Assembly: GCA_031264145.1 (NCBI GenBank)
Contig: JAISEK010000132.1
Span: forward strand, 1 to 40,927
Length of the DNA stretch: 40,927 nt
Source of the DNA: Deltaproteobacteria bacterium
Lineage (GTDB): Bacteria > Desulfobacterota > Desulfarculia > Adiutricales > Adiutricaceae
Reading direction: 5' to 3'
The stretch's first letter is position 1; the number at the start of each line of letters is the position of its first letter. Below, piece after piece: positions 1 to 40,927 of this stretch. The translations under genes and the position numbers were made by a program. The notes under the pieces are model-generated. The model had not been told where the DNA came from, ran no database searches, and saw only the letters and a list, made by a program, of their open reading frames with translations.

Positions 1-10
1 TTTTTTCCAC

Positions 11-907
11 ATGGTCGAGTTCCCAACTACGCAGCTAGGTTTCGAGCAGGCCTTCAGCACCGAAGAAGCTTGCATTGACTACCTAATCCAGCTGAGGTGG
101 CCTGAGGGTGTCAAGTGCCCCCATTGCCAAAGCGAAAAACTATGGCGGTCAGGTCATCTCCTCCAGTGTTCCGTTTGTGGCCGCCAAACAAGGGTCATGG
201 CGGGAACCATCTTCCAGGATACGCATCTTCCTCTTATGATATGGTACAGAGCCATTTGGATGATCATGAATCAGAAATATGGCGCCAACGCAATGGACCT
301 CATGCGACTACTTGGCATAAGTCATAAAACAGCCTGGAACCTATTGCACAAGCTAAGAAGGGCTATGGTCAGGCCAGATCGCGACAAGCTATATGGCGTT
401 GTCGAGGTAGACGAGACATATATCGGCGGTTCTGAAGAAGGCGTCCATGGTCGACAGATTGTCCACAAGGATATTGCTGCTATTGCCGTCGAAGTGAGAG
501 GGCAGAAGCTTGGTCGTATTAGGATGAGGCTTGTGGAAACAGCTGGACCTGACGCACTTATTCCTTTCATTAAAAATAATATTGAGTCTGGAAGCCAGGT
601 TATAACTGATGGATGGGCCAGCTACTCAAATCCTCAGTCGTTAGGATTAGATCATATAATAAAGACAAGTTCATCAAATAAAAAGGCATTACCAAATGTT
701 CATCTAATTATTTCCTTATTTAAACGCTGGATACTGGGTACATTTCAGGGTAGTATAAGTAAGAAACAATTTGATTACTACTTAGACGAGTTCGTGTTTC
801 GTTTTAACCATCGTACATCAAGCACCAGAGTCAAGTTATTTCAACGCCTAATGGAGCAAGCTGTTATAACATCACCGGTAACAAGATTTAATATTAAAGA
901 TATATAG
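11..907 (+). CDS. IS1595-family (ISXO2-like) transposase
   Basis: A DDE-type transposase of the IS1595/ISXO2 group, which catalyses cut-and-paste or copy-out movement of its own element. An N-terminal zinc ribbon is visible (C36-P-H-C39 and C53-S-V-C56), followed by a helix-turn-helix-like stretch near residues 95-115 (MRLLGISHKTAWNLLHKL). The catalytic core starts with VDETYIGG (D134), continues with ITDGWASY (D200), and ends with the family's H231...FKRW and YLDEFVFRFNHR block (E260). At 298 aa it is full length and uninterrupted, so it may be active. The gene lies at the window edge; the left end of the element is outside, and I could not identify terminal inverted repeats or a target duplication. 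Its base composition is lower in GC than the flanking recombination genes, as expected for a mobile gene. Confidence 0.9.
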   Translation: MVEFPTTQLGFEQAFSTEEACIDYLIQLRWPEGVKCPHCQSEKLWRSGHLLQCSVCGRQTRVMAGTIFQDTHLPLMIWYRAIWMIMNQKYGANAMDLMRLLGISHKTAWNLLHKLRRAMVRPDRDKLYGVVEVDETYIGGSEEGVHGRQIVHKDIAAIAVEVRGQKLGRIRMRLVETAGPDALIPFIKNNIESGSQVITDGWASYSNPQSLGLDHIIKTSSSNKKALPNVHLIISLFKRWILGTFQGSISKKQFDYYLDEFVFRFNHRTSSTRVKLFQRLMEQAVITSPVTRFNIKDI

Positions 908-1397
908 CTCGTTTTTGATTTATACTTAATAAATAAAATGTCTACTAACTTTTTTGAAGCAGCTATATTTTCATACGCAATAATTATGCCAATATAGATA
1001 ATGCAAATATTATGCCAATATTAAATAAATCAAAATCCATGCCAAAGCTAATTTTTCTATAGGTCGGGAAAGTACCGCAAATAGTGTTTACATGCATGAT
1101 GTTCAAAATAATGTTTCAAAAACTTTTTACATGCGTGAAGGCCATACCCAGATTAAAAATAATAATTTAAAAATCAGAAAAAATAATAAAAATCATTTGA
1201 ATATGAGAGAAAAGCTAATCAACAAATTGCTTCAAGCAATTCTTGAAGCTAGAAGGCACGAGACGACCCGAAGGAGCAGCATTTCCTTTGCGACGCGAAA
1301 CGGCTCCCTGAAGCCTCCGGCCAGGAGCTGAGGAAAAGCCAGATCCCGTGGGGCCTTCGCCGCAGGGCGGCCGGGACCAGCCGGGACACTTGTCCCC
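908..1397. other. Intergenic: AT-rich downstream of the transposase, then GC-rich addA tail
   Basis: From 908 to about 1250 the sequence is AT-rich, with no convincing gene; a 79-codon open frame at 1092-1331 has lysine/asparagine-rich low-complexity content and no family features. It may contain the right end of the insertion sequence. From about 1250 to 1397 composition jumps to the GC-rich level of addA. The sharp switch near 1250 is a likely junction of acquired and resident DNA. Confidence 0.6.
1229..1249 (-). terminator. Possible terminator hairpin downstream of the addBA operon
   Basis: A perfect 8-bp inverted repeat (GCTTCAAG / CTTGAAGC, 5-nt loop). Read on the minus strand, it is followed by AATTTGTTGATT, a weak T-rich tract. 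It lies about 150 bp beyond the addA stop, so it could end the operon, but the short T-run makes this uncertain. Confidence 0.3.
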
Positions 1398-4300
1398 TCA
1401 GGCCCCAGAGTACCAGATCCTGGCCTCGAGCTCGCCGGCAAAGCCGGCCTTCCTGATGGCAAGGGCGTAGATCTCCAGCTGCTTCTCGTAGACCAGGCTG
1501 TGGCCGGCCTTGGCCAGCTTGTAGTCGATGACGCGGCCGTGGCCATTCTCGTTGACGTAGAAGAGGTCCACCACCCCGCTGAGCTGGATGGGGCCGAAGT
1601 TGTGCTCGTCCTTCTCCAGCCGCAGCCAAAAAGGCCACTCTCGGCGGAAGAGCCGGCCCTCGTCCATGGTCCTCCTGAGTTCCTGGCCGTACTCGCAGCT
1701 TTGGAAGCGCAAGGCCTTGCTGGCCAGAAAATTGGCCTCATCGTCGGACAGGGCCAGGCCCAGCCAAACTGCCTTTTCCCTGGCCAGGGAACGGTAGGCG
1801 GCCTCGTCGAGGTCGAAGCCGGAGGTCTCCAGGATCGAGTGGAAGAGTATGCCCAGGTCAACGGGGCTGGTGGGGCCTTCCCTGGGGCCCACGGTCGCAT
1901 GGATCGGGGAATCCTCCAGCTGCTGGTTGGACCTGGCCTGGCGGGTGGCCTCCTCGAGGCTGGCGGCCCCCAGCTTGAAGGCGGCGAATATGCGGCTGTA
2001 CTCGGTGACCCGCAGCTGGATGAAGTCGTCCACGGGGGCCGGAAGGATCATGGACGGGATGAAGCCGGCCTCGTCGGGGGCAGGGGTGGGCGCGGCGGTG
2101 GCCTGGTCAGTGGCCGCGGGAGTCTCCTGGCTGGCCTCGGGAGGCTCCAACTCGGGGCTTATCACCCCGACGTGGCGCTCGAGGTCCTTGCAGGTGCCCA
2201 GGATGCCTAGCCAGGAGTCGGTGCCCGGCTTGGCCATCCGTCCCACGAAGGCCAGATGGTCGCGGGCCCTGGTGGCGGCCACGTACAGGAGCCGCTTGTT
2301 CTCGGCCCGGGCGAAATCGTCGTCGTCGCGCTTGAACTGCTCGAACTCAGGGGGCTCGAGCCTGGTCCCCAGGGCCTCGGAGCGGAACTTGACCACCACC
2401 TGGCCGGCGTCGGAAATCTTCAGGCCGGCGTTGTCCCTGGGGAGGCCCGTCTCGGCCTCGGGGATGACGACGATGGGGAACTCCAGGCCCTTGGCCCGGT
2501 GGACGGTCATGATGTTGATGGAGCCCTCGTCGGGGAGGCCGGCCATGGACTCGTCCCCTGAGTCCCCCTTGTTGAGGCCGCTGGATAGGAGGCCCTCTAT
2601 CACGTCCGCGGCGCCCTCCGGCCGGAAGTGGTCGCTCATGGGCACCGTCTTGATGTAGTCGATGAAATACTGGATGTTCCGTACCCGGTCAGGCGACCCG
2701 CCCTCGCCGGCCACCAGAAGGGGCAGAAGGTTCCGCTCCTCGACCAGCGCCTCGATGATCTCGCCGGGGGGGCGGCGCAGGGCGTAGGGCCTGAGGTTGA
2801 TGAAGAGACGCCTGAGGCGGATGAGGGTCCCCAGCTCGAAGGGGTTGACGCCGGTGGGCCAGGGCCGGCCCTCGTCCTGGAAGTACCACGACAGGGCCCG
2901 CCGGATGGGCTTGGGGGCCTCCGGCCAGGCCAGGCGGGTCAGGGTCTCCTCGGAGACTGGCCCCAGGGGGGACCTGATGGCGGCGGCCAGGTTAAGGTCT
3001 GGCGAGCGCCCGCAGAGGTAGAGATAGGCGGCGGCCAGGCCGGTGATTTCCGGGATGTCGAACAGGTCCTGGCCCTTGAGCGTGTGGCAGGGCCACCCGG
3101 CCTCGGTCAGGGCCGCCTGGAAAAGCCCGGAGTTCTTGCGCCGCCTCATGAGGATGGCCACGTCGCCGGGGACGGGCAGCCTGGGCGGCGGCTCGGGCCC
3201 CCCGCCCCTGGCCTTGTCGGCCACCAGGACTCCGGCCTGGCCGCCAAAGAGATCCCTGAGGTAGGAGACGACCAGCTGGGCCTGGATCTGGGGGGCCAGC
3301 ATCCTGGCCGAGGGTCGCGGGTCCTCGCCGGTCAGGCAGACGACCGGCTTGCCCTGGTAGAGGTCCGGGCGCGCCGACAGCTGCCGGTCGTAGTTCTCGG
3401 GCAGCACATCGAGGAAGAAGTCGTTGAAAAAGTCGATCAGCCGGGCCTGGGAACGGTAATTGGTGTCCAGGGGCAGGACCTCGCCCCCGCCCTTGGCCAG
3501 GACCGAGGCCAGGTCGGCCATTATGGAGGGCTCGGAGCCCCTGAAGCGGTAGATGGACTGCTTCGGGTCGCCGACCACCCTCAGCTTGGACGGGAGGCCG
3601 GGCCAGTCCAGGTCCCGGAAGTTGAAGCCCTGGCCGGCGGACGGGATGAGCTGGGCCAGGAGATCGGCCTGCAGGCGGTTGGTGTCCTGGAACTCATCCA
3701 CTATTATGAGGCGCCATCTGGCCGACTCCTCGGCCCTTACCCTGGGGTTGCCCCTCAGGAGGGCGCGGGCCTGGGAGAGGATGTCGTCGAAGCTTATCTG
3801 CCGGCGGGCAAGGCGCCTGGCCCTCATCAGATCCGGGGCCTGGTTGGCCAGCCTCACCAGGGCCCCGGTGAACGGCACGGCCTCGACGGAGGCCTGGAAC
3901 GACCTGAGGCGATCGACCTGCTTGCCTATGTCGTGCTTGTGGTTGTGGGTGCCCTTCTTGCGCCAGCTCGAGAGCATGCCGTTGAGGGGTACCAGCTCCG
4001 ACAGGAGCCTGGGCAGGAAAGCGACCAGCAGCTCCTCGGACAGTATGGGGAGATCCTGATCGGGAGGCCCGGATCCCTCATCCCTGAGCCGGCCCATCAG
4101 GCCGGCCAGGCGCCTGACACCCTCGGCCGGCCGGGGGTACTTTTCCTCGTCGAACTCCTGGCCCTCGACGTATTTCTTGGCCTCCGCCACGGCCAGGGCC
4201 AATTCCTCCAGGACTGAGCCGACCTTAAAGGACGGTGGCTGCACGCCGCTGGCCAGGCCCTGGAGGCCCCAGGAGGTCTGCCTGGTGACGCAGCTCAGAA

Positions 4301-4865
4301 GCCAGCGGGAGATGGAGGGGCCGTTTTCGGCCTTAAGGGGCATGAGCCTCAGGAGATAGGAGAGATCGGGGTCATTGTTGTTCAGGAGGTCCTTGATGAC
4401 CTCGTCCAGGTCCAGTTCCGGGGAGTCGGCCGCGTCGACCTCCAGATCCATGGGGAGTCCCAGGAGGTGGGAGTAGGACTTTATGAGGCCAAAGGAGTAG
4501 CCGTGTATCGTCCCTATCTCGGCCTGACCCAGTCGGCGGAACTCGCGCTCCCATTGGGCGGCCAGCTTGTCGTGGCCGGCCTGCTTGGCCGCCTTGAGGC
4601 GATCCCTGATGGCCCTGGCCACCCTCTCGCTCATCTCAGCGGCCGCCTTCTCGCTGAAGGTCAGGGCCAGGACCTGGGTAATGGAGTTGTTCTCCAGGTC
4701 ATCCTCGATGAACCTGATGATGTACTCCACCATGGTCCCGGTCTTGCCGCTCCCGGCCCCGGCTATGACGCAGAAGTTCCTGCGGCTGTCCAGGACGGCC
4801 GTCTGGGAGGTATTGAACTCGGCGCTCATGGCCGGCCACCCATGGTCCGGACCAGACGCGGCCAT
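1398..4865 (-). CDS. addA: AddA-like ATP-dependent helicase-nuclease (UvrD/RecB superfamily)
   Basis: The helicase-nuclease subunit of an AddAB-type enzyme, which resects double-strand breaks for RecA loading. Superfamily 1 motifs appear in order: Walker A AGAGSGKT (residues 35-42), motif Ia LALTFSEKAAAEM, motif II LIIVDEFQDTN, motif III VVGDPKQSIYRFRG, motif IV DTNYRS, motif V MTVHRAKGLEFPIVVIPE and motif VI YVAATRARDHL. The C-terminal PD-(D/E)XK nuclease shows LGILFHSILE, SGVVDLFY, VIDYKLAK and EKQLEIYALA. The length of 1155 aa fits AddA. Start: ATG at 4865, six bases after the addB stop and preceded by TGAGG; ATG at 4829 (MSAEFNTSQ), where homology begins, is also possible. The addB-addA order is the usual one. 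Confidence 0.9.
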   Translation of the reverse strand: MAASGPDHGWPAMSAEFNTSQTAVLDSRRNFCVIAGAGSGKTGTMVEYIIRFIEDDLENNSITQVLALTFSEKAAAEMSERVARAIRDRLKAAKQAGHDKLAAQWEREFRRLGQAEIGTIHGYSFGLIKSYSHLLGLPMDLEVDAADSPELDLDEVIKDLLNNNDPDLSYLLRLMPLKAENGPSISRWLLSCVTRQTSWGLQGLASGVQPPSFKVGSVLEELALAVAEAKKYVEGQEFDEEKYPRPAEGVRRLAGLMGRLRDEGSGPPDQDLPILSEELLVAFLPRLLSELVPLNGMLSSWRKKGTHNHKHDIGKQVDRLRSFQASVEAVPFTGALVRLANQAPDLMRARRLARRQISFDDILSQARALLRGNPRVRAEESARWRLIIVDEFQDTNRLQADLLAQLIPSAGQGFNFRDLDWPGLPSKLRVVGDPKQSIYRFRGSEPSIMADLASVLAKGGGEVLPLDTNYRSQARLIDFFNDFFLDVLPENYDRQLSARPDLYQGKPVVCLTGEDPRPSARMLAPQIQAQLVVSYLRDLFGGQAGVLVADKARGGGPEPPPRLPVPGDVAILMRRRKNSGLFQAALTEAGWPCHTLKGQDLFDIPEITGLAAAYLYLCGRSPDLNLAAAIRSPLGPVSEETLTRLAWPEAPKPIRRALSWYFQDEGRPWPTGVNPFELGTLIRLRRLFINLRPYALRRPPGEIIEALVEERNLLPLLVAGEGGSPDRVRNIQYFIDYIKTVPMSDHFRPEGAADVIEGLLSSGLNKGDSGDESMAGLPDEGSINIMTVHRAKGLEFPIVVIPEAETGLPRDNAGLKISDAGQVVVKFRSEALGTRLEPPEFEQFKRDDDDFARAENKRLLYVAATRARDHLAFVGRMAKPGTDSWLGILGTCKDLERHVGVISPELEPPEASQETPAATDQATAAPTPAPDEAGFIPSMILPAPVDDFIQLRVTEYSRIFAAFKLGAASLEEATRQARSNQQLEDSPIHATVGPREGPTSPVDLGILFHSILETSGFDLDEAAYRSLAREKAVWLGLALSDDEANFLASKALRFQSCEYGQELRRTMDEGRLFRREWPFWLRLEKDEHNFGPIQLSGVVDLFYVNENGHGRVIDYKLAKAGHSLVYEKQLEIYALAIRKAGFAGELEARIWYSGA

Positions 4866-4871
4866 GCGGCC

Positions 4872-7800
4872 TCAGGACTGGCTGTCATTGGCTTCCTCGG
4901 AACCGGCCGAAGACCGCGGACGGCATAGGCGGGTGTATTGGCAGTACTGGCAATGGCTCTCGTCTGAGGGCCCCCCGAGCTCGCCCTTCATGAGCTCCTC
5001 CCACAGCTGGGAGAACTCTGCGGGCTCGCCCATCTCGATCCCCAGCTGGTCCTCGCCCTCCCTGGGATCGACGAACTCTATGACAGCCTGGGGCTCCGCC
5101 TTGAAGTGCTGGCCGGCCGCCAGGGCATAGAGGATCATGGGGTAGTGCCAACTGGGCCTGAGCCCCTCCTTGGGCCTCTGCCCGCCGCTTTCGTACATGA
5201 GGCCGCGGTTGGTCTTGTAGTCCCTGACCACCACGTGGCCTCCCTCCCAGTCGATGCGGTCTACCCGGCCGGTCAAGAAGAAGGCACCGGAGGGCGAGTC
5301 GACCATGTAGGGCGGGGCGTCATGGCCCTGGCTGTTGCCGAAGGACCACTCCAGGGCGGCCACATTGACCTTGGCCAGGTCCTTGTGGCGCTCGACCCAG
5401 GCCATCAGCGAGGCCTCAAGCTTCTTGGAGATGGCGGAGTAGACTGGCCGGCGGCCAACCGGGCGGGAGCAGAAATGCCGGTGGACTCGCTCCCAGTATA
5501 TGTACTTGAGCCGGCTGGCGCCGAAGTCCCTGGTCTCGTGGGAGACCAGCGGTCCCAGGAACTTCTCCAGGGTCTGGTGGATGACCTCGCCCTGGGCCCG
5601 GCCGGACCAGGTCTCCATGGTCCCCGGCCAGGCCGCGACGGAGAGGATCTCCTGGTACCAGAACCGGCGTGGGCACTCGGAGAAGCCCACCAGCGGCCTG
5701 ACCGTGGCCAGGGGCCGCCCCAGGTACTGCGGGAGGGTGCCAAGCCAGGCCTCCAGCAGCTGTGGCGAGAGCCGCTCCTGGAGGAGGTTGAGGCTCTTGC
5801 GCCTGGTGGGGATGGAGGCCCACAGGCCCTCGGCCTCCTCCATGGGACGCCGGGACAGCCTCTTGAATATCTCCGGGGCTGACTGGGCCGGGTGGTTCAC
5901 GGCCAGGTTCAGCCACAGCTCCCCGGCGTCGCAAACCCGATCGGCCGGGGGCGGGAGCGGCCAGCCGGGCCTCTCGGCCTTGAGGACCCCATCCGGCCAG
6001 AGATCGATGAGGCTCTCGACGATGGCCGACGGCAGTGCCGGGCGCTGGTCCTCGGTCGAGGTCTGGTAGGAGATGACCACCCTCTTGGCCTGGGACAGGG
6101 CCTGGGCCACGATGTCTTCCTCACGCTGGTAGTTCTCGGCGGCGTTGGACCAGAGCCTCCGGCCCAGGGAGGTGGTGGCCAGGGACTGCACCAGCTCCTC
6201 GGGCCACCAGCAGCCCTCGGCCTGGGCTGAGGGAAAGACCTTGTCGTTTAAGCCCATCAGGAACAAGGCCTCGAAGAAGGCCCCGTGGAGGTCGAAGTAA
6301 TTGAGGACCTTGACACCCATCTCGCTGCCGCCGTGCTCCTCCATGGCCGTCTCGGACATGGTCCTGTGGAGCCAGAGCTTGAACGAGGCCAGGCTCACCG
6401 GCGGGGCATGCTGGCTGACGGTCAGGGCGTCGAAGAGCCTGTGGAGGAGGTTGGCCATGCGCTCTACGGAGATGCTGTCGGTCGAGGTCCTGAGCCAAAA
6501 CTCGTGCTCGTAGCCCCGCCCCTGCGGCTCCGCCAGCACCCTGCCCGGCCAGCCGAAGCCCCGGAGGATGCTTTGGAGCCTGTCACGGAACGACTTCCAT
6601 GTCTTGGCCGACGACAGGTTCATAGCCGCCTGCTTCAGGCGGCCCACGGCCAGGTAGGTGGGCTTCAGCTTCTCCCTGAGGACCGGGTCCGATATCTTGT
6701 CGAAGTTGGCCTTGAAGCCGCCCGCGGCCCGCTCGTCCGATATGCCTATCTCGTGGAGGAAGGGCCGCAGGAGGCCATCGAGGCCGAACTCGAAGTAGGG
6801 CGACTCCAGGATCTTGAGAATCCGGGTGAGCTCCCAGTTGGAGTCCCAGAGGCTGACCAGGTCCAGGAGGGCCGAGACGGGCGGATAGGAGGACAGGGGG
6901 ATGCCCCGGCGGTAGCGGAGCGAGAGACCGAAGCGCCTGGCCACGTCCAGGATGGAGGGCAGCCAAAGCGAGAGGGTCGGCACGGCGATGGCCAGGCGAT
7001 GGGACGGGATGCCTCCCACCAGGAGGGCCTTGATCTTGCGGCCAACCTCCTCGACCTCGTGGTAGCGGGTGGGAACGGCCAGGATGGACAGGACCCCCGC
7101 CGGATCGGGGGCCGGGCCCTGGGGCTGCGGCCCGAAGAGGTTTTCCGAGGCGTAGCGCAGGGCCTCGGGCACCTCGGGGCGATCGGGCTTCTGCGGATCG
7201 GCCCAGGTCAGATCCAGGCCCGGGATTTGGGAGCCCTCCAGGTCCCTGACCAGGCGCAGGCGGTGGTAGCCGGTCCCGGGGGGAATATTCTCCTCCAGGA
7301 GCCACCTGGGGGCCGACAGCCTTAGATTGACCCTGTACCGGGCGGCCAGGGCCTTGAGGAGCTCGGCCTCGAAGGGCGAGAGCCTGGACGAGTGGTGGCA
7401 GTGGACGGACTCTATCTCGGCCAGGGCATCGAACTGGTGGCCGCCCCTCAGGGCCTCCAGGAGCTTGCGCCGGCGGCTGAACTGGTCGTCGCGGTCGCCC
7501 AGCCAGGCCTCGTAGCGGCGGCCAATGGCGGCCAGAGCGGCCGAAAGCTCCCTGGGCTCCAGGCCCTCCAGGGTCTCCCAGGACACCCCGGCCAGCCGCA
7601 GTCGGTCCAGGCCGTCGCCCAGCTGGTCGGCCAGCTCGATCACCCGGGCGGGCTCCAGGTGCCCCGGCAGGCCAAGGGGCTCCCAGACGTCCGGGGCGGC
7701 CGCGTTCAGGGCCATGAGCCTCAGCAGTCCGTCGATGGGGGCAGGGCCAAGCTCGCCGGAAAGAATCTTCTCCAACAGGTTGAAGGACATGACCCGGGGG

Positions 7801-7943
7801 CCCATGACCACCTCGCGGTTGGTGAGGATCTCCTCGCCGACCATGTTGCGGACCATGTCGTTGGGCACGATGAGGAGCGTCCCGATGGCGAAGTGGGAGG
7901 CCGAGAAGAGCTTTTTCCAGTGTGGCTGGCCCTGGGGAGACAT
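4872..7943 (-). CDS. addB: AddB-like nuclease subunit (PD-(D/E)XK with Fe-S cysteines)
   Basis: The partner of AddA. The C-terminal nuclease is recognisable by GRVDRIDWEGG and VVRDYKTNRG. It is framed by the cysteines of an Fe-S nuclease: one in FSECPRRFWYQ upstream and three in CQYCQYTRLC near the C-terminus. The middle is a degenerate helicase-like body (for example MGLNDKVFPSAQAEG). The N-terminus lacks the GxxGSGKT Walker A seen in some AddB proteins, so this subunit is probably not an ATPase, as in RexB-like versions. I chose ATG 7943 (MSPQGQPHWKKLF), giving 1023 aa: the open frame continues upstream to 8123, but that extra 60 residues is a proline/arginine-rich shadow lying over the cheX-like gene. 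It follows that gene by 13 bases and precedes addA by 6 bases. Confidence 0.85.
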   Translation of the reverse strand: MSPQGQPHWKKLFSASHFAIGTLLIVPNDMVRNMVGEEILTNREVVMGPRVMSFNLLEKILSGELGPAPIDGLLRLMALNAAAPDVWEPLGLPGHLEPARVIELADQLGDGLDRLRLAGVSWETLEGLEPRELSAALAAIGRRYEAWLGDRDDQFSRRRKLLEALRGGHQFDALAEIESVHCHHSSRLSPFEAELLKALAARYRVNLRLSAPRWLLEENIPPGTGYHRLRLVRDLEGSQIPGLDLTWADPQKPDRPEVPEALRYASENLFGPQPQGPAPDPAGVLSILAVPTRYHEVEEVGRKIKALLVGGIPSHRLAIAVPTLSLWLPSILDVARRFGLSLRYRRGIPLSSYPPVSALLDLVSLWDSNWELTRILKILESPYFEFGLDGLLRPFLHEIGISDERAAGGFKANFDKISDPVLREKLKPTYLAVGRLKQAAMNLSSAKTWKSFRDRLQSILRGFGWPGRVLAEPQGRGYEHEFWLRTSTDSISVERMANLLHRLFDALTVSQHAPPVSLASFKLWLHRTMSETAMEEHGGSEMGVKVLNYFDLHGAFFEALFLMGLNDKVFPSAQAEGCWWPEELVQSLATTSLGRRLWSNAAENYQREEDIVAQALSQAKRVVISYQTSTEDQRPALPSAIVESLIDLWPDGVLKAERPGWPLPPPADRVCDAGELWLNLAVNHPAQSAPEIFKRLSRRPMEEAEGLWASIPTRRKSLNLLQERLSPQLLEAWLGTLPQYLGRPLATVRPLVGFSECPRRFWYQEILSVAAWPGTMETWSGRAQGEVIHQTLEKFLGPLVSHETRDFGASRLKYIYWERVHRHFCSRPVGRRPVYSAISKKLEASLMAWVERHKDLAKVNVAALEWSFGNSQGHDAPPYMVDSPSGAFFLTGRVDRIDWEGGHVVVRDYKTNRGLMYESGGQRPKEGLRPSWHYPMILYALAAGQHFKAEPQAVIEFVDPREGEDQLGIEMGEPAEFSQLWEELMKGELGGPSDESHCQYCQYTRLCRPRSSAGSEEANDSQS

Positions 7944-7956
7944 CCGCTGGCCCCGT

Positions 7957-8478
7957 CTACTTCGCGGGTCCGGCCTGGCCCGGGAGAAAGACCAGGTAGA
8001 CGGAGACCGGGGGATGGCCGGCGGTGGCCATGGTGAGGTGGAAGGCCAGGGCCCCGGCGGGTGAATCCGCCTGGCCTTGCCTGGAAAGGGCCTGGGGCGG
8101 GTCAAACTCGGTCGCCAGGCCATGGTCAGCCCAGTCGGAGCAGGTCAGGCCGATGACGATGTTCAGGAACTCGCCCAGCACGTTGTCGATGCCAACGGCG
8201 TCGTCAGGCGAGGGAGGCTCCAGTCCGAGCTTGTTGGCTATGGCCGAGGCGATGTCACAGGCCGAGTCGATGGTCTCGAAGGCGCAGACGAAAAAACCGG
8301 AAATCCCCCCGCCCTCCCCGTCGCGGCCGGCAAAATCGACCCTGACGCCCAGCGGGAAGCGTGGCCCGTTCAAGATGTCGGCCTCCACTATCTCCAGCCG
8401 GTCAGGGCGCAGGCCGCTCATGATCTCGAAGACCTTGGCCGCATGACGGCCAAGGATCTCAGCGCAGCGATGGTACAC
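7957..8478 (-). CDS. CheX-like chemotaxis phosphatase domain protein
   Basis: A small CheC/CheX/FliY-type protein; CheX dephosphorylates CheY-P. The signature is GEFLNIVIG, containing the E-x-x-N catalytic pair (E103, N106), followed by a hydrophobic strand and DPP, as in CheX. I prefer a GTG start at 8478 (VYHRCAEILG), preceded by GGAG at good spacing, giving 173 aa, close to the family's usual length. The frame stays open to an ATG at 8739, but those extra 87 residues are not CheX-like. It sits 13 bases before addB and seems cotranscribed with a recombination enzyme, which is odd; no other chemotaxis gene is in the window. It could act on a response regulator elsewhere. Confidence 0.65.
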   Translation of the reverse strand: MYHRCAEILGRHAAKVFEIMSGLRPDRLEIVEADILNGPRFPLGVRVDFAGRDGEGGGISGFFVCAFETIDSACDIASAIANKLGLEPPSPDDAVGIDNVLGEFLNIVIGLTCSDWADHGLATEFDPPQALSRQGQADSPAGALAFHLTMATAGHPPVSVYLVFLPGQAGPAK

Positions 8479-8831
8479 GATCTCTCCGTTCGACAGGTGT
8501 GGCGCGATCGTAAAAATGGGAATATTAAACCTGCCATGGCATATTATGGACCAGCCCGGCGGTGGCGTCAAGCCAAGGCAGCCCAGGTACTTGCGAAACC
8601 GCTCCACGCCCGGCCCTTGGCCAGTGCCCCCAACGCTTGTGGCCCCAAAGGACTCCCGTCCTGGGACGAGGGCATGGGACGGGCGGGCAATTCGGCCCAG
8701 ATATCCCGCCAAGGCCCTGACGGCAGGGCTGGGGCGCACAGAATTTTACCAGTTTTTTAGCCTTTCGTGAGGTATAAGCAGTTTCTTTGATCTTCAACTT
8801 TACAGCGACTCGCTTTAATCTCGTCAAACAG
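8479..8831. other. Divergent intergenic region upstream of cheX-like and abrB genes
   Basis: About 350 bases between the cheX-like start and the AbrB operator region. The part nearest cheX is GC-rich and open in the cheX frame (see that gene for the start choice). From about 8740 the base composition drops, marking the left boundary of the acquired segment carrying abrB. I see no separate gene here. Confidence 0.5.
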
Positions 8832-8864
8832 CCATACTGAAATGTATGGTAAGTAGGGATTACC
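8832..8864 (+). promoter_or_regulatory. Overlapping inverted repeats, candidate operator of the AbrB/PIN module
   Basis: Two inverted repeats overlap upstream of the antitoxin gene: CCATAC-6 nt-GTATGG (8832-8849) and GGTAA-7 nt-TTACC (8848-8864). AbrB/MazE-type antitoxins usually repress their own promoter by binding such palindromes as dimers. The repeats lie 26 bases before the start codon. Operator function is inferred. Confidence 0.4.
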
Positions 8865-8889
8865 AGGCGACATTTGCGAAGGAGTTTTT

Positions 8890-9171
8890 ATGGAAAACAT
8901 TATAGTTGATAATGCCAAAGTGATGGCCAAAGGACAGATCACCCTGCCGAAAGATATTCGAGAAGCACTCGGTGTGCGCACCGGCGACCGGGTGACATTA
9001 ATTCGTCAGGATGATCAGGTCATTATGATGAATTCAGCCGTTTATGCCATGAAAATGCTGCAAACTTCCATGAAGGGCGAAGCCGAAAAAGCTTCATTAC
9101 ACGCAGATGAAGATGTGGTGGCCTTGTTGTCTGAAATGCGGGCTGAGGAACGGGACCAATGCTGGTCTTGA
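8890..9171 (+). CDS. AbrB/MazE-family antitoxin (SpoVT-AbrB domain)
   Basis: A 93-aa DNA-binding antitoxin. The swapped-hairpin SpoVT-AbrB fold is shown by AKGQITLPKDIREALGV (residues 14-30) followed by GDRVTLIRQDDQVIMMN. The C-terminal half (residues 45-93) would wrap and inhibit the toxin. The start is firm: AAGGAG lies five bases before ATG 8890. The following PIN reading frame overlaps its last 13 bases, the typical translationally coupled antitoxin-toxin layout, but that toxin is truncated, so this antitoxin may be an orphan. Confidence 0.85.
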   Translation: MENIIVDNAKVMAKGQITLPKDIREALGVRTGDRVTLIRQDDQVIMMNSAVYAMKMLQTSMKGEAEKASLHADEDVVALLSEMRAEERDQCWS

Positions 9172-9317
9172 TCGACACTAATATCCTGATTTCAGCCGCT
9201 TTGTTTCCAGACAGCATCCCGGCGCACAATGTCAACAACAGATTAAGCTGTCCCATCCTCAGATATGAGAAAGCGGTATTCGTTAATGGCCCGTTAACTG
9301 AGGAACAAGACGACTGA
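9159..9317 (+). pseudogene. Truncated PIN-domain toxin (VapC-like) remnant
   Basis: A 52-codon frame starts inside the end of the antitoxin gene. It begins MLVLIDTNILISAALFPDS, the N-terminal strand of a PIN-domain ribonuclease with its first metal-binding aspartate (D6). The fold then stops making sense: after about residue 22 the remaining 30 residues carry none of the other conserved acidic positions, and a stop follows. PIN toxins are usually about 130 aa, so roughly three quarters is missing. The junction lies about 60 bases before the IS200/IS605-like hairpins, so a transposition-related deletion is a plausible cause. Confidence 0.7.
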
Positions 9318-9373
9318 TTATTTGTACTGGGTACCGAGACATGGTGCTGAGATTGGCTGATGTCGATCTTCAG

Positions 9374-9444
9374 AGCGGCTTTAGCTGCTCAAAAGCGACT
9401 TTAGTCGCAGAAAAAAAGAGTAAGCCACCAGCTTTAGCTGGTGG
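9374..9444. repeat. Three consecutive CTTTAG-loop hairpins, IS200/IS605-end-like
   Basis: Three hairpins with the same centre occur in a row: AGCGGC-TTTA-GCTGCT (9374-9389, one G-T pair), GCGAC-TTTA-GTCGC (9395-9408) and CCACCAGC-TTTA-GCTGGTGG (9425-9444, perfect 8-bp stem). This style of short GC-rich hairpin resembles the ends of IS200/IS605 elements or REP-like derivatives. No tnpA or tnpB gene is present, so this would be a solo end or a non-autonomous copy. The last hairpin, followed by TTGTTA, could also terminate transcription of the antitoxin. Confidence 0.5.
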
Positions 9445-9569
9445 TTGTTACTTAACAAATCTAAGGGGGGACATACTCACTTCTTAACATTGGTATCCAG
9501 GATCGGAGCTGTGTTTTTATAAAAATCATACAGATATAATGTATATACGCTATAAAAATATACAGTGAG

Positions 9570-10151
9570 CTACATAATTAGTGAAGCCGCACATACCAGG
9601 ACCAGAACGGCGAGAACTCTATTGATAAGCGTCGGATGAGCTTGGAAGATTCTCTTCAGGCCAGCGCCGCAAAAAGCCCAGGTGAGAGTTCCGGCAAAGC
9701 CCACAACCGCCAACAGCACAGCGAACCAGATAAGGATTGTGACCTCATGGAAACTTGGTAGGATGAAAACCGAGAAAGCGGTTATACCGTAGGCGATGAG
9801 TTTAGGGTTCACCAGCTGGAGAGCGCAACCGGTTATCAGAAGTTTTCTTTGTCCCTGAACCGGGCCGTCATTGACGCCGCCGGATTTCCACAGGCGCCAT
9901 GCCAGCCAAACCATGTAGGCGCACCCTATAATCTTCATGATGAGCTCGGCGGAATCCAGATGCCGGGTGAGAAAGCTGCTTAACAATCCACAAGCCGACA
10001 TGGTTATGAGCATCCCCCCGAACACCCCGACGGAAAAAGTCACGCCGCTTCTCAATCCACGGGCTGCATGGGATAATGCCATGCAGTTGTTGGGGCCAGG
10101 CGTGAACGCACCGATGAAAATAAACGCCAGAAACGGTATGTAGCTGGTCAT
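9570..10151 (-). CDS. LysE/RhtB-family amino-acid exporter
   Basis: An inner-membrane exporter of the LysE/RhtB superfamily, which expels amino acids or related metabolites. The N-terminus carries the family signature GAFTPGPNN followed by a glycine-rich second segment (SVGVFGGMLITMSACGLL). About five or six hydrophobic segments span the 193 aa, the usual length. Start ATG 10151 has AGG seven bases upstream. The substrate cannot be told from sequence. It stands alone between acquired remnants, with intermediate base composition, and is flanked by a shared GTATATACGC motif at 9541 and 10213, so it may have arrived as a single-gene cassette. Confidence 0.88.
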   Translation of the reverse strand: MTSYIPFLAFIFIGAFTPGPNNCMALSHAARGLRSGVTFSVGVFGGMLITMSACGLLSSFLTRHLDSAELIMKIIGCAYMVWLAWRLWKSGGVNDGPVQGQRKLLITGCALQLVNPKLIAYGITAFSVFILPSFHEVTILIWFAVLLAVVGFAGTLTWAFCGAGLKRIFQAHPTLINRVLAVLVLVCAASLIM

Positions 10152-10210
10152 AAACAGGCCTATTCCTGCTAATCATAAAAACACGGTTTGATATTATTGT
10201 TTTCCGTATA

Positions 10211-10222
10211 GCGTATATACGC
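10211..10222. promoter_or_regulatory. Perfect palindrome upstream of the LysE-type exporter
   Basis: GCGTATATACGC is a perfect 12-bp palindrome 60 bases upstream of the exporter start. It could be an operator for a regulator of the exporter. Ten of its bases (GTATATACGC) recur at 9541-9550, beyond the 3' end of the gene, so a mobile-element end is an alternative. Confidence 0.35.
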
Positions 10223-10747
10223 CAAAAAATCTATAATTTTACTCTCTCAAATCCATTTCTTCAAAGATCATCATTAGGTTCTTCATGGCTTCTCACCTGT
10301 TTTGTCGCCACATCCCAATGTCAATAACTGGAGGCAGTCCCGGCGTCCAGCCCAAATAATCAAACGCCTTGGTCCCCAGTGGGAAGGTCATGGACGGATA
10401 CTTTTTTTTCATAGAGGGCAGGGCACCCTAAATTGGCCTTACAGGCATCATGGCAGACTTGGCCCCGCGAAACAGCCCCCAGGTGGCTCCCCAGGGCCAC
10501 CAGATTAGGCCAGGAAAGGCCAGTAACAGCCTGTTGCCAGGCCACCGGACGAAGCTTGGCCAGCCCAAGGTCCCGGTCCTTTGGACGCCTGTCATGAGCC
10601 GAAAGACCACCGTGCGGCCGACGACGGCATAATCCAGGTTTTCTGTCTCGAATGGCGCCAGAACCAACTCCTTCCCCAAGGAAGGCCGGGCGAGACATTT
10701 TGGCCCCCGTCCCCGGGACGGCACTGCTCCGCGGTCGGAAGGCGGCG
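10223..10747. other. Intergenic, no recognisable gene
   Basis: About 525 bases between the LysE-type exporter and the end of the aldehyde dehydrogenase. Composition rises steadily from AT-rich to GC-rich. Several overlapping open frames of 60-112 codons exist on both strands, but none has a recognisable domain or ribosome site. I regard the segment as non-coding or fully decayed. Confidence 0.5.
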
Positions 10748-12208
10748 TCAGCAGGGACCCAGGATGGTCTTTGGTTCCAGGCAGGCCCTCAGGCCGTAGG
10801 CCCCGTATTCCCGGCCCAGACCAGACAGCCTGAAGCCGCCGAAGGGGGCCTTGAGGTCGTTGCGGGGTCCGTTTATGACCACCCGGCCGGCGACCAGCCG
10901 ACCGGCGATCCTGTTGGCCCGGTCGAGGTCAGTGGAGCTGACGTAGGCCGCTAGCCCGTAAGGGCTGTCGTTGGCTATCTCCACGGCCTCGTCCTCGTCC
11001 CTGTAGGAAATGACCGAGAGGACCGGGCCGAAGATCTCTTCCCTGGCGATGGCCATGGAGTTCTTTACCTTGTGGAAGACGGTGGGTCTCGCAAAATAGC
11101 CGCCCTCCAGCCCCTCGACCCGTCCCAGCCCGCCCGTCAGGAGCTGGGCCCCTTCCTCCAGGCCCTTTCTTATGTAGCCCTGGACCCGCTCGAACTGTCC
11201 CAGGGTGGCCAAGGGTCCCAGCATGGTCTCCTCCTCCCAGGGATAGCCCACCTTGACCGACTCGGCCGCCTTCTTGACCAAGGCCAGGGCCTCGTCCAGC
11301 CTGGCCTCCGGGACCAGGAGGCGGCTCGCGGCGATGCACATCTGGCCGTTGTTGCCGTAGCAGTCCAGGACGGCCTGGGGCAGGGCCTGCCCCAGGTCGG
11401 CGTCGTCCAGGATGACGTTGGGCGACTTGCCGCCCAGCTCGAGGGTGATCCTTTTCATGCTCTCGGCCGAGTTGCGGTATATGGCCTGGCCGGCCCTGGT
11501 CGACCCGGTGAAGGAGACGAGATCGACGCCGGGGTTCGAGGAGATCTCGTTCCCTACCACCTCGCCCCTGCCGTTCACCAGGTTGACCACGCCGGCCGGG
11601 AGCCCGGCGGCGGCCAGGCACTCCATCATTATGCCGGTCTGGGTCGCCGAAAGCTCGCTGGGCTTGATGACGGCCGTGCAGCCGGCGGCCAGGACAGAGG
11701 CCAGCTTCATGGCGATCTGGGAGCTGGAGGCGTTCCAGGGGGTGATGATCCCCGCCACCCCCAGGGGTTCCAGGACCACCTTGGCCTGGCCAACGCGCTC
11801 GACGAACTCGAACTCGTCCAGGAGTTCCACGGCGAAGGCGAAGGCGTTGGCCGTGAGGCTGGTCCTGGCCCTGGCCACGCCCACGGGGGCCCCGTATTCC
11901 TGAACGCAGGCGTCGGTCATCTCCCCGGCCCTCTCCAGGACGGCGTCGCGGAGACGGCGCAGGCATTCCTGGCGTTCCTTGGCCGTCGTCTGGGAATAGA
12001 CCCGGAAGGCGCATCTGGCCGCCTCTATGGCCTGCCTCGCATCTTCCTCGTCGCCCAGGACGACCGTAGCCATTTTCTCGGAAGTAGAGGGGTTGATGAT
12101 GTCCATCTCCTCAGTGCCATGGGGCCTGATGAACTCGCCATCAACTAAGATTTTGTCCACCAACAGAATGGTGTACGGGTTCTGCGGGAAATCCGGCGGA
12201 AAGGGCAT
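10748..12208 (-). CDS. Aldehyde dehydrogenase, with a probably foreign N-terminal extension
   Basis: An NAD(P)-dependent aldehyde dehydrogenase oxidising an aldehyde to its acid. Visible features: ITPWNASSSQ with N159, K182 in VIKPSELSA, the nucleotide-binding FTGSTRAG, the general base E257 in LELGGKSPN, the catalytic C291 in NNGQMCIAASR, EEIFGPVL, and the C-terminal PFGGFRLSGLGREYG. The substrate is not identifiable. The open frame gives 486 aa from ATG 12208, three bases after the KilA-N stop. Residues 1-15 (MPFPPDFPQNPYTIL) do not look like a dehydrogenase; they resemble the N-terminus of type III-like restriction/DEAD-box subunits. The original start may be GTG 12160 (VDKILVDGEF). The body is GC-rich, unlike the region upstream. 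Confidence 0.85.
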   Translation of the reverse strand: MPFPPDFPQNPYTILLVDKILVDGEFIRPHGTEEMDIINPSTSEKMATVVLGDEEDARQAIEAARCAFRVYSQTTAKERQECLRRLRDAVLERAGEMTDACVQEYGAPVGVARARTSLTANAFAFAVELLDEFEFVERVGQAKVVLEPLGVAGIITPWNASSSQIAMKLASVLAAGCTAVIKPSELSATQTGIMMECLAAAGLPAGVVNLVNGRGEVVGNEISSNPGVDLVSFTGSTRAGQAIYRNSAESMKRITLELGGKSPNVILDDADLGQALPQAVLDCYGNNGQMCIAASRLLVPEARLDEALALVKKAAESVKVGYPWEEETMLGPLATLGQFERVQGYIRKGLEEGAQLLTGGLGRVEGLEGGYFARPTVFHKVKNSMAIAREEIFGPVLSVISYRDEDEAVEIANDSPYGLAAYVSSTDLDRANRIAGRLVAGRVVINGPRNDLKAPFGGFRLSGLGREYGAYGLRACLEPKTILGPC

Positions 12209-12211
12209 TGT

Positions 12212-12915
12212 TCAACCTTTCAGTTTTTTCATAGTAGGATGGTCGGTCAAAAGGGTCATCTGGTGGATGGCCAAGGCGTTCAATCGTTTCAGGCGCTCGG
12301 ATTCGGGCAGCCCCCCCTGGATGAACACGGCGTTCAGATTTTCCAGATTGGCCAGGCAAACCAATTGGGTGACGTTGGCCGAATCGCGCATGTTGCCTTT
12401 GTCGCCAGGATGGGCATTCCGCCACTGGGCGGCGGTTTGGCCGAAGAGGGCCACATTCAACAGGTCGGCCTCGGAAGCGTAGACGGCGCTGGCCTGGCTG
12501 GCGCTGACCTCCAGTGGAATGAGCCGTTCCTTGATGGCGTCGGTGTGTATGCGATAGTTGAGCTTGGCTATGTCGCGTCGCAGGTTCCAGCCAAACCGCC
12601 TATTTTCCTCCTCTTTGAGCCGCTGCACTTCTTTGAGCAAATAGAGTTTGAACTCCGGCGAAATCCATGACGCGAACTCGAAGGCGATGTCGCTGTGGGC
12701 GAAAGTACCGCCATAGCGCCCCGACTTGGAAATAATCCCAATTGCCCCGGTGGTCTCGATCCACCGTTGGGGTGATAGGACAAAATAGTTGCTGCCGGCC
12801 TCGTTTTTTAACCTCTCGAATTCGATAGGTTTAAAATTGGGGTTGCTCAGTTTTTCCCAGAGACCCAAGAACTCGATAGTGTCACGGCTGCGCATCCAAT
12901 TGTTGATATACTGAA
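12212..12915 (-). pseudogene. KilA-N domain protein, C-terminal portion of a split gene
   Basis: This reads as the DNA-binding KilA-N protein often found beside restriction-modification genes. An ATG-started frame at 12895 encodes 227 aa, including TIEFLGLWEKL, FVLSPQRWIETTGAIG, YGGTFAHSDIAFEFASW and LNYRIHTDAIKERLIP. In frame upstream of that ATG the conserved lead-in YINNW continues to about 12915, then meets a stop. The missing N-terminus lies at 12985-13122 in another frame. Expression from ATG 12895 of a protein lacking its first 50 or so residues is possible, but it would miss part of the KilA-N fold. Confidence 0.75.
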
Positions 12916-12984
12916 GACCTTAATGATTTGCCAAATATGCCAGCGATAGGCCTTGAGCACTTGCAACAAGACATGGCAGATCTT
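12916..12984. other. Short insertion splitting the KilA-N gene
   Basis: Between the two KilA-N fragments lies about 70-90 bases that do not belong to the domain. Read on the plus strand, the segment is open (for example DLPNMPAIGLEHLQQD), so it may be an inverted piece of another gene. Short similar sequences (TATAC..CAAT and TATAT..CAAT) sit at its two edges, but a clean target duplication is not evident. Confidence 0.45.
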
Positions 12985-13122
12985 TTAGGCATTGGGTATA
13001 ACAATAAAAGCGTCGGAAGGACTACGATATTTAGCGATGTCGGTAAGTGAAATATAATCGGCCTGGTCAAGGCCGACCAAGCGAACTTCAACATCTTTAA
13101 CTTGCAATTGTTTCAATGCCAT
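12985..13122 (-). pseudogene. KilA-N domain protein, N-terminal fragment
   Basis: A 45-codon frame begins MALKQLQVKDVEVRLVG and continues with DYISLTDIAKYRSPSDAF and IVI, the conserved beginning of KilA-N proteins, then runs into PNA and a TAA stop. It is out of frame with the C-terminal part downstream. The expected continuation (NWMRSRDTIEFLG) is found about 90 bases further on, so the gene was once continuous. Confidence 0.75.
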
Positions 13123-13179
13123 AGGTATTGCCTTCAATAATCCATCGGCTAAACCACTCGAATTCGAGGGGGTTGGAAT

Positions 13180-13546
13180 TCACAGCTTCATCTCGATCAC
13201 CTTGGTGGTGTCGTTGCCGAAAATATCGATCACCTTCACCGCCACCTTGTAGCGGCCCTTAGTGAGGGTGACGTAGTACTCCTCTTTTTGTAAGCTCTGG
13301 CGCTCGCGCTCTTCGGGGTTGAGGTTGGGGTTGATGACCACGAAATACTGGCGCTCGCATTTGGCCCAGGTTCAGGATTTCAAAGTTGCGGTATGGTACA
13401 TTTGCTGCCTTCAGTTGCCGCTGCACACCGATGAGGCGCTTGCGGCTGATGTGGATGGCGAAGCGACCCAGATCGCATCCGAATCCATTTGCAATTTTGT
13501 CGATAGACTTGACTTTTTCCAATTCTGGTCTCCTTTTTGTCGCCAA
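13180..13546 (-). pseudogene. Decayed DNA methyltransferase (type III Mod-like), C-terminal remnant
   Basis: The minus strand carries the end of an adenine-specific DNA methylase in pieces. One frame reads NCKWIR near 13481-13495; a second continues CDLGRFAIHISRKRLIG and YRNFEILNLG; a third, from about 13360, reads CERQYFVVINPNLNPEERE, then KGRYKVAVKVIDIFGNDTT and ends at 13180. Two or more frameshifts are needed to join them, so this is dead. The catalytic part is absent. With the KilA-N gene 57 bases downstream and the restriction-like codons after it, the original order seems to have been methylase, KilA-N, restriction subunit. Family naming is from memory of conserved phrases and is moderately sure. 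Confidence 0.6.
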
Positions 13547-13763
13547 GCGGCAAAGCTGGCCCTGCAGGAAACCCTGAGAAAGCCAAAATGATCAGGCGCT
13601 ACCTCAGTTGTCAGGCTTTAATTCAGCAGAATTCTAACCAGTAGGCTATTTGCAGAATCATAGACGTCCAGTTAGCCATTTAAGTCAGAACATATAGATC
13701 ATTAAGGCCTGGAGGGCCCGTAATACAGCCAGCTGGATGCTGACGAGAACCAGGGAATGGCAA
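13547..13763. other. Intergenic between methylase remnant and lipoprotein terminator
   Basis: Intermediate composition and no convincing gene. The part next to 13546 may be further decayed methylase sequence. This is the right-hand boundary of the acquired segment; GC-rich resident sequence resumes at about 13750. Confidence 0.45.
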
Positions 13764-13803
13764 AGCCCCAAGGAACCTGCCAGGAGGCAGGGGCCTTGGG
13801 GCT
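13764..13803 (-). terminator. Strong hairpin terminator after the lipoprotein gene
   Basis: A perfect 10-bp inverted repeat (AGCCCCAAGG / CCTTGGGGCT) encloses a second stem (CTGCC / GGCAG). On the minus strand it is followed by TTTG. It starts 22 bases after the stop of the lipoprotein gene and probably ends that transcript. Confidence 0.6.
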
Positions 13804-13825
13804 GGCTCTTTGGGCTGGGAAGGGT

Positions 13826-14665
13826 CTATCTGGCCTGGGCCGGCGGGTCTTGACCGTTGACCGCCAGGATGTTGGCACCCCTTATGGCCAACTCGCGGGC
13901 GTTTATCTCATCCTCTATAATCCTGTTGTTCTTCGTCAGTAGATCCAGGGTATTGTCGGTCCTCTTTGCCGCCGCGCTGAAGGTCGTCTGCTTCTTCTTG
14001 AACTGGCTCACCGTGTTCTTGGGGGCCCTGTCGGCCGTCCTGGCCTGCTCGAGCCTCACGACCTCGTCGAAGGTCTCGGTGTGCTTAACGTAATCGGCCT
14101 TGTATATCTCGAGGACCCTGATGGCGTCGTTGTTGCCGTCCCGGATCTCCTTGAGGCGCACCAGCATCTCCTCCTTGGACATGCCGCCCTTCTGGTAGGC
14201 CTTCTTGAGGGCCTTGTAGGAGCTCGAGTAGCAGTCGCAGGTCGCCTTGGCGAACTTCACGGCCACGTTGAGGTTGTTGGTCTCGGCGTCGATGGCCGTG
14301 TTGTAGGCCGCGAAGCGTTCCTGGAGCGCCTTTTCCTGGAGAGAGCTGGAGATCAGATAGGATCCGGCCAGGCCGGCCACGAGGCCCACGGCGGTGCCTA
14401 TGACCGCCCCCCTGGCGGTCCCCGAGGTGGCCAGGCCGACCACCAGCCCAGTGGCGGCCCCGACCAGGGCGCCAGTCAGGACGTCCTTCCTCATCTTCTC
14501 GTCGGCCGACCTGAGATCGGCCACGGGCTGGTAACAGTCGGGATAGTACTGGACCTTGACCGTCTGGGGTCCGTACTTGGAGCCGCAGCCGGCCGAGAGG
14601 AGCAGGGAGGCCACCAGGATCAGGACCAGTGGGGCGGACTTGCGTTCAAGGAATTTGCTCTTCAT
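13826..14665 (-). CDS. Glycine-zipper outer-membrane lipoprotein, candidate TagQ-like
   Basis: A 279-aa lipoprotein. The N-terminus has a basic start, a hydrophobic core (PLVLILVASLLL) and the lipobox SAGC with C27. After a short segment containing YYPDCYQPVADLR comes a glycine zipper at about residues 62-103 (GALVGAATGLVVGLA and GAVIGTAVGLVAGLAG), which could insert in or cross a membrane. The rest is charged and helical, with two more cysteines (CDC), and looks coiled-coil. I chose ATG 14665, with GGAGG upstream, over the longer frame to 14824. It lies downstream of the hybrid kinase at the end of the signalling cluster. TagQ, the outer-membrane lipoprotein of the PpkA pathway, has similar size and location, so it may be the TagQ counterpart; this is inference. 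Confidence 0.75.
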   Translation of the reverse strand: MKSKFLERKSAPLVLILVASLLLSAGCGSKYGPQTVKVQYYPDCYQPVADLRSADEKMRKDVLTGALVGAATGLVVGLATSGTARGAVIGTAVGLVAGLAGSYLISSSLQEKALQERFAAYNTAIDAETNNLNVAVKFAKATCDCYSSSYKALKKAYQKGGMSKEEMLVRLKEIRDGNNDAIRVLEIYKADYVKHTETFDEVVRLEQARTADRAPKNTVSQFKKKQTTFSAAAKRTDNTLDLLTKNNRIIEDEINARELAIRGANILAVNGQDPPAQAR

Positions 14666-14708
14666 CGGAAAACATCCCTCCAAGGACAGATAAATAGACA
14701 ATGGCCGG

Positions 14709-14714
14709 ATTATA
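14709..14714 (-). promoter_or_regulatory. Candidate -10 box of the lipoprotein gene
   Basis: On the minus strand a consensus TATAAT lies 44 bases upstream of the lipoprotein start, in an AT-rich 100-base patch between GC-rich genes. The expected -35 position holds only a weak T-rich match, so this is tentative. Confidence 0.3.
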
Positions 14715-14954
14715 GAAGTCAACGGCAATACATTAAAAAACCGCCATGGCAGAAGCAAGGCAATAAAAACTTTCAAACCACTGGCCATTACGGAACATTT
14801 GAAGTCATCATGGCCAGCTGGCATTTAACGAAACGATTTTCGTAAATTTAACCCGCCAGCCGCGCAATGTCAACCACCAATCGAGCGATTTCGCGTCTAT
14901 GGGGCCCAGCCGGCGGCGGGCCAGGCGGGTGCCCCCCGGGAGGGCCTGGCGGCC

Positions 14955-17828
14955 TCAGTTGGCCAGGCGGTCCTGCGGCCTTGGGCCGTGGCCCCCTGCC
15001 AGGAGGTCCCCCTCCAGCAGGCGGTCGATCTGCTCGATGGCCTCCTCGTACTCGACCTCCTGGAAGTGGCCCCAGACCTCGTCCAGGGACAGGCGCAGCC
15101 ACTGGGGGATGGGCCGGCCCCGGATACGGCTGATGGCCCTGTCGATGCCCCCGGCGTCGGTCTCGGCGAAGGCCTTCCTCAGGACGGCCAGTTCCTGGCC
15201 GATGAGCTCCGGGCTGGCCTGACCATCCCCTTCCCCGCCCTCGCTCTCGGCCTGGCCGACGAAGGCCGAGAGATCCTCGATGGCCTCGTTCAGCTCCCGC
15301 AGGAGGTTCTCGACGTTCTCGGCCACGAAGCCCAGATCGCCCGAGACCACGGCTGATTCTATGGAGAGCGCCCTGTCGGCCAGGGGCCCGGCCCCGATGG
15401 CCCCGCAGCTGCCCTTCAGGGCGTGGGCCAGGGCGGCCAGGGCCTTGCCGTCGTCGCGGTGCCAGGCGCTCCTCACTGCCCCGGGCAGGTCCTTGACGTC
15501 GCTGAGGAAGAACCTCATGGTCCTCAGGTAGGCGGGGAGGCTTTCGCCCGACCTGGATAGCCCCAGAGAGGTATCGATGCCCCTGAGGGGCGGGAACCCG
15601 TGGCGGGCCCTGGCCGAGGGATCCTTGGCCGCCGGGTGCCCGGCCTTGGCCAGGCGGTCGCCGGGTAGCCACCTGAGGAGGATGGAGTTGAGCCTGGCCG
15701 TGTCGATGGGCTTGGGGAGGAAGTCGCTCATGCCCGAGGAGGCAAAGAACTCGTCCATGCCGGCCAGGGCGTTGGCCGTCATGGCCACGATGGGCAGATC
15801 CTTGAAGCGCTGCCCCTCCAGGTCCCTGATGGCCCTGGTGGCCTCCAGGCCGTCCATGTCGTCCATCATGTGGTCCATGAAGACGATGTCGAACTCGTTG
15901 CGCCGGACCAGCTCCACCGCCTCCAGGCCGCCGGAGCAGGTGACCACCCTCATGAGGTAGGGCTGCAGGAGGCCCTTCATGACCATGAGGTTGGTCTGGA
16001 GATCGTCGACCACCAGGGCCGTGGCCCCGGGGGCGGTGAACCTGACCAGGGCCAGGGAGGACTGGGCCGCGTCCGTCTCGCTCTCGGCGTCGTTGAGAAA
16101 CTCGGCCAGGGGCCGCGAGTAAAGCGGCAGGAAGAGGCAGCGGACGTCCTCCAGCCCGAAGGGGTGGACGTCCTCGGCCGTCACGGCCACCCTGGCCCCG
16201 AACGACTTGGCGGCCATCTCGGCCTTGAGGAGGGAATGGAGGGAGACCGGCAGGATCGCGTGGGAGAACCCGCCCTCGCCCAGGGCCCGCATGAACGAGT
16301 CGCGCCCGTCGACCATCAGGAAGGGGACCCCCAGGTCCTTCAGGGCCGAGTCGATGGAGGCGGCGATGACGTTCCGCCGCTCGTAGACCAGGACCCTCTT
16401 GGCCGCGGCGTCGACGACGGCCGCCATGGGGGCCTCGTCCTCGACCTTCTGGGGCAGCTCAACGGTGAAGACGCTGCCCTGGCCGAACTGGCTGCTGACC
16501 CGGATGCCGCCGCCCATGAGCTGGCAGAGGTGCTTGACGATGGCCAGGCCCAGGCCCGTGCCCTGGATGTTGCGGTGGGACTTGTAGTCCAGCTGGACGT
16601 ACTCGCCGAAGAGGTTCTGGACGTCGCCGGGCTTGATGCCGATGCCCGTGTCCCTGACCTCGGCCCTGAGCGCCATCTCCCCCTTCCTGGTCCTCGCGGC
16701 GTCCAGGGAAAGGGAGATGGTGCCCGAGTTGGTGTACTTGATGGCGTTGGAGAGGAGATTCAGGAGGACCTGCCTGACCCTGGTGGCGTCACCCTGCAGG
16801 CGGTCGGGCGTCCTGGCGGCCACGGAGACCACGAAGCGGACCGGCTTCTCCATCAGCCTGACGTTGACCAGGTTGACCAGATCGTTGACCAGGAGGCTCA
16901 GACGGTACGACGACTCGACGATCTCGAACTTTCCGGACTCTATCTTGGACAGATCCAGGATGTCGTTGATTATTGACAAGAGATTGGCGGCGGCCTGCTT
17001 TATGTTCCTGGCGTAGGTATGGGCCTGGGCCGGCATGTTGTCGGAAAGGCGCAGAAGGAGCTCGCTTATGCCGACTATGGCGTTCATGGGCGTCCTGATC
17101 TCGTGGCTTATGCGGGCCAGGAACAGGGTCTTGCCCCTGTTGGCCTGGTTGGCGTTCCGGGCCTCCCTGCCCAGAAGGAGGACGGCAAGGAGGCCGCTGG
17201 CCAGGACCAGGATGCCGGAAAATACCTGGAGCCAGGTCACGGCCGCCATGCGGCGCCTGGCCGACAGGAGCTGGCCGTCCCACGCGTCCACCCCGGCCAG
17301 GGCCACCACCCGGCCGCCTTGGCCGCGGACCGGGGCGAAGCCGCTCAGGAGGCGGTCCCGGCCCTGGACGGGACGCCCGCTGGCCGACGAGGCCGGCTTG
17401 CCCAGGAAGGCCGCCCGGATGGCCTGGTCCCTGGACAGCTGGGCCGGCGGGTCGGCCTGGTTGGGGAAGCCGCCAGCGTGGCCGCTGTCAGCGATATACT
17501 GGATGTCGTCGCCGACGATCCTGAGGAAGTAGGCCCTCATGACGCCCATCTGCTCGGCGAACATGGCCAGCTCGTTATTTGGGACCGGATATGGCGGGGC
17601 CTCGACGCCTTCCGCCGGGACGAGGCCGACCAGCTCGCGGCCATCGGCCATGGCCGAGAGACTCTCGGCCACGGACCTCAGCCTCTCGAGCTGCCTATCC
17701 TCGTCACCGCGCAGATAGCCGTTTATGAACGAACGGTTGTACGCCGTCAGGGAAAGCATCAGTGATAGCGAAAGAATGAACAGGGCACTACACAGGGCGA
17801 ATAACCTGGTATGTCTGGCGGGGAACAT
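14955..17828 (-). CDS. Hybrid sensor histidine kinase (TM-sensor-TM, HisKA, HATPase, pseudo-REC, REC, HPt)
   Basis: A 957-aa inner-membrane phosphorelay kinase. Residues 10-30 and about 197-220 are membrane helices enclosing a periplasmic sensor of some 165 residues. HisKA carries the phosphoacceptor H242 in RISHEIRTPMNAIVG. The ATPase domain has N361 (LLNLLSNAIKYT), DTGIGIKP and GTGLGLAI. Residues 478-580 look like a receiver fold without the acidic pocket, a pseudo-receiver. A true receiver follows (VVDD near 607, phosphoacceptor D652 in VFMDHMMDD, K706 in LPKPID). The C-terminal HPt has H802 in AHALKGSCGA. All relay steps are therefore in one protein, so a separate response regulator is expected; the nearby REC-HD-GYP protein is the obvious candidate. 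Confidence 0.92.
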   Translation of the reverse strand: MFPARHTRLFALCSALFILSLSLMLSLTAYNRSFINGYLRGDEDRQLERLRSVAESLSAMADGRELVGLVPAEGVEAPPYPVPNNELAMFAEQMGVMRAYFLRIVGDDIQYIADSGHAGGFPNQADPPAQLSRDQAIRAAFLGKPASSASGRPVQGRDRLLSGFAPVRGQGGRVVALAGVDAWDGQLLSARRRMAAVTWLQVFSGILVLASGLLAVLLLGREARNANQANRGKTLFLARISHEIRTPMNAIVGISELLLRLSDNMPAQAHTYARNIKQAAANLLSIINDILDLSKIESGKFEIVESSYRLSLLVNDLVNLVNVRLMEKPVRFVVSVAARTPDRLQGDATRVRQVLLNLLSNAIKYTNSGTISLSLDAARTRKGEMALRAEVRDTGIGIKPGDVQNLFGEYVQLDYKSHRNIQGTGLGLAIVKHLCQLMGGGIRVSSQFGQGSVFTVELPQKVEDEAPMAAVVDAAAKRVLVYERRNVIAASIDSALKDLGVPFLMVDGRDSFMRALGEGGFSHAILPVSLHSLLKAEMAAKSFGARVAVTAEDVHPFGLEDVRCLFLPLYSRPLAEFLNDAESETDAAQSSLALVRFTAPGATALVVDDLQTNLMVMKGLLQPYLMRVVTCSGGLEAVELVRRNEFDIVFMDHMMDDMDGLEATRAIRDLEGQRFKDLPIVAMTANALAGMDEFFASSGMSDFLPKPIDTARLNSILLRWLPGDRLAKAGHPAAKDPSARARHGFPPLRGIDTSLGLSRSGESLPAYLRTMRFFLSDVKDLPGAVRSAWHRDDGKALAALAHALKGSCGAIGAGPLADRALSIESAVVSGDLGFVAENVENLLRELNEAIEDLSAFVGQAESEGGEGDGQASPELIGQELAVLRKAFAETDAGGIDRAISRIRGRPIPQWLRLSLDEVWGHFQEVEYEEAIEQIDRLLEGDLLAGGHGPRPQDRLAN

Positions 17829-18380
17829 AAAATAGACCGAGATAAAACTGGCTGGGATTATTGTTTATAATTAAAAAATTTAAAACAGGTAATAAAAAAT
17901 ATCATATAATATTTTACATTTTTAGTGCAATATATTTAAATTTGCAGAATAGATACAATAATAGTTTGTTATTTACAAAAAAATATTAATATAAGATATA
18001 ATAATATGATTACTGATTTTTAACTAAAAAATATAAAAATTAAATCAAAAATAACAATATAGTATTTTCATATTTAAAAAAATGTGTAATATTATACCTA
18101 AATATTTTTACAAAAATATTTAGGCAAGAAGATCTTTTTCTTGATATACTGAGTATAAATTAATGACATTATAATATGCACATAAAAACATTGTAAAAAT
18201 AAATTTTTGTCTAAATATTAATCATTAAACATTTAACATTTAACATAATTATTAATTAAAAAAGTAAATTTAAGTCCAATAACTCATCGCACTTTATTAA
18301 TATCGTTAAACAGATTAAATATATCTATAATATTAGTAAAATTTTTATAAATATAACCTATATCCAGAATACCTAATCTG
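17829..18380. other. Extremely AT-rich intergenic region
   Basis: About 550 bases almost devoid of G and C between two GC-rich genes' surroundings. No open frame of note on either strand. It contains many TATAAT-like sequences, so it probably includes the promoter of the hybrid kinase, but a specific one cannot be chosen. It also holds a perfect inverted repeat at 18097-18124. Confidence 0.6.
18097..18124. repeat. Perfect 13-bp inverted repeat in AT-rich DNA
   Basis: CCTAAATATTTTT and AAAAATATTTAGG are exact reverse complements separated by two bases. It may be a protein-binding site or a structural element. It lies between the ends of the HEPN/MNT operon and the start of the hybrid kinase gene. 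Confidence 0.5.
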
Positions 18381-18698
18381 TCATACTTCCCGGCCAGTCC
18401 TTAAAATCTCCTTGATAAAAGGATTGTCATCATATAAATCCGAGGTCGGAAATCCCCAAGGCTCAATGTCAATCCCCTTATATTTTCTTGTCAAGCGGAA
18501 TAGGCGAGTCATAATGTCCACCGTGTCCTGGTTTTCAAAACTGCTGGAAAAAAAGCACAAGTCAATATCGCTATGTTCGGTAGCGGTTCCCTTGGCATAG
18601 GAGCCGAAAAGATAAGCGTGGTCAATTGGCATGGCGTTTCTCACGTCAGCCACATAGTCGCCCACGATCTTGTTTAGGGTTTCATCGTCAAAAGCCAT
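18381..18698 (-). CDS. MNT-type nucleotidyltransferase (HEPN/MNT module)
   Basis: A 105-aa minimal nucleotidyltransferase. The catalytic signature FGSYAKGTA followed by HSDIDL gives the G-S motif (G32, S33) and the two metal-binding aspartates (D44, D46); a third acidic position is likely in GIDIEPWG. In HEPN/MNT pairs this partner acts as antitoxin, in characterised cases by adenylylating the HEPN toxin. The gene overlaps the HEPN gene's end by 25 bases, so the two are translationally coupled. Lower GC than the signalling genes on both sides suggests the pair was inserted into the cluster. Confidence 0.85.
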   Translation of the reverse strand: MAFDDETLNKIVGDYVADVRNAMPIDHAYLFGSYAKGTATEHSDIDLCFFSSSFENQDTVDIMTRLFRLTRKYKGIDIEPWGFPTSDLYDDNPFIKEILRTGREV

Positions 18699-19075
18699 GC
18701 GAAAGCCTCCTTTGACCGCTCAAGATAATCCGTGGCGACCCGCTCGCTCAGGCGTTCGTTTAATTTCTGCTTGAAGTTAGCGTAACGCCCATTCAAATAA
18801 TGCGATGTCAGGCTCTCAAATAAGTTGTAGCGTTCATCTGTCACCGGCTCTGGCAAAAGTTTTTCAATTTTTTCAATAAGACCACTGATATTATGTGTAT
18901 ATGGCACATTATCATCAATATAAAGCGTATAAAGTCCCTTGGAGAGCTTTTCAATCGCCTGCTGGCAGGTGAAAACGACATAAAGCCAACGACCGGCCTT
19001 CAGCATGGCTTCGGCAGTAACTAGGTCATACTCCGCCGTGTCAAGCCAGTATTCATATTTCTCCTGAGCATCCAT
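18674..19075 (-). CDS. HEPN-domain protein (HEPN/MNT module)
   Basis: A 133-aa all-helical HEPN protein, first gene of the pair. Family features are the N-terminal YEYWLDTAEYDLVTAEAML, the helix FTCQQAIEKLSKGLY, PYTHNISGLI and the later SHYLNGRYANF. The canonical RNase motif R-x(4-6)-H is not apparent, so whether it is an active RNase is open. Start: ATG 19075 has GGGGTG six bases upstream; a GTG at 19084 in the same frame is possible. The gene order HEPN then MNT is standard for this toxin-antitoxin class. Confidence 0.82.
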   Translation of the reverse strand: MDAQEKYEYWLDTAEYDLVTAEAMLKAGRWLYVVFTCQQAIEKLSKGLYTLYIDDNVPYTHNISGLIEKIEKLLPEPVTDERYNLFESLTSHYLNGRYANFKQKLNERLSERVATDYLERSKEAFAWLLTMKP

Positions 19076-19084
19076 CCTTATCAC

Positions 19085-19094
19085 CCCATATGGG
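19085..19094 (-). promoter_or_regulatory. CCCATATGGG palindrome at the HEPN leader
   Basis: A perfect 10-bp palindrome lies immediately upstream of the HEPN ribosome site. It is a plausible operator for autoregulation of the pair. No protein in view is known to bind it. Confidence 0.3.
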
Positions 19095-19313
19095 TTTTAT
19101 CATAGGGCAAGATCACGGATAAATCAAGCCCACATTAGATGAAAAGAGTATACTTTTTCATAGGGGTCATAAATTACCACGGGTAACGTTTGTGGCGACC
19201 AAAAGAGACATGCCGACGAAACCCAGATTGGCCCAGGCAGGCCCCTGGACGTCTCCCCGCACCCCCGAGAAACAAGCCTGCCCGGACCTGGACCCGGCCG
19301 GGGGCCAGGGCCG

Positions 19314-19880
19314 CTAGGAACCGCCCTCCTCGGCCAGGCGGAACCATTTCTCGGCCTCGGCCGAGTCCCTGGCCACGCCCTGCCCGTTCTCGTACATGTC
19401 GCCCAGCCTGAAGAGGGCCTCGGGGTAGCCCTGCTCGGCCGAGAGCCGGTAAAGCCTGAGGGCCTGGGACAGGTCCTGGCCCACGCCCCTGCCCTCCTCA
19501 TAGAGGAGTCCGAGGCCGTACTGGGCCTCCGGCTGGCCCTGGCCGGCCGAGAGGGCCAGCCACCGGGCCGCCTCTACGTGGTCCTGCCCCACGCCCTCGC
19601 CGGTGGCGAACATGTCCCCGACGAGGAACTGGAAGAACGGGTCGCCGCCCTCGGCCAGGGGCCTGGCCAGCCCGTAGGCCCTGGCGGGATCCCTCTCCTC
19701 CTCGCTTCCGAGGTAGCATCTGAGGGCCAGCTCATAGGTGGCCTCGTAGTCGCCCTTTTCGGCCAACCGGGACAGATCGCCAAGGTCGGGCCCGCTTTCG
19801 GGCCCGCCCGGCTCCTGGGCCAGGGCCCAGGGGGCCGCCAGAAGGAAACAGGCCAAGGCCGCCAAGAAAAGTCGTCTCAT
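19314..19880 (-). CDS. Secreted Sel1-repeat protein
   Basis: A 188-aa exported protein with Sel1-like (TPR-related) repeats, which normally serve as protein-protein scaffolds in signalling. The start at ATG 19880 gives a signal peptide (MRRLFLAALACFLLAAPWA, cleavage likely at ALA-Q). Three to four repeats follow, each with a G-x-G-V and a DxxxAxxW/L-like pattern: GDMFATGEGVGQDHVEAARW, LLYEEGRGVGQDLSQALRL and DMYENGQGVARDSAEAEKW. The same frame is open upstream to 20558, but that part is a shadow of the response-regulator gene. It follows the REC-HD-GYP gene by 89 bases in the same orientation and probably belongs to the same transcript. Confidence 0.85.
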   Translation of the reverse strand: MRRLFLAALACFLLAAPWALAQEPGGPESGPDLGDLSRLAEKGDYEATYELALRCYLGSEEERDPARAYGLARPLAEGGDPFFQFLVGDMFATGEGVGQDHVEAARWLALSAGQGQPEAQYGLGLLYEEGRGVGQDLSQALRLYRLSAEQGYPEALFRLGDMYENGQGVARDSAEAEKWFRLAEEGGS

Positions 19881-19969
19881 ATGGTCCAGACCTGCGTCAG
19901 GGGAAGGGAAACGGCCATGTGCCGCCGGTGAAACGCGCCAAGGCGCCGACAGGCAAAAAACTGACGGCC

Positions 19970-21139
19970 TTACCGGTCCTTCGGCTGGGGACCGGGCGCC
20001 CGTGGGCACGGCGGGGAACTGGAAAGCCCGGGCCGGCCAGGGTCGTCCGCCGGGCCTGGCCCAGGCTCCGGCGGCCCGGCCAAGGCCGGGCCAGGATCGG
20101 CCTTGGCCGGCCACCTGTCGGCGATGTCCAGGAATATGTCCGTCAGGAGGGGATCGAACTGGCTGCCCCTGCCCTGGCTGATAATGTCCACGGCCTCGGA
20201 GTGGCTGGCGGCCTGCTTGTAGGGTCGCCTGGAAGTCAGGGCGTCGTAGACGTCGGCGAAGGCCATCAGGCGGCCCTCCAGGGGCACGGCCTCGCCGGAC
20301 AGGCCGCCTGGGTAGCCCTGGCCGTCCCAGCGCTCGTGGTGGGTCAGGGCCATGATCTTGGCGTGGGCTATGAAATTGAGATCCGTGGGGCCGCCCTCCA
20401 TCCTGCCTATTATCTTGGCCCCGAAGGTGGTGTGCCTCTTCATCTCCTCGAACTCCTCCGGCGTCAGCTTGCCGGGCTTGAGGAGAATTGAGTCCCTGAT
20501 GGCCACCTTGCCAAGGTCGTGCAGCTGGGAGGAGAGCTCGATGAGCCTGAAGTCCCACCGGGAGATCTGGGGGAGGTACAGGCCACGTTCCAACATGGCC
20601 TCCAGCATCAGGCCTATGTAGCGCTGGGTCCTGTTGATGTGGCCGCCGGTCACGTCGTCGCGGAACTCGACCACCTCGGCCAGGAGGTCGAAGACGGCGG
20701 CCTGCATGGAGACTATGGTCGACGTCTTCTCGTCGACCAGGCGCTGGAGGTCATGGTTGAAGGCCTCCACCATCAGGTGCCGCTCGATGCGCTTGAGGAG
20801 CAGCTGGTGGGAGAAGGGCTTGGTTATGTAGTCCACGGCCCCCAGGGAAAGGCCCTCGAGCTCGTTCTCGATGGAGTTCTTGGCCGTGAGGAAGATGACC
20901 GGGATGGAGGCCGTGGCCGCGTCGGCCTTGAGCCTCCTGATGGCCTCGTAGCCGCCCACGTCCGGCATCTCCACGTCCAGGAGGATCAGGTCCGGGGTGA
21001 CGCGGCCCAGGAGCTTGAACATCTTGGGGGCCGAGGTGGCCAGAAAGACCTCGTACTGGCCGGCCAGGGCCGACTGGCCGTCATTGAGGTTGGTGAGGTT
21101 GTCATCGACGAGCATTATTTTCTTGGGTTTTACGTCCAT
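19970..21139 (-). CDS. Response regulator with HD-GYP output (c-di-GMP phosphodiesterase)
   Basis: A 389-aa cytoplasmic two-component output protein. The receiver spans residues 7-122 with acidic VDD (11-13), the phosphoacceptor D55 in LILLDVEMPD and K108 in ITKPF. A helical linker leads to an HD-GYP domain: H207-D208-L-G-K211, then HHERWDGQGYPGG (residues 267-279), which keeps the HHExxDGxGYP signature, so it should hydrolyse c-di-GMP. The last 50 residues are a proline-rich tail. Start ATG 21139 lies 37 bases after the second TagR-like gene, so it is in the same operon. The hybrid kinase 2 kb downstream ends in an HPt domain and is the likely phosphodonor. No GGDEF partner is in view. Confidence 0.9.
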   Translation of the reverse strand: MDVKPKKIMLVDDNLTNLNDGQSALAGQYEVFLATSAPKMFKLLGRVTPDLILLDVEMPDVGGYEAIRRLKADAATASIPVIFLTAKNSIENELEGLSLGAVDYITKPFSHQLLLKRIERHLMVEAFNHDLQRLVDEKTSTIVSMQAAVFDLLAEVVEFRDDVTGGHINRTQRYIGLMLEAMLERGLYLPQISRWDFRLIELSSQLHDLGKVAIRDSILLKPGKLTPEEFEEMKRHTTFGAKIIGRMEGGPTDLNFIAHAKIMALTHHERWDGQGYPGGLSGEAVPLEGRLMAFADVYDALTSRRPYKQAASHSEAVDIISQGRGSQFDPLLTDIFLDIADRWPAKADPGPALAGPPEPGPGPADDPGRPGLSSSPPCPRAPGPQPKDR

Positions 21140-21176
21140 GTCCCGAATCCGGCGCCCGCTTGGGGCTGGGCTGGCC

Positions 21177-22946
21177 TCAGATGGCGTTCTCCAGGATGTT
21201 GCCGACGCTGATCATGTCCGTCTTGCCCGAGCGCCAGCGCCCCAGGTCCCGGCTGACCTGCTGGAAGGCGGCGCGCATGGCCCGGGCGTAGATGTCGTCG
21301 CCCTTGATGTCCTGCTCGATGAGCCTGAGGATCCCGTTGACCGCCAGGCGGTCGAAGCCGGCATGCCGTCCCAGGAGATCCAGGTAGTGGCCGAACTCCC
21401 TGGAGATGGCCTGGTCGAAGCCCTCGGCCTGATTCTTGAGCCGATCGTGCTTCTTCTGGTTGTCGGCCACCAGATCCTGGATCCGCCTAAGCTGCTCGCG
21501 CCCGGCCGAGCCCCTCAGCGACTCCAGGAGCTCCAGGTCGGCCTCGACCATCTGGGCGTCAGCCAGGGCGTCCTGTCGCCTTTTGGCCGTGTTGTGCATG
21601 GAGTATACAACAAACATAAGGCTGCGGCAATTGGTCCTGATGGCCATCTGTTCCTTGTTGGCGTTCATCAGGTCCAAGTCCTTTAAGTCATACTTTATTG
21701 ACTCAAAGAGCTTCCTTTGGTCCTCGCCCGTGGCCGTGGAGATGAGAAGCTCGACCTTCTCGATGGGAGAGAGGGACTCGACGCCAGCGAACCTCGCCTC
21801 GTCGACTTCCAGCGTTTCCGGGGCCGGGCCCTGGCCAGGCCCCGGGGCGGCCCAGATGGACCTGAGCTCCTCCAGCCTGGCGCCGGGGCCGACGGCCACG
21901 GGCGCCGAGACCAGGAGCCTGAGGCCCAGGTCCTTCGAGAGGGTCGGGCCGTTCTCGTAGTATTGGGCCACCTCGATCCTCTTGCCAGGCAGGACGCCAT
22001 CGTAGCTGTCGCCGAAGGAGCCGCCCTTGCGGACGAAGCCGCCGGCGGAACCGTGGAGGCGGCCGTCGATGGTCATCCGGAAAGGGCTGGAGGTCATCTC
22101 GGCCACGTTGCCCGCGGTGTCGTACAGGCCCAGGGGATTCGGCTTCCATCGGCCGATGGCCCCCGGCTCGACCTCGGGGGTCTGGCCGGGGGACTGGAAA
22201 AGCCCATACTCCCTGGGGTTGGCCTTGTCGGGCAGGTCGAAGAAGGGCTGGGTGCTGATGTCGTCGGTGCTGGCCTTGTGGCCGCCCCTGGCCGCATACT
22301 CCCACTCCTCCTCGGTCGGGAGGCGCACCAGCCCGACAGCCTCAGGGTCGTCGGGGAAGGACGGCAGGGCCTCGGGCCGGTTGCCGGCCAGCCAGTCCAT
22401 GTACCGGCCGGCGAACTCGCGGGCCTGGAAGACGGAAATCTCGGCCTTGGGCCGGGCCGATCTCTCGGAGAGGGCGCACTTCCCGTCGCCCATGACGGAG
22501 TCCCACTGGGCCTCGGAGACCTCGTACTTGCCGATCAGGTAAACCTGGTCCTGGCTGACCCCCTCGAGGGCCCTGGCGGCCACGGCGCGCATGGGCTCCG
22601 GGAGGTTCTCCAGGGACAGGCCCGAGCCAAGGAACACCCGGTGGCGGTTGGCCAGGAAGGCGTCGTCCGAGTCGGCGTCGGAGCCCAGGAAGGTCTCGAA
22701 ATCCGCGACCTTCCCCGAGACCGGGAGCGCGACCACCCTGAAGGCCATGGACAGGCCGCACGGCATGGGCAGGAACAGGTCAAGGTCGTCCGGCTTGGGG
22801 TTCTGGACGCTTTCGGGGCTCACCGTCCCCTTCTTGGCTATGGCGGCCCTGGCCGGGCCGGGAAACGCCGCGAGGAGCGCCAGGGCCAATGAGGCCAGCA
22901 ATATCAGGGCCAGCTTGTCGGGAACATGCGTCTTCTCGCGGTCCAT
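21177..22946 (-). CDS. TagR-like secreted protein with FGE-sulfatase fold (copy 2)
   Basis: A 589-aa periplasmic protein built on the formylglycine-generating-enzyme (SUMF1) fold. The start at ATG 22946 gives a signal peptide (LALILLASLALALLAAF, cleavage after ARA); AAGGA lies upstream. The N-terminal block LPMPCGLSMAFRVVALPV is shared with its neighbour. Fold markers are YLIGKYEVSEAQW, RLPTEEEWEYAARGG, NPLGLYDTAGNVAEM, RKGGSF and DLGLRLLVS. The catalytic cysteines expected after the GGS motif in true enzymes are missing, so it is probably a ligand-binding or partner-binding protein, as TagR is in the PpkA pathway. The C-terminal 200 residues are helical, likely coiled-coil. Paralogue of the gene just upstream. 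Confidence 0.82.
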   Translation of the reverse strand: MDREKTHVPDKLALILLASLALALLAAFPGPARAAIAKKGTVSPESVQNPKPDDLDLFLPMPCGLSMAFRVVALPVSGKVADFETFLGSDADSDDAFLANRHRVFLGSGLSLENLPEPMRAVAARALEGVSQDQVYLIGKYEVSEAQWDSVMGDGKCALSERSARPKAEISVFQAREFAGRYMDWLAGNRPEALPSFPDDPEAVGLVRLPTEEEWEYAARGGHKASTDDISTQPFFDLPDKANPREYGLFQSPGQTPEVEPGAIGRWKPNPLGLYDTAGNVAEMTSSPFRMTIDGRLHGSAGGFVRKGGSFGDSYDGVLPGKRIEVAQYYENGPTLSKDLGLRLLVSAPVAVGPGARLEELRSIWAAPGPGQGPAPETLEVDEARFAGVESLSPIEKVELLISTATGEDQRKLFESIKYDLKDLDLMNANKEQMAIRTNCRSLMFVVYSMHNTAKRRQDALADAQMVEADLELLESLRGSAGREQLRRIQDLVADNQKKHDRLKNQAEGFDQAISREFGHYLDLLGRHAGFDRLAVNGILRLIEQDIKGDDIYARAMRAAFQQVSRDLGRWRSGKTDMISVGNILENAI

Positions 22947-23052
22947 GGGTCTTTCCTTGGATGTTTCTTTCCGGATTACCGGGAGGGCGGCCGCCGGACG
23001 TTGGCGGCCAAGACAGGCGGCCAAGAAGGCCGGCCGGCGGCCGCGCTGGCCC

Positions 23053-24858
23053 TCACTTGGGCAGGGGCACGGCCACGGCCTCCAGCGTTATCAGGTGGCC
23101 GCGGTTGGACAGGATATCCCCTATGTCCCTCTTGACCACGTTGAGGGCGTTGGACATGCCCCGGCTGTAGCTGTCCTGGCCCTTGAAGCTCTCGGAGGCG
23201 GCATTGACCTCCCTGGCGAGCAATTCGACGTCCAGGCCGGTCAGGTTCTGCAGTGAGGCCTTGTAGTAGGCGAACTGTCTGGCCATGGCCACCTCCAGGT
23301 CGACCATGTCGCCCTCCAGCTCGGCCACCTTTCCCCTGGACTGGGCCACCTCCTCGGCAATCGCCGCCCGCTCGGCTTTGCTCCCGGTCAGGTCCAGGGC
23401 CTTCTCCTTGTGCTCGATCAGGGACTCCTCCCGGCGGATGGAGTCGTGGACCCTGACTCGCCTCAGGCTGGTGTCCCTGATGCCGTAGGCGGCGTACAGC
23501 GCGGCGTGGAAGCCGCTCTCGGCCTGGCTGGCCAGGTCGGCGGCCTTGAGCTGGTCGAACTCGGCGAAGTCGTCCAGGAGCGAGGCCAGGGCCGCCTTCT
23601 GTCCCTCGCTCTCCAGGAGGGGCGCCATGGCCCCTATCCTCGCGGTGGCCCCCAGGGACATGATGGCCTCAAGGCTCATGGGGCCGGCGGCCGGGGGCTC
23701 GCCCGATGGGGCCTGGGGCCCGCCTGCCGTCCCCTCCCTGGCCTCCAGTTCCCTGAACTCGCCACTGAGGACCGACAACCGTCCGCTGCCGGGGGTATTC
23801 GGGGCCGACAGGGCCAGCCTGAGGCCCAGATCAGGGGATCTGGTCGCGCCGGTCCTGGAGTGGCTGGGCAGTTCCCGGCGCTTGCCGGGCAGGATGTCCC
23901 CTCCGCCGTCGCGGAAGCCGCCGCCCTTCACGAGCAGGCCCCCCTCCGGGCCGTGGAGGCGCCGATCGTACGACAGCCTGTAGTTGTCGAGGATCAGCTC
24001 GGCCACGTTGCCGGCGGTGTCATGGAGCCCCAGCGGGTTGGGGGCCAGGCTGCCGATTGGCAGCGGCCCCTCCCTGGGGCCGGACTCGTCCGAGAAGAAG
24101 GCGAACTGGCTGAGGGACATCTGGCCTGGGTTGGGGAACAACGGCTCGAGGTCCCGTTCCGCCGCGGCGACCATGTGGCCGCCCCTGGCCGCGTATTCCC
24201 ACTCGGCCTCGGTCGGAAGCCGGATGATGCCGACGTACTTGGGATCCGGGGTGAAGGAGAGGAGGGCCGGGCGATCGTTCCGGGCCAGCCAGGCCTCGTA
24301 CCTGGACACGAAGTCGTCAACCTCGGTCCTGGAGAAGCCGGTCTTGGGCATCTCCGAGCCTGGCCCCAGGACGCCGCAGCCCTCCATGACCGCCTGCCAC
24401 TGCCCGACGCTCACCTCGTACTTGCCCATGAGGAACAGCTGGTCCCCGGCCCTGTCCCCCAGGCTGGCGGCCGCCTTGTCCCTGTAGGGCGGGTTCATGT
24501 TCTCCAGCCTGAAGGACGAGGCCAGGAAGGACTCGAAGGGCCGGTCGACGAACCCCATCGCGTTCGGGCCGGAGAAGCCCTGCCGGACCTCAAGATCGCC
24601 AAGATAGCCGGCCGCCGGGACGGCCACCGCCCTGAAGGCCATCCTGAGTCCGCAGGGCATGGGTAGCTCCAGGTCCGCCTGGTCCGGCCTGGGGTTGAAG
24701 AAGGCCGGGTCTGGGGAATCCTGGGCCAGGGCTGGCCCGGGGGCGGCCGACATGAGAAGGGCCAGGGACAGGAGAGAGGCCATGAGCATGGCCGCAATCC
24801 TCACGGGCCAGCCGGCCCGAACAGCCAAAATAGTGGACACTTTGCCGTTTACCCCCAT
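23053..24858 (-). CDS. TagR-like secreted protein with FGE-sulfatase fold (copy 1)
   Basis: A 601-aa paralogue of the next gene, 106 bases upstream of it. Signal peptide at residues 18-45 (IAAMLMASLLSLALLMSAA, cleavage at ALA-Q). The shared block LPMPCGLRMAFRAVAVP is followed by LMGKYEVSVGQWQAVM, RLPTEAEWEYAARGG, NPLGLHDTAGNVAEL, VKGGGFRDG and PDLGLRLALS. No catalytic cysteine pair is seen in the segment after KGGGF. The C-terminus (about 430-601) is a long helical region. In Pseudomonas, TagR, with this fold, acts in the periplasm upstream of PpkA; by family this pair may do the same for the PpkA-like ectodomain encoded here. The start ATG 24858 lacks a strong ribosome site; internal ATGs at the hydrophobic core are alternatives. 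Confidence 0.82.
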   Translation of the reverse strand: MGVNGKVSTILAVRAGWPVRIAAMLMASLLSLALLMSAAPGPALAQDSPDPAFFNPRPDQADLELPMPCGLRMAFRAVAVPAAGYLGDLEVRQGFSGPNAMGFVDRPFESFLASSFRLENMNPPYRDKAAASLGDRAGDQLFLMGKYEVSVGQWQAVMEGCGVLGPGSEMPKTGFSRTEVDDFVSRYEAWLARNDRPALLSFTPDPKYVGIIRLPTEAEWEYAARGGHMVAAAERDLEPLFPNPGQMSLSQFAFFSDESGPREGPLPIGSLAPNPLGLHDTAGNVAELILDNYRLSYDRRLHGPEGGLLVKGGGFRDGGGDILPGKRRELPSHSRTGATRSPDLGLRLALSAPNTPGSGRLSVLSGEFRELEAREGTAGGPQAPSGEPPAAGPMSLEAIMSLGATARIGAMAPLLESEGQKAALASLLDDFAEFDQLKAADLASQAESGFHAALYAAYGIRDTSLRRVRVHDSIRREESLIEHKEKALDLTGSKAERAAIAEEVAQSRGKVAELEGDMVDLEVAMARQFAYYKASLQNLTGLDVELLAREVNAASESFKGQDSYSRGMSNALNVVKRDIGDILSNRGHLITLEAVAVPLPK

Positions 24859-25366
24859 GACAACGAAGGCGCGTTCAAGGACCAGGGGCCATCGCGGCCT
24901 TTAAGCCCGACCAACGGAAACGGTGGACGCCAGACCGTGTAACCGCAAAAGGACGGAAGCGCATTTGTGCCCCGACAGCCATCCTGGGGCGAAGGCCATG
25001 GCCGCGGATCCCCGTGGTCGCCCCGCCGGACAGGGGATCGCGCCAGACCCTGGCCGGCAGCCTCCCGGCCAGGGAGGCCGGCTCGCGGGCCGAAGACAGC
25101 CCCCTCTGGCAAGAAGCCATCCCCGGGATGGCCGCCAGGCACCATGGCCGGGGCAGGATCAGGGCCGCGGCAGCCAGGCGTGGCGGGCATCCGGGGGGAT
25201 ACCGGCCGTGGCCACAGGCGCGAGGCGACGGGAGATGGGCCAAGGGACCCAAGGGCCCATCCTGGCGCGCCCGCCGCCGCTCCTGGGGCCGCCACACGGC
25301 CAGGGAGCCCACCAGACGGCTTGTCGGGGCCGCCGCGGGGCCCCGATGCCCTGTCATGGCTACGCA
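24859..25366. other. GC-rich intergenic region, no gene recognised
   Basis: About 510 bases between the second vWA gene and the first TagR-like gene. Open frames of 150-170 codons exist on both strands but are arginine/proline/glycine-rich, overlap each other and match nothing I know; such frames are expected in GC-rich DNA. It may hold a promoter for the TagR-like genes or the decayed remainder of the truncated vWA gene. Confidence 0.5.
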
Positions 25367-26329
25367 CTATTGTTGGCTGGCCAGGCCAGACAGGACGTGC
25401 CCGACGAGCCAGCCGACGGTCTCGGCCGCGTCGGCGATATCGGCGGCCTCGACGTCGAAGTAATTGTCCGCGCCGTTGAACGAGAGGGACGAGATGGTCC
25501 TGTAGGCCTCCTCGGCAGCGCCATGGTCCAGGCGCCCGGCGGGAGTCTTGACGTGGATTGGCAATATGACCACGCCCTTGCTTGCGGCCAGCAAGCCCAG
25601 GCTTTCCGGGGTGTGGGCCGTGGAATTGCGCTCGTCGGCCGTGTCCAGCGGGCCGTCGTCGGCGATGAGAATGATGAGCTTGGCGTCATAGGGGTTGTCG
25701 GGCCAGCGAAGATCATTCAAGGCCGTTTCCAGCCCGGCCAGGGGATCCTTGCCGAAGGAGGGCCCGGGCGCCCCGGCCTCGCCGACCCCGGCCATGGCCG
25801 ACTCGAGGGCCCGGCGGCCAGAGGCCTTCCTGAAGTCGGAGACAATCCTGGTGACCTCCCCATGGCCGGGGGTGGCACCTGCGCCGCCGAAGGCCACCAC
25901 GGCCAGGGAAACCCGGTCCTCCCGGCCCTCCTGGACGACGCGGTCGAAAAATCCCCGCATGACGTCCTGGAGCCGCCTGATCAAAGGGGCCATGGGGAAG
26001 CCCGCGTCGATGACGAGGGCCACGTGGAACCGGTCCGGCGACGCCTGGGCGGCGTCGGCCGCCACCAGGACGCCCCGGTCGGCCTGGACGGCTGCCGTTG
26101 GCCATGTCTTCCCGGGACCATTGCCGGAAAGGGGGCCGGATTCCCCCTGGCCAGGCGGGGGCAAGGCACCGGCGTCGGGGGCCTGGCCATCCGGGACGAA
26201 AACTGGCGGATGGCCGCGGGGGGCAAGAACCGGCCCGGCCAGGGCGCATCCGGCCCCGGGACAGGCGAGAAGAGCGAGAAGGGCCAGCGGGAAAAGGACG
26301 GCGAACGGGAAGGCCCTATGCCATTTCAT
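25367..26329 (-). CDS. Secreted vWA-domain protein with degenerate MIDAS (short PpkA-ectodomain paralogue)
   Basis: A 320-aa protein from ATG 26329 with a hydrophobic signal (AVLFPLALLALLAC). LLAC at residue 23 could be a lipobox, so it may be a lipoprotein. The vWA domain (about residues 100-310) is clearly related to that of the 767-aa protein 2.4 kb upstream: shared phrases include EDRVSLAVVAF, IVSDFRKAS, LNDLRWPD, HTPESLGLLA and EEAYRTISSLSF. The metal site is destroyed: the DxTxS of the paralogue is VIDAGFP here (D108, G110, P112). It also lacks the paralogue's SH3-like and C-terminal helical domains. It looks like a duplicate specialised for metal-independent binding or on its way to decay. 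Confidence 0.75.
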   Translation of the reverse strand: MKWHRAFPFAVLFPLALLALLACPGAGCALAGPVLAPRGHPPVFVPDGQAPDAGALPPPGQGESGPLSGNGPGKTWPTAAVQADRGVLVAADAAQASPDRFHVALVIDAGFPMAPLIRRLQDVMRGFFDRVVQEGREDRVSLAVVAFGGAGATPGHGEVTRIVSDFRKASGRRALESAMAGVGEAGAPGPSFGKDPLAGLETALNDLRWPDNPYDAKLIILIADDGPLDTADERNSTAHTPESLGLLAASKGVVILPIHVKTPAGRLDHGAAEEAYRTISSLSFNGADNYFDVEAADIADAAETVGWLVGHVLSGLASQQ

Positions 26330-26559
26330 GGAATGCCCCAAAGCGAACACCCGATGGTGGACGAAAAGAGATGAGGAGCGACCCTGGCCCCGATACGCCT
26401 CTGAGGCAGCGAAAATGGCCACCCATATCCGGGAAACAGCGGCCTGGGCGGCCAAGACGGTCGGCGCCGCGCCGTCGGCCAGATAAAAAAGGCAACGGCC
26501 CCTTCTCGGCCTGGCCCCTGCCCCGCCACGGCCCCAGGCCCCGGCGTCCCTCCCCAGGC

Positions 26560-27750
26560 CTAGAGGTCGCGCATGCCCTCAGAGGGCTCGATGTCGGCCA
26601 GGCTGGTGTAGGCGCAGCCCGAGGCCGCGGTCATGAAGAGGATGGCCAGGATGGCGGCGGCGGCCAGCTTGCGGGCCGACAGGGAGCAGACCGCCTCCCC
26701 CGCCCCCAGGCTGTCGCCGAAATAGGCGTTGAGCGTCTTGGCCAGGAGCAGGAACAGGGCCTCGGCGCCGATGGTGGCCAGGAGGCCGGTCAGGGCCGAC
26801 TGGCACGCGGTGAAGACCAGGAGCCGGAACTTGCTGATGCCCAGAAGGGCCAGGACGGACAGCGACCGGCGCATCTTGGCCACCTGGTCGATGGCCCCGC
26901 TGGCCGCCGAGGCGAAGGCCCCGCCGCCGACGACGACGAAGAGGGCCAGGAAGACGACGGTGAAGGAGTGGTCCAGGTCCTGGACCAGCCTGATCTGGGC
27001 CGCCTGGGTAACTGCGTTGACCTGGAAGTCCAGGAGAAAGACCCGCAGCCTCTCGACGCCGTCGAGGTCCCTCGAGTAGAGCCTGAAGCGGGAGAACGGG
27101 GCCTGCTCAAGGGGCCTCTCGGCGCCGTCCCAGCCCAGCTCGGGGATGGCGAAGCCGCTGCGGTAGTCCTCGGTCATGCGCATCAGGTCAAGGGAGCAGA
27201 AGACGTTGTAGCCGGGCGTGACGTGGCGCGGGATGACCCCCAGGACCTCTAGGGGCAGCCTGGCGTACTCGTCGCGGCCCTGGCGCCGCCGCCCGACCCT
27301 GCCTTCCAGCCTGGAGCCGGCCTGGAGGCCCAGCTTCTCGGCCACCCCCTGGGAGACGAAGATCTCGCCCACCGCCAGCGGCCGGTCCAGGGCACTGGCC
27401 TCGTAGGCCTCCCGCAGCAGGGGATCGCCCGGGGCGGTGGCCGAGAGGTCGCCGTCAAAGGAAGGGAAGCCCTCGGCCATGAGGTTCATGGTCGCCGAGA
27501 TGGCCCTGGTCTCGGGGATGATGAAGGCCGCGTCGGGGTGGCCGGCCACCTCCTCGAAGAACTCGGGCTTGAAGGACTGGGTGCCGATGGGCGAGAGCTC
27601 CAGGTTGCGGGGATTGTCCAGGAGCCGGCGGGTAAGGGTCCCGACTATCCCGTCCCTGATGCCCAGGACGGTGAGCATCGGCACCATGAAGGCGATCATG
27701 GAAAAGACGGAGCAGAACGAATACAGCCAGTCGTGCCTGTAGCGCCTCAT
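26560..27750 (-). CDS. TagS-like ABC permease (MacB/FtsX type)
   Basis: A 396-aa inner-membrane permease. A first membrane helix (about residues 11-31) is followed by a large periplasmic domain (32-250), then three helices near 265-295, 310-345 and 360-380, the FtsX/MacB layout. The N-terminal run RRYRHDW, followed by the helix and NPRNLELSPIG, matches what I recall of TagS. TagS with TagT forms a transporter-like complex that acts upstream of PpkA rather than moving a known substrate. It is preceded by the ATPase gene. The ATG at 27750 may not be the true start: the frame is open a further 11 codons (TILKLA just before the ATG), so a non-ATG start is possible. Confidence 0.8.
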   Translation of the reverse strand: MRRYRHDWLYSFCSVFSMIAFMVPMLTVLGIRDGIVGTLTRRLLDNPRNLELSPIGTQSFKPEFFEEVAGHPDAAFIIPETRAISATMNLMAEGFPSFDGDLSATAPGDPLLREAYEASALDRPLAVGEIFVSQGVAEKLGLQAGSRLEGRVGRRRQGRDEYARLPLEVLGVIPRHVTPGYNVFCSLDLMRMTEDYRSGFAIPELGWDGAERPLEQAPFSRFRLYSRDLDGVERLRVFLLDFQVNAVTQAAQIRLVQDLDHSFTVVFLALFVVVGGGAFASAASGAIDQVAKMRRSLSVLALLGISKFRLLVFTACQSALTGLLATIGAEALFLLLAKTLNAYFGDSLGAGEAVCSLSARKLAAAAILAILFMTAASGCAYTSLADIEPSEGMRDL

Positions 27751-27862
27751 GGCCAGTTTCAGGATGGTGGACGTAGGCGACTCCTAGAGGTGCCGTTCGG
27801 GGGAACACGTGGGCGCGGCGGAGGACAGGACAGGGCGATAAGGCTGAGGCCCCCCGCCGTCT

Positions 27863-28708
27863 TCAGTGCATCAGGCCCTGGCCCGGGGCAGCGACGGGGG
27901 GAAGCCCCCCTTTGGCCAGGTCGACGATGGGCGACACCCTGGCCTCGATGGGCTGGCCCTCCTGCCCCGGCGAGCAGCTCACGCGCCAGACCTTGAACTG
28001 GCCGGTCCTGACGCGGCCGTGCTCGTGGGTCGAGACGACCAGGCTGCTGTCGCGGCAGAGCTCCAGGAGGAGCGCGAAGACCCTGTCGGCCGTCGGGGGG
28101 TCGAGCGAGGCGGTGGGCTCGTCGGCCAGGACCAGGCTGGGGCCGTGGATGAGGGCCCTGGCGATGGCGCAGCGCTGGCGCTCGCCGACGGAAATCTGGC
28201 TGGGCAGCTTGCCGAGGAGGTGCGCTATGCCCAGGGCCGCCGACAGATCCCCCAGGCGCCCCCTCTTCTCGGCCCTTGGGAACCCTGGCTTCAGGTCGGC
28301 CGGGAGGGTGATGTTGTCGGCCACGGACAGGAACGGGAGGAGCCCGCCTGTCTGCATTATGTAGCCGAGCTCGGATCTTCTCAGGGTCTCGAAGACGGCA
28401 TAGCGGCCCCTCCGCCAGATGCCCCAGAGGTCGTGCCACTTGGCCTGGCCCACGGGCCTGAAGGAGAAGTCGTCGGCCGAGTCGGGCCTGAGGATCATGG
28501 CGATCATGTCCAGGAGGGTGCTCTTGCCGCTTCCCGAGTCGCCGATGAGGGCCAGATGCTCCCCCTGGCCGACGGTAAGCCCATCGACCCTCAGGCGGTA
28601 GCCTGGCCCGCCCTGGCGGGTCTTGACCAGGTTCTGGCACCTGAGGATGGCGTCGTCCCGTTTTTCCGGGCCCCGTCCCTGGACTGGCTGGCTCTCTGGT
28701 ACGTTCAT
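27863..28708 (-). CDS. TagT-like ABC ATPase
   Basis: A 281-aa ATP-binding subunit of the LolD/MacB type. Motifs: Walker A GDSGSGKST (near residue 57), Q-loop YIMQTGG, signature ISVGERQR (V in place of the usual G at position 3), Walker B LVLADEPTASLD and the switch histidine in VSTHEHGR. It has a longer C-terminal tail than usual (about 50 residues) with no recognised domain. Its partner is the permease 112 bases downstream. It comes 64 bases after the PpkA-like ectodomain gene, so ATPase, permease and sensor are probably one transcript. The order differs from Pseudomonas, where tagQRST precede ppkA. Confidence 0.88.
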   Translation of the reverse strand: MNVPESQPVQGRGPEKRDDAILRCQNLVKTRQGGPGYRLRVDGLTVGQGEHLALIGDSGSGKSTLLDMIAMILRPDSADDFSFRPVGQAKWHDLWGIWRRGRYAVFETLRRSELGYIMQTGGLLPFLSVADNITLPADLKPGFPRAEKRGRLGDLSAALGIAHLLGKLPSQISVGERQRCAIARALIHGPSLVLADEPTASLDPPTADRVFALLLELCRDSSLVVSTHEHGRVRTGQFKVWRVSCSPGQEGQPIEARVSPIVDLAKGGLPPVAAPGQGLMH

Positions 28709-28772
28709 GGGTATCCCCGGGTGAAGGCGCCCGGCCAGGCCCGGAAGGGCCGGCCGGGAAAGGGGCGCGGGC

Positions 28773-31076
28773 CTAGGGCAGCGCGTTCAGGGGGACCCTG
28801 TAGAGCCAGTCGCCCTGGTCGACCCCGGAGAATTTGGCCCACTTGTTGTCCTTGTCGAACTGGTCGTAGAGCTCGATCTTGGACTTCAGCACCCTCACGA
28901 AGTTGTCCTGCTCTATGGCGCTCATGTTGTACCAGTCGGTCTCGGTCTTGCCCATGATGACGCTCTGGTACGGAAGGTCGGCGAGGAACTCGCCCATGAC
29001 GCCCATGTCGCCCAGCGTGGTCTCAGGCTTGAGGGCGAATGACTGGGGATCGTTGACGATCTGGGCCGAGGCCGACAGGATGCTCTGGAAGAAGTCCCTG
29101 GACTGGGTGTCCAGGGCCTGGTCGGCCTTCTCCATGATGACCCGCAGCTGGCGGCTAAGCGAGCTCAGCTGGTTCTTGGTTAGGAGGACGGCCACCTCCA
29201 CCGTGGGCACCTCGGAGCTCTCCTGGCCCGGCAACCCCTCCAGGCTGGAAAGGTCCTTGTCGGCTATCCAGGAACGGACCACCTGGGGGGCCTTGACCTC
29301 GTTGACCGAGCCCAGGTAGTTGAGCCTGATGGAATAGCCCAGCCGCTGGCCAATCTGGGCCGCCTTGATGACGGCCGGGTCGGTGTTGTTGGGCCGCGAC
29401 GAGACTATGGTCCCCTTGGGGGCCGGCACCCGTCCGCCGCCCGACTCCTCGGCTATCTGATCGGGCACCAGTATGGCGCCGGACGTCCCGCCGGGACCGC
29501 GGACATTCCCGCCCTCCGGCTGCCGGAGGGGCTCCGCCACCCGCTCGGCGAACCGCTCCCCCTCGGTCGAGGGGTCGAGGTCCTGGGCGTAGGGGCCGTC
29601 GCTGACGTCGATGCCGAAGATCTGGTTCTCCAGGTTGAGCATGACTGTCGAGGCGGTCGTGCCGAAGGTCTCCGAGGCGTACACGTTGTCATCGGTGGAG
29701 ATGTCGATGTAGTTGTCCATGTCGGCGAACGAGATGGAGGAGATGGTCCGGTAGGCCTCCTCGGCCGCGGCATGGTTTTTGCGGCCGGCGCGCGTCTTGA
29801 CATGGATGGGCACTATGGCGATGCCCCTGCTTTCGGCCAGGTGCCCAAGGCTCTCCGGGGTATGCCAGGTGGAATTGTAGCCGTCCCAGGAGGGCAGGGG
29901 GCCGGCGTCGGTGATGAGGATGATGATCTTCCCGTCCTCCCCGCTGTCCGGCCACCTCAGGTCATTTATGGCCATGTCCAGCCCGGCCAGGGAATCCTCG
30001 CTGAAGGAGTGGGTGGAGACCTTGGCCTCGGTGACCCGGCCCAGGGCCGACTCGAAGGACCGGCGGTCACTGGCCTTCCTGAAGTTGGAGACGATGGTGG
30101 AGACGTACCCGAGAGCGGGGGTGGCCTTGGTGCTGTTGCGGAAGGCCACCACGGCCAGGGAGACGCGGTCCTCCTGGCCCTCCTGGATGATGCGGTCGTA
30201 GAAATCCCTGGTTATGTCCAGGCACTGCTCGATGTAGGGGGCCATGGAGATGGTCGTGTCGATGACGAAGGCCACGTACACCTGGTTGCCGCTGGGCCCC
30301 TGCCCCGCGTCGTTGGCCGCGACCAGGACGCCCCCGTCGGCCTGGCCGGCGGACGGGGCCATCCCCGGCCCGTCCTGGGCCAGACGGTCGGCGCTCCCGT
30401 CCCGCGACAGGGCCGAGGACGCTCCGTCGGAGCCGGGGTCGATGGAGGCCACCTCCAGGAGCTTGACCGAGTCGAAGGTCTGGTCATCGTAGCCGAAAAT
30501 GGGGATGATGTAGAAATGGTCCTTGGGGACGGTGCCCTTCTCGAAATCGGGCTCCATGGCCACGACCGGGAAGTCGGCCGGGGGCTTGGAGCTGGTCTGC
30601 AGAAAACCCTTGAACTGCCTCTCAATCCTGTCCAGGGCCTCATTGACGTTCGGCTCGTTGCCGACGGCCAGGAGGTCGTCGTAGCTCTTGAAGAACAACA
30701 TGGGCTTGCGGCCCTCGGCCTGCGTGAAGAGCAGGACCATGGCCTTGTTGAACTCGGAGGTGATGTCGGCCCTCAGCCAGGCCTTGTCCCTGCCAACCGA
30801 GTTGGGGGCGCACAGGAGCCAGTCCAGCCCGTTGACCTCCCTCCGCTCGTACACGTAGAGGACGGTGAAGGGGTCGAGGGCGTCGCCCCGCGGGGCGTCG
30901 GGCTCCGAGTGCCAGAAGGCGTCAGGGTGGACGATGACCCGCTGGTATATGGTCGTCTTGTTGGGCACCAGCAGGGGGGGCTCGGCCAGGGCGCGCCCGG
31001 CGGCGAGCAGGGGGAGGAGAGCCAGGATGGCGGCCAGGGGAAAACCGGCGAATGGGGCAATTTTATGTTTTCTCAT
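28773..31076 (-). CDS. Secreted PpkA-ectodomain-like protein (SH3-like, vWA, helical C-terminus), no kinase
   Basis: A 767-aa exported protein, from ATG 31076 with a signal peptide (residues 1-31, cleavage at ALA-E). Residues 35-135 form an SH3-like domain (TTIYQRVIVHPDAFW, LYVYERREVNGLDWLL, KAWLRADI). A linker leads to a vWA domain (about 266-480) with an intact MIDAS: VIDTTISMAPYI (D273, T275, S277), then VAFRNSTKATPALGYVS, LAGLDMAINDLRW and IILITDAG. The C-terminus (about 640-767) is helical and ends YRVPLNALP. This domain order, and these phrases, match the periplasmic half of the type VI secretion kinase PpkA as I recall it. There is no kinase domain, no transmembrane anchor and no cytoplasmic part, so it must signal through a partner. 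Confidence 0.82.
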   Translation of the reverse strand: MRKHKIAPFAGFPLAAILALLPLLAAGRALAEPPLLVPNKTTIYQRVIVHPDAFWHSEPDAPRGDALDPFTVLYVYERREVNGLDWLLCAPNSVGRDKAWLRADITSEFNKAMVLLFTQAEGRKPMLFFKSYDDLLAVGNEPNVNEALDRIERQFKGFLQTSSKPPADFPVVAMEPDFEKGTVPKDHFYIIPIFGYDDQTFDSVKLLEVASIDPGSDGASSALSRDGSADRLAQDGPGMAPSAGQADGGVLVAANDAGQGPSGNQVYVAFVIDTTISMAPYIEQCLDITRDFYDRIIQEGQEDRVSLAVVAFRNSTKATPALGYVSTIVSNFRKASDRRSFESALGRVTEAKVSTHSFSEDSLAGLDMAINDLRWPDSGEDGKIIILITDAGPLPSWDGYNSTWHTPESLGHLAESRGIAIVPIHVKTRAGRKNHAAAEEAYRTISSISFADMDNYIDISTDDNVYASETFGTTASTVMLNLENQIFGIDVSDGPYAQDLDPSTEGERFAERVAEPLRQPEGGNVRGPGGTSGAILVPDQIAEESGGGRVPAPKGTIVSSRPNNTDPAVIKAAQIGQRLGYSIRLNYLGSVNEVKAPQVVRSWIADKDLSSLEGLPGQESSEVPTVEVAVLLTKNQLSSLSRQLRVIMEKADQALDTQSRDFFQSILSASAQIVNDPQSFALKPETTLGDMGVMGEFLADLPYQSVIMGKTETDWYNMSAIEQDNFVRVLKSKIELYDQFDKDNKWAKFSGVDQGDWLYRVPLNALP

Positions 31077-31242
31077 GTCAAGTGACCCGAAGTGGACGCC
31101 CGGCCATGGCCGGGGGGATAAGGATCGACTCTGGCTCCGATCCATCATGGTGGCCCTGGCCCATGCTGGCCAGGCGCGAGACTTGCCTGCCCTGCCCCTG
31201 CGGCTTTAACCCAGGGCCGGGGAGCCCTGGACCGCCGGCCGG

Positions 31243-32484
31243 TCAGTCCGTGGAGAGTACCCTCTCGAATTCCTCGATGCCGTCAACTCCCTTGGCCGTG
31301 GCCCCATTGGCCTTGACCCAGCCGGAGAGACGCCTCAGGTTGGCGACGGCCTCCGGGAGATCGCCGGCGGACTTATACTCGTCGTAGGCGTACATGACGT
31401 TGGGGGTGACGCCTCCCTTTGGCCCGTCATCCGCCGGGTCGAAGAAGAGGCCCAGCCTGTAGTGGTACCTGGGATCCCTCTTGGCCAGGACCCTGGCCAC
31501 CAGGAAGACCTGCTCCTCGGACCCGGGGGCCGTCTCCAGCAGGGACAGGGCCGCCTCGAGATCGGAGGTGCTGGCCGGCGGGTTGGCCCGCAGGAGGGCC
31601 CTGACCTCGTCCCTGGAAGGGACCTGGCCGGCGGGGGCCGCCGGCAGGCCGCCGAAGGAATTCCCCTCGGCCGGGGGGGAGGCGACGGCGCCGCTGACGC
31701 CGAGCGAGTTTTTCCCTCTGGCCGGGAAGGAAGCGTCCTGCCCCTCGGCCGGGGACGGCTCGGCGGGGACATTAAGCGTCGCCCCGCGGACATCGACGGG
31801 GACGCCCTCGGACGAGCCGGGCACCGTCACCGGGACCGGCCCGTCCGGCTCGTCCCTGGTCTGTCCCGTGGGTTCGGCCGGCTTAGGTTCCAACGGCCCG
31901 CCCTGTGCCGGTCCTGCCGGTTCAACCGGCGCAGGCGCCATCGGTACGGTCGTTCCAGGCTCCAAAGGCTCGGCCAAAGTCGCTTTTACAGGTTCTGCCG
32001 GCTCGCCCTGTGCCGGTCCTGTCGGTTCAACCGACGCAGGCTCCACAGGCATCACCGGCTTCGATGCCACCGGCTCGGGCGGAGTCGATTCCGCAGGCGC
32101 GGCCGTCTCGCCCTGTTTTTGTCCGTCCGGCTCGGTGGGGCCAAGGTTGGGCATGGCTATTGCGGGGACGGATTGCGCCGGGTCGATTTGGTCAAGGCCA
32201 TCGGAACGCGGCAAGTCGCTTGGATTCCCTGGCTCCTCCGAGGCAACGTCTTGGGGAGCCCTTTGGCTGGCGTCCGGTTCATCGTCAAAGTCGAACTTAT
32301 CCGTATCTCCAAAAAGAGACAGAAAACCACCATGGTCCGACGGGCCTTCGTCTTCCTGGGCTTGCGCCTTGAAGGCGAGAGAGACGAAAACGGCCAGCGG
32401 AAGAATCCAGGCCAAGGCCAGCAGGCCTCGATGGCCGCAGGGGCGGTTTTTTGGTGAGTGGCCGGCGAGTCTAAGGGCGTCCAT
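31243..32484 (-). CDS. Secreted proline-rich protein with Sel1/TPR-like C-terminus
   Basis: A 413-aa exported protein, first gene of the signalling cluster. ATG 32484 is preceded by AGGAAGG at good spacing; the longer frame to 32571 lacks one. A hydrophobic signal (LLALAWILPLAVFVSLAF) ends at QA-QED. Residues about 60-290 are low-complexity and rich in proline, glutamate and alanine, with imperfect repeats such as VEPTGPAQGEPAEP and VEPAGPAQGGPLEP; such a stretch could span the periplasm as an extended tether. The last 110 residues look folded and Sel1/TPR-like (YHYRLGLFFDPADDG, NVMYAYDEYKSAGDL). I know no named family. It lies 166 bases before the PpkA-like gene in the same orientation. Confidence 0.75.
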   Translation of the reverse strand: MDALRLAGHSPKNRPCGHRGLLALAWILPLAVFVSLAFKAQAQEDEGPSDHGGFLSLFGDTDKFDFDDEPDASQRAPQDVASEEPGNPSDLPRSDGLDQIDPAQSVPAIAMPNLGPTEPDGQKQGETAAPAESTPPEPVASKPVMPVEPASVEPTGPAQGEPAEPVKATLAEPLEPGTTVPMAPAPVEPAGPAQGGPLEPKPAEPTGQTRDEPDGPVPVTVPGSSEGVPVDVRGATLNVPAEPSPAEGQDASFPARGKNSLGVSGAVASPPAEGNSFGGLPAAPAGQVPSRDEVRALLRANPPASTSDLEAALSLLETAPGSEEQVFLVARVLAKRDPRYHYRLGLFFDPADDGPKGGVTPNVMYAYDEYKSAGDLPEAVANLRRLSGWVKANGATAKGVDGIEEFERVLSTD

Positions 32485-32571
32485 AAAATAATCCTTCCTA
32501 ATCAACTTAGACCTGGCCGAGGGACAGGCACTTACAGGCTTGAAGACTACAGGACGGCAAATTATAAACAT

Positions 32572-33421
32572 TTTAATAAATTTTTAGTCTACAATTAAAA
32601 ATACAAATTTAAAATGACTGTAGATAATAAATAGCATTAAAACAATAATTATAACCAAAATAAAATACAATATAAATTACTAAATCAAAAATAACAATGA
32701 AAACAATGTCATGGTCACATATTTTTGAAAATAGAAATACCATGGCCCAGGTTAGCTTTTTCAAGGCGCAATCTGCCCAAACAGGCGACTTGGCCCTATG
32801 CGTGAGTTGAAACGAAAAGATTTAACCATATCGGCCCAAAGTAGTCAACCTTAACTTTTTTGATTTTTTGGATCAAGGATCCAAGGCCTTCTCGGGCAGA
32901 TAGTGTCGATAAGTGGGCCCAAGGGCCTCCTCATCTAGCCCCTAATCCATAAAATTACGCCACAGCCGTCAAAGTGCAAGGCTATATTAATGTGGCAATT
33001 TTATATAAATTTTTTTATTTAATATAATAATATATGTTTTTAAAATTATAATATATAAATATTATCTTAAGTATAAAAAATACAAAACAAAATCAACCCA
33101 AGACTCCTTGCCCCAATCCCCAGTGACATCGCCTCGAGTGGCAAGTTGCCTTGGTCTCCCAGGGAGAGCGCGATACTGGACCGCCAGTGGCGGGAAATCG
33201 GCTGCAAGCCAGACAATACGGGCATTTCGGCTTGCACGTCGTCCCTTTGCCTGGTGTTGTCAATTAAGCCTGCCTATGGTACTCTTCAAAGGCTTGGCCG
33301 GACATGGGTTGGCCTAGTCCCTGGATTGACCGTGGTTTAGGGATAGCCAGGCTATAGGTTCCGGCCAGTGTTTGTTTTCCGTCCCGGTTTAAGGTCCCAT
33401 TTTTATTTTTTTAGGAAAATC
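32572..33421. other. Long intergenic region between divergent operons, mostly AT-rich
   Basis: About 850 bases between the divergent proline-rich gene and psd. Bases 32572-32720 and 33000-33100 are extremely AT-rich; the rest is of mixed composition. Small open frames at 33108-33340 have no family features. Both operon promoters must be here, but many T/A-rich matches prevent a choice. Confidence 0.5.
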
Positions 33422-34111
33422 ATGCTGGAAGACATTTTCAAGGCCAGGATACCAGAGCACAATATAAACAATACGCTGCCCATTGCCCGCCCAGGCCTCG
33501 TCTTTGTCCTGATTGGCCTGGCCATGACTCTCTTGTTGCGGTTGTTCGGCTTAAACGTGGCCAGCGACGTCTTTTTCGTCCTCTCGGCCTACACTGCCTA
33601 CTTCTTCAGGGACCCGGACCGCCCCACCCCGCCCGAGGGTTTCGGCCTCTCCCCCTGCGACGGCAGGGTCATCCGCATCGAGCCTGGCGCCCGTAGCCCC
33701 CTGACCGGGGCGGAGGGCATAAAAGTAAGCATCTTCATGAACCTGTTTTCGGTCCACGTCAACCGCCTGCCCGTCTCCGGCCGGCTGATCCGCCAGGAAT
33801 ACCACAGGGGCTCATTCGTGAACGCCAGCTTCGACAAGGCCAGCGACAAGAACGAGCGCAACGCCCTCCTGATCGAGGAGGGTGACGGGACCCAGATAAC
33901 CGTGGTCCAGATCGCCGGCCTCATCGCCAGGCGCATAGTCTCCTGGGTCGCCGTCGGCCAGAAGCTCAGCCGCGGCCAGCGCTTCGGCATGATCCGCTTC
34001 GGTTCGAGGCTGGATCTGTACCTGCCTCCGGACTCGGAGATCATGGTCGCCCTGGGGCAGAGGGTCTCGGCCGGATGGTCGCCAGTGTGGCGCCTTCCCG
34101 TGGGCGCCTAG
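33422..34111 (+). CDS. psd: Phosphatidylserine decarboxylase proenzyme (short form)
   Basis: Converts phosphatidylserine to phosphatidylethanolamine at the inner membrane, using a pyruvoyl group made by self-cleavage. Features of the short, archaeal-like class: an N-terminal hydrophobic segment (LVFVLIGLAMTLLLRLFGL), RDPDRPTPP, SPCDGRV, the FMNLFSVHVNRLPVSG block with its histidine, and the cleavage site FGSRLDLYLP, whose serine becomes the pyruvoyl group (FGS in place of LGS). I chose ATG 33422 (MLEDIFKARI, 229 aa) with AGGA five bases upstream; an ATG-less extension to 33368 is open. It is followed by kdsB after 52 bases, so both envelope genes may be cotranscribed. Confidence 0.9.
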   Translation: MLEDIFKARIPEHNINNTLPIARPGLVFVLIGLAMTLLLRLFGLNVASDVFFVLSAYTAYFFRDPDRPTPPEGFGLSPCDGRVIRIEPGARSPLTGAEGIKVSIFMNLFSVHVNRLPVSGRLIRQEYHRGSFVNASFDKASDKNERNALLIEEGDGTQITVVQIAGLIARRIVSWVAVGQKLSRGQRFGMIRFGSRLDLYLPPDSEIMVALGQRVSAGWSPVWRLPVGA

Positions 34112-34163
34112 CCCTCTCGTCTGGCCGGCCGCCCTCAATTTTCACTCTATTTGGGACGCCATC

Positions 34164-34907
34164 ATGACCGTCGTGGCTATCATCCCGGCCCGTTTCGCCT
34201 CCTCCCGCTTCCCGGGCAAGCCCCTGGCCCCCATCAGGGGACAGCCCATGATCCGGCTGGTCTACCGGCGCTGCCAGGAAATCCCCGGGGCGGCCTCGGT
34301 CCACGTGGCCACAGACAGCCTTGAAATCGCCCAGGCGGTCAGGGACTTCGGGGGCTCGGCCATAATGACCTCGTCCCAGCACCGCTCCGGGACCGACAGG
34401 CTGGCCGAGGCGGCCAACATCCTGGGACTCAAGGGCCCGGACGTCGTCCTGAACGTCCAGGGCGACCAGCCGGCCCTGGACCCGGCCCACCCGGCCCTTC
34501 TGGCCGCGGCCCTTCTGGACGACCCGCTCCTGAGGATGGCCACGCTGGCCGTGCCCATGCCCGATCCGGCCGAGGTCGCCGACCCCAACCACGTCAAGGT
34601 GGTCTTCGACCAGGACGGCCAGGCCCTCTACTTCTCGAGGGCCCCCATCCCCTGGCCCAGGGACGGCGGGCCAGGCCTTTACCACAAGCACGTCGGGCTG
34701 TACGCCTACAGGGTGGAATTCCTGCGCCAGTTCGTGGCCTGGCCCCAGGGGCGCCTGGAGGAGCTGGAGAAGCTGGAGCAGCTCAGGGCCCTGGAGCAGG
34801 GCGTGGCCATAAGGGTCCTGCTGGCCGAGGGCCTCTCGCCCGAGGTTGACGTGCCGGCCGACATCGCCAAGGTCGAGGCGGCCCTGGCCGGGAGAGCCGA
34901 TTTATAG
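34164..34907 (+). CDS. kdsB: 3-deoxy-manno-octulosonate cytidylyltransferase (CMP-Kdo synthetase)
   Basis: Activates Kdo with CTP for lipopolysaccharide inner-core synthesis in the cytoplasm. The N-terminal nucleotide-binding motif is IIPARFASSRFPGKPL, followed by VATDSLEI, SGTDRLAEAA and VLNVQGDQPALDP. The last has Q where most homologues have E (GDEP); the effect is unknown. Later blocks are YFSRAPIPW, HVGLYAYRVEFL and LEELEKLEQLRALEQG. The 247-aa length is typical. It shows the organism makes Kdo-containing lipopolysaccharide and is Gram-negative. Confidence 0.95.
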   Translation: MTVVAIIPARFASSRFPGKPLAPIRGQPMIRLVYRRCQEIPGAASVHVATDSLEIAQAVRDFGGSAIMTSSQHRSGTDRLAEAANILGLKGPDVVLNVQGDQPALDPAHPALLAAALLDDPLLRMATLAVPMPDPAEVADPNHVKVVFDQDGQALYFSRAPIPWPRDGGPGLYHKHVGLYAYRVEFLRQFVAWPQGRLEELEKLEQLRALEQGVAIRVLLAEGLSPEVDVPADIAKVEAALAGRADL

Positions 34908-35045
34908 CCCTCTGGCGGCCCCTTTTTGCCCCTCCAAAGCGACCCACGAAACGAAAAGCCCTTCCTTGGCCGCGCCCAATGGCCGGGCCGACTTTCAAGA
35001 TCGGCCCCAGGCCGCCGGCCGACAGAGTCGCGACCCATTTTTCTC
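34908..35045. other. Intergenic between kdsB and the amino-acid importer promoter
   Basis: The first part of a 450-base gap before the binding-protein gene. GC-rich and with no convincing gene or hairpin terminator for kdsB. The promoter, leader hairpin and operator-like repeat of the importer operon are listed separately. Confidence 0.5.
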
Positions 35046-35074
35046 TTGACACACAATGGCGGGGGCCGTAATCT
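35046..35074 (+). promoter_or_regulatory. Sigma-70-type promoter of the amino-acid importer operon
   Basis: A consensus -35 TTGACA (35046-35051) is followed after exactly 17 bases by TAATCT (35069-35074), a fair -10. Transcription would begin near 35081, leaving a leader of about 280 bases before the binding-protein start. The long leader suggests further control there. Confidence 0.5.
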
Positions 35075-35256
35075 TTCCCCTATCCACCAACAATTATCCC
35101 GGGCCATGACGGGGCCAGGCCGGCCCAGGGGTCATTTTTGGGTTTATCGGTCCCCATATGTCTTTTTGTGGCCATGGACTAGCTCTTGACTGAGTCGGTC
35201 TTCTTTATTTCTGCCCAAGGGGTAAATTCCCCGGGCACAACCTGCCCTGGTTTGAC

Positions 35257-35329
35257 TTTGGCTGAAAGCCAAACGAAAAACGTTCTAGGTTTTCATTTTT
35301 CCGCCACCAATAACCTTGACTTGAGTCAA
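35257..35329 (+). promoter_or_regulatory. Leader hairpin and palindrome upstream of the binding-protein gene
   Basis: Two structures precede the ribosome site. TTTGGCT-GAA-AGCCAAA (35257-35273) is a perfect 7-bp hairpin. TTGACT-TG-AGTCAA (35316-35329) is a palindrome ending 22 bases before AGGAG and could be an operator for a nutrient-responsive repressor or an RNA hairpin near the ribosome site. No known riboswitch fits by eye. Confidence 0.35.
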
Positions 35330-35359
35330 AGGACCATCAAAGGATTAATGAGGAGAAAA

Positions 35360-36121
35360 ATGTTCAAGAAAATCTTCTTCCTGAGCGTCATGTCCATCTT
35401 CCTGGCCTCCAGCGCCTCCGGCCTCCTGGCCCAGGACGAGATCGTCAACGGCATCGACGCCGACTTCCCTCCCTTCGCCTTCATCGCCGAGAACGGCGAG
35501 GCCCAGGGCTTCGACGTTGAATGCGTAAACTGGATCGCCGCCAAGCACGGGCTCAAGGTCAGCCACAAGCCCTACGCCTGGGATTCCATCATCGACCTGC
35601 TCCAGGCCAAGGACATCGACATGGTGGCCTCCGGCCTCTCCGTCACGGCCGAGAGGGCCGAGCAGGTCGCCTTCACCAAGCCCTACTGGAAAATCAAGCA
35701 GGTCCTGGTCGTGTCCAAGGATTCCCCCCTGACCCTCGACGACGTCCTGAAGACCGGCAAGAAAATCGGCGCCCAGAGCGGGACCAGCGACATGGCGGCC
35801 ATGGAGGCCGCGAACGGCAAGGACGGCACCCAATACGAGCTGGTCGCCTATGACACGGCCGACCTGGCGGCCGAGGACGTGGCCAACGGAAGGATCGACG
35901 CGGCCGTGATGAACGACCGCCGGGCGTCAGAGGTCATAGCCCACCTGCAGCTGCAGTTCCTGGGCTACGCCAACATCCCCGACGAGGACTTCGCCTACGC
36001 CGTCAACAAGGAAAACACCGGGCTGCTGGACACCCTCAACCAGGGAATCGACGAGCTGATGGCCGATCCGTTCTGGAACGAGCTGCTCAAGAAATACGAG
36101 CTGGAAGTCAAGTTCGAGTAA
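35360..36121 (+). CDS. Periplasmic amino-acid-binding protein (ABC importer)
   Basis: The solute-binding component of a polar amino-acid ABC importer (SBP family 3). I chose ATG 35360 (MFKKIFFLSV), because AGGAG lies five bases upstream inside the alternative ATG 35348. Signal peptide to about residue 24 (SGLLAQ). Family hallmarks are GIDADFPPFAFIAENGEAQGF, where the segment from D34 contacts ligand in homologues, DIDMVASGLSVTAERAE, FTKPYW, and GAQSGTSD in lobe 2. Length 253 aa is normal. The exact amino acid is not determinable. First gene of the operon; a large hairpin separates it from the membrane components, which fits the need for excess binding protein. Confidence 0.9.
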   Translation: MFKKIFFLSVMSIFLASSASGLLAQDEIVNGIDADFPPFAFIAENGEAQGFDVECVNWIAAKHGLKVSHKPYAWDSIIDLLQAKDIDMVASGLSVTAERAEQVAFTKPYWKIKQVLVVSKDSPLTLDDVLKTGKKIGAQSGTSDMAAMEAANGKDGTQYELVAYDTADLAAEDVANGRIDAAVMNDRRASEVIAHLQLQFLGYANIPDEDFAYAVNKENTGLLDTLNQGIDELMADPFWNELLKKYELEVKFE

Positions 36122-36128
36122 CCCCCCT

Positions 36129-36181
36129 GGCCGTGCCCCTCCCGGCGATGACCCGCGCCAGTCGCCGGGAGGGGCACGGCC
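36129..36181 (+). promoter_or_regulatory. Intercistronic 20-bp perfect hairpin after the binding-protein gene
   Basis: Two exactly complementary 20-base arms (36129-36148 and 36162-36181) enclose a 13-base loop, starting 8 bases after the binding-protein stop. No T-tract follows, so it is more likely an mRNA-stabilising or partial terminator structure than a full terminator. A second stem, CCTTGG-4 nt-CCAAGG, lies at 36192-36207. Both lie within the 128-base gap before the permease gene. Confidence 0.6.
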
Positions 36182-36249
36182 CCCACCAGTCCCTTGGCCC
36201 CCCAAGGCCTCATGGCCCCCAGACCCTGGTTCCCCTTTTGGTGTCATAA

Positions 36250-36972
36250 TTGCCCGACTCTTCCCTGATTGAGGCCGCCATATACATAGTCAAGGGCACC
36301 GGCCTGACGGTGGCCCTGATCGTCGGGGCCATGCTGCTGGGCCTGGTGGTTGGGCTCCCCATGGCGGCCGTCCAGGTCTACGGGCCCCGCTGGGGCCGCT
36401 TTCTGGTCTCGGTCTACGTGTGGTTCTTCAGGGGCATCCCAATCCTGGTCCTTCTGTTCATCTTCTACTTCGGCCTGCGGATCATCGTCGAGAACCTCCT
36501 GGCCTCGGCTCTGGGCCACCGGGTCACCATCCCGCCCTTCGCCGCCACCGTCACCACGCTGGGCCTCACCAGCGCCGCCTACCAGTCCCAGTTCTTCAAG
36601 GGGGCCATCCTCTCCCTCCACCCTGGCCAGTACCAGGCCGCCCTCTCCCTGGGCTTTTCCAGGACGGCGGCCCTGACGGGCGTCATCCTTCCCCAGGCCC
36701 TGAGGGTGGCCATCCCGGCCTGGGCCAACGAGTACTCCATCCTGCTCAAGGACTCGGCCCTGGCCTACGTCCTGGGGACGCTGGAGATCATGGCCCGGAT
36801 CAAGCACATGGTGGCCACCACCCACCAGCACGTCCCCTTCTACATCCTGGCCGGGGCGATATACTACGCCTTGACCTTCCTGGGGCTCAGGGCCCTGGGG
36901 AGGCTTGAGAGGCGCACCCGCATCCCGGGCCTCGGGCAGGACGCGGACCTGGAAGCGAAGCCAAATGACTGA
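36250..36972 (+). CDS. Polar amino-acid ABC importer permease 1
   Basis: An inner-membrane permease of the HisM/GlnP type, 240 aa, with five hydrophobic segments. The EAA loop that contacts the ATPase is QAALSLGFSRTAALTGVILPQ, cut here at its core GFSRTAALTG. RGIPILVLLF near residue 57 is another family mark. The frame opens with TTG at 36250 and has only weak ribosome-site bases, consistent with lower expression than the binding protein. Its end overlaps the ATPase start by 8 bases. Confidence 0.9.
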   Translation: MPDSSLIEAAIYIVKGTGLTVALIVGAMLLGLVVGLPMAAVQVYGPRWGRFLVSVYVWFFRGIPILVLLFIFYFGLRIIVENLLASALGHRVTIPPFAATVTTLGLTSAAYQSQFFKGAILSLHPGQYQAALSLGFSRTAALTGVILPQALRVAIPAWANEYSILLKDSALAYVLGTLEIMARIKHMVATTHQHVPFYILAGAIYYALTFLGLRALGRLERRTRIPGLGQDADLEAKPND

Positions 36973-37759
36973 CCCGTCCGTCTACGGAACCCCAGCCCCG
37001 CCAGGGGGCGATCCCCCCATCCTGGAGGTGAGCCACGTCTCCAAGACCCTCGGCGGCAGGCTCATCCTGGACGACGTCTCCCTCAGCCTGTGGAAGGGCC
37101 AGCTCAAGGTCCTCATCGGCCCCTCGGGCGGCGGCAAGTCCACCCTCCTCAAGTGCATCCATTTCCTGACCATCCCCGACGGGGGCGACGTCTTCCTCCA
37201 GGGCCAGTCGGCCAGGGAAATGGGGCAGAGGAACATCTGCGCCTTCCGCCAGGAGATCGGCATGATCTTCCAGGACTTCAACCTCTTCGACCACCTGACG
37301 GCCAGGGAAAACGTGGCCATCGCCCTCAGGAAGGTCAAGAGGGTGCCCAGGGACAAGGCCAGGGCCAGGGCCATGGAGGAGCTGGACAAGGTGGGCCTGG
37401 CCGACAAGGCCGACCTCTACCCGGCCCAGCTCTCCGGGGGCCAGAAGCAGAGGGTCTCCATCGCCAGGGCCATGGCCATGGAGCCCAAGCTCATGCTCCT
37501 GGACGAGCCCACCTCGGCCCTTGACCCCCAGCTGATCAGCGAGGTCCTCTCCGTCATCGCCGACCTGGCCAGGGGGGGCATGACCATGCTCATGGTCACC
37601 CACCAGATAGGCTTCGCCAGGCACCTGACCAGCGAGATAATATTCATGGAGGATGGCCGCGTCGTCGAGCAGGGCCCCCCTGGCGTCCTCCTGGACGAGG
37701 GGGCCGCCTCCAGGACCTCCTTCTTCTGCTCGCACCTGACCGAGCTGACTGGCCGCTGA
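36965..37759 (+). CDS. Polar amino-acid ABC importer ATPase
   Basis: The 264-aa ATP-binding subunit (GlnQ/HisP type). Motifs: Walker A GPSGGGKST, Q-loop MIFQDFNLF, signature LSGGQKQRVSIARAMAM, Walker B LMLLDEPTSALDP and switch histidine in MVTHQIGFA. Start ATG 36965 (MTDPSVYGTP) overlaps the preceding permease by 8 bases; an upstream in-frame ATG at 36905 lies inside the permease gene and is less likely. Its stop overlaps the next ATG by one base (TGATG), so the subunits are translationally coupled. Confidence 0.93.
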   Translation: MTDPSVYGTPAPPGGDPPILEVSHVSKTLGGRLILDDVSLSLWKGQLKVLIGPSGGGKSTLLKCIHFLTIPDGGDVFLQGQSAREMGQRNICAFRQEIGMIFQDFNLFDHLTARENVAIALRKVKRVPRDKARARAMEELDKVGLADKADLYPAQLSGGQKQRVSIARAMAMEPKLMLLDEPTSALDPQLISEVLSVIADLARGGMTMLMVTHQIGFARHLTSEIIFMEDGRVVEQGPPGVLLDEGAASRTSFFCSHLTELTGR

Positions 37760-38496
37760 TGGGCACCTGGGAGCTATACTCTACAAAGGTCATCCCGGCC
37801 CTGAACCAGGGCCTGTGGCTGAGCGTCCTCATCATCGTCCCCTCGGCCGTCCTGGGCGTGGCCATCGGGGTCCTGGCCGGGGCGGGCCGGGCCGCCGGCC
37901 CGGTCTGGCTGAGGACGCTCCTCGACCTGTACGTCTCCGCCTTCAGGGGCACCCCCCTGGTGGTCCAGCTGACCATGTGGTACTACGGCCTCCCTGGCGT
38001 CTCGCGCTGGCTGGGCTCCATCCTCGGGCCGCTGGGACTGCCGGAGTTCTCCTGGAGGTTCCTCGTGCTTTCCCCCTACGCCGCCTCGGTGACTGCCTTC
38101 ACCCTGTGCAGCGGGGCCTACCAGTCGGAGTACATCCGGGGGGCCATCCTCTCAATCCGCAGGGGCCAGTTCCTGGCCGCCGAGTCCCTGGGCTTCTCCA
38201 GGGCCCAGACCTTCTGGCACATAACCGCCCCGGTGGCCATCAGGAGGGCCCTCCACGGCTGCGGGAACGAGATAATATACCTGATCAAGTACTCCTCCCT
38301 GGCCCTGATAGTCACCATCAGGGAACTCACCGGACAGTCGAAGATGCTGGCCTCCTTCTATTTCCGTCCCCTGGAGTGCTACCTCCTGACGGCCCTCTAC
38401 TACCTGGCCCTGGTCAGCCTGGCCACGTTCTTCCTCGGCTGGCTGGAAAGACGCCTGCGGATCCCGGGCCTGGGCCCGGCCAGGGCCGAGAAATGA
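37759..38496 (+). CDS. Polar amino-acid ABC importer permease 2
   Basis: The second permease, 245 aa, with five membrane segments; importers of this family can use two different permeases. The EAA loop reads AAESLGFSRAQTFWHIT. FRGTPLVVQL near residue 64 corresponds to RGIPILVLLF in permease 1. Start overlaps the ATPase stop by one base and its own stop overlaps the next ATPase by four bases (ATGA). Confidence 0.9.
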   Translation: MGTWELYSTKVIPALNQGLWLSVLIIVPSAVLGVAIGVLAGAGRAAGPVWLRTLLDLYVSAFRGTPLVVQLTMWYYGLPGVSRWLGSILGPLGLPEFSWRFLVLSPYAASVTAFTLCSGAYQSEYIRGAILSIRRGQFLAAESLGFSRAQTFWHITAPVAIRRALHGCGNEIIYLIKYSSLALIVTIRELTGQSKMLASFYFRPLECYLLTALYYLALVSLATFFLGWLERRLRIPGLGPARAEK

Positions 38497-39248
38497 CCGG
38501 GAGGAAATCGAGGGCCGACGCCACGGGGCCCCCTGGCCGCGACCTGATCGAGATGGCGGGGCTGGACGTCAGCTATGGCCGGCGCCAGGCCCTGCGCGGG
38601 GTGAGCCTCGGGATCCCCAGAGGCGCACGGGTCGCCCTCCTGGGCCCCAACGGGGCCGGCAAGTCCACCCTGATCAAGGCCATCTGCGGGGCCCTGGAGC
38701 CCGATTCCGGCCAGGTCCTCCTCGACGGGCTCCGGCCGGCGCGGGCCATCCTGGACCCGGGCCTCCTGGGCTGGCTGCCGGAAGGCGCGCCGCTCAACCC
38801 GGACCTCACGGTCCTGGAACACCTGGAGCTGGCCCGCAGGCTGCGGGGCCTCGACAAGGCCGGCGGACAGTCCGAGATCGGCCGGCTGGCCTCGGCCCTT
38901 GACCTCCGGGACAAGCTTCCCCGCCTGGCCGGCGGGCTGTCGATGGGCTCGCGGCGGCAGGCGGCCCTGGCCCTGGCCCTCCTGGCCGGCCCCAGGCTGC
39001 TGGTCCTCGACGAGCCCACCAGCAGCCTCGATCCGGACCAGGCCAGGAGATTCGCCAGGCTGATGGGTGCCCTCCCGGAGACGACTACCCTGCTCATCTC
39101 CAGCCACGTCCTCTCCGAGGTCGCCTCGCTGACCAGCCTGGCCATCTTCATGGACCGGGGCCGGCTGGCCGGCTACGGACCCTGGGAGGACTGGCCCGGC
39201 GGGAGCGCCGACCCGGCCAGGGCCTATTTCGGGGTGGTGGGGCAATGA
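38493..39248 (+). CDS. ABC exporter ATPase (GldA/NosF-like)
   Basis: A 251-aa ATP-binding subunit of an ABC-2-type transporter. Walker A GPNGAGKST, Walker B LLVLDEPTSSLDP and the switch SSHVLSEV are intact. The signature is unusual, GLSMGSRRQ instead of LSGGQ, which might weaken or alter ATPase activity. The N-terminal SYGRRQALRGVSLGIPRG is typical. ATG 38493 overlaps the importer permease by four bases; the same frame is open to 37815, but that is a shadow of the permease. Its own stop overlaps the next gene by four bases. The pair resembles GldA/GldF or NosF/NosY more than an importer. Confidence 0.88.
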   Translation: MTGRKSRADATGPPGRDLIEMAGLDVSYGRRQALRGVSLGIPRGARVALLGPNGAGKSTLIKAICGALEPDSGQVLLDGLRPARAILDPGLLGWLPEGAPLNPDLTVLEHLELARRLRGLDKAGGQSEIGRLASALDLRDKLPRLAGGLSMGSRRQAALALALLAGPRLLVLDEPTSSLDPDQARRFARLMGALPETTTLLISSHVLSEVASLTSLAIFMDRGRLAGYGPWEDWPGGSADPARAYFGVVGQ

Positions 39249-40030
39249 CCGGGCCACGGGGACGGGGGCCCAGGGCGCTGGCCGTGGCTCGCCAGGCCCT
39301 CACCCTGGCCCGCTACGAGTTCGCCTCCTTCTGGGGCGGTACCGGCGGGGCCCTGGCCCTCCTGGTCTTCCTGGGCCTAGAGGGCCTCCTCTTCTACAAC
39401 TCCGTGGCCTCCTACGCCCTGGCCAACCTGGGGGCCATGGCCAGGGGCGGGGCCGTGGACGCCACCCTGGCCATGTTCTCGTCCGGCCTGGCTGACCAGG
39501 GCCTCCTGCTGGCCCTGGTCAGCCCCCTGGCCACCATGAGGGCCTTCTCGGTCTCGGCCCAGGGCGGCCACCTGGACCTCCTGGCCTCCTGGCCCCTGGG
39601 CCGGACGGCGCTCATTCTCGGCCTCTTCCTGTCGGCCTCCGCCTCCCTGGCCCTCCTGGCCCTCCTGGGCCTGGCCCCCTTCGTCCTCCTCCTCTCGATG
39701 GGCGTGGGCAGCCTGAGGCTCCTGGCCTCCTCGGCCATCGGCCTGGCCTGCCTGGTCTCCTCCTTCGCCGCCCTGGGCCTAGCCGTGGGCTCGTTCGTCC
39801 GGAGGCCCATGGCCACGGCCCTCGTGTCCCTGGGCCTCATAGGGTTCATGTGGGCCATGGGCTGGGCCGCCCCCTACCTGCCGTCCCCGGCCGCGGCCCT
39901 CCTGCAGGGCCTGGCCTTCGGCCCCAGGCTGGGGCACTTCACCATTGGGCTCGTGGACCTGAACGACGTCCTCTTCTTCTCCGTCCTGACCCTGGGGGCC
40001 CTCTTTCTTGCCCAGCCAGTCCGCTCCTAG
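39245..40030 (+). CDS. ABC-2-type permease (GldF/NosY-like)
   Basis: A 261-aa inner-membrane protein with six hydrophobic segments, the ABC-2 layout. FASFWGGTGGALALLVFLG opens the first helix, and SPLATMRAFSVSAQGGHLDLL matches the conserved S-PLLTMR segment of GldF/NosY-type permeases. No GldG-like auxiliary gene follows, and nothing identifies the substrate. Translationally coupled to the ATPase. Confidence 0.85.
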   Translation: MTGPRGRGPRALAVARQALTLARYEFASFWGGTGGALALLVFLGLEGLLFYNSVASYALANLGAMARGGAVDATLAMFSSGLADQGLLLALVSPLATMRAFSVSAQGGHLDLLASWPLGRTALILGLFLSASASLALLALLGLAPFVLLLSMGVGSLRLLASSAIGLACLVSSFAALGLAVGSFVRRPMATALVSLGLIGFMWAMGWAAPYLPSPAAALLQGLAFGPRLGHFTIGLVDLNDVLFFSVLTLGALFLAQPVRS

Positions 40031-40521
40031 CCGGGCAGGGCTGGGGCGGTCCCCTGGCCGACGGGAGAGACCCAGCCAGCGGATGACCCGGCTCCCCTGC
40101 CCGACCGAAAGACCAGGTGGCGGGAAGCAAAATGCCTTCCACTGACGGAACGTCGTTCATGTTGGATTTGAATTAATCAGTTTATTTTGCCGCCGAATTG
40201 CCTTGGGCCCATCAGGTGGCTGGAGAGCATATCAGGCGAAACTGGTGATAATCAGTTGATTTTAATGTCCCAGTTCCATTAATGGACATCCGGCGGCGTG
40301 AGGCAGGACGGCTTCTCCGGGGACCGAGGCTTCGAATCCTAGTCTCAAAACCATGCTTGCCGGTTTTGAGGAGGATGACGAAAAATCCATGTCCGATGCG
40401 TCTGGGGAAGTGCTCTTGGGAATATCGATTCATGTTTGGATGCTTGCCAAAATTTAATAAATTAAACTTTTAGTTTTTATGCTATCTATTTATATCGCTA
40501 ATTTTTATTCAAGGAGAATAT
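40031..40521. other. Intergenic between the exporter and the NERD gene
   Basis: About 490 bases. It begins GC-rich, with a long-range inverted repeat (CGGGCAGGG at 40032-40040, CCCTGCCCG at 40095-40103) that might end the operon, and becomes very AT-rich from about 40440. No gene recognised. The composition change marks the junction with the segment carrying the NERD gene. Confidence 0.5.
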
Positions 40522-40927
40522 ATGTATGAAAAAATATTGATCATTATTCTTATATTTATTGTTTTATTAAAAATAATTAGAACTATTTTTGTAACTAAAA
40601 GCATTAAATCATCATATAAAGAAATTATTAATACAAATAAACAAATAAAAACTCATCAATTTCAAGATATAATAGTTGATATAAAAAAACAGAGAGGTGA
40701 CGAAGGAGAAAAACAACTTAAACAATTTATTCTTACCAATAAAAATTTTGGTAAAGCAACTATTTTTGCATCAAAAAGGTTATTTGATAAATCTAATAAT
40801 CATAAAAGAGAAATAGACATAATTATAGTGACTAAAAAAAATATTTATATAATTGAATGCAAAAATTGGGCAGGGCAAATACTTTCGTTTAATGAAAATA
40901 GCTCAAAAATTTCATATAGGTCAAATT
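40522..40927 (+). CDS. NERD-domain (nuclease-related) protein, partial at window end
   Basis: A gene running off the right edge; 135 codons are visible. ATG 40522 has AAGGAG at ideal spacing. Residues 4-20 are a membrane helix (ILIIILIFIVLLKIIRTIF), followed by a lysine-rich helical stretch. The NERD core then appears: GDEGEKQLKQFI, the strand EIDIIIVTKKNIYIIECKNW with the PD-(D/E)XK-like D and E-x-K residues, and AGQIL. The family is thought to be nuclease-related and often sits in defence regions. The codon usage is extremely AT-rich (AAA, ATA, TTA), unlike every other gene here, so it is probably acquired or from a different genome compartment. Stop not seen. Confidence 0.8.
   Translation, partial: MYEKILIIILIFIVLLKIIRTIFVTKSIKSSYKEIINTNKQIKTHQFQDIIVDIKKQRGDEGEKQLKQFILTNKNFGKATIFASKRLFDKSNNHKREIDIIIVTKKNIYIIECKNWAGQILSFNENSSKISYRSN

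Follow-up and report, generated by a model that had tools for sequence, protein, structure and literature searches.

What the sensor region of a kinase does when it is encoded without the kinase, and through which partner it could then signal, is the question raised by a locus on contig JAISEK010000132.1 of a Deltaproteobacteria bacterium (GenBank assembly GCA_031264145.1), of which the stretch of 40,927 nucleotides analysed here is referred to as the window. Accounts of threonine phosphorylation in the T6SS usually treat the pathway as a T6SS-specific device. A first-pass annotation of the window proposed that one gene encodes the whole periplasmic region of PpkA, the kinase of this pathway, as a free protein with a signal peptide followed by SH3-like, vWA and helical domains, which would have to bind another membrane protein to signal, or else act as a receptor or decoy.

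The open reading frame concerned lies on the minus strand at 28773–31148 (791 aa), its natural start being the ATG at 31076 (Met25), which gives a gene of 28773–31076 and a precursor of 767 aa. Initiation at Met25 yields MRKHKIAPFAGFPLAAILALLPLLAAGRALA followed by EPPLL, a standard signal peptide (30984–31076, minus strand; ORF residues 25–55) with the predicted cut between ALA and EPP, leaving a mature protein of 736 aa. The signal peptide is the only hydrophobic segment and a transmembrane (TM) helix of the PpkA type is absent; no Pfam or NCBIfam model, kinase domains included, matched the protein at E 0.01, and no relative was found among PDB sequences. The kinase domain and second membrane segment are thus lacking, as had been proposed. 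An AlphaFold2 model built from 60 homologues (mean pLDDT 79, pTM 0.79) consists of three folded parts and two disordered linkers, the mature protein comprising a beta-rich region (residues 1–187), a vWA domain (about 232–458) and a mainly helical region (534–736). The first of these (30423–30983), modelled alone at pLDDT 88, is a small beta barrel with an alpha/beta extension, whose Foldseek neighbors are mostly SH3, SH3b and GW cell-wall structures; since even the best match is weak (E 0.04), the domain is likely rather than proven to be SH3-like. The middle domain (29610–30290) was identified as a vWA fold by Foldseek matches to vWA and integrin structures (E 1e-5 to 1e-8) and carries an intact MIDAS motif, DTTIS (D297-T-T-I-S301; 30246–30260), of which the D, the second T and the S are invariant in the 60-sequence alignment. 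The C-terminal domain (28776–29384) is largely helical in the model. The proposed domain order was therefore recovered in the sequence and the model, with the SH3-like part graded as likely.

The relationship to PpkA was examined with a family profile in 99 Pseudomonas genomes, where it detected two kinds of protein, of about 665–690 aa and about 970–1290 aa (open-frame lengths), both covered over essentially the whole profile. The long proteins inspected contain a Ser/Thr kinase (PF00069, E 4.6e-48) and one TM helix, followed by the ectodomain. The three domains of the window protein aligned separately and in the same order to these kinase-fused forms, with (database size set to 1e8 for all E-values) 36–39% aa identity for the N-terminal domain (E 1e-28 to 1e-33), 30–39% for the vWA domain (E 1e-30 to 1e-37) and 39–40% for the C-terminal domain (E 1e-36 to 1e-38). 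Specifically, the fused PpkA of locus L171 gave 39% (E 8e-33), 34% (E 2e-33) and 40% (E 5e-38), respectively. The match starts shortly past the single TM helix of PpkA with the common opening PLLMxGKKTLFQRV. As each domain matches the PpkA ectodomain separately, a resemblance limited to the vWA domain is ruled out, and the domain-by-domain homology together with the signal peptide bears out the view of a whole PpkA ectodomain encoded as a free secreted protein. As the first-pass annotation had argued, a protein in this free state needs another membrane protein to relay any signal; no evidence pointed to the suggested decoy role. By sequence comparison, the protein is established as a periplasmic member of the PpkA-ectodomain family within a TagQRST-type envelope operon, and it falls outside PpkA itself in having no Hanks-type kinase domain, TM helix or genetic linkage to a T6SS.

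The implied rarity of such a free ectodomain did not hold. Homologues were present in 38 of 60 related genomes and in five of the six other genomes of the genus of the window. When genome contigs were scanned with a single sequence no relative appeared; an alignment scan gave 409, of which the best 80 were all kinase-less. A homologue was also found in 125 plasmid records, mainly from Klebsiella, and 117 of these matches covered at least 80% of the protein. Two trees, with 73 and 79 sequences, each placed the kinase-fused forms in one clade (support 100, one change needed), the free form filling the rest. The kinase fusion is therefore likely, on these phylogenies, to be the derived state, and only likely because the trees are unrooted and the fused forms were sampled almost only from Pseudomonas. 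Within Pseudomonas (L153, L161–L189), free and fused forms were found together in none of the 99 genomes (about 11 with the free and about 30 with the fused form; chance about 0.014, kinship ignored).

In the window the gene is part of a row of minus-strand genes. Directly downstream are a TagT-like ABC ATPase (27863–28708; PF00005, E 6e-24) and a TagS-like ABC permease (26560–27750), assigned from its TM segments and its conserved position beside TagT, which is itself conserved in position. These are followed by two TagR-like periplasmic proteins of the FGE-sulfatase fold (23053–24858 and 21177–22946; PF03781, E 1.6e-20 each) and, further on, by a TagQ-like Gly-zipper lipoprotein (13826–14665) with the lipobox LLLSAGC. 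The TagQ assignment rests on weak similarity, with Gly-zipper Pfam matches below cut-off and a 35–36% match to the gene directly after TagR in Pseudomonas PpkA clusters; with this reservation all four components of a TagQRST set occur in one row. Between TagS and the first TagR lies a second secreted copy (25367–26329) that comprises the vWA domain only (55% identity to the main vWA over 261 aa) and has lost the MIDAS, with DAGFP for DTTIS; genomes G001 and G006 also have a second vWA copy, placed upstream of the main one. The genes from the second TagR to the TagQ-like gene encode an HD-GYP regulator, directly followed by a secreted Sel1-repeat protein (19317–19880, minus strand; PF08238, E 3.9e-26), a HEPN/nucleotidyltransferase pair of toxin-antitoxin type (18381–19084, minus strand) and a hybrid histidine kinase. 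The contig starts with an IS1595-family transposase (11–907, plus strand).

Upstream of the vWA gene, an ATG at 32484 behind AGGAAGG opens a gene (31243–32484, minus strand) for a protein with a signal peptide or signal anchor, a long Pro-rich linker and a C-terminal Sel1-like domain. Pfam Sel1 matches to this partner were below cut-off, and an HMM built from partner C-termini alone recovered it at E 8e-14 and the C-terminus of the split kinase of Tistrella mobilis pTM1 at E 1.4e-10, making the Sel1-like domain the counterpart of the Tistrella kinase ectodomain. In the T6SS cluster of Tistrella mobilis, a phosphatase and a separate kinase with a TM helix and a Sel1-like C-terminal end are followed, in this order, by a free vWA protein, TagT, TagS and TagR. 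The order Sel1 partner-vWA-TagT-TagS-TagR is conserved in Pseudomonadota, Thermodesulfobacteriota and Ignavibacteriota, usually as part of the larger operon SrfA-SrfB-SrfC-Sel1 partner-vWA-TagT-TagS-TagR. The window protein shares all features of this free PpkA-ectodomain family: the three ectodomain parts, a signal peptide, no kinase, the Sel1 partner upstream and TagT-TagS-TagR downstream.

In Srf operons the partner has an N-terminal cytosolic domain of about 180 residues, a TM segment and the Sel1 domain; in the genus of the window this cytosolic domain is absent. Every one of the 83 Srf-linked loci had an N-terminal stretch of 105–431 aa, against no more than 50 aa in eight of the 12 Srf-less loci with flanking sequence, these locus counts being partly redundant as some were the same contigs fetched twice. 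The Tistrella kinase accounts for one of the four exceptions with a longer N-terminus, and the genomes of two others (L047 and L071) have SrfB elsewhere. In the sampled relatives, the long form was present in 17 of 17 SrfB-bearing genomes and the short form in five of six without SrfB, the remaining genome (G025) having retained the long form with SrfB not detected. A tree test of the link found two independent concordant changes and one not differing. Together these counts are suggestive of a tie between the cytosolic domain of the partner and the presence of SrfBC, a pattern rather than proof because of the duplicate contigs and the only two independent concordant changes.

A first SrfB search of the window genome was negative but had no positive control match. 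A profile search that found SrfB in 22 of 60 relatives, including most other genera of the family, gave no match in any of the seven genomes of the genus (the window genome and six congeners). No SrfC match was found within the window, so that the locus, having neither SrfB nor SrfC, does not qualify as an Srf operon. Apart from a 60-aa piece of TssC on another contig, profile searches found no T6SS in the window genome; three congeners have a full TssC. These absences rest on profile searches. As the window genome is a draft, 96% complete in 198 contigs, the assembly may have missed SrfBC, T6SS genes or a kinase partner, or these may lie elsewhere.

Taking these observations together, we consider that the vWA protein may, with about an even chance, be the periplasmic hub of a TagQRST-type sensor, with the Sel1 partner and TagTS as its anchors at the inner membrane and its output most likely passing through TagTS. 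The state of the outer envelope would be reported by the TagQ-like lipoprotein and the TagR-like proteins, which the hub would bind, probably via its metal site, while the Sel1 partner and the TagTS ABC transporter would dock it on the inner membrane. In relatives the output would be borne by the docked Sel1 protein, as a cytosolic domain beside SrfB/SrfC or, in Tistrella, a Ser/Thr kinase; in Pseudomonas the hub would be fused directly to the kinase as PpkA. The loss of the output domain and SrfB in the genus of the window leaves TagT as the sole cytosolic component of the conserved set, and the output would therefore most likely run through the ABC transporter and not a kinase, unless the set is an envelope machine without signalling. 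More broadly, and with somewhat less confidence, a free vWA hub with a Sel1 membrane partner could be the original envelope sensor and PpkA a derived fusion, bacteria plugging in varied cytosolic outputs (an SrfBC-linked domain, a split kinase, a fused kinase or, in the genus of the window, none).

The loss of the cytosolic output domain from the operon also fits a transport or envelope-maintenance machine in which a MacB/Lol-like TagTS would move or handle lipoproteins or effectors without any signalling, the vWA, Sel1 and TagR proteins serving as periplasmic adaptors; the nearest ATPase models were those of exporters, LolD among them, each scoring far under its cut-off. The homologous set of P. 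aeruginosa, however, regulates PpkA and T6SS assembly (PMC6657622), and we regard such a machine as unlikely. It appears more doubtful that the genome holds a PpkA split over two loci, with the free ectodomain acting on a Ser/Thr kinase from another part of the genome: Tistrella offers a precedent of a separate kinase with a free vWA protein, and five kinase matches in the window genome exceed the Pfam cut-off, but the four kinases examined lie on different contigs and are combined with FHA, TPR or WD40 domains, and neither a second full ectodomain nor a fused PpkA was found in the genome. Loci L005 and L006 (contigs C99 and C86 of genome G000) each encode an FHA-kinase protein and a WD40 kinase (one also with TPR), with a PP2C-like match beside the C99 kinases.

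The first-pass annotation had pointed to the hybrid histidine kinase (14955–17828) as a partner. In such a pairing its periplasmic domain would bind the vWA protein, and the output would be of two-component or HD-GYP type. The kinase is on the same strand within 11 kb and has two TM segments flanking a 160-residue periplasmic domain, yet in 75 homologous loci where 3 kb or more of sequence follows TagR, neither this kinase nor the HD-GYP regulator was ever found there on the same strand, and in the congeneric genome G003 the TagQ-like gene directly follows the second TagR with no histidine kinase between. As neither gene is conserved after TagR, the histidine kinase is disfavored as the natural partner, and this synteny led us to drop both it and the HD-GYP regulator, leaving this pairing very improbable. 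The adjacent Sel1 partner, which the first-pass annotation had not named and whose Sel1-like domain corresponds to the ectodomain of the Tistrella kinase, is together with TagTS the likelier membrane link; in G003 the Sel1 partner is absent directly upstream of the vWA gene. Finally, SrfB and nearly all TssC are missing from the genome and the neighboring vWA copy has lost its MIDAS, as might be expected of a decaying remnant of an Srf or T6SS regulator with no present function; against this, intact homologues in five of the six other genomes of the genus retain the invariant residues and the operon order, and decay seems scarcely credible. The reading preferred here is a periplasmic hub held at the inner membrane by TagTS together with the Sel1 partner.

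On this reading, the PpkA ectodomain and TagQRST would form a general envelope-sensing module, mostly without a kinase and often without a T6SS. The labels ‘ppkA’ and ‘serine/threonine protein kinase’ on kinase-less genes, as in some Klebsiella plasmid records, can be corrected, and the Sel1 protein becomes a concrete candidate for the partner through which such a sensor reaches the cytosol, in the poorly understood SrfABC system as well. The searchable literature (subscription papers lay outside the search) held no statement that the protein lacks a kinase and none on the Sel1 partner.

Several known systems resemble the locus. In P. aeruginosa, TagQ recruits TagR, TagR activates PpkA, and full activity further requires TagS and TagT (PMC6657622; PMC6082577); the vWA sensor domain of PpkA has been described (PMC3224232). 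PpkA shares with the window protein the order of SH3-like, vWA and C-terminal domains and the accompanying TagT, TagS, TagR and TagQ genes, but carries a Ser/Thr kinase at its N-terminus and a TM helix where the window protein has a signal peptide and no kinase, and PppA and T6SS are absent from the window locus. RtkS of Serratia marcescens, compared by description, is likewise free in the periplasm and belongs to a PpkA pathway, although it is only about 330 aa long and the PpkA that it activates has another type of ectodomain (PMC6082577). An earlier study of host-associated Deltaproteobacteria, most of which had no T6SS, reported a gene neighborhood of srfB, srfC, tagQRST and ‘ppkA’ (PMC3608642, 2013). 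Gene set, broad bacterial group and the noted T6SS absence agree with the window, whereas the gene was treated there as the kinase PpkA, the homologues here are kinase-less and the window lacks srfBC. T6SS-control-like genes also adjoin srfABC in Xenorhabdus (PMC6950479). The free vWA proteins of Srf operons in Enterobacter sp. 638 and on Klebsiella plasmids, annotated ‘vWA domain-containing protein’, have the same three domains, are secreted and are encoded between a Sel1 partner and TagT exactly as in the window, the window operon differing in having no SrfA, SrfB or SrfC and a Sel1 partner without the cytosolic domain.
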